DNA from: Nitzschia sp. DOCU1
Lineage: Eukaryota; Bacillariophyta; Bacillariophyceae; Bacillariales; Bacillariaceae
DNA: 64,000 nucleotides
Direction: 5' to 3'
Assembly: GCA_951394045.1 (NCBI GenBank)
Contig: OX595993.1
Coordinates: forward strand, 620,001 to 684,000
Part shown: one piece after another, positions 1 through 64,000 of the stretch
Numbering within the stretch: position 1 is the first letter of the stretch
Layout: each line of letters opens with the position of its first letter
Translations under genes and position numbers: made by a program
Notes under the pieces: model-generated
Seen by the model: the letters and a program-made list of their open reading frames with translations, nothing else
Told to the model about the DNA's origin: nothing
Databases searched by the model: none

Positions 1-1
1 G

Positions 2-571
2 GCGTTGGCAGCGATTGGATGGTCCGTCCAACAAAAGGCACAATTTGATATCAAGGATATTTCGCCGATTGCACATGCTCCCTTGATTGATATTCCTGCC
101 TTGGTGGTATGTGGAGAACAAGATGATTTTATCAAACCTCGGCATAGTGAGAAAATTTGTGAAGTTTACAAGGGCAGTAAAAATTTACTCATGGTACCAG
201 GGGATCACAATGATGTCCGGCCACCCATTTTGTTTTCGGCGGCGACTCAATTTTTGACCAAACACTTGTTGGGCGAGACTGCCGGGTTACAAGTACCCGA
301 TGGATTGAATTTACAAACGGCACCGTGGCAACACAAGAATAATCCACAAGTGTATCGGGGTTTGCCGAGCCTGCTGCAACATTCCTTGTCGAACGCGTCA
401 AGCATCATTGATACGACGGAAATTGGAATGACCAAGGAACGACAAGAGGCAATTCAATCGAGTCTTGTGACCATGTTGGGGCATGAAGAACAAGGCAAAG
501 TCGCGGCGGCGGAGGGAGAAGAAATTGTACTCGAGGGAAAGGATGATAGTAATGACGAAGAGGCAGCATAG
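2..571 (+). CDS. alpha/beta-hydrolase, C-terminal part (cut by window edge)
   Basis: This is the 3' end of a gene that starts before the window; the reading frame is already open at base 2. The first ~90 residues look like the end of an alpha/beta-hydrolase fold: a strand with PALVVCGEQDDFI, in which the Asp fits the catalytic acid, and then VPGDHND, in which the His fits the catalytic base. The nucleophile serine would lie upstream and cannot be checked. After about residue 95 the protein becomes polar, and it ends in an acidic tail (EGEEIVLEGKDDSNDEEAA) that is probably disordered. Substrate unknown. The pattern resembles small serine hydrolases of the ABHD type, but this is a family guess only. 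Confidence 0.7.
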   Translation, partial: ALAAIGWSVQQKAQFDIKDISPIAHAPLIDIPALVVCGEQDDFIKPRHSEKICEVYKGSKNLLMVPGDHNDVRPPILFSAATQFLTKHLLGETAGLQVPDGLNLQTAPWQHKNNPQVYRGLPSLLQHSLSNASSIIDTTEIGMTKERQEAIQSSLVTMLGHEEQGKVAAAEGEEIVLEGKDDSNDEEAA

Positions 572-932
572 AAGAAGAACGACTAGTAGTAGGAAAGGAT
601 GACGAGAATGATACTGTCGTCAGGGCTTGCAGAGTAGTAGGATGTGGTGCTGGCGTGGTGGTTGTCGTCGAGGAACCTTGCTAGCAAGAAAACTTGAGGC
701 TTTCAGAGAGGTTTTTTATCAGCAGGAGAGAATAAGAATATGCATGACGCGTTAGTAGATTACTCGTCTAGTACTAGAGCCGAGGCTGGCAGCGGCGGCC
801 AAGTATTGGCTGACGCAAGAATAGTAGTCGAGGGGCGATGGTAATGCTATGTAGGAGCTAGCACGGGGTAAAGATGTAGTGCTCTGGCTAGTACTACTAC
901 TATTAGCTATGCAGTGCTGGCCTCGTCCATGA

Positions 933-1071
933 TGGCTTCATCTTGCTCTTTTCTTTGCTTATTTCGTGTAGTTCCCGCAATGATGCAGAATCGTCTTACT
1001 ACACCAGAACCTTTTCCAGGGCTTCATCTTGCCCTCTCTTTTGCTTATTTTCGTGCAGTTCCCGCAATGAT
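933..1071 (+). repeat. short imperfect direct duplication
   Basis: About 50 bp starting GGCTTCATCTTGC and ending GTTCCCGCAATGATG occurs at about 933-985 and again at about 1020-1071. No coding sense is seen. It lies in the gap between the hydrolase gene and the globin gene, where I see no gene. Confidence 0.6.
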
Positions 1072-1283
1072 GTGAAAAACGCGGGAGGAGATGATGAGGG
1101 ACTATTCGACTCGTTCGACTGCCTTGTCGGCCAATGGCTACTATACGTATTCTTTCATGTTCCACGTGGCACAAGCGCAATTCTCATCTCACCATCATGA
1201 GCAAACGGCCATGGCCAACCGGCCTGAGCCAAGCTACCGCTAGCTATCGGTAGCAGTAACGTAACGACGCAAAAGCCTTTGCA

Positions 1284-1747
1284 AGAGTGGGGTGGGCGGG
1301 TGTATCATACATTAATTCTGACCGGTGAGTCGCAGTGCGGATGGAGTATTAATACCGATCGATGCTGATCTGTGCCACTGGAAAAGGCCCAAGATACCCA
1401 AAATTCTTCGCAACCCGAACCCAGAGAACAAAACATCCGGTGTCCATGCCTTCTTGCTTTGGCATCAAATCTTAAACCTCTATCTATGACGACACATCAC
1501 ATATTTCGACGATTACAAAGTGGGGTGGGCGGGTGTATCATACATAGATTCTGACCGGTGAGTCAGTCGCAGTGCGGATGGAGTACCGATCGATGCTGAT
1601 CTGTGCCACTGGAAAAGGCCCAAAGATACCCAAAATTCTTCGCAACCCGAACCCAGAACAAAACATGCGGTGTCCATGCCTTCTTCCTTTGGCATCAAAT
1701 CTTAAACCTCCATCTATGACGACACATCACATATTTCGACGATTACA
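1284..1747 (+). repeat. two-copy tandem repeat of ~230 bp upstream of globin gene
   Basis: Copy 1 runs about 1284-1516 and copy 2 about 1517-1747. Both begin with AGTGGGGTGGGCGGGTGTATC and end with CACATATTTCGACGATTACAA, with a few substitutions and small indels. Copy 2 ends directly before the ATG proposed for the globin gene, so the repeat makes up its promoter or leader. The open frames inside it are not convincing as genes. Confidence 0.85.
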
Positions 1748-4090
1748 ATGTCGGGCATGAAAGTAGGTTCAACAGCTTGCATCGCGTTATTACCTTGGTT
1801 TGAATTGGAAACAAGCTGGGCTGATATACTACAATACTGTGTAGGGGGCGGGCAGCTGAAAGTCTCACATGATACGAGCCATTTGAGCTGGTGGGGAATT
1901 TTTCGATAATGACTCACTCCATTTTGACCAGTGATATGATCTCTGACCCTGGCTCATTTTGTTTTTGTTATAACAGGCTACTTTGAACACCGAACGACTG
2001 AATAAGGTCCTTGAAGACTGGGACAAGGTTCGGGCCCTACCAGACTGGGATAAGCATGCGGGGAGAGTTCTTTTTCAGCATTTGTTCGAAAAATGCCCGG
2101 AAGCCAAGCCACTTTTCGGCTTTTCGATGAGGGTCAATCCTCGTAGCGACAACATCTTGAAGAGCAGCCGATTTGCGAAGCACTCCAAGTTTCTCATCAA
2201 AATGGTCGACAAGACCGTCATGATGCTGGCCTCTGAGTCGGAGACCAGCGACGACGAAGACGGTCGTACGGTCATTCTCACAGACATTCTTATCAAGCTT
2301 GGAAAGAAGCACGTCTCCTTCGGCGTCAAGCCCGAGTGGTTCCCCTTCATGACCGAGTCACTGATTGCCATGCTCGAAGAAATCATCGGAGGTGCAAACG
2401 CCGTCGCCTGGCGAGATGTTTTCGATTTCCTTTGCTTTCACATGGACTACGGTCACAAACTCATCGACAAGGATTATGCAGCAGGAAAGGACAAGGCAAT
2501 CTGCATGGCAGTTTGGGATCGATTTTCGAACGTTCCGGAGTATAAGAGGAAGGGTGGTCTCGTTCTCTTTCAGAACCTTTTCGATCTTTGTCCCCAGGTT
2601 ATGCCGCTCTTTGGATTCCCCCCTGACACAGATCCACAGTCAGAAACTTTACTGAAGAGCGCTCGTTTCGCCCTTCATTCTCAATTTTTAATCAATATGC
2701 TTGAGAAGACAATCGGGCTATTGGGAGAAGATAATGAAACTCTGTCCGTCAACCTCTTGGAGCTGGGAAAGAAACACGTCTCCTTCGGTGTCACGCCGGA
2801 GATGTTCCCATACATGACCGACTCTTTGATCGCCATGCTGAACGAACTTTTGGGGAAGGAATTTACACCTGACGACCAAGAGTCTGTTGAAAACGTGATG
2901 TCTCTGATGATTGCTGATTTGGTCAAAGGACAACGTACGGTTGATAAGACTCTCGCCGACAACAACAAAGACATTGCAATCAATACTTGGGAAAGGCTCA
3001 CGAAGATCCCAGATTATCAAATGAAAGGAGGGCTATTCCTTTTCCAAACGTAAGTCGATTGGACGTCGTTTGCATTAATGTGCGCATCGAAACTTATTAA
3101 TGTTTGCTTTCTGCCTTCGCCTCCAGCCTATTTTCACTCTGTCCTGAAGCCAAGCTGTTGTTTGGCTTTCCCGAAGATACCGATCCTACGTCTGAAAAGC
3201 TTCTCAACAACGAGCTGTTCAAAAAACACGCGGTATTCTTGTTGAATATGATTGGAAAGACTGTTTCAATGTTGGGATATGCTTCCAAAGATGACGATAA
3301 GATGGAAGCAGACCTTATGGAAATTGGAAGGAAGCATGTCACCTATGGTGTCAAGGCCGAGTATTTTCCCCTGATGAACCAGTCTGTGATCAAGACTTTG
3401 AAGGAAATGCTCGGTGGGGATTTCAGTGACGAGGAAGCAAAAGCTTGGGAGAATATTCTTTCTCTTTTGGTTGCCGACATGGTGAAGGGACAACGCACAC
3501 TAGATATGGGGCTAGCTGCTGCCAACACCAATGTCACGAAGAGGAACTGGGACGCCCTCAAGAGGATCAAAGATTACGATGAAGTGGGAGGAATCGAAAT
3601 TTTCCACAAGTAAGTTCTTGATACGTTGGAATCGGTGAGCTCAACCAACCAGAGGTTCTCGATGCTGACCACGTATTTCCCTTTCGACAGCCTCTTCTCT
3701 GTATGCCCTGAAGCCAAGCCGTTTTTCGGGTTCCTGGAGGATTTTCCCATGGATGAGATTCGTCGAAGCAAGCGTATTTTGGTCCACGGTTCATTCATTG
3801 TTGAAATGGTCGAGCGCGCGTTGGACTGGATTGGGCAAGACGATTTCGAGTTGGAGAAAATGCTCCACGAGCTTGGAACAAAGCACTCTCAATACAACGT
3901 CAAGCCAGAGCATATGCCATACATGCAGAAGTCTATCATTATTATGCTCCAAACCCTCCTCAAGGAGGATGCATTCTCCTCAGATGATGAACGGGCTTGG
4001 GACTCTGTCCTCAGTTCACTCGTCGCCAACATTACCAGAGCGCAGCGAGCCATCGCGATGAAAAAACTTTCTGAAGAGCTTGTGCTATAA
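1748..4090 (+). CDS. four-domain globin (tandem haem-binding domains)
   Basis: Predicted exons are 1748-1762, 1977-3049, 3127-3609 and 3691-4090, closing to 656 residues. The three introns have GTAGGT/GTAAGT donors and CAG acceptors. Four globin domains of ~150-160 residues follow each other. Each begins with LF..LF..CPEAKPLFGF, or VMPLFGF in domain 2. Each keeps a distal-type His (FAKH, FALH, FKKH, LVHG) and a proximal-type His in a (L/I)G.KH...V motif, so all four may bind haem. No signal peptide or membrane segment is seen. Introns 2 and 3 split the CPEAK-proximal Phe-Gln/His-Asn region of domains 3 and 4 at the same place, which supports origin by tandem duplication. The long frame has no suitable ATG, so the 15-nt first exon (MSGMK) is inferred. 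Role (O2 binding, NO detoxification or sensing) is not decided by sequence. Confidence 0.8.
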
Positions 4091-4723
4091 ATGTCCACTT
4101 TATACCTTCACTTTGTGACTTGTTGGGGAATACTAGCTGGGAAGAGAGTTTGCAAGTCGCGGGGGGTCAATTACAAGTGTATCAAGTCTAGACTCAACTT
4201 CAGACAAACTGTGTCATCGCCTTTCACAAGAACAAGAATTTCTCACTGCCACTACCGATGTCCCTGCGTTTTCTGGATTTCCTTTTATGAATATAATGAA
4301 GTAGAAGCAGCCTAGTGAGAGTGGCTGCTTCAATCATGCTACTAGGGGATAACATGTAGTTCTTTCGGCTGCGCTCCGGTTTCGTAGTTTATGCTTTCGT
4401 TACAAAATCACACTAATCGTACCAGGCAGCTGATGTTCTTTGGTTGCGGACGAAAGGGTCGCCACGTCATTTCGTCGTCAGTCGCGAGAGGCCTATCACA
4501 ACATATGCTACCGTAGAGTCCGACCGGAGAGTCGATCGATCGTATCTCTTACTCTAGAGTAAAAGGCCTCTTCCACTGCTATGTGCCGCACTTGGAACAG
4601 AATGGAGGCGGCAAAGGACGCGGAGCATCTCATAACATCTCATTGAACCTCCATCGTCCATTTCGACCACAATTTAAAATCCCACAAATCTGAAAAGCAT
4701 CCATCTATCACTATTTTACAACC
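4091..4723. other. intergenic, no gene seen
   Basis: A 633-bp gap between two genes on the same strand. It holds the 3' region of the globin gene and the promoter of the next small gene. The short open frames here show no recognisable product. I see no clear repeat or RNA gene. Confidence 0.6.
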
Positions 4724-5048
4724 ATGTGCTATCAAGTTAAATGCCGAAACTGTAAAAAGACCACTTGGGACGGTAAGCATTTGTGTTACGCGCAATGTTC
4801 GTGAGGACGACGACGACAATCACACCACGTCACTCACTTTTGCATTTCTATCGATTTTGTCCGAAACAGGTTGTGGAATGCATGTTTCTTGCGCCATGGC
4901 AGGAGTAGCCAACGAAGATCGATGCCCAAACTGGAAAGGGGGGGCACGAAAACCCTGCACTCCTGGCCAAACATCGACGACGACAACGACACAGAATACC
5001 ACCACTACCACATCCTCAACTTGGATGCCGTCCTTCTTTTCGAGCTAG
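4724..5048 (+). CDS. small Cys-rich protein with TW-GCG-H motif
   Basis: Exons are 4724-4772 and 4870-5048, joined through a GTAAGC...CAG intron; the frame closes to ~75 residues. The protein begins MCYQVKCRNCKKTTWDGCGMHV and continues to a DRCPNW motif. This C-x2-C-K-x-TW-x-GCG-x-H...RC.(N/G)W pattern is that of a small uncharacterised protein found in plants, fungi and protists; the Cys and His residues may bind a metal. The C-terminal ~30 residues are a low-complexity Thr-rich stretch (TSTTTTTQNTTTTTSST) and are probably lineage-specific. Without the splice the motif is broken, which supports the exon join. Function unknown. Confidence 0.75.
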
Positions 5049-5495
5049 ACATTCCCACACGACTTAGTGCATCAGCAATGACAATAAAGTGTTTCGTATT
5101 GGTATTATATCGACTTTTTAAGTTCTAGATGAAATGAGTCATTATTTCGAAGGCAGCCAGAATTAACTCTTCTTGGCCTCTACGCCTAGCTATTTGTCAG
5201 CTTGTTTCCCCTGCGATGCTGGTCCCTAATTGAAGTGCGGCATATCGTAGTGAAGGCTTCACGAGTGTCGAAATGCAGGCGAAACCTTGCAAACCACGAA
5301 TCGTAAGAAAAACGGCCGCAGCAAATCCAAGTTACCGAAACTGACTTGTGCATTGGAGGGACCACTCGTAGTGCTCAGTTCTTAGTAGCCAAGGAACCTG
5401 ATTCTTGTTCAAAAGGCGATTGGGATCATCGGCTCTCTTCTCGTCTGGTGCATACTTTGTGGCCTCGCGTGCGTGTCGCTCCACCAAGAGATAGT
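5049..5495. other. intergenic between convergent genes, no gene seen
   Basis: A 447-bp stretch between the end of the small Cys-rich gene and the 3' end of the reverse-strand glycosyltransferase gene. An open frame running into the antisense of the latter is a composition artefact. Confidence 0.6.
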
Positions 5496-7526
5496 CTACT
5501 CGGTCTTCTTCTCTTCTGCTGCCACCTTCATGATAGCCTCGGCTGCGTCTTGTTCCACCAAAATCTCGGCCTCCTCTTCGGTCGCTTCTTTGGTAGTCTC
5601 CTCTGGTTGCAGCTCCAAAACAGGGATCTGAATAGTCTTGTCAGTCTTCTTCTCGTCGGTCGCCTCTTTGGTAGTCTCTACTGTTTGCTGCTCCACAACA
5701 GCAAGCTGAATAGTCTTGTCAGTCTTCTTCTTTTTCGTCGGCTTCTCCTGCTGTGCCATATTTCTGGATTCTTGTCGCTTGGCATCAATCGCTTTGACAC
5801 GTTCAGCAACCGTTCGAGACCATTCCGCGGCACGTTCTTCGGGCGTCAAGTCTCCTGGTACTCCGGCGACCATAGATTCCACATGTCTATCGATGATCTT
5901 CTTTAACGTATCCGTGGAACTTACAGACATTCCGAGTGGATGAGGAGAATTGGTCCGGTTTGAGCTTTTCGTATCACCGTCCCTCGGTTCTGTGTTATTG
6001 TTACCACCCGTGATTCTCCAGCTGTTTTTGAAACTATAAAAATACCGATTCCTATTGGTTGGCATTTGATTGTGTACCAGTGGATACTTTTCATCCAAAT
6101 ATTTGAGGAAATCATCAAACAACACGAGATTTGCATGTCGTTCATCGTAGTTGACAGTGCTGGGATGTTGCAAATGTACCACAAAGTAATCCCATAGCGT
6201 TCCAAAGACATATCCTGCGCGATGCAATTCCATAAACCATGAAATCTTGTTTTGTCCAAAACCCCGAAAAGTATCCCAGAGGCGTGGAATACCTGGCCTA
6301 TAGGCTAAAACATAGGGTTCAAAGCCTGGTTTGTAACCAACTCCATACCATGGATTCGGGGGCTTGGTGAGTTTGGATTTGGGATTGACCACAGGAATGA
6401 ACCATCGGGTAAAGTTGGTAGCCCCATGGCCTGCTGGATAACGATTAACGCGGAAGGATTCGGAACGATTCTTTTGTATGGAATCCCACAGCTCTTTCTT
6501 GGTAGCCGGTAATTGATCCGGAGTCGCCGTCGTTTGGTTTTTGGGAGCATAGACTTCAAATGCAGGAAGGACCATGATGCGTTTCTTTTTCCGCATTTCG
6601 TTGGCCATGGTACCATTTCGTGCCATGAGGGTTGCCAGCATGCGCTCATAACAATTTGGAGGCCCAGGTATAAAATCCACATCCAAAGCTACAATATAGT
6701 CCGCGCCACAATGATCCATGGCTAGATTGCGCAAGGGATTGTGGGGGTACGGCAATTGTTTCGGTGGTTTCGGTGGTTTTCCTCCTTTCCTTTTCTTTGT
6801 CGATGCCGCTGTGTACTCCATCATGAGATGAATCGTGGTATTTTCGAGCCTCTCTTGGTGCTTTTGTAAAAATGCTTCAAGGTGTGCAATACCATCCGGA
6901 GCGTCAGGGTCGCCGCCGCCGGAAAGACTGTTCATGAACAAGGCTAACGATGCGGGCCCATTCCAGTGTTCTAGTTGCGTCAAGAAGGTATTCAACTTGA
7001 ACAAGGACCCATGCGTCACGAGAACAATATCGTCGCTCCCTAATGGCGAAGAATTGCGCGCCTTCAAGTTTGCAATCACCTTTTGGCTCGTCTTGCCAGG
7101 CTTTGTTTCCTCTTGAAGCTGTTTCCACAATTGTCGCAAGGACATGCCCATGGTACTAGAAGTATTGGCGACTCCCAAGGCTGCCTTTGCTTCTTGGGCT
7201 TCTTTCTTGGCTTCTGCTAAAGCTCGTTGAAGCCGTTGAATCTCTTCGTCTCGTTGGTCCCTGGAGGATAGAAATAATTTTCGTTTCGAAGAGTCCTCTG
7301 GATCGTCGTCGTGGAGAAAGGATGAACCCCCACTAACCCCACCATGCCTCAGAAACTTGTTGTTGCCTGCAGGGTCTACACGCATTAAATCATCGTGCAT
7401 TTCCCGATTAACACCAGGAAAGTCCAGGGAGGAAAATCGGAAGCTGTAATGAATCACCGAGAGGCTCGTCAGAGTGGTGACAAAGAGCCCCGTCCACACG
7501 AGAGGTATAAATTTGACCCGCGCCAT
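5496..7526 (-). CDS. LARGE-like glycosyltransferase (GT49), type II membrane protein
   Basis: 676 residues in one exon. The start is the ATG at 7526; the frame opens earlier only with GTG. A membrane anchor lies at about residues 5-28, then a coiled-coil-like EAKKEAQEAKAA stretch near 90-120, then a GT49 domain at about 162-475. Visible motifs are VALDVDFIPGPP (DVD at 282-284, metal/nucleotide-sugar binding), MVLPAFE, TNFTRWF, PGFEPYVLAYR and RGFGQNKISWFMELHRAGY, all in the order seen in LARGE/B4GAT1-type enzymes. It should act in the Golgi lumen on a glycan; the acceptor is unknown. The C-terminal ~140 residues are charged and contain two 26-residue repeats (KKTDKTIQ...TTKEAT-E). A second family member is at 58,329-59,925. 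Confidence 0.85.
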   Translation of the reverse strand: MARVKFIPLVWTGLFVTTLTSLSVIHYSFRFSSLDFPGVNREMHDDLMRVDPAGNNKFLRHGGVSGGSSFLHDDDPEDSSKRKLFLSSRDQRDEEIQRLQRALAEAKKEAQEAKAALGVANTSSTMGMSLRQLWKQLQEETKPGKTSQKVIANLKARNSSPLGSDDIVLVTHGSLFKLNTFLTQLEHWNGPASLALFMNSLSGGGDPDAPDGIAHLEAFLQKHQERLENTTIHLMMEYTAASTKKRKGGKPPKPPKQLPYPHNPLRNLAMDHCGADYIVALDVDFIPGPPNCYERMLATLMARNGTMANEMRKKKRIMVLPAFEVYAPKNQTTATPDQLPATKKELWDSIQKNRSESFRVNRYPAGHGATNFTRWFIPVVNPKSKLTKPPNPWYGVGYKPGFEPYVLAYRPGIPRLWDTFRGFGQNKISWFMELHRAGYVFGTLWDYFVVHLQHPSTVNYDERHANLVLFDDFLKYLDEKYPLVHNQMPTNRNRYFYSFKNSWRITGGNNNTEPRDGDTKSSNRTNSPHPLGMSVSSTDTLKKIIDRHVESMVAGVPGDLTPEERAAEWSRTVAERVKAIDAKRQESRNMAQQEKPTKKKKTDKTIQLAVVEQQTVETTKEATDEKKTDKTIQIPVLELQPEETTKEATEEEAEILVEQDAAEAIMKVAAEEKKTE

Positions 7527-8089
7527 TCTCAAAAGCTTCACCTATTACAACCAATACAACAAGAGATGATGAAAGTTGAAATGGACAGCCACTGCCGTAG
7601 CCCCTATGCAAATTAAGTTATGTGCGGTAAAATGACGGTAGCACGGAGGCCTTCTCCGCCGTGCGTGTGACTTTTGAGTAGAGCCCATTGGTCCCGTCCT
7701 TTGAGTCGTTTGGAGTCGCCTATGTAACTCTAAATTCTAAAAATTCTTAGTAAATATGATATCAAGCTACGTAGAGAAGTAATTTAATGGTTGAACATAT
7801 TCGCCGCAGGGCCGCCAGATTGTTTAAATACAATAGCTGGTACGGAAGGCAAGTCTCATTTTTAGCGCCGGCCTGCATGCACCATCTCCATTTTGACTGC
7901 GTGTGGCCCACCAAGGCACGTGCCACGTGTCATTTTCTGGAACCCCCAAAATCTCCCCCGTGGGGGTGTTCTTCGGAAAAAATCGTATCTTTCAACTGCG
8001 GCGCTGGCACTTGACAAAAGCCATTTCGCTTTTGCTAGAACTTGGGAGTGTGTCAACCGCTGACTGTTGGTTCCTTGCAGCAAAGTGCC
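7527..8089. other. divergent promoter region, no gene seen
   Basis: 563 bp between two divergently transcribed genes, the GT49 gene on the reverse strand and the LRR gene on the forward strand. It must carry both promoters. No repeated or structured motif stands out apart from a short run of inverted CACGTG-like bases near 7915-7930. Confidence 0.4.
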
Positions 8090-9372
8090 ATGAACATCTC
8101 AGACGATCTACACCAGCAGCTTCCCCGAGGAGAAGTAGAAGAAGAAGAACCAAGTAGTACTGTCGTGATTCTTCCTGACAGTCTCTTGATCAAAATAGCG
8201 TCTTTCGCGGTACTGGAGCCATTTCAAGAATTTCTTCTTGTTCAGGGCAGAGTGAAACTTATCGACATTAACAGTGCTGAAGAATTCCAGCAATGGGACC
8301 AGTTCTTGCAGCAAAATAAAAGACGTGCCAGAAATGTATTCCATCTCCGACTGAAATGTATCTATCGAGGTAAGTAGTAGAAGAGAGTCTCAGCCGTTCT
8401 ACAACGACTGATACGGTGGACTTTTCCGAATTTTAGAGTCTAACATTATTTGCTTTTGGTCCAGAACAAATGTTTCGTGTTTTGCAAAATCTTCCAAATC
8501 TAAGAACTCTGGACCTCCTAGGGATACTTGCTCGGGGCGGTGCCATGATGATTGGTGCCAAGAATGCCGCTATTGGATTGCAATATGTTCCACAACTCAC
8601 GACCCTGAATCTAAAAGGGTACCGAATGGGAAAGCTTGCCGCACGACACATTTCCATGGGATTACGACATGTTCCGCATCTCATGACGCTGAACTTTGAG
8701 TACAACAGCATTGATGACATTGCTGCTGAACACATCTCGGGCAGTCTAAAGCATGTCCGACATCTCAGGACACTGAACCTCAGCAATAACGGAATCGGTG
8801 ACATTGGTGCTGAACACATTTCAAAGGGATTACAATATATTCCTCATCTCACGACGCTGAACCTTGAATGGAACAGAATCGGTGATGTTGGTGCACGACA
8901 CATCTCCGAGGGATTAAAGCATGTTCCACATCTCACCACTCTGGACCTTAATGCCATCAATATCACTGACATTGGTGCAGGACACATCTCGGACGGATTA
9001 CACTATGTTCGACATCTCACCACGCTGAGCCCTCAGAATAACCGAATCCGCGACACTGCGGCCCAACACATCTCCACTGGGTTACAATATGTTCCTCATC
9101 TCACAACCCTGAATCTTTCGACCAATGGAATTGGTGCCATTGGTGCAGGACACGTCTCGGACGGATTACAGTATGTTTCACATCTCACTACGTTGAACCT
9201 CGCAATCAACCAAATCGGTGACACTGGTGCTGAATACATTTCAAAGGGATTACATCATGTTCCACATCTCAGGACACTGAAACTTGATTCGAACTGGACT
9301 GGTAATATTGGTGCGGAACACATTTCCAAGGCATTACATCATGTTCCGCACCTCACGACACTTCACCTCTAA
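8090..9372 (+). CDS. leucine-rich repeat protein (28-residue repeats)
   Basis: Exons are 8090-8369 and 8465-9372 (GTAAGT...CAG), giving 395 residues. The N-terminal ~95 residues include LPDSLLIKIASFAVLEPF, which is faintly F-box-like but not convincing. About ten full repeats of 28 residues follow, pattern HVPHLTTLNL..N.IGDIGAEHISKGL, close to the ribonuclease-inhibitor class of LRR. Repeats are very alike at the DNA level too (84-bp period), which points to recent expansion. The protein stops in the middle of a repeat (HVPHLTTLHL, then TAA), and decayed repeat units continue in the DNA downstream. No signal peptide. Probably a protein-binding scaffold; partner unknown. Confidence 0.8.
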
Positions 9373-9660
9373 GAGAACCCACTTGCTGATATTGGCAAAG
9401 AACACATTTCAAAAAGATAACAGCATGTTCCACATCTCACCGAGCTGATACTCCCAGGACACCATTGAAATTGGCACAAGACACATCTGGGCGGGATACA
9501 GCATGCTCAAAATCTTAGACACTTTCTTATTTCATGAACCTTGCATGGAGCCAAATCAGCGACAATGGTGCTGAACACAGCCTTGTACCTTTTGGGAACG
9601 GAATTGGAGACATTGGTGGAGAACGCATCTCTACATGTTCGACATTTATACAACCACAAC
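9373..9660 (+). pseudogene. decayed LRR units downstream of the LRR gene
   Basis: After the TAA at 9370-9372 the repeat sequence goes on. Fragments such as LADIGKEHISK, stop, QHVPHLTEL and, further on, SQISDNGAEH can be read in changing frames. They match the LRR consensus of the gene upstream but are broken by stops and frameshifts. This looks like the former C-terminal part of the same gene, lost after a nonsense mutation. Confidence 0.7.
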
Positions 9661-10349
9661 ATCATAGTGGCAATGTTGGAAGGTGGCAGCAAAGATAGCC
9701 CAAGATGTTGATAAGGCCGTGCTCCCGAGACCAATAATATCTCTAGCTCTAGCTAGTTAGTAGACAAATAGCAACGTGCTGTTGTTCTGGAACACGGATT
9801 CTTCTCCTTGTGTGACCTACCGGGGCCTACTACCGATTGTGGAGGGCTGTGTCTTCAAGACCTCTACACTAGACAAACGGAGATCTGGTCCCCAAATCTG
9901 GATAGGGGCAGGCAGCATTCTTGGGCCGAGGTGGGGATGGCGACGAATAGTTTGACGATGCAGCAACCTCGGTTGCGATCGAGCAATCTATTCTCAACTA
10001 TACATCTTCTTTACAAGTACATAGCTCGAATAAAAGTGAATCCATTGTAAATGGGAATAATGAAACTAGTATGGGTATGTGGATGTGATGGACCAGCGGC
10101 TTACCTACCTACCAACACGCGACGTGCGTGCTGCTGCTAAGTCTTGCATTCACGATGATGCATTCGTCCGAAGTAGAAGTAGTAGTCATTCGTTTCATAA
10201 CGATTTGTTGTGTCGGTTTGGCAAGGTGCATGCGCTCATTCGTTCACATGAAACCGGCAAGAACCCGCGCCAGAGTAACCTTGAACCATTCGCGCCATGT
10301 TTTTCAAAGACTTATGTGTGCGCTCAAGTTTTTAAGCATGTCATTGTGT
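9661..10349. other. intergenic between convergent genes, no gene seen
   Basis: About 690 bp between the LRR remnant and the 3' end of the GH16 gene. Several short open frames overlap here; none has a recognisable motif or credible start. Confidence 0.5.
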
Positions 10350-11660
10350 TTAATTCTTGGCAGTAGTATCCGTCTTGTTCTTGGGCTTTGGTTCTTCCAA
10401 CTCGCGTTCATAGACGTACACACCCCGAATTTTCCAGTAGGCTTCCTTGAGAGACTCGGGCTCGGACGCAATATAGGCATTGCACGTCAAGACGGAATCA
10501 CTCGAAAGATTGAATTTCTTGGAAAGTTCTGGACAATCTTTAAAGAATCGATTGCCCGCCACAGTTCCACAAAACGCTAGATTGAACACCAGTCTCATTT
10601 GTTGAAAATGATCCGACGAACATCCACTACCTTCTCCAATGGCAAAATAGGCATACGGCAACGGCCAGGATTCTGGTTGAGGCGTGATTTGGTGATCGCC
10701 AGATGCTGATGTATCCATGGCGTGTTGCAAATTGTCCGGAATTTGTCCATTCGGAAAGACCCACGATTTGATGTAACCCGCCAGAGGATCCCATTCCAAG
10801 GCATAGACACCACCACCCCTGGCATTCATGGGGTCTCCAATGGTATCATTATCGGTACTGACGGCGACACATCCTTGATTGGCCCATTGATGAGGTGCCA
10901 TGACCCAACAATTATCTGCTTCGACACGATTAATCGTATTGGGTTGTCCGGTAAAGGTATCGGGCAATCCTGTCGAAGTATCCCAGACTCCTGTTTTAGC
11001 CCAGGCCGGAACATGCGCATACATGCTACATTGATCCGATGTGTGCAATGCCGTCTTGGCGACACTTTGGGTATTGATACCTTCCACAATATCAATTTCA
11101 CCGCCATTGGGCCAGTTGGCTTCATCCGTCATCCAAAAGGCCGGCCAGACACCACATCCAGCAGGCATGTGTGCAACATCCAAAACAAACAATCCTTTAT
11201 CAAATCGTTGTTTGCCTTCGAGACGGACGGATTCTCGAAAGGCGGTTTTATTGGGACCAGCCACAGATTGCATATAGACAAAGTCTTCTCCATGTTCGTG
11301 GGTAACATTAGCCAGATTGAGCTTGGTGGCACGTTCACGATCAACATAGGTTTGATATCCGGCCGATCCCAGCGAATCGGCACCTTTATAAAAGTCATAA
11401 AAGTCAAAAAACGCCTCGCCGACTTGTCGTTGGACCAGTTGGTAGGGACCCGTCGCTACCTTTTCAACGTGTTGCGTCTTGCTTCGTCCAAAGAGTTCCA
11501 CAGCTCCCACAACTAAAACAGCTACCAACAGACTGGTTTTACCGACCATAGTGGCCATTTTATTGTTGGAAGGAGACAGAGGAAGTTCTTCTTCATTCTC
11601 CTTTTCGGCGTCCAGAGAAAACTGCTGGGTGAGCAAGGGATCGACTTCTCGGGGAGCCAT
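10350..11660 (-). CDS. GH16 family beta-glucanase, membrane-anchored
   Basis: 436 residues, one exon. The start is the ATG at 11660 (MAPREVDPL); an upstream extension has only a TTG. A short cytoplasmic tail is followed by one membrane segment at about 40-58, so it is a type II protein with a luminal or extracellular catalytic domain. The GH16 signature GGEIDIVEG is at 186-194, with the E-x-D-x-x-E catalytic set at E188, D190 and E193. The preceding HMPAGCGVWPAFWMTDEANWPN is typical of fungal and protist GH16 enzymes cutting beta-1,3 or mixed-linked glucans. The diatom storage glucan chrysolaminarin is a plausible substrate, as is a wall glucan; this is inference. The C-terminus ends in a Lys/Thr-rich tail. 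Confidence 0.88.
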   Translation of the reverse strand: MAPREVDPLLTQQFSLDAEKENEEELPLSPSNNKMATMVGKTSLLVAVLVVGAVELFGRSKTQHVEKVATGPYQLVQRQVGEAFFDFYDFYKGADSLGSAGYQTYVDRERATKLNLANVTHEHGEDFVYMQSVAGPNKTAFRESVRLEGKQRFDKGLFVLDVAHMPAGCGVWPAFWMTDEANWPNGGEIDIVEGINTQSVAKTALHTSDQCSMYAHVPAWAKTGVWDTSTGLPDTFTGQPNTINRVEADNCWVMAPHQWANQGCVAVSTDNDTIGDPMNARGGGVYALEWDPLAGYIKSWVFPNGQIPDNLQHAMDTSASGDHQITPQPESWPLPYAYFAIGEGSGCSSDHFQQMRLVFNLAFCGTVAGNRFFKDCPELSKKFNLSSDSVLTCNAYIASEPESLKEAYWKIRGVYVYERELEEPKPKNKTDTTAKN

Positions 11661-12149
11661 GATAGTAGTAGTACGATGAGTAAGAGGAATGGTGAAGGAT
11701 GAAAGCAAATACAAGCCAAGCCGTCAAGGATAACTTAATGTGGAATGGTTCCAGAAAGGAATGAATGGATGAAATGACGATCGCGAAGATACTTTTGGGG
11801 CTTGCGTGGTCGGGGGGCGAAACGTAGGAAGCAAAGAGGCGAAAGCGAATCAAAGATGACCGCGTGTTCTCCATCGACTCGCCTCCGAGGCTCATGTACA
11901 GTATGCCTACGTGGTGTCGTACTGACGGTCAGCCGTTAAATCGATTCGATCGACTGCACATCTGCACATTTTTCATTTTGCTTTGGCGCGCGTTATTGGA
12001 GGGAATTTTGAGCGCCCCCCCGTTGCGATGCCTCCCCCCCCATCATCCAACAAGATGAATGATGCTGTGGTCGCTAGATGAAGTTGACATCGATCCAGCA
12101 GAAAGGTATTAGTACTATATGACTCTCGTCATTTCCAGGTCCAGCAACC
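11661..12149. other. divergent promoter region
   Basis: 489 bp between the reverse-strand GH16 gene and the forward-strand double-SET gene. It contains runs of C around 12,017-12,043 and no open frame worth reporting. Confidence 0.5.
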
Positions 12150-14310
12150 ATGTGGCTAGCTTGCTGCAATTTAGCAAGAAAAGGAAGCAGCGGTGCAAAA
12201 GGGATGGTGATATCGATAACGGTAGTACTAGCGATGCTGTTGCTGCTGCCGATGCTTTCGATTGCAGCGTCGCAGATACAAGAAGAAAACTCATGCCGAC
12301 TCTTTCTTGCTCCGAGTAGCATCCAAGGTGCTGGTCTTGGAGTTTTCGTTGGGCGAAAATCCTACCATGCAGGTGATTTGATTGGAGAACCCGGGGATAT
12401 CATTATTCCAATTATCGATTTCGAATGGAACAACATGTTTCGACAGAAAGCGCCGTTTTTGTTCAAAGACTATACTTGGGTGGCTGGAATAGCACAAGGC
12501 GTCGCAGAGGAAGGAAATCGAATCTTTGTCAAACAATTGCCCGCAGTTGCGAATCTAGGCATTGGGGCCATGGCAAATGGCAACCTGGAACTGTTTCAAA
12601 TCAAACTAGGACCTAGCAAACTTCAGAGAGCAATCAATGATTCTTCCAGTCCAGGAGTCGGTGCTATATCACCATATTACAATGTGGGTCTTCAGGTCCA
12701 CCGACCACTAAACTCTGGATCAGAAATCTTTCTAGAGTGAGTACCAGAGGAATTTCTCAGTGGTGCCTATCCAACAACGAGACATTGCAATTGCTGCTGA
12801 CCCGTATACTATACCTCTGGATTCAACGCATCAGATACGGGAAAAATTATTTCCTTTTCCGCAAGAAGCTTTACGGTGAGTCCGTTCTCAACCGACTGGG
12901 ATCGGTTAGACTACTGGTATTGTACGTTTTTGTGAGTGGCGACAAGGTCTAACGAACTGGTGGTCATTGATTCGATCCTTACTTCCATCAGGCAATATAC
13001 CAACGGCAAACGACTTTATAGAAGCAGATGGACTCATCCTTCAAGTCAAGCGCTTGGAAACTAGACTGAAAATGATGGTAGAACGAAGAAGGAACGACCA
13101 AAAGAAGTTGTTTTATCGGATCTCAAAAACCATAAGGAAAATTGCGGGCGGAAAACATCCTAGCGGTGTTGGGTTGAACGCCACCGACTTATTTGATGAC
13201 TTGTGGAAATTGATTACGCCCAGTCTTGCGGACTTGTGGGCCAACTCTGCTATTTTACGGGTGCTGCCATCTAATCGAACTGAAGCGTATATGATCACAT
13301 CGTCTGGTGGTACGAAATACAGGGATTCGTCCAGACGTGTACGAGACGTTGGATGGCTGGAAGAGCACGGGCAGTGTTTGGACAATATTAAGTTCAAGAA
13401 TGCAAGCTTGATACCCGGTGCTGGGCGGGGCGCCTTTGCCACCCGCTTTATTCCTGCCGGACAGCTCGTGGCTCCAGCTCCCCTGATCCACATTCCAAAT
13501 CGTGATGTATTGAAAATGTATCGGCCAACCGAAGGCAATGCAACCCATCCTACCATCCCGGACGTGGATGGTCCTTTTACATACCAGCTTATAACAAACT
13601 ACTGCTTTGGCCATGAGAAATCCAGTTTGCTTCTTTGTCCATGCGGCATGTCAACAGCATACATCAACCATTCCTCAAAACAAGCGAATGTCAAGATCCA
13701 GTGGAATCCAAAGATGCGACACCCAGAGTGGCTCGACTGGCCGATTGATGAATGGGGCGCGACAATGCATTCTGGTCTGGCATTGGCTATTGTCGCTTTG
13801 CGTGATATCGACAAGGACGAAGAAATCTTGATGGATTACGGCTCCACATGGGAACGAGCGTGGGAGGATCATGTGAACCGATTTACCCCTCGTACTTCCT
13901 ATATACCGGCCTACGAACTAAACGAAAGAGTGGACCTCATTTATAGGACTGTGAACGATGAGCGACCGTACGAGTTGGATGGGGTGAGACTTTCGTGTAG
14001 GAGTTGGTTTCTAGATAAGTATGGTGGATCGCGGGCGACCCATGGCGGTATGGCATCTAAATGTCAAATTCTTCAACATCTTGGGAACGACCGGTACACG
14101 GTTCAACTCTTAGACTATGTCGAATCGTCAGTGACTGGGAAGACCACCATTACGCCAGGACAAGTCGTTGTGGGAGTCCCATCGTCCGCCTTTTTCTTTC
14201 GGGATTTGCCAGATGCAAGGGATCATTTACAATTTGATGCATTCCGTCACCCCATGATGCTTCCAGATGACGTTTTCCCGAAGATTTGGCAAAATCTAGA
14301 AGTTAGTTAG
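12150..14310 (+). CDS. secretory or membrane protein with two SET-like domains
   Basis: Exons are 12150-12736, 12835-12875 and 12992-14310, closing to 648 residues. The 41-nt middle exon restores the motif EIFLEYGKNYF, the end of a SET fold. A hydrophobic stretch at about 23-42 looks like a signal peptide or anchor. SET-like domain 1 (about 50-210) has GAGLGVFVGR at its start and LEYG at its end, but its central Asn-His motif is not seen (LGIGAMANGN instead). SET-like domain 2 (about 350-520) has GAGRGAFATR, YINHSSKQANV with the Asn-His pair, and EEILMDYGSTW, so it could bind AdoMet. A linker rich in Lys/Arg separates them. Methyl acceptor unknown; the leader argues against a histone target. 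Confidence 0.78.
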
Positions 14311-14680
14311 CGTAATCTAAATGCATTTGGATGTCGTTGGAGGCCCCGGAGCAATGAAAAGGTGGTTCCTTCCGTGCCGCTCCTAGAACAGAGATACTAG
14401 AAGATGTAACACCGTCCTTGAATATTTTACAATATCATAGCTATGAACTTTTGGTGAAGGAGCAGGCAGTGCGATTGAACTGTCCAGTCTCGACTCTCCA
14501 TTGCATCATAGTGATAGGATATCGTTGTAATCCTTTGATAGATTCCAGAAACTAGAGGTAGACTCGTGGTGAAATGGATCTATAAAGATACAATGCTAAC
14601 AAAAGAGTTTAGTGTGCTATATACCCTTTTTTCACAGCGCCATCACTCCCAAATATGACAGCACAACGATTTCCGCCAGT
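14311..14680. other. intergenic between convergent genes, no gene seen
   Basis: 370 bp between the stop of the double-SET gene and the stop of the reverse-strand histone H2B gene. No stem-loop of the animal histone 3' type was noticed. Confidence 0.5.
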
Positions 14681-15049
14681 TTAGGAAGAAGAGAACTTGG
14701 TGACAGCCTTGGTTCCTTCGGAGACGGCGTGCTTGGCGAGTTCTCCCGGCAACATGAGTCGGACGGCGGTTTGAATTTCTCGCGAAGAAAGAGTAGCCTT
14801 TTTGTTGTAAGTCGCCAACTTTCCAGCTTCAGTCGCAATGCGCTCAAAGATGTCATTAATAAAGGAGTTCATGATGGACATGCCCTTTTTGGAGATTCCC
14901 GTATCGGGGTGGACTTGCTTGAGGACCTTGTAAATGTACGAAGAGTACGTTTCCGTTCGCTTTTTGGACTTGGTGCCTCCAGCAGCCTTTTTGGTAGGGG
15001 CGGCCTTCTTGGCGGACTTGCCAGCAGTTTTGGAAGGTGTCTTGGCCAT
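14681..15049 (-). CDS. H2B: histone H2B
   Basis: 122 residues, intronless. The histone fold is plain: [48 protein letters not shown], then [32 protein letters not shown]. The N-terminal tail is Lys/Ala/Thr-rich ([15 protein letters not shown]). The ATG at 15049 is chosen because the tail starts there; an open frame runs further upstream without meaning. It is paired head-to-head with H2A, 415 bp away. It forms the H2A-H2B dimer of the nucleosome. Confidence 0.97.
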
Positions 15050-15464
15050 TGTGAAAAGTAAGAAAGAGTTGAATGGAAGCCGCGAGAGAGGTTTTATGGG
15101 GTCATGGTGGCTGCTGGGAACCCCGCTGCCAAGACGGGGTTTCCATTCCCCCCCGACCGCGTTTGTACCAGACGCTGTAGAATCCACGCCGCGCCCTTTT
15201 TTGGAACTACGCAAGTACTTTACGTAGAGCCACGTTGGCCTGGTAACGTCTGTCTGCCATCGTTTCGTCCAGGGTGGCGCGAGGAAATCTGGTAGGCTCT
15301 CCGTACAATTCTACACAACTGCTCAATTTTCTGCCTCCAAGAGGCATTCTTCGCTGGATTCGACGAACCCCTTCGGCAGGCACGTTATTTCCACAAATCT
15401 CATATCCGCGTTTTCTCAACGTTTCTCATATTTTTCATCAATCTCAATCAATACTACTACTATC
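15050..15464. promoter_or_regulatory. shared divergent H2B/H2A promoter region
   Basis: 415 bp between the two histone start codons. It must hold both promoters, a layout common for co-regulated core histones. GC-rich and C-run segments lie near 15,115-15,165. I could not single out a TATA box or histone-specific element with confidence. Confidence 0.6.
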
Positions 15465-15836
15465 ATGTCTGGAAAAGGAAAGGGAGGTCGTGGCGAAAAG
15501 AAGTCTACCACTGCATCTGCCAAGGCTGGTTTGCAATTCCCCGTGGGTCGTATTGGCCGATACTTGCGTCAGGGCAAGTATGCGACTCGCATGGGTGCTG
15601 GAGCCCCCGTGTATTTGGCGGCCGTCTTGGAGTATTTGTGTGCCGAAATTTTGGAGCTTGCCGGAAACGCCGCTCGCGACAATAAAAAGTCTCGCATTGT
15701 GCCTCGGCATATTACTTTGGCGGTCAAGAACGATGAAGAATTGAATCGCTTGCTGGGTGGCGTCACGATTGCATCCGGGGGTGTCTTGCCGAATATTCAT
15801 GCTGTGCTATTGCCAAAGAAGACGGTCACGAAATAA
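15465..15836 (+). CDS. H2A: histone H2A
   Basis: 123 residues, intronless. It starts [13 protein letters not shown] and has the full H2A fold: [83 protein letters not shown]. The acidic-patch region ([13 protein letters not shown]...NDEE) is intact. The tail is short (TVTK) and has no C-terminal SQ motif, so it is not an H2A.X form; the LPNIH region argues for a canonical H2A rather than H2A.Z. Confidence 0.97.
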
Positions 15837-16930
15837 GCAGTGTACTTACTGGGCATGGTATATAGCTTGTAATACTAGATTCTTCATTTTCGATTTCAAA
15901 AAGAGCCTATACTTTCGTACGCGAGTAGTAGCCTTTTATGTCATCTCGAGTCAGATAGTCGACCTTCGTCGTCGTGTCCTTCCGATATCGCCTCGAGTCG
16001 TCCTTCTTCTGCCCGTCCGACAACCATGTTTCCATCGGATGCATGCTTCTTTCCAGCAAGCAGAAGCATGATTGAGCCATCATCCCCCCAAAACCTTCTC
16101 CACAGCCCACCCATGTGCCATCAGGCACCTCACCATTGCTCCCAACTCGCAGAGACAAAGCAGCCAGCCGTCCTCCCGTCCTCCCACTGTTTGCAAATGC
16201 CCTACTATTATTAGTACGACGAACTCCTCAGCTTTGCTCGTCCCGCCTTCGCTCTGCAGAGCAGCAAAAACCTTCTTGCGGCCATGGGTTGTCCCATGAA
16301 ATTAGTCACATGTTACGAGCCCGTACCGCAGTTTGTGGCCGTGACTAATAATGTTTGTCCCGAGAGTATTTCTTGTAATGTATATCCGAAATGTGTGTGG
16401 GTAGAAATGTTTGTGGTGTGAAATCATAATAGTTCGCAAAGCCTTGGCCGTAGCACGGTATCTACAGGTCACGAGTGACTCGGGACCAACCATAACTACA
16501 GGACCCGGTAGTAGTGGGGTCCTCTACTCGACAATTTTTGTCATTCTTTAAGGGGAAAACGTCAATTTTATTTAACGATCAGCCTACCGGTATTACTCCG
16601 GAACTCGTATCAGACAGTAGCGCGGCAGAATACAAACCAAAAGGATAAGCCCTTTGTAAATGGCCTCCTCGGCCGAGAGCAGTCGACTACCCAGTTCTCT
16701 TCGATGACTCTTCTAATTAACAACAAGAACTTCGTTGACTTATTGTGGTCATGGATAGGCATAAATTGTTGTCGGGGGTTGGCATGAACTTTTCGGCCAG
16801 CGAATCCATCCATAGGCCTTTACACACAAAGTTTCGCCTTGAGCGCAACCACCATGTGGTTTCCCTCTCGTCCAAGCACCACACCTCTTCATTAGCATTC
16901 ACTTCATCCCTTCATTCATTTGGCAAAATC
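15837..16930. other. intergenic and probable 5' leader of next gene
   Basis: About 1.1 kb with no convincing gene. The last ~180 bp are CT-rich and open in the frame of the following CRAL-TRIO gene (ATGs at 16,751 and 16,784), so the protein might start there instead. Confidence 0.5.
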
Positions 16931-19900
16931 ATGACAGTCGACGATACAGATGTATGGCAGAAATTGAGCGCGGACAAGCAACGCCAAGAAAGAATACGGA
17001 ATCGTTTGCAAAGTCTTCGTTCCGGTGGCGATGCCAACTCAACTTGCAGTGTTGGGTCGGATCATAACAACAGTATAGGAAGCAGGAATTCGGCGAGCTC
17101 GGCAGCGGCCACAAATTATGCTCACTCTTCCGGACTGGCTAGCCAAGAAGAAGCCCGTCAACATGGGCTTCATCGAGCAACGACAAGTCATGAAGTCAAG
17201 CCCGCAGAAGAGACTAATGATTTTCAAAAGCATCGGACGGCGAATGTTAGGGGCCAAAATTCAAGATTGTCCCGAGTCAGCAGCTCGCGGCTGGCTAGCG
17301 CCTTTGCAAGTGACGCCGCCAATGCTCCATCCGGCGATGAATCATGGCTACAAAGCCCAGAGCCAACGAGTCGACCGACGTTGGGTCACATAGAAGCAAA
17401 CTATTCCCAACATGCGGGCATGGTAGAAAACCTCAGTCCTCTCACTGTCGCGACGATTCCTGGTGAAGGCTTGATGAGTGCACACCGAACGCCTACTCTT
17501 TCGAATGCAAGGTTGTCGGGGGGGCCCTTTGGTACTCAGCAATTCCCCCTTCCTGTTTACCGCGAAGACAGTTCAGTAACCGAAATGAACCATTCTAATT
17601 TTTCCCAGGAGCCTGCGCGTCTTTCTACCCCCAACAACATTGCCAGCAGTAATGGCAGTGGCCCACTTGGATATATTGACCCAGTTCAACGAAAACTTCA
17701 GCAGTACGACCAGGAGAGTCGAAGTGCCGGTAGTGGTCGAAGGTCGGCAGCACGACGAGCTCGAGGCCAGCAACAACAGGGGAATACATGGCCAGATGGA
17801 AGCATCGGAGACTCGTCGGCAGTTCAGCATCCTATGCATTTGTCAGCGTCGCAGCCGTCTACTCGAAGCGTTGTGTCAAACCTTTCCCTGGACTCATTGC
17901 CCTCGATTGGAACTCATACTAGCGGTGGTACCACGTCGCTCGGTGACAATGACCAGGCAACGACCAGCAGCAAGGGCATGCAATCTTCAGGGCCACCTTC
18001 CCTCGTTGAAGACTCGCGGACAGATGCAGTCAGTCAACACGCGGCATCCGTTTCTGCAGGGTATGGTCATTCTGGGGTGAACTCGGCCAACAACTCAGAG
18101 GATGCAGTGGCTCGCAGATTGGAACAAGAAGAACAAGAACGAGCTATAGCTGCCGGGGTAAGCAATGGGCAGGTCGACAGCGAAACCTTGGACGAGCGAC
18201 TTGAACGAAAACTCAACGAGGACATGGAGAAAATAATTGCCCAAAGATATCCCCCACGTGCCATTTCTAGGGAAGCGTCAGGGATGTCGTCTGCATCTGC
18301 ACCTGTTCATCCCAGACACCAGGAAGGAGGCAGCAGGCCCGGAGCGGTCAGTGTTGACGGACCGGAAGCGCGAAGCTCCAGCCAACGCGATTCTAGGCCA
18401 CGTGTGGATATCTCCGCTCGACCCATGGTCCGGCGAGAGTCTTCTACAGGTGTTCTCGCAGTGGCTGCCATGATAGTTGAAGACTACGAATCGGAGCAGT
18501 TGTCGGAGAAGCAACGGGAGTTGCAAGAAAAGGAAGCAGCCTTGGTGGCCAAGATGGCACAGCTGCAGGCCTGGGAAGAAGAACTCGAGCAAAAACGAAG
18601 AGAGTTGGAGACTGGACACGGCACAATAGTCCAGGCCGAAGTCATTGACAACTCCATTCCGGATTCTTACAGTGGGTCAGCCAGTGGTGGGTGGGTGGGT
18701 CTTTTCGCTGGCCGCACATCCAACAACAGCTATACTGAACCAGAGGATGAATATGTCAGTATGCCATTCACTACGATGCAACATCAGACTAGTGGTGTGG
18801 TGGACCTGCAGCTGGCAGAGATGGAGGTTGGCCCTGGTCCTATGCGATTTGCACCTCGAGACGAGCCATCATTGGAAGACCAGTTGAACGCTCTGGACAT
18901 GCGAGATCGACGAGCATATAAGAACATGATGCAGCGATTAAGTGACTACAAAGCCAAGCATGTGGCCTACGGAAGTGGCAAAAAGAGATTGAAGAAAGGA
19001 GCAGCCGTTGATTTCCCAATCGAGTGGCAGCTTCGGTTCCTTCGTCATCATCGAACCAAGGACGGCCAGTTTCACGAGGACAATGCCTATCGTGCGATCA
19101 TCAAAATGCAGAAGCGCTTCATGAATTTGCGAGTTCGCCTGCTGTTTGAGCAGCTCAAATCCAAGGTGAGTGAGACGGGTTGAGGATCTCTGGCCGTAGC
19201 AACTTGTCCTCACGTTTAAAACCACTAGACCCTGTTCCCAGTTCCTGGTCTTCACACAAAAGACGGCCACGAAATGTTCTACATGCGACCGTCTCGCTAT
19301 TTTCCGTCCCAGACGACGGCACGGACCATCATTGACAATTTATGCTACGTAATGAATACAATGCTGGAAAAGGTACACCCCCAGAACGAAGGAATCGGGT
19401 TTATTGCTTGTATGGATGACTGGAAGATGAAAAATTTTGATGTGAATTACTGCTACCAGTTCATGATGGGGCTTCAAGGAGTAATGATTCCTGTGAAAAC
19501 CCAGTTGTTTCTGATTGTGAATCCTCCAGTTTGGTTTGGTGCTGTTTGGCGGATCATGAAACCCATGCTGGCGCCGTCGTTTCGCAAACGTGTCAAGATT
19601 TGTCCCGAAAGCAAGATATCCAAATATTTGGCAAGCGACTATGAGCAATATCTTCCCGATGACATGAAAACAGGAAAGGCTGACACAGATGCCATGGTTC
19701 GAGACTTTATTCTTTTCCGGCAGTACCTGGAGAAGAATGACTACCAAGGTTCTGCCGCAAGCGTGTCGGAAGGTGATGATGGCTCGAGTCAATACTCGGA
19801 CAGTCTTTCTGTCCACCATCATAACTTCACGGGCACGGATGGTGGGAGCGATGGTCGTCTACGGCCAGGAAATCGATCAACGAGCAATAGCAGTGCGGCC

Positions 19901-21589
19901 ACGAGTCAATTCCGTAGCGTGGGTTCTTCTTCCGTCACGGGTTCCAACCGCTCAGGCGAGGCATCTATCCATTGCGATATCGATGGCGACGACGACGATG
20001 CTTCGATTGGGTGTGAAATTGACAAAGACGACGACTTAAGCCACGAGTACGATGCAAAGCCTGCTGCTCGGCCAAAGAGACAAATGGACGAAGATTATAT
20101 GCAAAGCAAGCCGAATCCTGGCGAACAGCCATTCGGAGAAGGGATCATTTCGGCGAGTGTCACCCCTGTCTTTGATCACAAGGTGGCACCTCTAGCTCCG
20201 CCTGTAGCCTCCATTCCAGTTTCAAGCAGCTTCGACGATTCTGTCTCCACCTTAGGTTCCTTTATGCCGTCATCCTTTTCACACCATGCCAAAGCTCCAC
20301 GTTCGGCAATGTCAACGTCGGTACAAAGTCATACCAGTACCGGCAGTGCTGATTCTGGGCCGTCTGGTGGGGTCCTGCAACACCCACCGTCGTACCATCC
20401 TGCCAACAAGGAACCGACTGTCGGACCAGGTGCTATGCGATTTGCGCCTCACGGAGAACGTTCGTTAGAAGATCAATTGTTTGATCTGGGCGTTCCCGAC
20501 AAACGCGCCTACAAGAATCTAAAACAACGATGGGAAGATTACTGTGCAAAGCAGCATGCTTATGGAGGTGGAAGAAAGGGCAAGTCACCACCAAACGTCA
20601 AGGTTACCACAAGCATGCCCACCGAATGGCTCATTCGTTTTTTACGCCACACTTCCAAAAAGGATGGAAGCTTCCACGAAGACCGTGCCTTCCGTGCCAT
20701 GATGAAATTTGAAGCAGATCGTTACTTGAAATTGCGCGTCTTTTCCATGACCAAGCAGTTGAATAGCAAGACGCTCTTTCCGGTCCCAGGGCTCAAGACT
20801 AGAGAGGGCGGCCACGACATGTTTTACATGCGTCCTTCGCGATACTTTCCCAAGAAGACATCAGTGAAGAAGATCATCAACAATTTGGTCTATGTAATGA
20901 ACACTTTACTGGTAAAGGAACATGCACAAAAGGAAGGAATTGGATTCATAGCGTGCATGGACGATTGGAAGATGAAGAATTTTGATGTCAATTACTGCTA
21001 TCAATTTATGATGGCGTTGCAGGGGGCGATGGTCCCCGTCAAGGTCCAACTCTTCTTGATTGTGAACCCTCCATCATGGTTTGGTGTCATTTGGCGCATC
21101 ATGAAGCCAATGTTGGCCCCGTCCTTCCGCAAGAAGGTCAAGATTTGTCAAGAGCACAAGATTTCAAAGTATCTCCAAGACGACTTTGAACAATATTTAC
21201 CCGATGACATGCAATCAGGTCGCGTCGACACCAACGCGATAGTCACAGATTTTATCGCCTATCGACGATTTGTGGAGTGGAAAGACCGCGGCGATGTTCA
21301 TGAAGATGAGGAAGAGGACGACATGTCGACGAGTCAAGTTTCAGACGGCAACAGCAGCATGCATTCGGCATGGAAACAACACCAATTCCTAATGTCCAAA
21401 CTCGGTAGTTCTTCTGCTGTGTCTAGTCAATGGATAGAGGCAAGTGATAACATCAGTCGAATGAGCATGGCAGAGAGCGCAGCGGCTAGCAGCCACGATG
21501 GAGGACATGGCCACCACGACGACGATGCCTCGATTGAAGCTGATATTAACAACGAGCTGGAAGAAGAATTCCTCAAAACGGGGTGGTAA
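16931..21589 (+). CDS. protein with two CRAL-TRIO (Sec14-like) domains
   Basis: Exons are 16931-19165 and 19229-21589 (GTGAGT...TAG), giving ~1531 residues. The first ~500 residues are Ser/Gln-rich and look disordered. A coiled coil follows at about 515-560 (EKQRELQEKEAALVAKMAQLQAWEEELEQKRRE). Two copies of a ~270-residue unit come next, at about 637-914 and 1147-1425. Each starts MRFAP..E.SLEDQL, goes on with WLIRFLRH, and carries the lipid-pocket core IGFIACMDDWKMKNFDVNYCYQFMM and VNPP.WFG..WRIMKPMLAPSFRK. The intron sits inside unit 1. The units are separated by a low-complexity acidic linker. Likely phosphoinositide or other lipid transfer at membranes. The ATG at 16931 was preferred; 16751 is an in-frame alternative adding 60 residues. 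Confidence 0.85.
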
Positions 21590-21922
21590 ATTGCAGTATG
21601 GCGGTCTTGCGCTAGTAAGGTAATGGCCCTTTCTTGGAAACTCTAATTTTCTCAACCGGTATTCTACTAAACCGTGGCTTATTAGTATAGTCCGTACATA
21701 TAGTAGATACCATAATACCGGGGTGTGTGTAGGAGTCCAAATGCCTACAGTATCCCTTCCGAGTTTTTCTCCCTCTAGAACTATGGGTATAAAAAAGAGA
21801 CACAGTAAACGGCGAAACGCTAGCTCAAATGTACATCTTGTTACAGAGAAAACAGCAGAAACGTCAACTACGTTGGAAGTGAACAGAAACGCCGGACAAT
21901 GCTCCTTTTTTCGATCGTTGTA
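21590..21922. other. short intergenic gap between convergent genes
   Basis: 333 bp between the 3' ends of the CRAL-TRIO gene and the chitin synthase gene. No gene or repeat is seen. Confidence 0.6.
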
Positions 21923-24900
21923 CTAATGGGTCTGCTTCGACATATTGGACACGGAATAGGTCTGCTTCGACAGACTGGATACGGAACTTCGTTCTTCACC
22001 ACCCCTTGGATCTTCGCAAACCTCATAAAAGACTTCAAAATCTTCCGACCCATCCACCGATTCTTCATCTTCATACATTCTTGCTATGAGATCTTCCTCG
22101 TCCTCCTCCACATTGGCTGCTCGAAATTTCAAGGGAGGCGGAGGAGTACCGTAGAGCCACTGGGGCAGCGTGTGTCGGAGGAAGCGGAAAAACATGTCAA
22201 ACAAATTCGCCACGTGAAGTAAGATATTGAAGCCCAGCAATGTAAACAAAATGATCGAGAGGAACTTCTCGACCACATTCATAATGCCTGAGCAAGAAGA
22301 AGCAAGTATTAAGAGGTGCGAAGAAGAAAGTGTTTGTCAGCAATTGGTCGGCTGCCGAAATCTGATAAAACGCCGACGGCGCTTTGAACTCACCAATGAT
22401 GCAAATGGATAGCACAACGTTGATCACGACAATGGACACGCTCACAATACGACCGAGATAAGCTCGATGACGTGCGATAATACTCGTAGATGAATCTTGA
22501 TGAGCGGCCCTATTGCCCCATGACAGATCCGATATACGAGCACTCGCATAGCACGGAAACCAAACGTAGAACCAAAGGGATGCGGATAGAAATACCGGCG
22601 TAAGCAAAATGAGGTTGATAAAAGCCTTGAAGCTCGGTTTGTTACTGTTGATGATTCCGTCGAGCAATGCCACAACGTATGGAAAAGCAATCAGAACAGT
22701 AAGCATGCGGAAGTAAATGGGAGCCCCCGACCATCCGACCAAATGATAAACCCCATAGCCAACATAGAGGAACATGACTGTCAAAAGAAAGTTCAAGAGG
22801 TAGCTCATCGCAAACAACCTCGGTCGATAAGCTGTTCGGGTGTCGATATGATAGGTCACTTCCTCACCGGGTTTGCCTTCACTGGGAACCGCGCGGGGTG
22901 TGTGGGCCACCATGAAAACGGCAAATCCACCCATGTACACAGACGCCGCCACAATTCCATACAAAGAAGACAGAGGGTCGCCAACGTTTCCGTCCATGAT
23001 TTCTGTGACAGACGCCGCGTCTTCAAGGTAGATGGCTGGAATAATTCGGACCATGAAAAAGAGGCCGCAACTCAACGTGGCTGGAACAGCAAGCCGAATC
23101 ATTAAACCTTGTAGCAGCTCAAAGAGTAGAACACTAGAAGCTCCCCATCTCACGATGAATCCTTGCTTTGACTTTCCAATCCATCCACCTTTGAGGGCCC
23201 AGTAGGCAGCCATGTATGCACCATTGATCCACCGACGTCTTTGCCGCACAAGTTGCCCCAGAGGCTTTTCAGCTTCAAAGTAGAAAATAGCATCGTGCTC
23301 AAAGCCAGTCACTGGAAGGAGTTTTTTGGAACCTTCTGGGGAATCATTTTTTTCTCCGTCGTCAAGCGCCTCGTCGCTATATCCAAAGGTGAGCAATACA
23401 GGCGGAAAGCGGTCCTCCGCCAGCTGAACGTTCCCAAGCACAACATCGCTGCTATCTCCTCGTAGGGGCATGGTCGTCAGTTGAAAGTACTCGCGGGAAA
23501 CACCAAGAAAGGCCTTGTATCGGAAAAGAGAGCATGGGCCAGGTAGGACTGGGATGAATCCCAACGAATCAACAAGGGATTTTGTTGTCGATTGACTCAT
23601 CTACGTCCAAGTAGAGACCAAGTCGCACGGGAAGAAGTTTATCAGACGGTCTGAAAATCGTCACCATGACTCTTACTTTCACAATTTGATCTTACCTCGA
23701 AATCATAACTCTGTAGCTGACGTAAAAAGAATCCCATCGGATCGGCACAAATTTCAAAGGTGCCATCCCCTTGCATTTGGGCTGGCATGACACGCTGGTA
23801 TCCCGTAAGGGCATGACAGTTTGGCTGACGGATCATGCTGATCATGAAAACAAGGAAGAATGAGTGAACACGCTTGTACTGCTGTCCAGTATCGTTTGTG
23901 GTACCATGATTAAACTTACCGCTCAATCAACAGGAGGAGGCATTTGCGATCAAAAACGATGCCGCAATCGGTGGCAAATGCAAACTCGGCACAGGTATCT
24001 CGTGCATGGCCATACAGCCACCATTTCTGCGAGTTCACCTTTCGCTTGTTGGTACGTTTGATGAGGAGTGTCAGCGGGTCCCTTGCGTCACCATTCGAAA
24101 CGTTCTCGACCACAATCGTCTGAGCATTGGGGAAGGTAACAAATGGGTTCTTTCGCGGATCGTCCTCTGTGACCGATATACCAAACAGAGAGCGCAGGTA
24201 TTTTGCCATTGAGGCAGATATCTGCTGTTTTCCATCTATAACAACAAGGATCTCCAAGACCACACCGGGTGGAAGGTAGGACCTTCTCAACGAATGAATC
24301 GTTCTATATAACGATGATGCTTCTTCGTTGAAACATGGTATACACACCGAAAGAACTCGTTGTTCGGGTTCCCGATTCAGGAGGCCATCACCATAATCAT
24401 CTACTGCTCTTGTTGGGGCCAGTTCACTGTATCGGGCTGCCAAACTAGCAAAGTAGCTCCTAGCCGTTGGCGGAGGTTCGACCGCTTTGTAACCTCGTGC
24501 AAGCCACACCTTTTCGCCCGATTGTATTCGCAACCTCGCCGCGCGAGGTGTTTTATTCCTGGATCTTGGCGACCTTGATCCCCTTGGTTCCCTGCTAACA
24601 GAGCGACCACTACTCACTGATTTGGACGACGATCGCTTCTTCTTTTTCTTCTTTGGCTTGTCCTCTTGGTCGGTTTTCGAATTGTTTTTCGATTTGGTAC
24701 TAGAGCCGCTGCCATGTAAATGTTTTTTGGAACCTCTGGGATCTTTTTTCTTCAGCTCAACCGATGTATCCACACCAGGATGAACAATCGGAAATACTTC
24801 TTCTCTTGCTTGGTCGTTTTTCTTCTTGTTCTTTGCAAGCAACATGTTTGCAAGTTCACCACTCGGCTCTCGTCGGACGGAAGGAAGCGATGATACGTCG

Positions 24901-25715
24901 TCGCCACGGTAAGTATGACTACTCGTTTCAATGACTTGGGGGAACGAAGATGAGCTTCTCATGCTGCTGTCTTGACATCCCTTCAAGTAGAGGTCTTTTC
25001 CCACGGAGCCACCCGGTTCTTGACGGAGTGAACGTACGGATGATACTTGCGACACGGTATCATTTTCGTGATCATCATCGTCAGCGGCACGACGACTTTT
25101 ACGAGATGTCCCAGCAATAAAAGATGCGACAGAAATTGGGCTAATGGGCCCACCAACGTCATTCTCGGACATTGCAGCAGAATTTCCTTTGGAACCGCCG
25201 GGTCGACGTACGGATGAGGGCCGAGAAGGTGGGGGTGTTTCGTCGCCGTGATGGCTGCTGCTGCTGTTGTTAGGTTGAATGATTGGCGCCTTCGGAACGG
25301 AATTTGATTCATCTTGTGCTGCTTGAGCGACGACCTCGATTGCTTCTTCTTGGGGCTCGTTCTCCAAAGTGCGACTGCTGCCGCTTGGGGGGATGTCTCC
25401 CGTTAACATGCCGCTCTTCGCGGCCGGGGCCAAAGCCATGGCTGCAAACATGACTGCTTGCGACTTTGCTACCACCCAATTCGGCTCTGTTGCTCCTGTT
25501 ACAGATGACTGAAGGGAATCGCCCGAAGATAACATGGTCGCTGACGGCACACTTACGTCACAACAGGAAAAACTCTCCGACAGTATTTCATAGGCAGCCG
25601 CTTCAGCGTCCTCTTTTGTCCCGCCCTTTTGGACGGCGATGCGAGCTGCTTCCATAGCCCGATAAGCATTCCTGGATAGCTCGAGGATGCTTTCTTGCGT
25701 ATCGGAGTCCTCCAT
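21923..25715 (-). CDS. chitin synthase (GT2)
   Basis: Exons in order of reading are 25715-23920, 23837-23696, 23600-22394 and 22287-21923, with GT-AG introns; the frames close to ~1169 residues. The first ~460 residues are Ser/Lys-rich and probably cytosolic. The catalytic core follows: VCIPCFNEE, LVVIDGK, CHALTGYQRVMPAQ, LPGPCSLFR, QLAEDR and QRRRWINGA. The EDR and QRRRW motifs are those of processive chitin synthases. Several membrane segments follow QRRRW. The tail is acidic and Ser-rich. It would make chitin from UDP-GlcNAc at the plasma membrane; some diatoms make chitin fibres or wall chitin. An in-frame ATG at 25940 would add 75 residues, but that stretch looks like leader. Confidence 0.88.
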
Positions 25716-26193
25716 TCTTTTTAAACTTTTCCGATAACACAGAGAAAGGTGATGCAAAATATGTGTGGCGTCGATTTGTTTTGCATGTGTCTGGGGTCTG
25801 GCTACAAAAATTGCGTATCTTTTTATCGGGATGACGGGGAGTGAAGAGTTGGCATTAAGTACGGTGAATTTGTGTGAGGTTAGAAATTTCTTTTTTAAGC
25901 CCCCAATGTTGCCAGAAAAGGCAAAGGGCAATAAATTCATGTCAATGGGATTCGGGGCCTAAAAAATCATCTTCTCCCCATTCGGGGTATCGTGGACTTT
26001 CCCTACCACGCACCTAGTAGGCTATTTTAGCTTCGCATTGCAGCAAGACCACGACGCTTATTTGATTTCATCACTTTTCAACATTCCTAAGTAAGATAAT
26101 ATGCCATTCATTCACGAGTTCTGCATGGGGTCTTGCAGTTGATTATGCCCAGTACCGTATAGCCGACATTCCAGGGACAGGGAATCCCCATAG
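25716..26193. other. intergenic region before the retrotransposon
   Basis: Holds the chitin synthase promoter and the left flank of the retroelement. Around 26,190-26,240 the motif GGTAC recurs several times, including CCTGGTACCAG, which may mark the insertion boundary; no target-site duplication could be fixed by eye. Confidence 0.4.
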
Positions 26194-26253
26194 TATCGCA
26201 CCTGGTACCAGATAGTACCAGGCAATTGTACGGACGGTACTGCCGGTCATAAC

Positions 26254-27681
26254 GTGACTAACACGACTTTCCAATCATCAAAGAAAGGAGAGGACACCCC
26301 CGAGAAACCGGAGGAAAAGAAAGTGGACCGAAAGGCCACCCCGGCGAAAAGTTCTTCTAATTCGAAATTATCTGCCCCTCTACACCAGAAGCGGTGCTGC
26401 AACTGCACAAAGTCTTCGAAGTGTAGCTCTGCACGCTGGTGCCCTTGTCGCAAAGCCAGTCGCAACTGCAGTGACTGCCGAAGTTTCGGAAAAAGATGCA
26501 ACAACTCTCGCCCCCACCCGGCTGCAGAACTGTTTTGTACCCCCACCGCCGACTCTCCGCCGTCGGACGCGACAACCCCCTCCGAGTCGGACAATACAGA
26601 ACAATCTACAGATCGCTCCCAAACAGGATCGAACACCGATCCAAACCTTGTGGACTCAACGGGTTCTAATCTGGAACCAATTGCGGAAACAGCGGAGGGC
26701 GAAGCGGCCCCACCACGAAATCTTGACGGACAATTCGGGTCAACTGATCCAAATAACTCGACAAGAAGGAATGATGGAGGCCAATCACAATCTAATCAGC
26801 AACCAGAAGATGCCGACCTGCCGGGCGCAACGGTCAGTGAGGCCAATCATCTCCTGGATACGGTCTATGGTGACCACATTCACGAGAACGATGGCACACA
26901 CCTGAGCGGCGGAATTGTGGACGATTCTCTCTGGCAAGGGTACTGGCGACGACTACTACCCTACCCCTCAAAAATCTATGACCTCCCGAATGGATCCACT
27001 GGCAAGCGGTTCATCACGATGGTCAGTGACGAATTAGAGGGAGTGCTGAGCAGAAAGTGGAACTCTGAGAGGTTTCTAGTCTTTGCCTTAGTCATTCTCC
27101 AAAGGCAAAGCGATGTCAAAGGCGGGAAAGACATCAAAAGGAGACTCTCAAAGAGGATGGACGATTGGAAGAAAGGCAACTTCCAGGCGCTCGTAGAGGA
27201 CACAGTCCGAACGATGGAAGCCAATTTATCCAACGTCCAAGGCCTTACTACCCCGGAACAACGCGCCAAAATCTTCCATATGAAGGTGCTCCGGGGCGAT
27301 ATTCGAGGCGCAGTCAGATACCTGACGAATCGCGAACAAGGCGGCATACTCTACCCCGACGACGCCGACGAGAAGACAGGGAAACTCGTCGAGCAAGTCT
27401 TGGAAGAGAAACACCCTGATCCAAGGGAACTGGGCTTTGCCGCCATGCAAGAATATCCAAACGTTCCGCAATTTATCGACGTGGACATCACTGCCAACAC
27501 AGTGGAGGCAGTGGCCAGGACGATGAGTGGTGGCGGGGGATTGGGAGGTCTAGACGCGATCTACCTCAAGACAATGCTCCTCCGCCATGGCCAAGCAAGT
27601 CAGCGCCTCAGACAGGTTTGTGCCGACTTTGCGGAATGGATGGCCAACGACATCCCACCATGGGCCGCCTACCGAGCATGA
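26254..27681 (+). CDS. retrotransposon ORF1: Cys-rich domain and region before RT
   Basis: Up to 475 residues. No ATG is present near the start; the frame is open from about 26,194 and the first possible start codon is GTG at 26254. The true start may be lost, spliced on, or non-AUG. Near residues 45-90 is a Cys-rich block (KRCCNCTKSSKCSSARWCPCRKASRNCSDC...KRC) resembling a tesmin/CXC DNA-binding module. The middle is Pro/Ser/Asn-rich. The last ~200 residues look like the region that precedes the RT palm in related elements and end with PPWAAYRA. The stop TGA overlaps the ATG of the next frame (ATGA at 27678-27681). Confidence 0.65.
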   Translation: MTNTTFQSSKKGEDTPEKPEEKKVDRKATPAKSSSNSKLSAPLHQKRCCNCTKSSKCSSARWCPCRKASRNCSDCRSFGKRCNNSRPHPAAELFCTPTADSPPSDATTPSESDNTEQSTDRSQTGSNTDPNLVDSTGSNLEPIAETAEGEAAPPRNLDGQFGSTDPNNSTRRNDGGQSQSNQQPEDADLPGATVSEANHLLDTVYGDHIHENDGTHLSGGIVDDSLWQGYWRRLLPYPSKIYDLPNGSTGKRFITMVSDELEGVLSRKWNSERFLVFALVILQRQSDVKGGKDIKRRLSKRMDDWKKGNFQALVEDTVRTMEANLSNVQGLTTPEQRAKIFHMKVLRGDIRGAVRYLTNREQGGILYPDDADEKTGKLVEQVLEEKHPDPRELGFAAMQEYPNVPQFIDVDITANTVEAVARTMSGGGGLGGLDAIYLKTMLLRHGQASQRLRQVCADFAEWMANDIPPWAAYRA

Positions 27682-29771
27682 GCGGTCGACTAGTGGCACT
27701 GGATAAGTGCCCAGGCGTCAGACCCGTTGGGATTGGAGAAACATGGCGTCGTCTGTTTGCCAAAACAGTACTCCAGGTGACAGCAAGCGAGGCGAAGGAA
27801 GCTTGCGGGATCGACCAACTTTGTGCCGGATTAGAAGCCGGTATCGAAGGAGGGATCCACTTCGTCAGAGAAATCTGGCGACAGTTCGAACTGGAAGAAG
27901 AATGGGGATTCCTGCTCATCGATGCGCGCAACGCCTTCAATGAGATGTGTCGAATCTCCATGCTTTGGACAATCAGACACGAGTGGCCGTCGGGAGCCCG
28001 GTTTGTCTTCAACTGTTACCGACACTGGACGCTACTCGCTATTCGTGGAAAGGGGGGCAAGGCCACCTTACTTCTTTCAAAAGAAGGCGTCACCCAAGGT
28101 GACCCGCTTTCCATGTTTGCCTATGGAGTCGGCATCCTCCCCCTGATCCGCCGACTCAAGGCACATCATCAGCTTGTGAAGCAGCCGTGGTACGCCGACG
28201 ATGCCGGTGCCGGCGGCAGCTTCGCGGCCATTCGCTCTCTCTTCGTCGAACTCCAGGCAATTGGACCATCATTTGGCTATTACCCGGAGCCGGACAAGAG
28301 TGTTTTGGTTGTGAAACCCGGAGCAGTAGAAGTCGCGAAGAATTACTTCGCGGATTTGAAATTCAAGGTTTGCACAGGGAGCCGATACCTGGGTGGGTAC
28401 ATCGGCTTGGAGTCCGACCAAAACGAATGGCTTGATGAGAAAATCGGTAGCTGGGCTACTGCTGTGGACAACATGTCAACCGTCGCCCGCAGATTTCCGC
28501 AAACGGCATACGCTGGTCTGCAGAAATCCCTCCAACAGGAGTGGCAGTTCGTTCAGCGAGTCTTGGAAAATACTGGCGATCGCTTTATGGAGGTGGAAGA
28601 AGCGATCGCCAATAAATTCCTACCGGCCATTTTTGGGGAATCTCGGATTGAGGACGAATACCGTCGACAATTAGCAGAGCTTCCAGTGAAGAAGGCCGGC
28701 ATGGCTCTCCCGAATCCCATCACTTCCGCTCAGAGCCACTATGAGACCAGCACCCTCGTCTGCTCGCATCTCATTCAGGCTCTGAAAGGACTTGTCGCCT
28801 TTAGCTCTCGCGATCACCGGTCTACAAGGGCCACAGTGGTTCAAGAGCGAAAGCAGCGACTAGAGGAATTACACAAAAAACAGCTAGAGACGGTTTTGGA
28901 GACTCTGGATGATCCGACACGTCGGACCATCAGTCGAGGTCAAGAGACCGGAGCCTGGCTGAGCGTGATGCCGTCTACAATCAACGGCACGGAACTTTCC
29001 GCCCAAGAGTTCCGCGATGCTTTGTACCTTCGCTACTCCCGCGCACCGCCCGATCTACCAACTCGGTGTGATGGTTGTGGCTCCCAGTACAGCATCCGTC
29101 ACGGGCTAGAGTGTAAAGTGGGCGGCCTCATTATTCAACGACATAATGAGGTGGTAAGCGAATTGCAAGACTGGGCGAGTCGAGCAACGAGACCCAGCTG
29201 CGTCAGAGTCGAACCATTAATCTTCAGCGACTCCAACGCGGCACCAGCGGACTCTGCTCAGACTCCAAACTCCGAGACTGCGAAACGCTTGCCCTCGCGC
29301 AACTCCAATTCCAGTGATGGGGAACGCGGCGATTTACTCATTCGAGGACTGTGGAGCACAGGCATGGATTGCATCGTTGACGTGCGAATCACCGATACCG
29401 ACGCAAAGTCCAACCAACATACCTGGGACCCGGCCAAGGTCCTTGCCCGCCATGAACGACTCAAGAAGCAAAAATATCTTGAGGGCTGCTTAGAGCAGCG
29501 GCGGTCGTTCACTCCATTCGTCTCCTCGACTGATGGACTGCTGGGCCAAGAGGCTAAGAACCTCATCAAGCAACTTGCCCTCAAGCTAGCGGCGAAATGG
29601 CAGCAGCCATACTCCGTAGTACGAGGCTTGATGAATTCTTGCTTCAGCATTGCAATAGTGCGCGCGACGCATTTGAGCATCCGTGGCTCACGCATTGCCC
29701 CCCACAAGATCAGCAAACGAGTCCAATGGACCGATGGTGCTGGTCTCGGCCTCTATGAGGCCGGCCTCTAG
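27678..29771 (+). CDS. retrotransposon reverse transcriptase / endonuclease
   Basis: 697 residues counted from the ATG at 27678. The RT palm shows VALDKCPGVRPVGIGETWRR, LLIDARNAFNE (first catalytic Asp), GVTQGDPLSMFAYG, and YADD at about 172-175 (second pair of Asp). After the RT comes a CDGCGSQYSIRHGLEC...H finger near 463-480. An endonuclease-like region follows, with RGDLL...GMDCIVDVRITD...KKQKYLEGC, fitting the PD-D-K pattern of restriction-like endonucleases. All key residues are present, so this part may have been active recently. The junction with ORF1 reads YRA, stop overlapping ATG, SGRLVALDK; relatives I recall are continuous here, so either reinitiation or an indel is possible. Confidence 0.8.
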   Translation: MSGRLVALDKCPGVRPVGIGETWRRLFAKTVLQVTASEAKEACGIDQLCAGLEAGIEGGIHFVREIWRQFELEEEWGFLLIDARNAFNEMCRISMLWTIRHEWPSGARFVFNCYRHWTLLAIRGKGGKATLLLSKEGVTQGDPLSMFAYGVGILPLIRRLKAHHQLVKQPWYADDAGAGGSFAAIRSLFVELQAIGPSFGYYPEPDKSVLVVKPGAVEVAKNYFADLKFKVCTGSRYLGGYIGLESDQNEWLDEKIGSWATAVDNMSTVARRFPQTAYAGLQKSLQQEWQFVQRVLENTGDRFMEVEEAIANKFLPAIFGESRIEDEYRRQLAELPVKKAGMALPNPITSAQSHYETSTLVCSHLIQALKGLVAFSSRDHRSTRATVVQERKQRLEELHKKQLETVLETLDDPTRRTISRGQETGAWLSVMPSTINGTELSAQEFRDALYLRYSRAPPDLPTRCDGCGSQYSIRHGLECKVGGLIIQRHNEVVSELQDWASRATRPSCVRVEPLIFSDSNAAPADSAQTPNSETAKRLPSRNSNSSDGERGDLLIRGLWSTGMDCIVDVRITDTDAKSNQHTWDPAKVLARHERLKKQKYLEGCLEQRRSFTPFVSSTDGLLGQEAKNLIKQLALKLAAKWQQPYSVVRGLMNSCFSIAIVRATHLSIRGSRIAPHKISKRVQWTDGAGLGLYEAGL

Positions 29772-30208
29772 GGCGGGACGACTACCTGCAGGCATCGACC
29801 CCGATAACCAGATTCTTCCTCCAGCCCTACCCCATGATCATTCGCCGAACTCCCTACTACCGACAACACTCCCTCCAATTTGATGGCACCCCACACTACT
29901 AGAATAGTGAATTCCCCACCGCGCGAGACAAGCCATCACCGCGCGCGCACCACCACCATCCACTTCTCGTATAAAATAATAATATGGTTTTCTATCGCAC
30001 CGAGGAGCGAGCGGGAGGCAACCGCAGAAACAATAATGTATAATTGTATGTATCTTACATTAGTACAATACTCTCATGGGAGCTTTCGTCAATCGGAATA
30101 ATTTCCACATGGGGTCGACCATGGGGCTGGGGTTGATGGCGGGAGAAAAAAGATTCGCTGCGATTAATACGGAACCGTGACTCTGAAAGAATAGTGCAGG
30201 TCAGCATT

Positions 30209-30257
30209 GGCAGCAGCATTTGTCATTTTACGTTTCGTGCTACTCTAGCTCTAGCTA
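30209..30257 (+). promoter_or_regulatory. conserved upstream block of GT92-like paralogue 1
   Basis: Starts GGCAGCAGCATTTG and ends CTCTAGCTCTAGCTA, 26 bp before the start codon. The same order of elements occurs before the other two paralogues (near 35,739-35,790 on the reverse strand and 51,695-51,740). Confidence 0.6.
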
Positions 30258-30283
30258 AGAGCTAGCCATCATTTTGCGGAACA

Positions 30284-31870
30284 ATGCTCTTCCGACGACC
30301 ACCCCTATCTTTAGCGGAAGTGGAGCATCTGGCCACTAATAAATCTGCGGTCTCTTCTCCACGGCAAACACATCACAGTCGCGGTAGTTCGTACTGCAAG
30401 AGTCTCCGATTTCAATGTGGCATGTGTCTGTGTACGCTGTTGTTGCTCGTCAACGTTTTGTATTTGAACTTGCTGGTGCCCCAGCCGCCCCTGACGCTGC
30501 CCTCCTTGGAACCGTGGCAACTTCCGCAAACCAAGGTACACGCCGTTTTGTTTTTCAAGGAAGAATCTCATGCCCTGGTGGAAGTGCTGTTGAATTTGTA
30601 TTCTCAGGGGTTAGATCATGTTGTTTTGGTGGATAACATGTCTGTACACCCCCTTCCCTATAATGTCATTGATTTGCTTCGTCGGAAGAACTTTGTGACG
30701 CTGTGGCATGATCCCCATCAAATGGCGCAAAAACCAGCCTATCGAAAAGCCTCTCAATTCTCCCGATGGAAAGGCGCAGATTGGCTGATTGCAGTAGATG
30801 CCGATGAATTTCCATACGCGACGCAACTTGGAAGTTTGCAATCCTACTTGACTTTGCGCGACCGTGAAGTTTGTTCGATCGCAATACCCTTTCGATTGTT
30901 TGGAAGTGATGGGCGAGAAGAACAACCTAATTCCTTGGTGCATGGATTTGTGGGACGTTCCAATTTTACGATAAAACCACAAACCCATTCGGCCTATAAG
31001 ACGGTCAGTCGAATGAGTTGTACTTTCTGGATGGCGATTCATCATGCAGCTGTTGTGCCAAGATTTGCTCTGAAGGGATATTCGGCCATTGCGGGATTCG
31101 ATCGAAATGACTCACCTGCAGTCAATGGACGATCGGAAACGGTAGTGCCAGATTTGGTGACGAATCATTATCGAACCCAATCTCATCGCTTCTTTCTCGA
31201 TATTAAACAAACAAGAGGTCGACCCAACAACAATGGCAAGGTACGAAATGAAAAGTCCTTTCGGGGTGGAAACTTTAACCACACTTTGGACTATACCCTG
31301 AGAGACAAGGTAATGGCACGATTCCCGTCTTTATATGGTCCGGCTGACAAAGGAAAAGATGATTTGGCGCTTCAATCAAATTTGAACTATACATCGCCAT
31401 GGCCGCTAAAGAATGTTCAAGCTGCTTTGCAAGAGCTGGAACGACATCAAGTGTTGGTGATCATGGACGCCGATAATACGCTGCCAGATACTTTGGGCAT
31501 TGCCACTCGGAATGCTGCCATTTTGGATCCCACCTTGGATTGTGTTGTCCGAGTTCCACCCGGTCATGTGGAATCCGTTATCCATTCGAAACTTTTGGAT
31601 TTGTGCAAAGCTGTGGAGGCGCACCCGGAAACCCAATCCTGGCAAGACTTTGTACATGCCATGGTACATGTCTATCAAGCACGCTACAAGGGTTTTGTGG
31701 CAGTCCCACAGCATGTTAGACTTCCAGTGGGACTAGAAACGGCACCCTTGCGCAAGGCCGCCACAATGAGTGCTCACTGGCAACCGTATGATTTGACAAG
31801 CGATATTCGGGTCCAAGTTTGTAGTAGCCATAGTTATGTTAGTGGCGGCGGCCAAGGGAAGAAGAATTAA
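30284..31870 (+). CDS. type II membrane glycosyltransferase (GT92 / Glyco_tranf_2_4-like), copy 1
   Basis: 528 residues, no intron. A membrane anchor lies at about 44-64 after a short Arg/Ser-rich tail. The catalytic part starts at about 85 with HAVLFFKEESHALVEVLLNLYSQGLDHVVLVDNMS. It continues to ADWLIAVDADEFPYATQLGS (DAD at 172-174), matching the fold that Pfam calls Glyco_tranf_2_4 and the GT92 enzymes. A second conserved block, QVLVIMDADNTLPDTLGIATRNAAILDPTLDCVVRVPPGHVESVIHSKLL, occupies the C-terminal third and has its own DAD. Golgi location is likely; donor and acceptor unknown. Its 3' third is almost identical to copy 3 even at silent sites. Confidence 0.75.
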   Translation: MLFRRPPLSLAEVEHLATNKSAVSSPRQTHHSRGSSYCKSLRFQCGMCLCTLLLLVNVLYLNLLVPQPPLTLPSLEPWQLPQTKVHAVLFFKEESHALVEVLLNLYSQGLDHVVLVDNMSVHPLPYNVIDLLRRKNFVTLWHDPHQMAQKPAYRKASQFSRWKGADWLIAVDADEFPYATQLGSLQSYLTLRDREVCSIAIPFRLFGSDGREEQPNSLVHGFVGRSNFTIKPQTHSAYKTVSRMSCTFWMAIHHAAVVPRFALKGYSAIAGFDRNDSPAVNGRSETVVPDLVTNHYRTQSHRFFLDIKQTRGRPNNNGKVRNEKSFRGGNFNHTLDYTLRDKVMARFPSLYGPADKGKDDLALQSNLNYTSPWPLKNVQAALQELERHQVLVIMDADNTLPDTLGIATRNAAILDPTLDCVVRVPPGHVESVIHSKLLDLCKAVEAHPETQSWQDFVHAMVHVYQARYKGFVAVPQHVRLPVGLETAPLRKAATMSAHWQPYDLTSDIRVQVCSSHSYVSGGGQGKKN

Positions 31871-31938
31871 AACACCTAATGTAACTGCAATCAAGTTGTA
31901 TGATACAAGCTACGTTTGCTTAGAGGTAGTAACCTACA

Positions 31939-33393
31939 TTAGAAACCAGATTTCTTTGAAACGTTGATGTTCGCCGTTCTTCGATCAAGCAGTGCCGTAA
32001 CCTTGTCGCCAGCAGTCGATCCGGCGTCTTCGTCTTCTTCCTGTTCTTCCACAATAGCATCGTCCTCGTTGACCTGTTCCGTTTTACTTTCTTCTTCTTC
32101 GTCAAGTTCTCCATCGCGGACTGCTTGCGAAAACGCTTCGATGGATGCTTTCATGTTCCAAGCCGAAAAAAAACCCGCAGCTAGCTGCCCACTACTTCCC
32201 CCACTATGCTCGTTGTTTTCATCGTCGTCGTCTTCTCCTGGACGTAATCGTCCTTGTCGTAATTGTTGTTGTTTCTGCCGTTGTCGTTGTTCCAAATTGT
32301 AAAGGTATCGGGGTCTCAAATAGACCAAGACATTCCAACAACCTTGCAGGGGGATTGTAATTGCAATCGTCAGAATCATGGCATAATACGAGTGACCCGT
32401 CAATAATTGAGTTAATCTCGTCATGGCCACGGGAATATACGTAATGTAGAGTGCACCCACATACAAATAACATTGACGTGCCATGCGTTGACTGAGTGAC
32501 AACGGCGGATGATGGTGGAGGATGGCTTGGTCCGTAGCGTCGTGACAAGTTGTTGTGGATGTCATTCTCCCTGACGCTGTTCCCTGTGCAGCACGATCCA
32601 TCATGGATATCTCCCTTGAAATAGAATTCCGTGGCATTGGCTGCTTTGTTGTGGCTGTTGCTTTGGCTTTGAGGGAATATCGTTGGGTACGTTTTTCTTG
32701 AGAGTTGACCGCTCTCCAGGTCAGATACATGTTCCAGGTAATCAAGAGTACCGTGGACCATTTAGGAATCAAATCAAAGGCCCAGATATAAATGGAAGCA
32801 TTGTCCCCTCGTGTACACTCCACATAATCGTTATTGTCATCACTGCGTCTCCAAGATTCTTGACAATTTTGAGGATACGGAGCAATCCAACAATCAAAGA
32901 TCCCTGAATTGTACAGATTGAGAGGCAATCCGGCAATCATGGTCGACAATCCAAAGACTAGCGGCACTAAATGCAACCATACTTCGACTCGACGAATTTG
33001 AGAATCGGACCACCCCTGTCGTATTTTCAATAGGTAGTAGATGGACAAACTTCCTGAATAGAGGACAGCCGAAGTACCCGCGGTTTCTAAAAAGCCGATT
33101 AATTCGCACGTCTGCGTATTGCCCATGGCCCCCCAGACATTCGGTGTATCCTTGGGCATGGGCCACGTCGACGTGAAGAATCCAAAACTCATCATCATGT
33201 CACACAGAGACAGCCCCACAAGTACACGATGATACGTGTTGGTGGTTTTGGGGTTTCGCTTTCGTTTTCGTCCCAGCAGAATATCGTAGACAATGTACCC
33301 ACTTCCTAGCATGGAACAAATGCCCGCCACTTTGGGGCAAATTGCCAGGGCGACTTGCTGGGCATGAGTTGGAACACCTGTAAAGGGAGGCAT
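31939..33393 (-). CDS. seven-transmembrane receptor (GPCR-like)
   Basis: 484 residues, one exon. Seven hydrophobic segments are visible at about 18-40, 55-77, 92-121, 136-160, 202-227, 302-321 and 330-358. Cys in NTQTCELIG (start of segment 3) and in the second extracellular loop (GIFDCWIAPYPQNCQESW) could form the usual disulphide. The third intracellular loop is long (~75 residues) and basic. The cytoplasmic tail is Gln/Glu/Asp-rich and acidic. The pattern is closest to the cAMP-receptor-like/secretin-like GPCRs expanded in diatoms. Ligand unknown. The stop lies only 68 bp from that of the convergent glycosyltransferase gene. Confidence 0.8.
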   Translation of the reverse strand: MPPFTGVPTHAQQVALAICPKVAGICSMLGSGYIVYDILLGRKRKRNPKTTNTYHRVLVGLSLCDMMMSFGFFTSTWPMPKDTPNVWGAMGNTQTCELIGFLETAGTSAVLYSGSLSIYYLLKIRQGWSDSQIRRVEVWLHLVPLVFGLSTMIAGLPLNLYNSGIFDCWIAPYPQNCQESWRRSDDNNDYVECTRGDNASIYIWAFDLIPKWSTVLLITWNMYLTWRAVNSQEKRTQRYSLKAKATATTKQPMPRNSISREISMMDRAAQGTASGRMTSTTTCHDATDQAILHHHPPLSLSQRMARQCYLYVGALYITYIPVAMTRLTQLLTGHSYYAMILTIAITIPLQGCWNVLVYLRPRYLYNLEQRQRQKQQQLRQGRLRPGEDDDDENNEHSGGSSGQLAAGFFSAWNMKASIEAFSQAVRDGELDEEEESKTEQVNEDDAIVEEQEEDEDAGSTAGDKVTALLDRRTANINVSKKSGF

Positions 33394-34119
33394 ACTACTA
33401 TTAGTATTACGATGGTCATGAAAGGAAGAGCAGCCTCAATGTCAGTATCTTGTCATGCTTGGAAATGTCGCCATGGCCGACACTCGTACGGAGTACTCGG
33501 GGAAGGGAACCAGTGTCGGTGTCGATGCAAATAAGAAAGGGCGAGATGACATGATGCACGTCATTCCCCCTCTGTGAGTGCCCCCTTTAAAACTCCATTT
33601 GGGGGATATCTTTATCTCTACTACAAACTCTATGAATGGACCAAAGGATGTCAGCCTTTTGGGCCCGTCCTACTATTGCTTTTGAGAATGTCTTTTTCTT
33701 GCTCCCAAAAGTAGTGTTCTAGCTACCCAGCTAGCTAGCTAGTACTGTAGTTCTGCCGGACAAACGTCGCTGGCGTGCTCCAGTCCATTTGAAATAGGCG
33801 GAATTTTTTGGATTAGTTCGACTTCTTTGTGCACTTTTCCATCCGGAGGCGTGAGCGGCTATCACCCAGGCAAAACAAGATTTAGCACAGATGGTTCGAA
33901 CTCTCTACGACGACAAAGCGGCAGCTTGAGCGTCTTTGTAGTCTACTTGAAGCAGTGGCGAGAACTACGTACTAACCAGTGAAGCTGTTGCTTGCGCTAA
34001 AACTATAGCTCATGGTAGTCTACTTGAAGCAGTGGCGACAAGTCGGTACTAACCAGTTATACAAGCAACATCTATTTTGACAACCGGAAACGAGTGAAGT
34101 AGTATTTGTACTGGATGAT
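33394..34119. other. intergenic region with a 42-bp direct repeat
   Basis: Holds the GPCR promoter and the 3' flank of the next gene. A segment beginning GTAGTCTACTTGAAGCAGTGG and ending GTACTAACCAGT occurs at about 33,938-33,979 and again at 34,015-34,057. No gene is seen. Confidence 0.6.
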
Positions 34120-35706
34120 TTACTTCGTCTTGCCTTTGCCGTCGCCGGCACCGACATAAGCATTGCTGCTACAAACTTGGACCCGAATATCGCTTGTCAA
34201 ATCATACGGTTGCCAGTGAGCACTCATTGTGGCGGCCTTGCGCAAGGGTGCCGTTTCCAGACCAACTGGGAAGCGAACATGTTGTGGAATTGCCACAAAA
34301 CCCTTGTAGTGCGCTTGATAGACATGTACCATGGCTTGTACAAAGTCTTGCCAGGATTGAGTTTCCGGGTGCGCCTCCACAGCTTTGCACAACTCCAAAA
34401 GTTTCGAATGGATAACGGATTCCACATGACCGGGTGGAACGCGGACGACACAATCCAAGGTGGGATCCAAAATGGCAGCATTCCGAGTGGCAATGCCCAA
34501 AGTATCTGGCAGCGTATTATCGGCGTCAATGATCACCAATACTTGATGTCGCTCCAGCTCTTGGAGAGCAGCTTGTACATTGTTGAGCGGCCATGGCGAT
34601 GTGTAGTTCAAGTTCGATCGCAACGCCAAACTGTCGTCAATGGGGCCATACAAAGATGGGAATCGAGCCACCACTTTGTCTCTCAGGGTATAATCCAATG
34701 TATGATTATAATTTCTCGACCAAAACGACTTTTCATCTCGTTCTGGGCTCTTAGCCAAGGATTTACCCCTTGTTCCTTTGATATCCAAATAGAAGCGATG
34801 CGATTGATATCGATAATGATTCGTCACCAAATCTGGCGTTATCGTTTCGAATCGTCCATCGATTAAAGGCGAATCATTGCGATCAAATCCTCCAATGGCC
34901 GAATATCCCCTGAGAGCAAATCTTGGCAAGTGGCCCGCACGATGAATCGCCATCCATAGCGTACAACCCATTCGACCGACTGATTTAAAGGCCGGTCGAA
35001 ATAACGTTTTTAGCGTAGTATTGGTACGTCCCACAAATCCATGCACCAAGGAATTAGGTTGTTCTTCTCGCTTATCACTTCCAAACATTCGAAATGGTAT
35101 CGCGATTGAACAAACTTCAGGGTCGCGCAAAGTCAAGTAGGCCTGCAAACTTCCAAGTTGTGTCGCATATGGAAATTCATCGGCATCTACCGCTAATAAC
35201 CAATCTGCGCCTTTCCATCTCGCGAGTTGAGAGGCTTTCATATAGGCCTTTTGTTGTGCCATTCGATGGCGATCATGCCACAGCGTCACAAAGTTCTTCC
35301 GACGAAGCAAGTCAATCACATCGTAAGGAAGCGGGTGTTCCGACATGTTGTCCACCATAACAACATGATCCAACCCCTGAGAATACAAATTCAATAGCAC
35401 TTCCACCAGGGCATGCGATTCTTCCTTGAAAAACAAAACAGCGTGTACCTTGGTTTGCGGAAGTTGCCATGGTTCCAAGGACGAGGGTAATGGCAGAGGC
35501 GGCTGGGGCACCAGCAAGTTCCAATACAGAACGTTAACTAGCATTAACAAGCCACACAAACACACGCCACATTGAAATCGGAAACTCTTGCAATAGGAAG
35601 TACCGCGATTGTGACGTATTTGTTGTGTAAGAGATGAGGTCTTACTATTATAATTTGTCAGGGCCTCCACTTCGGACAAAGATACAGGTGGTCGTCGGGA
35701 GAGCAT
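34120..35706 (-). CDS. type II membrane glycosyltransferase (GT92-like), copy 2
   Basis: 528 residues, intronless, in inverted orientation to copy 1. It has the same anchor (about 44-64), the same HAVLFFKEESHALVEVLLNLYSQGLDHVVMVDNMS block and LLAVDADEFPYATQLGS. The middle part is more diverged (FRPAFKSVGRMGCTLWMAIHRAGHLPRFALRGYSAIGGFDRNDSP). The C-terminal block with IDADNTLPDTLGIATRNAAILDPTLDCVVRVPP is nearly unchanged. A four-residue gap relative to the other copies (GPADKGKDD against GPIDD) lies near residue 365. It should act as copy 1 does. Confidence 0.75.
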   Translation of the reverse strand: MLSRRPPVSLSEVEALTNYNSKTSSLTQQIRHNRGTSYCKSFRFQCGVCLCGLLMLVNVLYWNLLVPQPPLPLPSSLEPWQLPQTKVHAVLFFKEESHALVEVLLNLYSQGLDHVVMVDNMSEHPLPYDVIDLLRRKNFVTLWHDRHRMAQQKAYMKASQLARWKGADWLLAVDADEFPYATQLGSLQAYLTLRDPEVCSIAIPFRMFGSDKREEQPNSLVHGFVGRTNTTLKTLFRPAFKSVGRMGCTLWMAIHRAGHLPRFALRGYSAIGGFDRNDSPLIDGRFETITPDLVTNHYRYQSHRFYLDIKGTRGKSLAKSPERDEKSFWSRNYNHTLDYTLRDKVVARFPSLYGPIDDSLALRSNLNYTSPWPLNNVQAALQELERHQVLVIIDADNTLPDTLGIATRNAAILDPTLDCVVRVPPGHVESVIHSKLLELCKAVEAHPETQSWQDFVQAMVHVYQAHYKGFVAIPQHVRFPVGLETAPLRKAATMSAHWQPYDLTSDIRVQVCSSNAYVGAGDGKGKTK

Positions 35707-35738
35707 TGTTGCACAATATGCTGGTTAGCTCATACCAA

Positions 35739-35790
35739 TAGCTAGAGCTAGAGAAGCACGAAAGGTGTCAAATGGCAAAATGCTGCTGCC
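35739..35790 (-). promoter_or_regulatory. conserved upstream block of GT92-like paralogue 2
   Basis: On the reverse strand it reads GGCAGCAGCATTTTG, then CTTTCGTGCTT, then CTCTAGCTCTAGCTA, ending 32 bp before the start codon. It matches the corresponding region of copy 1 over about 50 bp. Confidence 0.6.
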
Positions 35791-36361
35791 AGTGCCGCCC
35801 CTCACCTGTTGCTTCAAACCGATGCGCACATCTATCTCATGGTTGACGATGAGATCCAATGCCGCCATGGGGCGGAATGCGGCGAGAGGGAGCCGGAAAT
35901 TTGGGGGATACGCTGTTGTTCGATCGTATCGACCTGCGGGCCCGGAAATTTATGCGCACGTGCATGAGAGATACGCAAGACTGAAACAAAGACCAATTCG
36001 ACCGTTAGCTCACGTGCCAGTCGTGGGCGCCCGCTGCAACATAACGTCGATGGGGGTCATTTTTTGGCAAACAGACATTCGAGACATCGTGCTTTCTCAT
36101 TTTTCTCGTCTTTACACGACAAGCATGCGCCATTTTCCTTTTCTCGATGCCCTGGCCACTTCCCTGGCTGATGCTAGCCGTTGCAGTGAATCGACAGATA
36201 CCCACTGCACATCGATAATTCTTGATTTCATTATTCTTCAATCGCATTTCGTCGAGGGATTTCGGGTAGCTACTACCAGGAAGAAGCAATACCGAGGAGG
36301 ACCAGTTTGGTAGAAGGGGGAGTTGGCGCGATCAGCAGCACTGGCAACAGAAATACATATA
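35791..36361. other. divergent promoter region, no gene seen
   Basis: About 570 bp between glycosyltransferase copy 2 and the kinase gene. Open frames here on both strands are short and carry no motif. Confidence 0.5.
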
Positions 36362-38271
36362 ATGCTGTCAGCTGAGAATCGGTCATCAGGGATATCTTGG
36401 CGTCGACTTTCGTCTCTAGCAGAATCATCCAAGACGCAACCACAAAGTCGACATGAGGACAAATCAGGGATTAATGATGTTGAAGCATCCTCAGCTTCCG
36501 ATTCGCCATTTGATACTATCCACTATGAAAAAGAAACAACCAGGCGAACAACTACTAATATTCACCGGAAAATCAACTCTGTTAGATTTGGCGTCGCAAC
36601 CATGGATATATCCATTTTCTTGTGGTTGGGCGCTTTGCTATCTCTGCGTCTCATATATTATAGCGGAGGAGTATCGCACATTATCCATGTTGATGCCATG
36701 GTTGGTGGTGGAAATCCCTGGATGGCCTCATCTTACGATTCGGAACGCGTCCGCATTGTTTTCAATCCACGGCTCTTTGTCCACCATCACAAATATGTTC
36801 TCCGTCGACTTCCACCAGGAAGCCGAGGTGACCGGGATTTTGGAGGCCTGGAGTTCAGCCCTCGTGTCCATTTCAATGAAACCTTACAAATAGAGAGCTA
36901 CAATGACGCAGAACGACACCGAGAGGCGTTATTGGAAAAGTTCAATGGTGGTCGTGACACCTATCAGCCAGAATCGAGCCATTTCGTGGACTCAAGGTGC
37001 CGAAGACTGAGCTGGTATGCCTATACGTTCCCCAGTTGTAACAAGTTCCATGAAAAACCTTTGGAAAGGTTTCATGACGACGGATACGACATTTCATATC
37101 TTAGGTAGGTGGCCGATGCTGATCGATTGTCAGCATTAGTTGACGTGAACTGCATGCGTGTCCTTACGCATTTTTGTGCTGTTTCATTCTATTAGTACGG
37201 GGTCATACCGAGATTCGTTTCGATATCAGCAGCAGCAATACCCAGGGGATCACTTTGTTCTCAAAACGACAAGGCCTACTCGATTCCAGCTCCCGATTTC
37301 TATCTACAAAGCACACAAGGAGGCAATTATAATGGAGCGCCTATCACCGTCCCCAAGTATTTTGGATATTTATGCTTATTGTGGCACATCTGTGGTGGTC
37401 CAGCCAATGGAAGTGGGCTTGAGCAAACGAATAGTACCCAATCCTGGCCTGGCCTCACAGAAGGAACTAGACAAGCTCGACGATGTGTATCCCCGCAACA
37501 ATTTAACAAACAGCGAAAAGTTACAGATTAGCCTGGAAATGGCACGGTCGCTCGCAGATCTCCATGGTTTTGAGGGGGGTCCGATTGCGCAAGGGGATGT
37601 GCACGCCGATCAGTGGCTCGTTTCGGCCTCCGGGAGTATCAAGTTGAATGACTTCAACTATGCTGTCATACCAGAATGGAATTCTGCCAAACATAATTAC
37701 TGCTTAGAGGATGAACAAAAGGAGTGGGGGGACGAATTGAATAGAGCACCCGAAGAATACAGCGGGGATGATCAGGACGAATCGATTGATACTTATTCCT
37801 TCGGCAATATAATGTACCAAATGGTGAGTGAGCTCCGCTTGGATGATTTTGTAATTCCGACGACCAATCATTCGGGCGCTAGCTACTCGTCACTCACCCC
37901 TAGTTTTGTGGACAGATTACAGGCTTGTGGCATTTCTATGACGAACAGTATCGAGAAATACCGGAAGAGCAGATACAAGTAAGTAGTACAAAGATTGGAG
38001 AAGCTTCGCCAGCAAAACGGCGCAAATGGCTCATTCTTTTTCCTCTTTTTAGAAAGCAATGATGAATGGTACACGCCCATTTATAGACCCACGTTATCGA
38101 AATCGGAGTTTTATCGAAGGAAAACTCGTGCAAGTCATGGAGGCTTGCTGGACCCATGGTCGTCGTCGGCGTCCTTCTATTTTTCAAGTAGTCTCTTCCC
38201 TTGAAACTGTGAAGGAGGAAGCCATACGTAGAGGAGAATTCAAGGAATCGGCGTGGCTCAAGGTGTCATGA
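36362..38271 (+). CDS. membrane-anchored protein kinase-like protein with DFN motif
   Basis: Exons are 36362-37104, 37196-37823, 37916-37978 and 38053-38271, closing to 550 residues. A membrane segment lies near 82-100. The kinase-like domain occupies about 275-540: FVLKTTRPTR (candidate ATP Lys), LADLHGF, a catalytic loop that reads GDVHADQWLV instead of HRDxKxxN, and SIKLNDFNYA with DFN in place of DFG. It ends with RAPEEY (APE-like), YSFGNIMYQMITGLWHFYD and CWTHGRRRRPSIFQVV. The 63-nt third exon is required to complete GLWHFYDEQYREIPEEQI. The loop Asp is kept but the usual Asn is Gln, so activity is uncertain. Target unknown. Confidence 0.78.
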
Positions 38272-38305
38272 GGCTAGCTAGTAGATGATGCTCATAGAGA
38301 TCCTT

Positions 38306-39895
38306 TTATTTTTCTGGCTGTGCATTGCGTTGTGCTAATCGCAACCAAGAAGCAGTGCTTTTCATTGTTCCCTCTAAGTTTATAATATTGTTATCCTGAC
38401 TTTTTTCTCGTGCATCCTTTTTCTTCTTGTCGCTACGACTAACTAAAGCTTCCCGTACATCCCCAAATATTGGGCGTTTCGTAGTCATTGATATGGATCC
38501 TGTTGCAAACGAAAACGTATATGAGCGGCAGTCGAAACAAGATGCACCCCTTTTCTCAAACATAGCAACGTACCAATGATTGGCGGCATATTTTGTGCCT
38601 TTGATCACGTCTCGTGCTTCATGAAACATGCGAGGATCCCATGTTTCGGGATCTTCATTGAGGACCGAAGGCCACACCAATGCTCGACCCAATTTGGGCT
38701 TGACTGCCAAATCCAATCGATTAAAGTAGGTTTCCCCTCCTTCTTCGACATCTGACAAATACAAAAAGAAGGTCAGAATCCGATGTCCCGAAGGAGTATC
38801 ATCTTTATTGCTGGAACTATCATGATGAGATCGATAAAATTGATCCTTGGAATACTCCAAAATTTGAAACGACTCATAATGCGATTTGGGAACCTTGGTC
38901 ACCGATTCGATACGAGCCGTGACAGCTTGGACTTGAGGCAATCGTTCACACGCTCCAATGCACCATGCATTGGAACTGGTACGAGTTTGACTGACTACCT
39001 TTTCCATTTCTCCCGCAGCATTGACTTGACCTTGGTCCGTCGAACGATCAAATCCCACCATTCGTCCTCCTTGAATCAATGCCTGAGCTTCTTCTTCGGT
39101 AAAGAAATTATCAAACGTCATGACCCAAGGACCTGTTTGCACGTTTTCGCCAAGTCCATAGGAATTTCCATCGGGACTGGACCACACGTGTGGATCATAT
39201 TGTTTGTAGTCGGCCGAGGTCGCCCATTCTTCAAATAACTTGTTGAGGTCGCCAGGTTTCCAAATGTTATCAGTCATGTTCAAATGCTGTTTGCTACAGC
39301 GTTTCTTGGGATCAATCAACGTGGAAGCATCTAAATATGCATCGCACGATTTGCAACAATGGACAATCATCCATCCAGGAGCAGTCTTGCACGAGCCTTT
39401 GGCGGCTTCATGTGGACAAATTCCATAGCGATCTTGACACTTGTTGGGACTGGGGGCGGCGTGGTCAGGAATCACCATTTTTTCCGTGCCCGCAGTCTTG
39501 AACCGGATAGGTGTATCCTTTGTCAGATCAAACAATCCTTCTCGAACGCCATGTCGCGTCACAAAGAATTCATGACCACGGCTCGTATTCAGTGTGCCCG
39601 TGCCGCCCTTTTTTTCCAAAGTTACCAAAAATTTACCAAATCGACCATCGTCCCAGTACACATCGGCACGGTAGTTGGAGTCATTGACAATCAGGACTTG
39701 AAAACTGCCCTGTTGGGGAGTGGCCTGACACGATTCATCATCTTCACTACTACAAGTCATTTCAGGATCTGCGGCGACTTGCCCCAGCAACGACCCGCCG
39801 CCATGATAGTACTGCTGATAGGCAATGCCCAGCAACACTACGAGCAAGGACGCCAGGGACAGCAAGCCTGAGGGTTGAGAGGCCCAACGACGCAT
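38306..39895 (-). CDS. prolyl 4-hydroxylase with ShK-like and VHL-beta-like regions
   Basis: 529 residues, intronless. A signal anchor lies at about 9-27. Residues 64-135 (SFQVLIVNDSNYRADVYWDDG...NTSRGHEFFVTRHG) resemble the beta domain of VHL. Residues 153-186 form a six-Cys ShKT-like module (C153, C160, C169, C180, C181, C184). The P4H catalytic domain is at about 255-450: H357 and D359 in RSHHDSS, H425 in FHEARD and K435 in KGTKYAANHW supply the iron and 2-oxoglutarate ligands. It should hydroxylate proline in secreted or ER proteins, as in plant and algal P4Hs. The VHL-like assignment rests on pattern only. Confidence 0.85.
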   Translation of the reverse strand: MRRWASQPSGLLSLASLLVVLLGIAYQQYYHGGGSLLGQVAADPEMTCSSEDDESCQATPQQGSFQVLIVNDSNYRADVYWDDGRFGKFLVTLEKKGGTGTLNTSRGHEFFVTRHGVREGLFDLTKDTPIRFKTAGTEKMVIPDHAAPSPNKCQDRYGICPHEAAKGSCKTAPGWMIVHCCKSCDAYLDASTLIDPKKRCSKQHLNMTDNIWKPGDLNKLFEEWATSADYKQYDPHVWSSPDGNSYGLGENVQTGPWVMTFDNFFTEEEAQALIQGGRMVGFDRSTDQGQVNAAGEMEKVVSQTRTSSNAWCIGACERLPQVQAVTARIESVTKVPKSHYESFQILEYSKDQFYRSHHDSSSNKDDTPSGHRILTFFLYLSDVEEGGETYFNRLDLAVKPKLGRALVWPSVLNEDPETWDPRMFHEARDVIKGTKYAANHWYVAMFEKRGASCFDCRSYTFSFATGSISMTTKRPIFGDVREALVSRSDKKKKDAREKSQDNNIINLEGTMKSTASWLRLAQRNAQPEK

Positions 39896-40272
39896 TTTTC
39901 GAAATAGACACCAGCGGGGATATGCAAAGCAACGACAATAAGCAATGCGATGAGGAGGAAAGTGTGGATCCGGATCCGTTGCTTTTTTGTAAAGTTCTCG
40001 TTCGTCGCATCGGTCATCGAACTCGTTTTCGAAATGTCACCTTGGGGGAGGGGGGAAGATTGGTGCGAAAGGGGGTGACCCCATTCGCGAATGCTGGCTT
40101 GCTGGCTCGCAACGGTCCATTGATTTTTAGAATTTTGTTCCGCCAAAAATCTACGTTTTGGCAACACATGCATCCCATCCCACACATCTCAATTATCAAC
40201 ACCATAACTCCACCCCACCAATAGACTTGGACCATCCATAATCGGCTTGCATGCTAGTACTATATTCGGATT
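39896..40272. other. divergent promoter region
   Basis: 377 bp between the prolyl hydroxylase gene and the sulfatase gene, which point away from each other. It may drive both; both products enter the secretory pathway. Confidence 0.5.
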
Positions 40273-41886
40273 ATGCTTCCATCGAAAAGGGTGCTCGTCT
40301 TGATTCAAGTTGCCATCATCCTGTTGGCCACGGCTAATTATTACAGGCTATTCAATGGTACAGCATTGGATATTGTGGAGGAGGATGCTCGATCTATATG
40401 GCGTCAGCAGGACATGGCAGAAACAAATCGTCCCTCCAAAAAGACTCCACATGACAACCCAACAATGAAGGAAGAGCCATTGAATATAGTCATGTTTTAT
40501 GCGGACGATTGGACCGCCCAAGTGTTAGGCAAACTGAATCCACATGTGCACACACCCCACATTGATCAAATGGCCTCAGAGGGTGTGTTATTTCAGGAAA
40601 ATGCCGTCACCACGAGCATGTGTTGGATTTCTCGAGCATCCATGTTGACAGGCACCTATGCGAGTCGACATCGCTTTGTACACCCCCACCAAGACACTTT
40701 GTTTGAGACACATCCCTGGAATGAAACCTTGTTTCCTCTCTTGAAATCCAATGGATATTATACGGGCCTGGTAGGAAAATGGCATGCGCCCAAACCTCGA
40801 GCAGAACTCCAGCAGGCATTTGATGTTCAAAGATTCTATCATGGAAATCATTGGGAAGAACGTAATGGCCAGGTCAGACATGTGACGGACTGGAATCAAC
40901 TAGACGCCATGGAATTTTTAAGGCAACGCCCCACCGACCAACAATTTGCTTTGGTGGTTTCCTTTTTTGCAACGCATGCTTGGGATGAGCATACACCACC
41001 TTATAACGCCAAAAATGATACACTGCAGTATTATCAAAATGTCACTATTCCACGACCCTACACAGCCACAATGCGACATTGGAAACAATTGCCTCCCTTC
41101 TTTTCCGAATCGAGTGAGGGACGAATTCGATGGAAACATCGATTTGATCCTGTTACATTTCAGAGTAGCATCCAAAGCATGTTCCGTATGGCTACAGAAG
41201 TTGATTTGGCGATTGGAGAAATTTTGAAGGAATTGAAACGTCAAGGTGTCTACGATAATACACTGCTCATTTTTACCACTGACAATGGCAATCTGCATGG
41301 CGAACATGGCTTGGCCGAAAAGTGGTATCCCTTCCAAGAATCCATCAAGGTTCCTTTGGTAATTGTGGATCCTCGCATGCATCACTCTCAACGAGGCACA
41401 ATGAGTCCAGCCTTTACTCTCAATATTGATTTGGCCCCCACAATATTGGGTGCCGCTCAAATTCGGCCCAGTAGCTTTATGCAAGGTCGTGACATGGCCC
41501 AACTCTATCTTCAGTCGACCAGGCAAAATCATGCTATTCTACGAAAATGGCGACAGGATTGGTTTTATGAATACAATCGTGGCGATCCCATCACGGCCAA
41601 AGGTCATCGAGGAAAGGGTAGTTTTTTTGGTGGTGGCTGGATTGATGCATCCTTTGCCTTGATTACCAAGGATTACAAGTATATTTATTGGCCGCAACAT
41701 GATTTTGAACAAGTCTTTGACCGAAGGCAAGATCCATGGGAAGAGCGTGATTTACTCCACAGCAACACCAGTTTGTGGTGGCCGCCCCAACAACAACTAA
41801 ATGTTGTGGACGATGTGCACGTCCAGCAGTTGCGGGCTCGCTATCAAATTTTGAAGGAACACATTCAAAGTGGCAAACGAGCATGA
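40273..41886 (+). CDS. sulfatase, secreted or membrane-anchored
   Basis: 537 residues, intronless. An N-terminal hydrophobic stretch at about 7-23 acts as signal or anchor. The sulfatase core starts with NIVMFYADDW (metal-binding Asp pair at 78-79). The formylglycine site follows at C117 in TTSMCWISRASMLTGTYASRH. Later motifs are KWHAPKPR, TTDNGNLHGEHGLAEKW (Asp-Asn metal ligands) and VPLVIVDPR. In the classical signature C-x-(P/A)-x-R the third position is Pro or Ala, while here it is Ile; Cys and Arg are kept. It probably removes sulfate from a polysaccharide, in keeping with the sulfated glycans of marine algae. It is divergent to the prolyl hydroxylase gene. Confidence 0.87.
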   Translation: MLPSKRVLVLIQVAIILLATANYYRLFNGTALDIVEEDARSIWRQQDMAETNRPSKKTPHDNPTMKEEPLNIVMFYADDWTAQVLGKLNPHVHTPHIDQMASEGVLFQENAVTTSMCWISRASMLTGTYASRHRFVHPHQDTLFETHPWNETLFPLLKSNGYYTGLVGKWHAPKPRAELQQAFDVQRFYHGNHWEERNGQVRHVTDWNQLDAMEFLRQRPTDQQFALVVSFFATHAWDEHTPPYNAKNDTLQYYQNVTIPRPYTATMRHWKQLPPFFSESSEGRIRWKHRFDPVTFQSSIQSMFRMATEVDLAIGEILKELKRQGVYDNTLLIFTTDNGNLHGEHGLAEKWYPFQESIKVPLVIVDPRMHHSQRGTMSPAFTLNIDLAPTILGAAQIRPSSFMQGRDMAQLYLQSTRQNHAILRKWRQDWFYEYNRGDPITAKGHRGKGSFFGGGWIDASFALITKDYKYIYWPQHDFEQVFDRRQDPWEERDLLHSNTSLWWPPQQQLNVVDDVHVQQLRARYQILKEHIQSGKRA

Positions 41887-42000
41887 TACTAGAGTTCAAA
41901 ACGAAACTGTAGCCTAGTACTATGGGCCATATACCAAGCTTGAAAGGTTGGTTGGTTGTGGTTGTTACGACATACTGCTTTCCGTGTCTTGCATCATCAA

Positions 42001-42234
42001 CCGTTTGGGAATTAGCGCTAGACTGCAGAAACCTGATAATACTAACAGAACCTAGCTACCTGCAATCTGGAGAGATTTTGGTGCTCCTGGGACCCGAAGA
42101 ACCCCAACAATTGATGTTACTTTTAGCTAGAATAGAAGTAAAGTTACGGGATCGAATGCAAGGTTGTGGTCTACGTAGTAGTTCAACCCATGTTCGAGCC
42201 TCGCTGCCATTGCTATTCCTCTAGCGATTAGTTC
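42001..42234 (+). repeat. copy A of a ~235-bp inverted duplication
   Basis: From ACCGTTTGGGAATTAGCG to GCGATTAGTTCT. The reverse complement of 48,583-48,826 matches it closely over the whole length. A frame reading LQSGEILVLLGPEEPQQLMLLLARIEVKLRD is open in both copies. Nothing larger around this copy looks like a gene. Confidence 0.8.
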
Positions 42235-42272
42235 TATTATTGTCATACCAGGGGAACCCAGTATCAAAAGCT

Positions 42273-43406
42273 CTACCGCCCTAGAGACGGGGCTCCACTA
42301 AACCACTTGCGAATAGTGTACACTTGAAAACCCGTAATGGCCATGAAAAATAAAGTCTCAATGACCGAGCTCAGAACCATCCTCGAGTGCGCGTGCGTAT
42401 TGGTCTCCGCCTGAACAGAGACGCGCCGTCGTTCGTTTTGTTGCATCTGCTGTACTTGATTCACCAAACGACGCATCTCTTTCAACTTGTCTTTCGTGTC
42501 GGCAAAATCTTCATCCTTGATACCCTCTTGCGACGCCGTATCCTTGTCCAACTCGGCATCTTCCTCCGCCATTTCTTTTTCTTCAAAAGTAATCACATGC
42601 CCGTCTTCATCGACCGCTCCTAGTTCGCTTTCCTTGCGCATTTCCATTTCTACAACCACCTAGACAAAGAAACGATTAAATAAAGCGTCAGAATAGCGTC
42701 AACAAATTGTTCTAGATTCAGGCACCAGCCAAACGATCTCGTTTCTTACCTCTTGACCATCCGGCTCCAAACACATTCGGTACCATCCAGTCGCCGGAGC
42801 CCGAGTCGTATATAGGACTGGGTCACCTTCTTGTCGCATCTTGGCTTGTTGTGCCTTTTGTTTTTCTTCGAGGCGCTTGCGTTTCTCGACTGCCTTTTGA
42901 CGTCGCTTTTCTCGGAGTTCTTTAACTTTTTGTTTGTATTCAGGATCGTCTTCCTTCATTTCATTCAATTCATCTTCCGATGATGCCCCATCGTCATCTT
43001 CGTCTTCTTCACTTTCAATGGGCACATTCAAATGCTCAAAGTCAACCACTTGTTGATACCACAGATGACCTTGTTCTCGTCGAGGACGAAAATTCAAGGC
43101 GTGTTTCCATAATTCCATGGTGGAAGATTCGCCCGTACCTCCAATAGGTCCCTCCAGACTCATGGTGGCTTTGAGTGTGGATCCCGACAAGACAAAGGCG
43201 CTTGCAGTGACTCGTTCACTAAAGGCACAGACAAAAGAATTAAGAATTGAATGGTGGATCCGGATGCAGTATAGTCGCAAAACACAAACTTACTCGTGCT
43301 GCAGCAAATCATACAGACATTCTCGTTCCCCCTTTTTCACCGTCACTTTCATGGGGATTCCACCGACGACCGGTAGTACGAGCAAACCGAGTAACCGCAA
43401 ATTCAT
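42273..43406 (-). CDS. p24/TMED family cargo receptor with charged insert
   Basis: Exons in order of reading are 43406-43294, 43218-42750 and 42659-42273, closing to 322 residues. A signal peptide (MNLRLLGLLVLPVVGG) is followed by a GOLD domain start (MKVTVKKGERECLYDLLQHDERVTASAFVLSG). The C-terminus has a coiled coil (LKEMRRLVNQVQQMQQNERRR) and a single membrane segment with a basic/aromatic end (TIRKWFSG). These are p24-type features; p24 proteins recruit cargo into COPI/COPII vesicles between ER and Golgi. The usual length is ~200-230 residues; the excess here is an acidic then Lys/Arg-rich insert (ESEEDEDDDGASSEDELNE, KELREKRRQKAVEKRKRLEEK) inside the luminal part. Confidence 0.8.
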
Positions 43407-44137
43407 TTTCACAAATAGTCAAACTATTGAGTGACCCAAGACAAAAAGGTACTATCCGCTATAAAAGAAGTGAAACAGTAGGCCAGCTAACAAATCCCAT
43501 GGTGGATGTATCCATGCGTTTTGCTGGCGTTTCTTGCAATGCCACATTGACACATACAAGGGGCGCAAACTTAATTTGGTCGGATTACAATGCGCGTGGG
43601 AGCCTGACGTTTCGGGTGGGGGAGTAGGTGGGGAAGTACCTTTGGTATGGTTGGGATTGGGCACCCTCGACGCCGCAATGGGTGCTTAGCCTGGCTGAAA
43701 GACGACGTACTAGATACCTTTGATATGTGTGTGCATACGTTGTGGCTCTGCCATTCCCGGACAAAAGTTAATGGTGACTTCCAATTGGACTACTTCGATT
43801 CGACTCATTGGACCGAACGTGCCGACTCGCTTGGATGTATCAGAGCGATATCTGCATATCCCGATCTGTATTCTTCGCAAAGATACATTTAGGAATACAT
43901 GCGCTTTTGGAGTGTCCCATCATTGTCGGACTTTCTTAAACACCAAAATGCCAAAAATAAAGATCATTCACAACAATTCATTACTGGACAAAAATTTCGC
44001 AAAAAAAAGTGGCCGCAGGCTCTTTAGCTTCCGTTTTATACAAGGATGGATGTTTCCCAATTCACAATTCGACGTCGTCCCACCAAATACGGATTTCCAC
44101 GTCTCGTGATCGCACACACATAGACGACCTTCGGGGA
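43407..44137. other. intergenic, left flank of the piggyBac element
   Basis: About 730 bp between the p24 start and the TTAA at the element's left end. Short open frames are present but none is recognisable. Confidence 0.5.
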
Positions 44138-44149
44138 TTAACGCCAATC
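44138..44149 (+). repeat. left terminal inverted repeat with TTAA
   Basis: TTAACGCCAATC, the exact reverse complement of 48,500-48,511. The TTAA is the expected piggyBac target site duplication. Confidence 0.9.
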
Positions 44150-44155
44150 AGAAGA

Positions 44156-44206
44156 GGTGCCGCTATAGCGGCACCCAAATTTTTGGATGCCGCTATAGCG
44201 GCACCC
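44156..44206. repeat. subterminal palindromes, left end
   Basis: GGTGCCGCTATAGCGGCACC at 44,156-44,175 is a perfect 20-bp palindrome. A near-copy beginning GGATGCCGCTATAGCGG follows at 44,185-44,206. Related units occur near the right end. They may be transposase binding sites. Confidence 0.8.
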
Positions 44207-44398
44207 AAATTTTCGCGCCTCTAATCATCGTTCTAACATGCTCCAACGTTGAAAACGCCAGCACCGTTGGAATCTGCAGGCGATTTTACCTAGGGTAGAG
44301 TATGTCGTCCAATTTCACATTCCCGCTTCCCGCCCGTGCTTGAGGCACCAAAATCGAGCCGGTCGGAAGCAAGTTTTCCAAAAAGCCATAAGACCACC

Positions 44399-47362
44399 AT
44401 GTCACCCCCTCCCTTGCCTCCCACGGACGTCGAGGATTCCTTTGAGCCGATCCTGGCGGCTCCTAGGCGTGTCAGGTCTCCAGATGACTGGTCTAGGGTC
44501 AGCGAGGACCACATCAACGACCTCGTCAATGCCGATTCCGTTTTCGTTTCAAATGCCGACAATTCGCAAGAAATGGCCCCCCCTCCGCCTGTACGACTCT
44601 TTCATGGCCCGGAATCCCCTCCTCATATCGACTCTCCTACTGCAAACAATGCTGGTGCTGATGATGATCCTTCTGCCATCGACGATGCTCTGGCTGGTGT
44701 CATGGCGCTTGCCGGGAATGGCCAGCCTCGTCGTTCTACACGTGCTGCGTCGACCCGCCAAAAAAAATTCTCCTACAGAAAGCGAAAACTCCTTGGCGAT
44801 GCCCGCCTTTATTCGACCACAGGCTTTCCAATTCCTGGAATCAATGGGTGTATTGTTGGGTTGATTGTCGAATGCCCGAATAAACAGCGTAACAATGGCC
44901 AATTTCGAGTTGACTGGATTACACATTCCCCTGGAATGCCCACCAATGTGGACCGTACGAAGTTGCGACAATGGTATCCGGCTGTCGACTACGTTCGTGA
45001 ATATTTCCAGCAGGCCGCTCATGACTACGACCAAGCAGGGCCTGTTGGCGTCCGAGAGCAGCTCCGCTTGTCGTTCAGTCTCGAGCCACCTGGTCCAAAT
45101 GATGCTGCAGCAGCCGCGTTTCTGCCTGAAGACCAACCCCCCCAAGCAACAATTGTCCTCACAACACCAGTCAGATACGCAGCCCGTGCCGAGATGATGA
45201 CGGCCGCCGATTCCGTATCTACTTTGACGCAGAGTGCTAGGGCGGCCACCGATTCCGTCTCTACTACGACGCAGAGTGCTAGGGCTGCTTCAACAGGTGC
45301 TAGGTCAACTAGGAGTAATGCTAGTTCTACCTATTGCGACTCTGATTCTCAGGACGGAGAAGAACTTGACGAAGACGACGATGCCTGGCTGAATATTCCA
45401 CTAGAAATAGAGGTGGAAGTAGAGGATGCATCTGACGAAGAAGCCGAAGAAAACGAGCACCCACCCAACAGTGAGCTGAAGTTTGTTTTTGAGCCAGTGG
45501 ATGAGAGTACGGAGTTGCCTGCCTGCCCACCGCTATACCATGGTCCGACTGGACTAAAGCCCGGCGTAGCAGCAAGTTTCGAGGATCCAATGGAGTGCTT
45601 CCGGAAATGTGGGGGGCTGACGTACCGATTCGTATCGAATTTGGTTGCGCAGACAAACCTGTATTTTGAGCACAAGATCAAGCCAACGTTGAACAAGAAC
45701 TTGAGCTACTGCGGCAAGAAATGGGAGAACGTCACTGTGACGGAAATGCATCGATTCTTGGGAATCCTGTTGCGGATTTCCATGCAAGAGCGAGATGCCG
45801 GTGGGTACGCTGCGTACTTTTCCACCGAAGACAAGACGTTGAGTACTGGGCTTGGAAGGCGAAGGAAGAAGAAGACTCTGAGAAATTCGAAAGGCTGGGC
45901 CCAGCAATACATGTCGTTGGCCCGGTTCAAACAAATTAGGGGCGCCTTCCACCCTATGGACAAAGTGGCCGGTCGTGGAGGCGACAAGTGTTATCAACTT
46001 CACGAGGCTCTCAACAACCTCAACCAAGCTTCGGCAAATACATTCAATCCAGGTCGCAACCTTGCTTTCGATGAAGGCGGCGTGTCATGTCGGAGCCGTT
46101 TATGCCCGGTACGGCAGTATAACAAGGCGAAACCCCAGCCTTACCGTGTGGACTTTTTCATCTTGGCCGATTCACAATCCTACGCAATTTTGCACATGGA
46201 TGTGTATCAGGGAAAAAACGAGACGAACGCATTCATCGGGGCAGAAGCACAGGAACTTCCAACGACGCAAAAGGCAGTTGTCAATGCAGTGATGAAGAGG
46301 GGTCTACATCAAGAAGGCCTGCGGCATGGTTATCGCACAGTAAGCATGGATAACCGCTACCAGTGCCCGGAACTGGCGGTACGACTACGCGATCGTTGCC
46401 ATGTATTGTCAACGGGTACGACGAAGCAGGGACGGAGGGGCTGGCCGAAAGAGCTGTTGAAAATGGAGAAGAAGGGAGAACGTGGCGAGTCCGTCCTAGC
46501 ATACGACAAAGTCAACGACGTCGTTTGTCTCCAATGGAGGGACAACAAAGTTGTCAATTGTTGTTCCACTCTGACGGATGTCAAGCTAGAGGACACTACA
46601 CGACGACAAGGCAGTACCATGCAAATGCTACAGGTACCCAGCCCCCTCTTCCACTACCATCGCTACATGTTTGGAGTGGACAAGGGGGATCAAATGCGGA
46701 TGCATAATGGGGGGTTCGCGAGGAAAGCCCATTTTCAAAAATGGTACAAGAAGGCTTTCCTCGCCGTACTTGATTGCATGTTACTAAACGCGTTGATAGC
46801 CTGGAATTTGGCGGCGGACGAGCCGGGTTCTGAAAAATCACACTTTTCAAGGCACGACTTCTACGCGTGGATAGCGGACGACTTGCTAGAATTCGAGGAG
46901 GCAGGTGAGCAGACCGTGAACGGCGATGGCGCCGATGTAGGGGCAAATGTAGTCACGGCGCAAGCAGGAGCTACTACCGGTGACGTTCAGAACGATGGGC
47001 AAAAATGCGTCATTGATGGGCCAAATGCGGATGACAAGGAAAGGCGGTGTCTAGTGTGCCTTCTGGATTCGAGGTACACCGGACTCAAAAAAGGTACGAG
47101 GGCGTGTGTTTCTTCTTGCCGAACCTGCGGTGCATGCCACATGCACATCGTAGCAGATGCAAGTGGACGAGAGATACACAAATTATTCGCAGAGGGTCTA
47201 TCGTGTCATGAAATTCTAAATACGGAGCTCGGACGGGAAATATGGAAACGAAATGAACAGGGGGTAACAAGAATACAGAACACTCACCCGTCCCTTCTAG
47301 CGTTGAAAGAGCGCTTGGGGAAAAGCAGAAAGAGGAAACAGCCTCTATCTGTAACTGTATAA
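44399..47362 (+). CDS. piggyBac transposase (DDE_Tnp_1_7)
   Basis: 987 residues from the ATG at 44399, which is longer than typical piggyBac transposases (~600). The first ~360 residues are low-complexity and acidic. The transposase core begins near PMECFRKCGGLTYRFVSNLVAQTNLYFE. Catalytic Asp residues fit D558 in LAFDEGGVSCRSR, D651 in SMDNRYQCPELA and D761/D764 in GVDKGDQMR. The C-terminus has a Cys-rich zinc-binding region (RRCLVCLLDSRYTGLKKGTRACVSSCRTCGACHMH), as in other members. The frame is intact, so the enzyme may be functional. It cuts and pastes the element at TTAA. Confidence 0.92.
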   Translation: MSPPPLPPTDVEDSFEPILAAPRRVRSPDDWSRVSEDHINDLVNADSVFVSNADNSQEMAPPPPVRLFHGPESPPHIDSPTANNAGADDDPSAIDDALAGVMALAGNGQPRRSTRAASTRQKKFSYRKRKLLGDARLYSTTGFPIPGINGCIVGLIVECPNKQRNNGQFRVDWITHSPGMPTNVDRTKLRQWYPAVDYVREYFQQAAHDYDQAGPVGVREQLRLSFSLEPPGPNDAAAAAFLPEDQPPQATIVLTTPVRYAARAEMMTAADSVSTLTQSARAATDSVSTTTQSARAASTGARSTRSNASSTYCDSDSQDGEELDEDDDAWLNIPLEIEVEVEDASDEEAEENEHPPNSELKFVFEPVDESTELPACPPLYHGPTGLKPGVAASFEDPMECFRKCGGLTYRFVSNLVAQTNLYFEHKIKPTLNKNLSYCGKKWENVTVTEMHRFLGILLRISMQERDAGGYAAYFSTEDKTLSTGLGRRRKKKTLRNSKGWAQQYMSLARFKQIRGAFHPMDKVAGRGGDKCYQLHEALNNLNQASANTFNPGRNLAFDEGGVSCRSRLCPVRQYNKAKPQPYRVDFFILADSQSYAILHMDVYQGKNETNAFIGAEAQELPTTQKAVVNAVMKRGLHQEGLRHGYRTVSMDNRYQCPELAVRLRDRCHVLSTGTTKQGRRGWPKELLKMEKKGERGESVLAYDKVNDVVCLQWRDNKVVNCCSTLTDVKLEDTTRRQGSTMQMLQVPSPLFHYHRYMFGVDKGDQMRMHNGGFARKAHFQKWYKKAFLAVLDCMLLNALIAWNLAADEPGSEKSHFSRHDFYAWIADDLLEFEEAGEQTVNGDGADVGANVVTAQAGATTGDVQNDGQKCVIDGPNADDKERRCLVCLLDSRYTGLKKGTRACVSSCRTCGACHMHIVADASGREIHKLFAEGLSCHEILNTELGREIWKRNEQGVTRIQNTHPSLLALKERLGKSRKRKQPLSVTV

Positions 47363-47373
47363 TAATTGCACCT

Positions 47374-47501
47374 GAATCTATAATTATAATAGCTACAATT
47401 GAATCCGTTCTTGAGACTAGTATTGTTTTTATAACTAGAATCTATAATTATAGTAGCTACAATTGAATCCGTTCTTGAGACTAGTATTGTTTTTATAACT
47501 A
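47374..47501 (+). repeat. two tandem copies of a 64-bp unit
   Basis: Each unit begins GAATCTATAATTATA and ends TTTTTATAACTA. The copies differ at one position and lie just after the transposase stop, between the two convergent ORFs of the transposon. Confidence 0.9.
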
Positions 47502-47615
47502 GGAGTTGTCCTACTTATCTTCCGCCAAAAAGCCCTTCTTGAAGCCGACGTAGTTGCCGCCTTCGGCAGGGTAAGACTCGCGAATCTCGCGAACAACGCA
47601 ATCAGGCAATTCCTT

Positions 47616-48332
47616 TCAATTGCCTTTTCCTAGATAGCCACTAATAAAAGTAGTGGCGTCCCTGTACAGGGCATAACGAATCTCGCGATTCGAAATGCCC
47701 TGATTGTAGAGCTCGTCGCCCTTCCCGCCAAAAAGGAACTCCTTCATCGTCTTTCCACTCGTATCGTCACCGATCTGCTCCAACAAACAGGGGGCCTCGC
47801 CACAGTATTCGCATGCCTCGACGGTAGCTTCGACGACGGCAGAGGGGGGGATGAACTTGGGGGGCTTCGCAAGGGTGAACACTTTGCAATTGTCAATGTG
47901 AGTCTTGAACGCCTTGACGTCCTCTTCCAAGATTCCGTCAGGAAAATCGAACGTCATGAACCTGGGGTCCGGCCCTGGTTCGGCAAACATACGCACACCG
48001 CCACCAATATCGGACACGACAATCTTCCGAAGTGGAACATTCTTACCAGTGCGACGGTTGTTTTCCTCGTTCGCCAAGAAGAGAGAGGCGGCGATCCGTT
48101 TGTCCTCTGGGTCGGGAACAGCACCGCGTTCATACTCAAGCACACCCATTGACGAATCGTACTCCGTGCCGCCAATGCCGTCAAGGAAGTCCATGCCGTA
48201 TGGGTTGAACGATCTATCGTTGGGGTCGTTAGGATTCATGCTCGAAGATAGAAAATGAAATGCATTGGGGTAACAGCATGACTTCGGCGTGGATGCAGTA
48301 GGTTGATTGTCGGATGCAGGTAAAATGCGCAT
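47616..48332 (-). CDS. passenger ORF inside the piggyBac element, unknown function
   Basis: Up to 238 residues from the ATG at 48332; another in-frame ATG at 48239 (MNPNDPNDRSF) is as likely, giving 207. I do not recognise a named domain. A Cys-containing motif ACEYCGEAPCLLEQIGDD is followed by NQGISNREIRYALYRDATTFISGYLGKG. A similar C-x2-C...PC..L...(S/N)(K/R)EIRY.(L/M)YR...GKG pattern is one I associate with repeated diatom genes, so this may be a TE-borne family. No signal peptide. It runs antisense to and converges on the transposase gene. It may be a second transposon protein or captured host sequence. Confidence 0.55.
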   Translation of the reverse strand: MRILPASDNQPTASTPKSCCYPNAFHFLSSSMNPNDPNDRSFNPYGMDFLDGIGGTEYDSSMGVLEYERGAVPDPEDKRIAASLFLANEENNRRTGKNVPLRKIVVSDIGGGVRMFAEPGPDPRFMTFDFPDGILEEDVKAFKTHIDNCKVFTLAKPPKFIPPSAVVEATVEACEYCGEAPCLLEQIGDDTSGKTMKEFLFGGKGDELYNQGISNREIRYALYRDATTFISGYLGKGN

Positions 48333-48403
48333 TGTTGCGAGGATCAAGATAAAGTAGGGTTAGTGCAATGATAACTCCAAAGTCCGGAGGATCGGCACCC
48401 AAA

Positions 48404-48485
48404 TCAATTTGGATGCCGAAAAAATCGGCATCCAAACGGCGGGCAGGCGCGCGAAATGGCTTTGGATGCCGGTATAGCGGCACCC
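48404..48485. repeat. subterminal palindromes, right end
   Basis: Includes a perfect 12-bp-arm hairpin, TTTGGATGCCGA with a 5-base loop and TCGGCATCCAAA, around 48,409-48,437. A GGATGCCGGTATAGCGGCACC unit like those at the left end follows. Confidence 0.75.
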
Positions 48486-48499
48486 AATTCCCCTCATCC

Positions 48500-48511
48500 G
48501 ATTGGCGTTAA
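48500..48511 (-). repeat. right terminal inverted repeat with TTAA
   Basis: GATTGGCGTTAA, the exact reverse complement of the left end at 44,138-44,149. Confidence 0.9.
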
Positions 48512-48582
48512 CCCACTGCGGCTCCATGATGTAAAACTTTTTCAGTACCTAGCAACGGGGGTAGGTATAGTTAGTACGCATC

Positions 48583-48826
48583 AGAACTAATCGCTGGGGG
48601 GATAGCAATGGCAGCGAGGCTCGAACATGGGTGGAACTACTACATAGCCCCAAACCTTGCATTGGATCCCGTAACTTTACTTCTATTCTAGCTAAAAGTA
48701 ACATCAATTGTTGGGGTTCTTCGGGTCCCAGGAGCACCAAAATCTCTCCAGGTTGCAGGTAGCTAGATTCTGTTAGTATTATCAGGTTTCTGCAGTCTAG
48801 TAGTAGCGCTAATGATCCCGAACGGG
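48583..48826 (-). repeat. copy B of a ~235-bp inverted duplication
   Basis: Inverted relative to 42,001-42,234. The shared open frame (GEILVLLGPEEPQQLMLLLARIEVKLRD) is kept; a 6-bp in-frame insertion (CTACTA) is specific to this copy. It lies 71 bp outside the right end of the piggyBac element and next to the broken PhyH-gene tail. Confidence 0.8.
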
Positions 48827-48894
48827 TGAAAGGGTCGGGTGAGTCGCGAAACTTGGCCGGCTAGTAGAGGTAAAAGATCCACGGATACACTCAC

Positions 48895-50228
48895 GATAGC
48901 TGGCACAACCGGGCAAAAATTCCATGACATCCCTTTGTAAATCCAAGCCATCGGGAAGGGGTCGTGCGGCTCGGCAGGCCTTGGAATCTTCGAGTACCGT
49001 CGGCTGTAGTTGCTATCGCCCATTTTCAGTGATGCAATAGCGGAGAAATTCTCAGACCGACAGAGTGTGGTTTGCTGCCGGCCCTTGCAATATTCCACGG
49101 CCGGGGAGGAATCAAAATAGATTCCCAATGGTCCAGGTACATTGGGGGAACTTGTGCTGCATGGTTGTTCTCCTAAACCGACCATACTTTGCAGTAGTCC
49201 TGAGAGAGTTTAGCTGTCGAGCCATGGCAGCCCTACAAGGGCCCACTTCCGCCATCAAATGTTGGTGGCAAACATCGAGCAACTCGTCTGGGTCCGAAAT
49301 TGGTAGCCATTCTCTTGCGTTGCTGGTTTTCAAAACACGGGCATCTTGGCGAACATAGTCTAGCAGGGACTGGCAAAAGACGCCCTGAAGCTCATCTGAA
49401 AGAGTTTTGTAGCCATTGCCATAAGTCTTCAGTAATCGATTCCACTCGACGTTCCCAGGATGATTGAATTATGACGTGTCCATAGCCAGCTAACTGGTCT
49501 GCACCAAAGTCCGGAGCAATCAAAATGTCCATACTGTTTGGAATCGTGGCTTTCCACTTTGGCTTGCCTTTGTCGTCGACATCTACCGGTACCGGTAGTT
49601 CCAATGGCGGAAGACGATACGCCTTGCCGCTTGCAATGTCCTTGGCCCAATTGGATTGGCGGATTTCTGAAAGGTACCACCAGCCAGTCAAGGCGACAAT
49701 GGTATGCAGTATAACAAGCGTAGTCATACTACCTACCAGTGCTCGCCACGGAGGAGAACCAATCATCCGGCTCGCAGCCAACAACGCGAAAAGCGAGAAT
49801 ACAAAAGCTACCCCGTATAATTCGGCCAAGCCTTGTGTCGTACATTTCCACGTTCCCATCATAAACCGATACCATTCATCATCGTTGAAATGCTCATACG
49901 TTTCGCCTTCTATAGCGCCTTGGCACGAATCGGGCCAGAACTGAAGTATTCCTTTTCCTTTTAATTCCTCCCCGTAAGGTTGGCTGTCAAATGAATGGAT
50001 CGTTCTCTGCTCTTTACAAGTTAGAATATTTGATTTTCCATCGAATAAAACTTACTCTTCGTCTGTTGCCATGGCCATTCTTAAACTTATAACACGAAAC
50101 GTGTCCCATCCACTGCCTTTCAACAACCCCAACGAACGCATCGACTTTTGCGGTTCCCACATTCGTTTCTCTGCATTAACAAAATCCCAAAAGGTATGCC
50201 CCCATTGGGACCAGTCCATCGCGAACCT
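48895..50228 (-). pseudogene. C-terminal exons of the PhyH gene beyond an in-frame TGA
   Basis: Directly after the TGA of the PhyH frame the same frame stays open (RFAMDWSQWGHTFWDFVNAEKRMWEP...MRSLGLLKG...MATDEE). Likely exons are 50228-50056, 50004-49451 and from 49395 on, joined by short introns (51 and 55 bp). They encode QPYGEELKGKGILQFWPDSCQ and two membrane segments (LYGVAFVFSLFALLAASRMIG, LVGSMTTLVILHTIVALTGWW), then PDFGADQLAGYGHVIIQSSW and AREWLPISDPDELLDVCHQHL. A last coding-like block (GIYFDSSPAVEYC...AWIYKGM) lies at about 48,895-49,130 in another frame. Diatom PhyH proteins often carry a W-x-x-(M/Q)-W-G-H-T segment and a membrane tail. The alternative is a separate gene starting at ATG 50219. 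Confidence 0.55.
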
Positions 50229-51170
50229 TCATCCTTGCGAAATAACCCGCGTCTCCAGTGCACGATGGGTCTGTGCCTTAGGTGCAAAGGTGAGGATGAT
50301 TACTACCCGATCCAGTCCATCTTCCGCCTTATGCGCTGCACCACGATGCATTGTTTGTTCATTCATTAAAGCCCCCCATCCAAGAGGCCAGTTGTTGTCT
50401 TTGCCTGACATGGAAACACTGTGTGTGGGGCAAAAGTGGCTGGCTCCTAAGAAGCACAAGTGTGATCCAGGACATATCTCCGTAGCCCCCATCTCCATCG
50501 TTGTGTTTTGAAGAGGTATAAACAGTGAATATCCCACCAAAAAGGAATGTGGATACATGGCAGCGCTGGCACCCAGTGCATAGTCTGGATGGTGACGTTG
50601 TTCCTTGGCGCCATACGAGGAAGTAATTGCCGTAAACTCAATCACAGCTGGATCCGGACCGAGAATCCCAATTAAGGCATCCGTAAACACTTGATTCGAT
50701 GCCAATGCCTTCCAAAATCGATGAATGGCAGGATGCATGTTTACGCCAATGTGCCACATTGTACGATTTGCTGCTTCAATAACCGCAAGCCTCTCTTCCT
50801 TGGAATTTTCTTTCAAAATAAACTCGCGGCTTTCCCTAGCAGTCTCTGGTGAAACCAAGTCACGAAATACAGAAATTCCATGAATCATTTGATGGGCAAT
50901 ACTTTCCTCAGCAGTGGCATTTTGAGGAATCAACAGCTCTTCCACGGACGTTGCCGTTACATCTTTTTCGGTACATTGTCGATGATAATACATGCGTTCA
51001 ACGGAAAGGCGTCCCGCTTCTTGAAACACCATGAGGTTTACTTGTTTGACAAAAATTCGTGGTTGACCTGGTACACCAACAATGCGATCACCAGAGATGC
51101 AAATAAAACTGTCAATGGAATATAAATAGTCAGTATCTGCAAGATTCGTCCCAAGAAGAGTATCCATCAT
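50229..51170 (-). CDS. phytanoyl-CoA dioxygenase-like (PhyH) domain protein
   Basis: 313 residues as an open frame, with two adjacent ATGs at 51170 and 51167. Residues ~90-300 show a PhyH-type 2-oxoglutarate/Fe(II) oxygenase pattern: QRHHPDYAL (His and Asp ligands), YSLFIPLQNTTMEMGATEICPGSHLC, then MHRGAAHKAEDGLDRVVIILTFAP (distal His and the 2-OG Arg). The preceding part (LLGTNLADTDYLYSIDSFICISG) is typical of diatom versions and may have a further upstream exon. The frame ends at TGA 50229-50231, but homologous-looking sequence continues in the same frame, so this is probably a prematurely stopped gene. Substrate unknown. Confidence 0.72.
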   Translation of the reverse strand: MMDTLLGTNLADTDYLYSIDSFICISGDRIVGVPGQPRIFVKQVNLMVFQEAGRLSVERMYYHRQCTEKDVTATSVEELLIPQNATAEESIAHQMIHGISVFRDLVSPETARESREFILKENSKEERLAVIEAANRTMWHIGVNMHPAIHRFWKALASNQVFTDALIGILGPDPAVIEFTAITSSYGAKEQRHHPDYALGASAAMYPHSFLVGYSLFIPLQNTTMEMGATEICPGSHLCFLGASHFCPTHSVSMSGKDNNWPLGWGALMNEQTMHRGAAHKAEDGLDRVVIILTFAPKAQTHRALETRVISQG

Positions 51171-51694
51171 GGTGGTCGTGTAGATACTGGGGACGAGTGT
51201 TTTGAGGAAACTGATTCAGAGGCACCGTTAACCTCTTCTCGAATGCAGGATATCCTTTGCTTCATCAATGCCATGGCGGCATGTTTCGTATCTTCAGTTC
51301 TTTCACCGGAGGCGGCAATTGTGTGTCCCATTCTCGCATCTAAGCATAATGGAAGCATGCAATCTGGAAGGGAATTTAATCCGAACGCTCTGGAAAGAGA
51401 GAAATCTATCATCTTTTAGATCCTTTCCCCTTCATAGGTATCATTGTAGGTATTACAGCACCATACGTATCGCATCGCATGATCCATCTCATGCGGGAAA
51501 GGATTGCCACGCGACGATGACGAAGAAGCAACGAAAATGATGCAGATGCGCGCCCTGTCATTGGAATCTTCACCTTCCCACAACAACGATTCGATTCATT
51601 TTATGCGGCATCCAAGAAGGAACCGCGCTTATGCGGTAGCGTTTTTATTACTGCACATCTGCAGCTAAAGACGACAGTGCCAGGCAGCATCGGT
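51171..51694. other. divergent promoter region
   Basis: About 520 bp upstream of the PhyH gene and of glycosyltransferase copy 3. A reverse-strand open frame at 51,167-51,412 might contain an upstream PhyH exon, but I could not join it in frame. Confidence 0.4.
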
Positions 51695-51740
51695 GGCAGC
51701 AATTTGTGAACTGACGCCTTTGCTCCTCTAGCTCTAGCTA
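51695..51740 (+). promoter_or_regulatory. conserved upstream block of GT92-like paralogue 3
   Basis: GGCAGCAATTTGTG, then CGCCTTTGCTC, then CTCTAGCTCTAGCTA, ending 14 bp before the start codon. Same order as in the other two paralogues. Confidence 0.6.
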
Positions 51741-51754
51741 GCTCTTGCGCAGCA

Positions 51755-53335
51755 ATGCTCTTCCGACGACCACCTGTATCCTTGCCCGAAGTGGAGCCCC
51801 TGGCCAGTAATCAATCTGCGCCCCCCTCTCCGCAACAAGCACATCAATATCGCAGCAGCTCTTATTGCAAGAGTTTCCGATTTCAATGTGGCATGTGTTT
51901 TTGTGCCTTGTTAATGCTAGTTAACGTTCTGTATTGGAACTTAATGGTGCCCCAGCCGCCCCTGACGTTGCCCTCCTTGGAGCCGTGGCAACTTCCACGA
52001 ACCAAGGTACACGCTGTTTTGTTTTTCAAGGAAGAATCTCATGCCTTGGTGGAAGTGCTGTTGAATTTGTATTCTCAGGGGTTAGATCATGTTGTTTTGG
52101 TGGATAACATGTCTGTACACCCCCTTCCCTATAACGTCATTGATTTGCTTCGTCGGAAGAACTTTGTAACGCTGTGGCATGATCCCCATAAAATGGCGCA
52201 AAAACGAGCCTATGTCAAAGCCTCTCAGCTGTCCCGATGGAAAGGAGCGGACTGGTTAATAGCGGTAGACGCCGATGAATTTCCATATGCGACACAGCTT
52301 GGAAGCTTGCAGGCCTACTTGACTTTGCGCGACAGTGAAGTTTGTTCAATTGCTATACCATTTCGAATGTTTGGAAGTGATGGACGAGAAGAACAACCCA
52401 ATTCCTTAGTCCATGGATTCGTATGGCGTTCAAATACTACATTAAAAGTACCGGCCTACAAAACAGTCAGTCGAATGGGTTGTACGTTATGGATGGCGAT
52501 TCATCATGCAGGCATCCTGCCAAAAGATGCTCTGAATAGATTTTCAGCCATTGCAGGATTCGATCGCGATGATTCACCAACAGTCGATGAACGGTTAGAA
52601 GCGGTAGCTCCAGATTTGGTGACGAATCATTATAGATACCAATCCCACAAGTTCTATTTGGATATTAAAGGAACAAGAGGTAAATCCTTGGCCATTGACC
52701 CACAACGAGATGAAACGACATTTCGGGCCGGAAATCACAATCATACCTTGGACTTTACCCTGAAAGAGAAGGTATCGGCGCGATTCCCATCTTTATATGG
52801 TCCCGCTGACAAAGGAAAAGATGATTTGGCGCTTCAATCAAATTTGAACTATACATCGCCATGGCCGCTCAAGAATGTTCAAGCTGCTTTGCAAGAGCTG
52901 GAACGACATCAAGTGTTGGTGATTATGGATGCCGACAATACGCTTCCAGATACATTGGCCATTGCAACTCGCAATGCTGCCATTTTGGATCCCACCTTGG
53001 ATTGTGTTGTGCGAGTTCCGCCCGGTCATGTGGAATCCGTTATTCATTCGAAACTTTTGGATTTGTGCAAAGCCGTGGAGGCACACCCGGAAACCCAATC
53101 ATGGCAAGACTTTGTACAAGCCATGGTCCATACTTATCAATCGCATTATAAAGGGTTCGTGGCAGTCCCCCAACATGTTAGACTTCCAGTGGGATTAGAA
53201 ACGGCACCCCTGCGCAAGGCCGCCATTGCAGCCTCGACGAGTTCTCAGCACTGGCAAACATATGATTTGACAAAGGATATTCGGGTTCAAGTGTGTAGTA
53301 GTAGTGGTTATGACGGCGGCAGAGGCAAGAGGTAA
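51755..53335 (+). CDS. type II membrane glycosyltransferase (GT92-like), copy 3
   Basis: 526 residues, intronless. It has the same anchor (about 44-64) and the same catalytic blocks as the other copies: HAVLFFKEESHALVEVLLNLYSQGLDHVVLVDNMS, LIAVDADEFPYATQLGS and VIMDADNTLPDTLAIATRNAAILDPTLDCVVRVPPGHVESVIHSKLLDLCK. It is closest to copy 1: long runs of the two genes are identical at DNA level, while the middle (about residues 220-340) is diverged. It lies ~20 kb from copy 1 in the same orientation. Likely the same Golgi activity with a different acceptor or expression pattern. Confidence 0.75.
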   Translation: MLFRRPPVSLPEVEPLASNQSAPPSPQQAHQYRSSSYCKSFRFQCGMCFCALLMLVNVLYWNLMVPQPPLTLPSLEPWQLPRTKVHAVLFFKEESHALVEVLLNLYSQGLDHVVLVDNMSVHPLPYNVIDLLRRKNFVTLWHDPHKMAQKRAYVKASQLSRWKGADWLIAVDADEFPYATQLGSLQAYLTLRDSEVCSIAIPFRMFGSDGREEQPNSLVHGFVWRSNTTLKVPAYKTVSRMGCTLWMAIHHAGILPKDALNRFSAIAGFDRDDSPTVDERLEAVAPDLVTNHYRYQSHKFYLDIKGTRGKSLAIDPQRDETTFRAGNHNHTLDFTLKEKVSARFPSLYGPADKGKDDLALQSNLNYTSPWPLKNVQAALQELERHQVLVIMDADNTLPDTLAIATRNAAILDPTLDCVVRVPPGHVESVIHSKLLDLCKAVEAHPETQSWQDFVQAMVHTYQSHYKGFVAVPQHVRLPVGLETAPLRKAAIAASTSSQHWQTYDLTKDIRVQVCSSSGYDGGRGKR

Positions 53336-53672
53336 AACTTTCATATACCAGGTACTACTGCTCTGCGCTCCCAAACACAAACTTTGTTTGGTGACATTGC
53401 CATAGATCATAAATGCAGTCTAATGAGTCCTTTTTCGTATTTATTGTCGGCCGCCTGGCCGACCGGCAGGGTGCTCGTGTCGATTCCAATGCGCCCGTGC
53501 CCGGCGCGTGCGTTGGATCCATGCCACAGAATTTTTTGCCTTTGTGTGGACAAGAACAGCAATGACGATGACGATGATCCAAACAAAGATACGCATTTGT
53601 GGAATGCAGACTGTCTTTTCTCTCCTTTGCAGCAGTCTTTGCAAACATTAGCTCAGTCGTATTACCCCAACA
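53336..53672. other. short intergenic gap
   Basis: 337 bp between two genes on the same strand; promoter of the large fusion gene. No repeat or RNA gene seen. Confidence 0.5.
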
Positions 53673-56600
53673 ATGATGATGAACGTAATGGGGTCGCTCC
53701 TCCTGCCCCTGGTGGCTGTAGCAGCGTCGTCGGGAAGTGATGGATTTGACGCTTCCGTAGCCACTCTGATTTCTTGGCTGGAAGCACAGGGGGGATTTTT
53801 CTCAAAAGAAAAGCTGGAGTTTCGACATGTCGATCCAAACGACATAGGGAGTCCTAGGGGGTTATTTGCCAAGCAACCACTGGCCAAGAATGAAACGATT
53901 ATGGTGATTCCACACGCCTGTCTTCTCCAGGCACCACCCGATGCAAGGAAGAAGAAGAACAAGAACAAGAAGGCGAGAGAAGAAGATAGTGTTTGTGGTG
54001 CTGCCCGTGCTATATTATATCACTATCGGCAGGGAGAAAAATCTTTTTTCAAGGAGTACATTGCCCATCTTTTGGACGAGGTCACACATCGAGGGAAGAT
54101 CCCCGACCGATGGTCGGACGAAGGAAAGGAAATCCTAGATACCATACTCGGCGAGGAATTGCCGTCACCCTTAACAAAACGATCCTTTGAGGATGACTGC
54201 GATGGGTCGGGGGAGGATGAAATGGAAGAAGTTGCCTTTGAATTAGCCTTATCCCGTGCCTGGCATGGGACTATGGCGCCTCTCGTGGATATGATCAATC
54301 ATCGGGTACGTAGTGTAGGAAAAATGGTGAAGCGGCTTGAAGTTGCTGTATTGTTGTACCATTTTGCTAATATACTCTCTTTTCTACGTATCACATAGAA
54401 CGGCGATTGGTCAAATGTGGCATCCGAAGCAGGCTCGGGAGCAGAAAAGGGGGGGAAACCAGATGTACGGGTGTATACCGTCCGCGATGTAGGCGTCGAC
54501 GAGCAGTTGTACACCAAGTTCATCTACGACGACTACGAAACACTGGATATTCTGTCCGACTACGGATTGGTAGAAGAGTACCCGCAACGTTGGGCTTGGG
54601 ACTACCAATTTGATTCGGAGAGCGAGGATCTACCACTAGTGTTTGACCTGACTCGGGTAACGGAGGCCGATCCTTATTCCGGGGAACTTGTTCCGCGATT
54701 CAAGGTGACCTGGGCAACGAAGGCCCGGCCTGATCTACTCATGACAAGTATGATGGCAAGCCAGCTCCAAAGGCTGCAAGAGCTGGATAACTACGTGCAG
54801 GATGAGACCGAATCCTTACACTCCCACCATGAGCGCTACGTGATTCGCAAGTACCACGAGGCACTCAAACTAACGTTGAGATATATCATGTGGTCCAACT
54901 ACGATGAAGCTGTCAAGGCGATTGCATCGAAAGATAACTCCTCAACTCATTATTACTATGACACGCTCGAGAAAAGGGCTGCGATTTTCCCTTTCAATGA
55001 AGACCCCCCGTCTACTTGTCACCCTGAGCACCAGGCGCTTTCCGCGAATCACATCCTTTTCTACAGCTCCCACTCGCGGTATCAAGGAATTGAATTTGCG
55101 TATAGTTTCGCAGAGGATGATACGTGCCTTTCTATGGGTTTGGTCTGCCATTCATGTACTCAATTTCGAATCATCCACGAGCCTTTGATTCACTACCCCG
55201 CATCCTTTTTACCAGAAGTCAAGAGGGTAGCATATGTCGGAGGAGGAGACAATCTGCTTTTGACCGAGATTTTGAAGTATCCTTCCATTGAGCTCGTCGT
55301 GGGGATGGAGCTAGACCAAAACATCGTGAGATCTTGTTTTCGATTCACTGGGGCTCGACCCTACTTTGATGATCCACGTGTGGAATGGTGGTTTGGAGAC
55401 GCTACCAAAGCTGTTCTCACATTGCCATCGAGCTATCTAGGAAGCTTTGACTTGGTGATTGTCGACTTGAAAAACGAAGTATCCGACACTCTGAAGGTGG
55501 CGGATACGATCCCCTTCATGGACGCCCTTATGCTTCTACTGAAAGAACCTTATGGTGTCATTTCGAAACAGGAAGATTTCGTGGTCCGAAAGACCACTGG
55601 CTATGCCCGGTATACTGTAGAGCAGGAATATTTCGATATTGCACAAATCTGTCGCCAATCCTTCACGATTGGAAGCAATACTATCGATTTCTTGACGGCT
55701 CCTCAATTTGATCACAATGTTCCTCGGCTCTACTTGACAGAATCTTTCTTTGAACCCGAGACGAAATTCAAGAACTGGCACGACTTTCGTGATAATTTCT
55801 TTATGGAAACGGACGGGGTCCCTTCCACGGATGGGACTTGTACTGTTATCGACGACGACAGCGTTTCAAAGACTTCAACTCCTTCGAAGAAGTCCGGTGT
55901 TTTAATGGTGATTGAGGCAGAAGGTCTTTCTGGTGTCGTCAAGAACGAAGACGAGTTTGTCGGTGCAGTGACAAGGGCTTTGGCTTCTCAGGGATTTTCA
56001 GTCGATTCGGTTGATACTTTCAATCAAGACGGTGGCAATCGTTTCGACTCCATGCTGCTGTTCCGTGAGGGCTTAGTGGCTATTCGGAAACGGTCTGAAA
56101 TGTCGAATTATGTGGCCCTAGACATCCATCTTTGGGACGCCATTGACAAGGCGAATTCGCTCAAATCGGAACTTCTTGCCAGCATAGGTGGCAGTGATCA
56201 AACCGCGAGTTCCTATCGTTTCATAACGGGTGGCATGGAAGGAATATCAAAGGCGTCACATCTCTATAGCTACATTCAAGAAAAGGGGACTTGCTCGACA
56301 CCATCAGACTTGAATGCAACGTCGTCAGAAGGTCATGAAGAAGAGCCCGATTGGGCTGAATTGATCGTCAAGGTGATCCCATCTGAGACACCGTCGATTG
56401 TTGTTCTTTGTGGATCTGAAGGCGAAGTGTGCACCAGTCATGCAGCCCTGCGATCCAACAATGTTGATTTGATCGCATTGTATTCCTGCGAAGACGTCAC
56501 TAATATGGCTAGCGAACAACAACTGTTTTCGTGCGAAAGGAAAATGATGAACAAGCTTCGTGAAAGCAAGAAACACAAAGTCAATGGAGTTTGGCTGGAT

Positions 56601-57911
56601 GTCGAAGCCAAGCCTTTCATGGCTAGAGTGTTGTTGCGCCTACTCACCAGTATGCCTGGCAGGGAGGAAATTCTCGACATGGACAGCTACGTGATTTTTA
56701 CTGGGTTGCGAGGAGAAGAATGGCGCGAGGTGTTCGTTGAGAGGTTTCGTACCGAAATTTCCCCTTTTACTCCGGCGAAAGAGGCCAGGCTTCGCCTGTC
56801 AGACGGAAGAAAATTTTCTTTGTTCTCGGCTGGTGATGAACTATTTTATAACCATCTCGTGGACTTTCTGGGGGATCTACAGACGAGAACGGGGCACTTG
56901 GTGACCATCGATGGTGTGATGGTTGGGCATGCCGAATATGTGCCCGATTTTGAATTCAAAGCCTTTACCAACGCGGATTTTTTCGACCAAAAGGCGTATG
57001 AGCAGTGGACGAGCCAGCGCGCCATTGGGTTTCAAAGTCTTCTCCAGATGGAACAGCAAACACCTAAGCCACCACTAAAGTTCGGCGAAAGAGTTCTCTT
57101 TAAACTTACCGACAACCAAGGTATGGGCCTGTGGACGGATGTCGTCATTACCGATGTGAACGACGATTCGACATATAATATCAAGGGGCAACTGGTGAAA
57201 CACGAGGCCGATATCCCACGCGAACGTATTCGTCGATTGGATTTTGATTCCAGCGCACTGCCGCCACCGCAAATCGACATTGGTACACGGGTGCTGACTC
57301 TTCGTGGCCAGCCACATATCTGGACCCAAGGTTTTGTGCTTTCTCGACTCGAAGACGGAGCGAAGTATCAAGTCTGGTACAATGATGCCTTGGTGGAGGA
57401 AATTGCCATTCGCGGTATCATTCCAGAATTTGAGCCACCTCAGGAAATGGACTTGCCAAAGTTATCCATGGAGCTTGTTGGTGCTGCTTTCCGTAAGAGC
57501 TTACTGACTCTTCTAGTGGAAGAAAACGTTTCCATTCAACACGCGTCTCATAAGGTCGGAGATGGGAGTGTTATTACCGCTCTTTGGAAGACAGGCAATG
57601 CCATTTTGATATGGGATGGATCGTTACATCTCGACATGAACGTGTACATGGATGAAGAGGACCGTGAAGCCTTGGAACTGTTCCAATCAGACTTTGTGGC
57701 AAGGATCCCGTTTTTAGCTTCTGTAGCCTCGGACGAGCAGCCGCGAGGTTACGGTGGGGTCGTCAATTTTGCGAGTGAGCTCGCATACGACATTGATCCT
57801 CTCTGGTGGCCCGGCAGCAAGAAGTCCGGCGACGATAATCCTGTCCTGGAATATCCACAGGAGTGGGTCGTTGAAGTTGACGTCTTGCTGGAAGAACGAG
57901 AATGGGGATAG
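53673..57911 (+). CDS. SET / spermidine-synthase-like / AdoMetDC-like / Tudor-like fusion protein
   Basis: Exons are 53673-54305 and 54399-57911 (GTACGT...TAG), closing to 1381 residues. A short hydrophobic leader (MGSLLLPLVAVAAS) is followed by a SET domain of the Rubisco-LSMT type: RGLFAKQPLAKNETIMVIP, then PLVDMINHRNGDWSNV with the Asn-His pair across the intron, and LDILSDYGLVEEYP at its end. Residues ~430-650 look like an aminopropyltransferase: SSHSRYQGIEF, RVAYVGGGDNLLLTEILKYP (GGGD at 492-495), ELDQNIV and DLVIVDLKNE. A region at about 700-820 resembles AdoMet decarboxylase. Two Tudor/SH3-like barrels follow (FGERVLFKLTDNQG...LWTDVVITDV; GTRVLTLRGQPHIWTQGFVL), then an AdoMetDC-like end (WDGSLHLDMNVYMDEEDREALELFQSDF...DEQPRGYGGVVNF). 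The synthase Asp motif is altered. Role unknown. Confidence 0.72.
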
Positions 57912-58328
57912 TGTTCCTATCTTGTGGCCCGACTATCCATCCCTCTATTCTTATGAAGAGTGGCTCGTCAATGAGGGGATGGAAGGGTACGGCTATGAAG
58001 AACATTACGAATAGGAAACGAAGGATGGGGATGTCGAAGCAGCAGAATAGGACTTCTCACTCGGGATTAGTCCAATTACTTCAATCCCGAAACAGTCCCG
58101 TTTGACTCGCATGCGCGCCGCTCCGGCCAGCCATTTTTTTGGCGTGTTTCTTCTGTTGGGCCACCGACCGCCGGCGCGGCCAACGAGAAGACCACATCAG
58201 CATGTCCACATTAACTCCCCGTAGTAGATAAGCAAACCAACAAGACCTATTGTGATTCATCTAACATACCATACCATTCATCCAATGTCAAAGACGATGC
58301 TCCAGTCTGGAAAGGCTATGGGGGTTGC
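57912..58328. other. intergenic, no gene seen
   Basis: 417 bp between two genes on the same strand. Short overlapping frames after the fusion gene stop carry no motif. Confidence 0.5.
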
Positions 58329-59925
58329 ATGATAATGCAATCTTTCCTTTCGCCGGTTCTTCGATGTGATGTCCGATGGTTCGTAGTCGTCCTATACTTG
58401 TGGCTTCTCGCCGAAACCTTGGTGTTGATGAGGATGTGGCATCGATCACCCACACCAAATATCCTAAACGAAGTATATCCATCGCCATCAAAGGTCCTTG
58501 ATTATACGGGATCACTCTGGGCTGCATGGTCAGATCTACAAGGGGGCAAGGGTCTTCGTTTTACAGACGTCTGCCGGCGCCATTATGATCAGGGAAGACT
58601 CAAATCGACAAGAAGTGACGCTGGTGATCCATTCTGATTCTTCCAAACTTGATCGTTTGCGATTTGTGATACAGAGGTGGAATGGACTGGTCTCGGCTTT
58701 CGTCTATGTAGGAAGTGCTCTGGACTTGGAAAGAGTTTTGGATTTCTGTAGAGCAGAACCATCGCTCCCAGATTCTGCGTTTATACATGTGTACATGGAA
58801 AAGCAGCAACACGACTCTTCCTCAGCTGGTGGGGTCGTCCTTTCTACTATAGAGTATTATCCCCACAACACTCTAGCGCAGTTGGCCTTGGATTACTCGA
58901 CGACAAACTACTTTTTGGCACTAAATGTTGATTTTGTCACTCCCACCACACTTTCGCAATACTTAATCAAACTTTTGAGAACCAACAAGTCGACGTTGGT
59001 TCGAAAATTGATAAATCGCAAGCTAATGCTCTTGCCTGCATTCCAAACGAGCACGGTAATACAGGACTCGCAGTTACAACCAGGAACAGCGCCTCTGAAC
59101 GAGGTTCTACCGGAAAACAAAGCATTCGTGCACGCTTTTCTTCGAAAAGGGAAACTGGTTCCTTTTCATCAAGCCAGTGAAACAATGCCGGTGGATCATC
59201 ATGTGCCCACCAATTTCGATAAATGGCTGATAGATGTCGGAGTTGAAGAATCAACATCGGGGACGTCTTTGTCCTACCCTATTGATTACACTGTGGGCTT
59301 TGAGCCCTCTGCCGTACTGGGATACAACTCCAAAGCGCTACCAAAGTACTGGAATAACTTCCGGGGACTGGGATATAACACATGGACATGGGTTGCAGAA
59401 ACCTATCTGACTGGCTACGACTTGGAAGTGATGATGTGCGATGTTTGCTTTGTTACGCACCTTCCTCTCCACCCTCAAGGAATCGGCCAAACAAAGATGC
59501 AACTGCCCCCGCAGCAGAAAATCTATGAACAATGGAAGGGCTACCTCCAATCTCACTTTAGTTTGACCGACCTTGCAATGGATTGGATGCTTTTGGATTT
59601 AAGTAATTTGAAGAATGCCCATGTACAAGGCCCACCACCTAACGGCGGAAGGTCTTCCTCGTCATCCGAGATTGAAAAGCTTCCCCGACTTGTCGATTGG
59701 ACGGTTTGGAAAGGAAGAGTCGTGGGCCGAATATTTCACACGGGGCATACTTCAGCATCGTATTATGTCGACGGAGAATGGATTGGCACGGCGGCTATTG
59801 TCGTCCCAGGCGAAACGGCGGAAGTATTTGTCTTGAAATCTGGCATGACGGTTGCGTCGACATCCGGGCAACGCTACTATCTCAGTAATACGACTCTACG
59901 ACAGCTTTCTAAGGAGGTTGCTTGA
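58329..59925 (+). CDS. GT49-like glycosyltransferase with NxD in place of DxD
   Basis: Exons are 58329-58493 and 58567-59925, closing to 507 residues; the donor is a weak GTCCTT. The first exon carries the membrane anchor (WFVVVLYLWLLAETLVLM). The GT49-like domain includes LALDYSTTNYFLALNVDFVTP, LMLLPAFQT, VPTNFDKWL, YTVGFEPSAVLGYN and FRGLGYNTWTWVAETYLTGYDLEVM, in the same order as the GT49 gene at 5,496-7,526. The usual DxD is N175-V-D177. The C-terminal ~90 residues (VDWTVWKGRVVGRIF...YYVDGEWIGTAAIVVPG) are an extra beta-rich segment. A Golgi lumen location is likely; activity is uncertain. Confidence 0.75.
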
Positions 59926-60545
59926 TGGATACATACCCATGAGTAGGATGTTCTCGCGCCAAATCTTCTTCTGCCGGTATGATTGCCGCTCGATTGCTAC
60001 AACTTTCAAGCAAGCTCCTCCTGCCATTGGTTGCACGTGCTAAGCGTCGATCGATATTAAACTCCATCGGTGCCCCCAGTTTGTATATGCCACCGCCACA
60101 TCCGACCTTGGCAAAAGACAGATCGTTGTGATAGTATCCTGCAAGGCCCGGGTGCGGCAAGTTGCTAGCCGTTTGATTCACAGCCTCGCTTATTCTGGGC
60201 GTGCGGTATCCCTATTCAGCCGTTCTGAGCCCTGAATCAATCGCTTTACCCTTTTTTACACTCGTCGTTCTTGCTTTCGAAGAAGAGCTGTCACAAGCTG
60301 GCAAACTTACCTTTTGCGGTCCGCTCGAATTCTTCTTGCCGTCGCGGCGTTTGATAACATCAGACGCTCAGTAGGTAGGTGGGTTCGCGCTAGTAGTTTT
60401 AAAAGCTACGGTTTAGTAATAGCCTGCGTCTGCATGCACTTGATGGGTCTCTTTGCAGATAATCTCTGGGCAGTCTGCCTCTTATCCATGACAAATATCT
60501 ACGAGAATAGCAAGACCAAACGTGACCAAATAACAGAACTAGCAA
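59926..60545. other. intergenic between convergent genes, no gene seen
   Basis: 620 bp. Short open frames without motif; no repeat noticed. Confidence 0.5.
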
Positions 60546-62831
60546 TTAGGCTCTGGCTGTAGTATTAGAATCCGCCTCCACTATGTTGGTTTTCAAGTTT
60601 GCGGACGGGCTCTTTTCTTCCAATGTGCAAATCATTGAGTCTAGATCATCATGTTCCGCCGCCAATTGCTCGATTTGAGCCGGTGTAAGCTTCAGCTTGT
60701 ATTTTGTATCCCCCTTGGGGCCGTCTACCGCCTTTCCGATTCTAGCGACCTGCTTGTCTGTGAGTGTCGTCTGGTAGTATAGCTCCAGCATCTGAACGAT
60801 ATCGGGGGCATCCATCAATCCCAGCAGGATTGTCTTGTCGACTCGTCCCGGGCGAATCAAAGCAGGATCCAACAATTCCGGATGATTGGAAGTGAGAATG
60901 ACAATACGACCAGGACTATCAACCACGCCATCGAGAATATTAAGCAAGCCGGAAAGTGACAATGCGTCGGGATTGGGCTTGAAAAGCGAGGGTCCAAAAC
61001 CAGAAAATTTCTCATCTCCATTTCCGGACGTGGGGTCAAAGCTAACTGCATTCGCATAAGGAGTCGTTGTCCCCGCTTTGTTCCCCGAAGACTCACCCCG
61101 AGGGGCCGATGGGCCTGCTTTACCAATCAGTGGATATGGGCTGCCAAGGGAACACGTTTCTCCAAGCAACTCATCCACAAACTCGTCGCTAACCTCAGCG
61201 CCAGAATCGAGGAGCTTTTTTATGGCCTCAGCGTAGGAATTGAGGATATCATCCAACTTGGATCGATGATCCTTCATTTCTGCAGCCATCTCAAAAGCAT
61301 CAATGCATGCTTGTGCAATGACAGGATCATCCGTAGATTCGTCGACGAGCCCGAGAGCGGGTTGCAGGTTGACACGACGTGCAAGAGAACACAAAACACT
61401 TGGCCGCTCCTTCTCCGCTGTTGCCTTGAGTCGCTCCGACCGCTCAATAAGAGATTTGACCACTTCTTCGCACTCGGCGGACGTACTTTCCAAAAGCAAG
61501 CGAAAAATCGACTTGGGAGTTGGTAGTGTGACACTTTCGGGAGTATGCAGTTCGGCGGGACGCTGTCCATCACGTCTCTTGACGACCTTGGAAGCAGCAT
61601 CACAATCCTCCATAACAAAGATCACATCTTTGAAACCTAGCTTCACAGGAACGTAGGCTCCTTCGACATGGTACTTGCGATCGAAGAATACCGACATGAG
61701 TTCACTATTGGTAGAGACTCGGGACAAAGGAACGTTGACAATAGAGCGTCCCGTGTATTGCGCCAGAGCCTTGATCAAACTCGTTTTCCCGGTACCCGGA
61801 GGACCATGCAGGAGAACGCCTAGCTTGTGTGGGTAGCCCTTGATGGAATACTTTCCAGTTTTGGCAGTGAAGTGGTTGATCAGAGCTAACAAACTGTCCT
61901 TCTCTCGAAAGAAAAGACTTTCAAAGCTCTTCTCTTCTGAGAGCTTGTATCGTTTGTAGGTAATTCCCTCCGATCCCCCGTTGTCATCGTTGTTGTTCCT
62001 TCCAATCTTGATCTCCGGTAGCTTCATTTCATAGTAGTATCGAGAGTTATCCTCAATCTTTCTGAGCTCTTGCAGATACCACTTGTATGCCGTATCGATG
62101 AATGCATCAATTGCCCCCTTTTCTGGAGATATAAAGTGAAAAGTGGTATTTTGGATATTGTTGGAGGAGCCAGAATTACCGTTGGTCGCTACGATGTCAC
62201 CGGCATCTTCTTTGGCGTCCCCTTTCTTCTTTGTCTGGTGCTCTATGCACAATCGGACGACCCCTTGGGCATCACCATAGGTTCCAATTTCGTGCCATTC
62301 ATTGTTTGGTAGGCGTTTGACAATCTTGTAGCGGCTCAACTGTCCCGCAAGTGTCTTTTGTGAGCCATACTTGCAGTCAGCATCGCTGGTCGAATCATCG
62401 TCGTCGCTGTCGTAGCAATCGTGGTAGCCATCATAGTTCTTATCGTCCAATCCAGTTAGATCCAAGTACGCAGACATGAGATCCAACTTCACGACTTGAT
62501 GAAGATACAATTTGATTGCCTTGAGAAGGATGGAGTTGTGCGCGTCCTCGTCGGTATTTCTGCGGCCTCCCCAGGAAGTAGTGGTGGTACTATGTGAGAT
62601 GAATCGTTCATGCTCCACTGTCTTCTTTTCGAACCAACGCTCCCAGAAGTACTCCCAGTCGAAAATGTCTTCCAACTTGCCCACCCAGCTGAAAAGCATC
62701 TTGAGAACAAAAGGAACGCACATAGCAATGATCATATCAGTGTGAACGTCCCCAGTCTTAAGGGCGTTCATCATTCCAAGCATTTGGAACCCTTGGGATC
62801 CATCTCCTCCGTCGTCATGCGTAAATAACAT
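60546..62831 (-). CDS. BCS1-like AAA ATPase with long insert
   Basis: 761 residues from the ATG at 62831; an open frame extends upstream only with TTG. A membrane segment lies at about 30-52 (MIIAMCVPFVLKMLFSWV). A BCS1-type N-terminal region follows (ISHSTTTTSWGG...). The AAA domain has Walker A GPPGTGKTS near 342-350 and Walker B VIFVMEDCD near 405. After an insert of about 200 residues with low-complexity charged sequence come LLNILDGVVDSPGRIVILTSNHPELLDPALIRPGRVDK (sensor 1 and Arg finger). Relatives include mitochondrial BCS1, which moves folded Rieske protein, and plant OM66-type proteins. Location and client here are not decided by sequence. Confidence 0.85.
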   Translation of the reverse strand: MLFTHDDGGDGSQGFQMLGMMNALKTGDVHTDMIIAMCVPFVLKMLFSWVGKLEDIFDWEYFWERWFEKKTVEHERFISHSTTTTSWGGRRNTDEDAHNSILLKAIKLYLHQVVKLDLMSAYLDLTGLDDKNYDGYHDCYDSDDDDSTSDADCKYGSQKTLAGQLSRYKIVKRLPNNEWHEIGTYGDAQGVVRLCIEHQTKKKGDAKEDAGDIVATNGNSGSSNNIQNTTFHFISPEKGAIDAFIDTAYKWYLQELRKIEDNSRYYYEMKLPEIKIGRNNNDDNGGSEGITYKRYKLSEEKSFESLFFREKDSLLALINHFTAKTGKYSIKGYPHKLGVLLHGPPGTGKTSLIKALAQYTGRSIVNVPLSRVSTNSELMSVFFDRKYHVEGAYVPVKLGFKDVIFVMEDCDAASKVVKRRDGQRPAELHTPESVTLPTPKSIFRLLLESTSAECEEVVKSLIERSERLKATAEKERPSVLCSLARRVNLQPALGLVDESTDDPVIAQACIDAFEMAAEMKDHRSKLDDILNSYAEAIKKLLDSGAEVSDEFVDELLGETCSLGSPYPLIGKAGPSAPRGESSGNKAGTTTPYANAVSFDPTSGNGDEKFSGFGPSLFKPNPDALSLSGLLNILDGVVDSPGRIVILTSNHPELLDPALIRPGRVDKTILLGLMDAPDIVQMLELYYQTTLTDKQVARIGKAVDGPKGDTKYKLKLTPAQIEQLAAEHDDLDSMICTLEEKSPSANLKTNIVEADSNTTARA

Positions 62832-63402
62832 GTTTGTCGATCGTGATACCGTCTTCGAATAATACAAATAATGAGATCTTTTCAATGGCGGCGCAATCGA
62901 CTTTTGAAACGTGCCACCTCATGATTGCGTGCAATAGATAATGAGACTCCGTCGTTGTGTTGGTATAACCGAGGCCACACGTCTGGGTTTCGATGGTAAT
63001 ACCAATATCGACGGTGTTCATCAGCTAAGGATCCGATTGAAAAGTCTTCCGGATTCTACATTCGATGGCTGCAAAAAAATGGCGGGAAACGTGCCTCGGT
63101 CGTTCAGTCCCGTTCCTGTCCGGACTCATTCGGTCGAAGAAGTCGTCGACTTACGAAGCAATGTATGTGGGCCCGTTCTATGGATGAGTATTGTACTTGC
63201 TGGCTCTCATAACACCGAAGAGTCTCGCAATCAAAACCCACAAAGCTAGTAGACTACGCTGTGGCGGCAACACTATCGTCTATTAATCACATGGGGCAGA
63301 AGCAACAATATATTACGCATATACCATCAAGAGCCCCCTCTAGCTAGAAATCCCGTATCGGCATGAAGGTCTTCGTCGCGTCGTCTGTGACGCTTGTACC
63401 TT
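62832..63402. other. intergenic, no gene seen
   Basis: 571 bp between the start of the AAA gene and the end of the next reverse-strand gene. A short forward frame (62,941-63,249) has no recognisable motif. Confidence 0.5.
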
Positions 63403-63999
63403 CTAATAGATCTTAGCGCCGACTTCTGCGCCTTTGCCGCCTTGTTGAAGGGCTTGCTCCGGATCTTCATCGCGTTGGTCTTTGATTTCTATCACTTCGG
63501 CTTCAATGACTTCTGGGCCCTGTGGGTTCTTCAACCCCTCATGGTGGAACTGCTGTGGCGGCGACACAGCCTTCACTCCTGCCGGATAGACTTCGCGGGC
63601 TCTACTGCGGCGGCCGTAGGCGCACGCACCAATACACAGGACCAGACCTACCAAAATGGCGATCCCAATTCCTATCCAAGCCGCAGTCGATATGCCCGTG
63701 CAAGATGCCTTTACGACCTTGGTGCTGGCCAAGCAATCCAAAGTAGTCAAATTGACAGTGTCGGTGGTGATGCGGCAATTGTTATCCACGCCGGAACTGT
63801 CAATGGCATTACAGCCTGTCTCGCCATTGACTCGAACTTTTCCAGAAACACCCGACATTTTGATTTCTTTGTAGGCACCTTCGATCATCAAGACTTGGTC
63901 CACTCCCGAAAGCTTGGAAGCGGCAACAAATTCGGATTTGATATATACATCCTGGTCAACACCCGTCAGAGAAACAGAAGATCCTTTGCCTGCCACAAT
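63403..63999 (-). CDS. single-pass membrane protein with Val/Gly-rich repeats, 5' part missing
   Basis: The 3' end of a gene that begins beyond the window; the frame is open to the last base, with no ATG. The visible N-terminal ~95 residues contain short beta-type repeats with V.L.GVDQDVYI, KLSGVDQVLMIEG, KMSGVSGKVRVNG and DSSGVDNNCRI, like DUF3060-type right-handed beta repeats. A Cys pair follows (LDCLASTKVVKASCTG). One membrane segment at about 107-129 (AAWIGIGIAILVGLVLCIGACAYG) is followed by a basic stop-transfer RRSRAR and an acidic cytoplasmic tail. Topology suggests an extracellular or luminal repeat domain. Function unknown. Confidence 0.65.
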   Translation of the reverse strand: MVAGKGSSVSLTGVDQDVYIKSEFVAASKLSGVDQVLMIEGAYKEIKMSGVSGKVRVNGETGCNAIDSSGVDNNCRITTDTVNLTTLDCLASTKVVKASCTGISTAAWIGIGIAILVGLVLCIGACAYGRRSRAREVYPAGVKAVSPPQQFHHEGLKNPQGPEVIEAEVIEIKDQRDEDPEQALQQGGKGAEVGAKIY

Positions 64000-64000
64000 G

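Follow-up and report, generated by a model that had tools for sequence, protein, structure and literature searches.

A diatom protein that joins SET, aminopropyltransferase and AdoMetDC-like domains with a tandem Tudor module in a single chain

What could one polypeptide do that combines a SET methyltransferase, a polyamine synthase fold, a decarboxylase-like fold and a methyl-lysine reader? This question is raised by a gene of Nitzschia sp. DOCU1, found in the 64,000-nucleotide stretch of DNA analysed here (the window), which is confirmed to encode one long protein with SET, aminopropyltransferase (APT), AdoMetDC-like and tandem Tudor/Agenet modules. The reading that we prefer, with a probability of about one in two for the placement and the whole proposed mechanism together, is that this probably secreted protein belongs to the tandem-Tudor subfamily of a diatom family of fusions between SET, APT and dead AdoMetDC domains, that it works in the lumen, where it modifies polyamines or lysines of the silaffin type, and that the copy in the window is impaired or changed.

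The two exons of the gene (Table 1) join, in the translation of the window, into 1381 residues with no internal stop, which bears out the single gene with one intron that had been proposed earlier; the NHR|NGDW motif is split by this GT-AG intron, and the GGGD and D-L-K-N-E motifs fall at residues 492-495 and 567-571. In four other copies of the same genome the GT-AG join that fits the relatives best is also phase 0 and lies at the identical place, with introns of 65, 81, 72 and 86 nt. The window protein and these four copies are 44-49% identical, and pN values of 0.34-0.36 against saturated pS values of 0.76-0.78 indicate that the reading frame has been kept by selection. The real end of the gene may lie further on than its present stop codon, because the +1 frame that follows encodes a tail resembling that of another genome copy; a search for a C-terminal intron that would join this frame gave 37 arithmetic GT-AG options, none of them convincing and none with a donor like the GTACGT of the first intron.

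Table 1. Features of the fusion gene, with positions in the window
Feature	Position	Strand	Remarks
Exon 1	53673..54305	+	Residues 1-211; signal-peptide-like N-terminus (about residues 1-20), then first part of SET up to ..DMINHR
SET domain, SETD3/Rubisco-LSMT type	53856..54590	+	Residues about 62-275, intron-split; N-H kept, catalytic-Tyr position Phe252, Y-N-E-C...C block missing
Intron, 93 nt, GT-AG, phase 0	54306..54398	+	Position common to four paralogue models
Exon 2	54399..57911	+	Residues 212-1381; stop 57909-57911
Long-helix region after SET	54735..54932	+	Residues 324-389; helices in model
Aminopropyltransferase (spermidine/spermine synthase)	54999..55793	+	Residues about 412-676; GGGD495, E515, D545 and catalytic Asp567 kept; conserved Tyr replaced by Ile470
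First AdoMetDC-like (class 1b) domain	55893..56231	+	Residues 710-822; cleavage-Ser position Gly769, Cys position Trp790
Rossmann/class I methyltransferase-like domain	56349..56924	+	Profile comparison, fold model
Second AdoMetDC-like domain, first strand	57018..57056	+	Fold model
Tandem Tudor/Agenet, inserted in second AdoMetDC-like domain	57066..57443	+	Relatives' profiles, fold model
Second AdoMetDC-like domain, remainder	57468..57761	+	Ends near conserved PRGYG..VNF motif
Candidate true C-terminal tail, +1 frame (..YSYEEWLVNEGMEGYGYEEHYE)	57912..58014	+	Possible; tail resembles C9:367-kb copy

The protein is one of many. A search retrieved 127 relatives, those identifiable being diatoms, and the same genome holds 11 further copies with long open frames. 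Pfam detects Spermine_synth in the window protein with an E-value of 1.7e-16 and SET at 22.2 bits, just below the cut-off of 22.4, while AdoMet_dc and Tudor gave no direct Pfam match there and were matched at the corresponding place in relatives. Among 15 chosen relatives, several of them picked because AdoMet_dc, Agenet or Tudor stood among their precomputed labels, SET was matched in 14 and AdoMet_dc in 11 (4 above the cut-off); the precomputed AdoMet_dc label is carried by 15 of the 120 tabulated relatives. AlphaFold models, computed for exon 2 and thus with an incomplete SET domain, lent fold support to the APT and Tudor modules and produced an AdoMetDC fold near the C-terminus. The four modules named in the sequence-only reading, and their membership of AdoMet-linked families, are supported by profile searches and, for the APT and Tudor modules, by structure prediction as well; its "two barrel-like repeats" correspond to the tandem Tudor/Agenet pair. 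The large paralogous family, the signal-like N-terminus, the degenerate Rossmann domain and the second AdoMetDC-like fold with its Tudor pair had no place in that reading.

In the SET domain, whose family profile matches SETD3 and LSMT (one relative matches SETD3 weakly, E 0.03), the N-H motif of the window copy is N209-H210, the Asn being kept in 49 of 87 relatives. The long helices that follow the domain in the model may correspond to the lobe with which LSMT binds its substrate, and no Rubis-subs-bind Pfam match is listed in the window protein or in the 15 chosen relatives. The core of the APT domain (GGGD, ELD, GDA and the catalytic Asp) is present in the window copy as D495, E515, D517, D545 and D567. 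It had been suggested that the synthase part may be a scaffold, since the D-x-x-D motif reads D-L-K-N-E; this does not hold, as of 114 relatives only one has the second Asp, the other 113 lacking it, and its loss is therefore a family trait, whereas the catalytic Asp is kept in all 114. At the matching site human spermine synthase has Asp-Leu-Thr-Ala.

A better ground for suspecting lost activity is the substitution of two conserved tyrosines. The APT Tyr, which we take to be equivalent to human Tyr79, is present in 103 of 109 relatives and is Ile470 in the window copy, and the catalytic-Tyr position of SET, Tyr in 79 of 95 relatives, is Phe252. Because a conserved Tyr is lost in both catalytic domains, the window copy probably works slowly, has an altered specificity, or serves mainly to bind a partner. 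Its decay into a pseudoenzyme, with both catalytic domains dead and a remaining function in binding substrates or regulating family members, is quite conceivable, though we incline against it. The missing Y-N-E-C...C block of SET points the same way as the two tyrosines, and in the same genome the nearest copies, C6a and C11c, carry both Tyr replacements as well. C11a carries only that of SET, and C6a has also lost the Asp of GGGD. Moreover, every checked active-site residue is kept in the relatives P0001, P0002, P0005 and P0006, while none of the Tudor-bearing copies of the genome keeps them all; the latter result adds weight to the pseudoenzyme and takes some from the preferred reading. However, GGGD, E515, D545 and the catalytic Asp567 are retained, the whole reading frame is under purifying selection, and replacing Tyr by Phe or Ile does not necessarily abolish all activity.

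The first AdoMetDC-like domain lacks the self-cleavage Ser and the Cys of active class 1b AdoMetDC, the Ser being replaced by Gly in 113 of 114 relatives. When aligned by hhalign with AdoMetDC segments of the same genome, which were chosen by a pattern containing E-S-H and therefore agree in ESH by construction, this region gave a probability of 79.7 and an E-value of 1.5e-5. In the fold model the second AdoMetDC fold lies close to the C-terminus and is interrupted by the tandem Tudor. By sequence, the first and second AdoMetDC-like domains reach a score of 24.8, where shuffles give at most 14.2, at a probability of only 18, and the second gave nothing against the AdoMetDC of the genome (probability 0.36). 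The Rossmann domain that precedes it is possibly a degenerate aminopropyltransferase: compared with the aminopropyltransferases of the same genome it scores 35.0, the maximum in 30 column shuffles being 19.5, and hhalign gave no support (probability 0.38) for a clear copy of the protein's own synthase domain. Together, the Rossmann domain and the second AdoMetDC fold probably represent a duplicated APT-AdoMetDC unit. The best matches of the inserted tandem Tudor/Agenet are the histone-methyl readers Sgf29, ADCP1 and 53BP1; of the aromatic residues that might form a cage, those at 1123, 1137, 1186 and 1201 are kept in the window copy, but Gly stands at position 1119, where 92% of 60 relatives have an aromatic residue. 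At the other end of the chain, a hydrophobic N-terminal stretch is seen in the window protein and in 63 of the 72 relatives tested, which suggests that the protein may enter the ER/Golgi lumen.

According to the preferred reading, decarboxylated AdoMet would be made elsewhere, for example by the AdoMetDC-APT fusions encoded at six loci on C1, C7 and C6 of the same genome. The ESH..HTWP..TCG motifs are kept in four of the five of these loci that were read (C6:2062 kb is not among the five); the fifth, C1:887 kb, has DAQ and ISG instead, and has thus lost ESH and the Cys. With it the APT domain would aminopropylate either the lysine side chains of proteins of the silaffin type or long-chain polyamines as they grow. 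Lysines or amines of the same substrate would be methylated by the SET domain, and the tandem Tudor would retain the methylated substrate. The two AdoMetDC-like domains and the degenerate Rossmann domain may act as a built-in dimer partner, by analogy with the dead AdoMetDC domain in the human spermine synthase dimer. It may be speculated further, although this is doubtful, that members of the family are pseudo-dimeric machines made of a single chain: a tandemly duplicated APT-AdoMetDC unit whose second half is a non-catalytic partner, with a methyl-lysine reader inserted in the second AdoMetDC fold. A single secreted protein would then write methyl-lysine through SET, read it through Tudor and aminopropylate a neighbouring lysine, which would account for the way in which dimethyl and aminopropyl lysines alternate in the KxxK pattern of silaffins. 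These fusions have been proposed to produce the polyamine chemistry found in diatom silica. The module map, the inventory of active-site residues that are retained or lost, and the second AdoMetDC fold indicate which members are worth expressing (P0001, P0002, P0005 and P0006), and they give a testable rationale for the dead domains, namely an internal dimer.

It is rather unlikely that the family acts on no protein at all and produces free polyamines, thermospermine or long-chain ones, with SET methylating their amines: the APT fold is that of small-molecule aminopropyltransferases, but a reader module is hard to account for with a free polyamine, and the known targets or ligands of SETD3/LSMT-type SET domains and of tandem Tudors are proteins. 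Diatoms do contain free N-methylated long-chain polyamines (PMC3820600), and a role in making them has been proposed in reviews for fusions of this type (PMC6356823, PMC12029483). A histone methyltransferase of the nucleus, equipped with a Tudor reader and incidentally carrying a fold derived from a polyamine synthase, would suit the SET domain and the histone-methyl readers matched by the Tudor pair, yet it is very improbable given the signal-peptide-like N-terminus and an APT domain that is the most conserved core while SET residues vary more, as the Asn of N-H does. That two adjacent genes have been read as one is barely credible and was rejected: the model was drawn solely from genomic sequence and its C-terminal end may lie further on, but exon 2 is one open frame from the SET C-terminus on, SET and Spermine_synth occur together in 53 of the 120 tabulated relatives, and predicted proteins from diatom transcriptome sets (P0002, P0015, P0020, P0024 and P0028) carry both in a single chain by precomputed Pfam (P0016 has Spermine_synth only), which argues against two separate genes.

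No SET fusion had been known to the sequence-only reading; diatom fusions of AdoMetDC, aminopropyltransferase and histone methyltransferase have, according to papers citing them, been in print since 2011 (Michael, FEBS Lett 585:2627). They share with the window protein a diatom origin and a single chain that unites APT, AdoMetDC and methyltransferase domains; the window copy is without two conserved tyrosines. Those fusions were reportedly proposed to build or attach polyamines for glass shells, and they are reported to include signal peptides, forms whose AdoMetDC is dead and one example with a Tudor domain. In later articles their function is called uncharacterised (PMC6356823) and they are described as needing study (PMC12803844), and no activity test of them was found in the open-licence literature searched. 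What appears to be new relative to the known fusions is an apparent internal duplication, together with the altered active sites of the window copy. Animal and human spermine synthase, which combines an aminopropyltransferase with a class 1b AdoMetDC-like domain that is inactive (PMC12803844), resembles the window protein in both parts by fold; the latter, however, has the reversed domain order and a second AdoMetDC-like fold, and adds SET, Tudor and a signal-like N-terminus. The AdoMetDC-APT fusions of the same genome also unite the two enzyme families in a single chain, there with AdoMetDC first. Finally, the fusion family has the NHxNG and AGEQ-x3-Y pattern in common with SETD3, Rubisco large-subunit methyltransferase and SETD6, but the window copy carries Phe for the Tyr of AGEQ-x3-Y and its SET domain is part of a probably secreted multidomain protein.

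The fusion gene at 53673-57911 belongs to a kind that has been known since 2011, to which it adds a member and some new structural detail. Michael (FEBS Lett 585:2627, 2011) is said to have described signal-peptide-bearing fusions of AdoMetDC and aminopropyltransferase (APT), sometimes with a histone methyltransferase, as well as forms in which the AdoMetDC is dead and, in a single case, a Tudor domain is present. Passages of PMC3820600 and PMC12029483 confirm AdoMetDC-APT-methyltransferase fusions and their proposed role, and passages of PMC6356823 and PMC12533330 confirm AdoMetDC-APT fusions; in an excerpt of PMC12803844, the 32 APT fusions of Nitzschia inconspicua are said to require further study.

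That the locus is one gene, as the sequence-only reading held, was borne out by two exons with a 93-nt GT-AG intron and 1381 codons without an internal stop. The best-fitting GT-AG join in four other genome copies falls at exactly the same place, right after the H-R codons (introns of 65, 81, 72 and 86 nt). Protein identity to these copies is 44-49%, and non-synonymous differences of 0.34-0.36 against saturated synonymous differences of 0.76-0.78 show that the frame is kept by selection. Beyond the stop, the +1 frame (57912-58014) holds a Tyr/Glu-rich tail resembling the one in the broken-up locus at C9:367 kb; it may reflect a sequencing slip, a frameshift or an unseen intron. The flanking genes (51755-53335 and 58498-59925) are glycosyltransferases, GT2-like and GT49-like.

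The outline of SET-like, spermidine-synthase-like, AdoMetDC-like and two barrel-like parts, drawn from the sequence alone, is correct and the finding real. With Pfam, the window protein matched Spermine_synth (E 1.7e-16) and SET (22.2 bits, cut-off 22.4); a weak ACT match (E 0.22) carries no weight. Among 15 chosen relatives, several picked for a domain label already listed and scanned at E limits of 1, 0.1 and 10 in different scans, Spermine_synth was found in 15, SET in 14 and AdoMet_dc in 11 (above the Pfam cut-off in 4), while precomputed labels for the 120 relatives listed give SET and Spermine_synth together in 53 and AdoMet_dc in 15. Agenet in P0026 and Tudor_5 in P0043 exceed the Pfam cut-off. 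A profile of 35 relatives searched against PDB sequences matched, in this order, SETD3 and Rubisco LSMT (positions 32-248, E 2.3e-6), spermidine synthases (425-562, E 3e-16), a class 1b AdoMetDC (692-790, E 0.0016) and a tandem Agenet (1095-1198, E 0.009); taken by itself, the SET part of P0005, one of the relatives, aligned weakly with SETD3 (E 0.03) across NHxNG and the AGEQ..Y block.

The genome (52 Mb, 63 contigs) holds 12 fusion copies with long open frames, besides broken and related loci. Several SET-type frames lie in a row at C6:285-303 kb (L046, L048), with 35-39% identity to fusion exon 1 and, in the two loci read, hydrophobic N-termini; the genome search lists no Spermine_synth there. 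A hydrophobic segment precedes the AdoMetDC part in three AdoMetDC-APT loci.

Coordinates of the fusion gene, its copies and AdoMetDC-APT loci (C, contigs of the same genome)
Feature	Location	Remark
Exon 1	53673-54305	
Exon 2	54399-57911	
Long-frame copies	window 1; C11 3; C6 1; C16 2; C15 5	
Broken-up copies	C9:367-371 kb (L055); C11:2049-2052 kb (L052); C6:217-220 kb (L054)	stops and frame changes
Partial pieces	C15:1388 kb; C15:1401 kb	
AdoMetDC-APT loci	C1 267, 762, 887, 927 kb; C7:2554 kb; C6:2062 kb	six loci

At least 127 relatives reached E 0.001 or better in a search that scored the 7993 candidates sharing most words. Those listed whose names identify an organism are diatoms in every case (Thalassionema frauenfeldii, Nitzschia, Pseudo-nitzschia, Seminavis, Odontella, Corethron, Epithemia, Mayamaea, Cylindrotheca and a Bacillariaceae sp.). 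The Tudor region is present in 61/114 relatives and 5/12 genome copies; in a midpoint-rooted FastTree tree of 126 rows these five form one clade (support 0.99), and the seven Tudor-less copies fall inside another of 37 tips (support 1.0), one of which has the region. In Tudor-less copies the flanks align and the Tudor stretch is missing, which is consistent with a Tudor insertion.

Active-site residues were read from an alignment of 114 relatives (850-1700 residues; 12 of 126 left out by length) and 12 genome copies, of which seven were entered as exons only or lacked a complete splice model; counts cover relatives with a residue at the given column, and residue functions are labelled after published studies of spermidine synthase, SETD3 and AdoMetDC. 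The catalytic Asp (window 567) is kept in 114/114 relatives, the GGGD Asp in 111/111, the ELD Glu in 113/114, the GDA Asp in 109/114 and the synthase Tyr in 103/109 (window Ile470); the second position of D-x-x-D is Asp in 1/114. Gly replaces the AdoMetDC cleavage Ser in 113/114 and Trp the Cys in 112/114; as a yardstick, ESH..HTWP..TCG is kept in four of the five readable AdoMetDC-APT fusions of the genome, the fifth (C1:887 kb) having DAQ and ISG instead. The SET N-H motif shows Asn in 49/87 and His in 78/87, the SET Tyr is kept in 79/95 (window Phe252), and the Y-N-E-C...C block is missing from the window copy. Every residue checked is kept in P0001, P0002, P0005 and P0006, and in none of the five Tudor-bearing genome copies; both tyrosines are lost in the window copy, C6a and C11c, C11a is without the SET Tyr, and C11b keeps the two tyrosines but carries Asn in place of the GDA Asp. 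Because both tyrosines are lost, catalysis in the window copy is likely reduced or changed. The GGGD Asp is lost in C6a (L053; Thr) and C15e (L062; Ala), from which synthase-site decay seems to recur in this genome.

Profile comparisons bear on internal duplication. The two AdoMetDC-like domains scored 24.8 against each other (maximum of 30 column shuffles, 14.2), at a probability of only 18; unrelated segment pairs gave <1. Against AdoMetDC segments of the same genome, the first domain matched (probability 79.7, E 1.5e-5) and the second did not by sequence (0.36). The intervening Rossmann domain matched the genome's APTs (probability 58.6, E 9.5e-5; score 35.0, shuffle maximum 19.5) and not the family's own synthase domain (0.38). 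From these comparisons, the order APT, AdoMetDC, degenerate APT, AdoMetDC is likely but not proved.

A secreted protein with methylating, aminopropylating and methyl-lysine-reading parts would fit silaffin chemistry, in which, according to a passage of PMC3820600, lysines occur in pairs or KxxK-type units, one bearing aminopropyl units and the other dimethylated. Human spermine synthase depends on an inactive AdoMetDC domain to dimerise (excerpt of PMC12803844), and by this analogy the presence of two AdoMetDC-like domains in a single chain suggests that the fusion protein may form an internal dimer.
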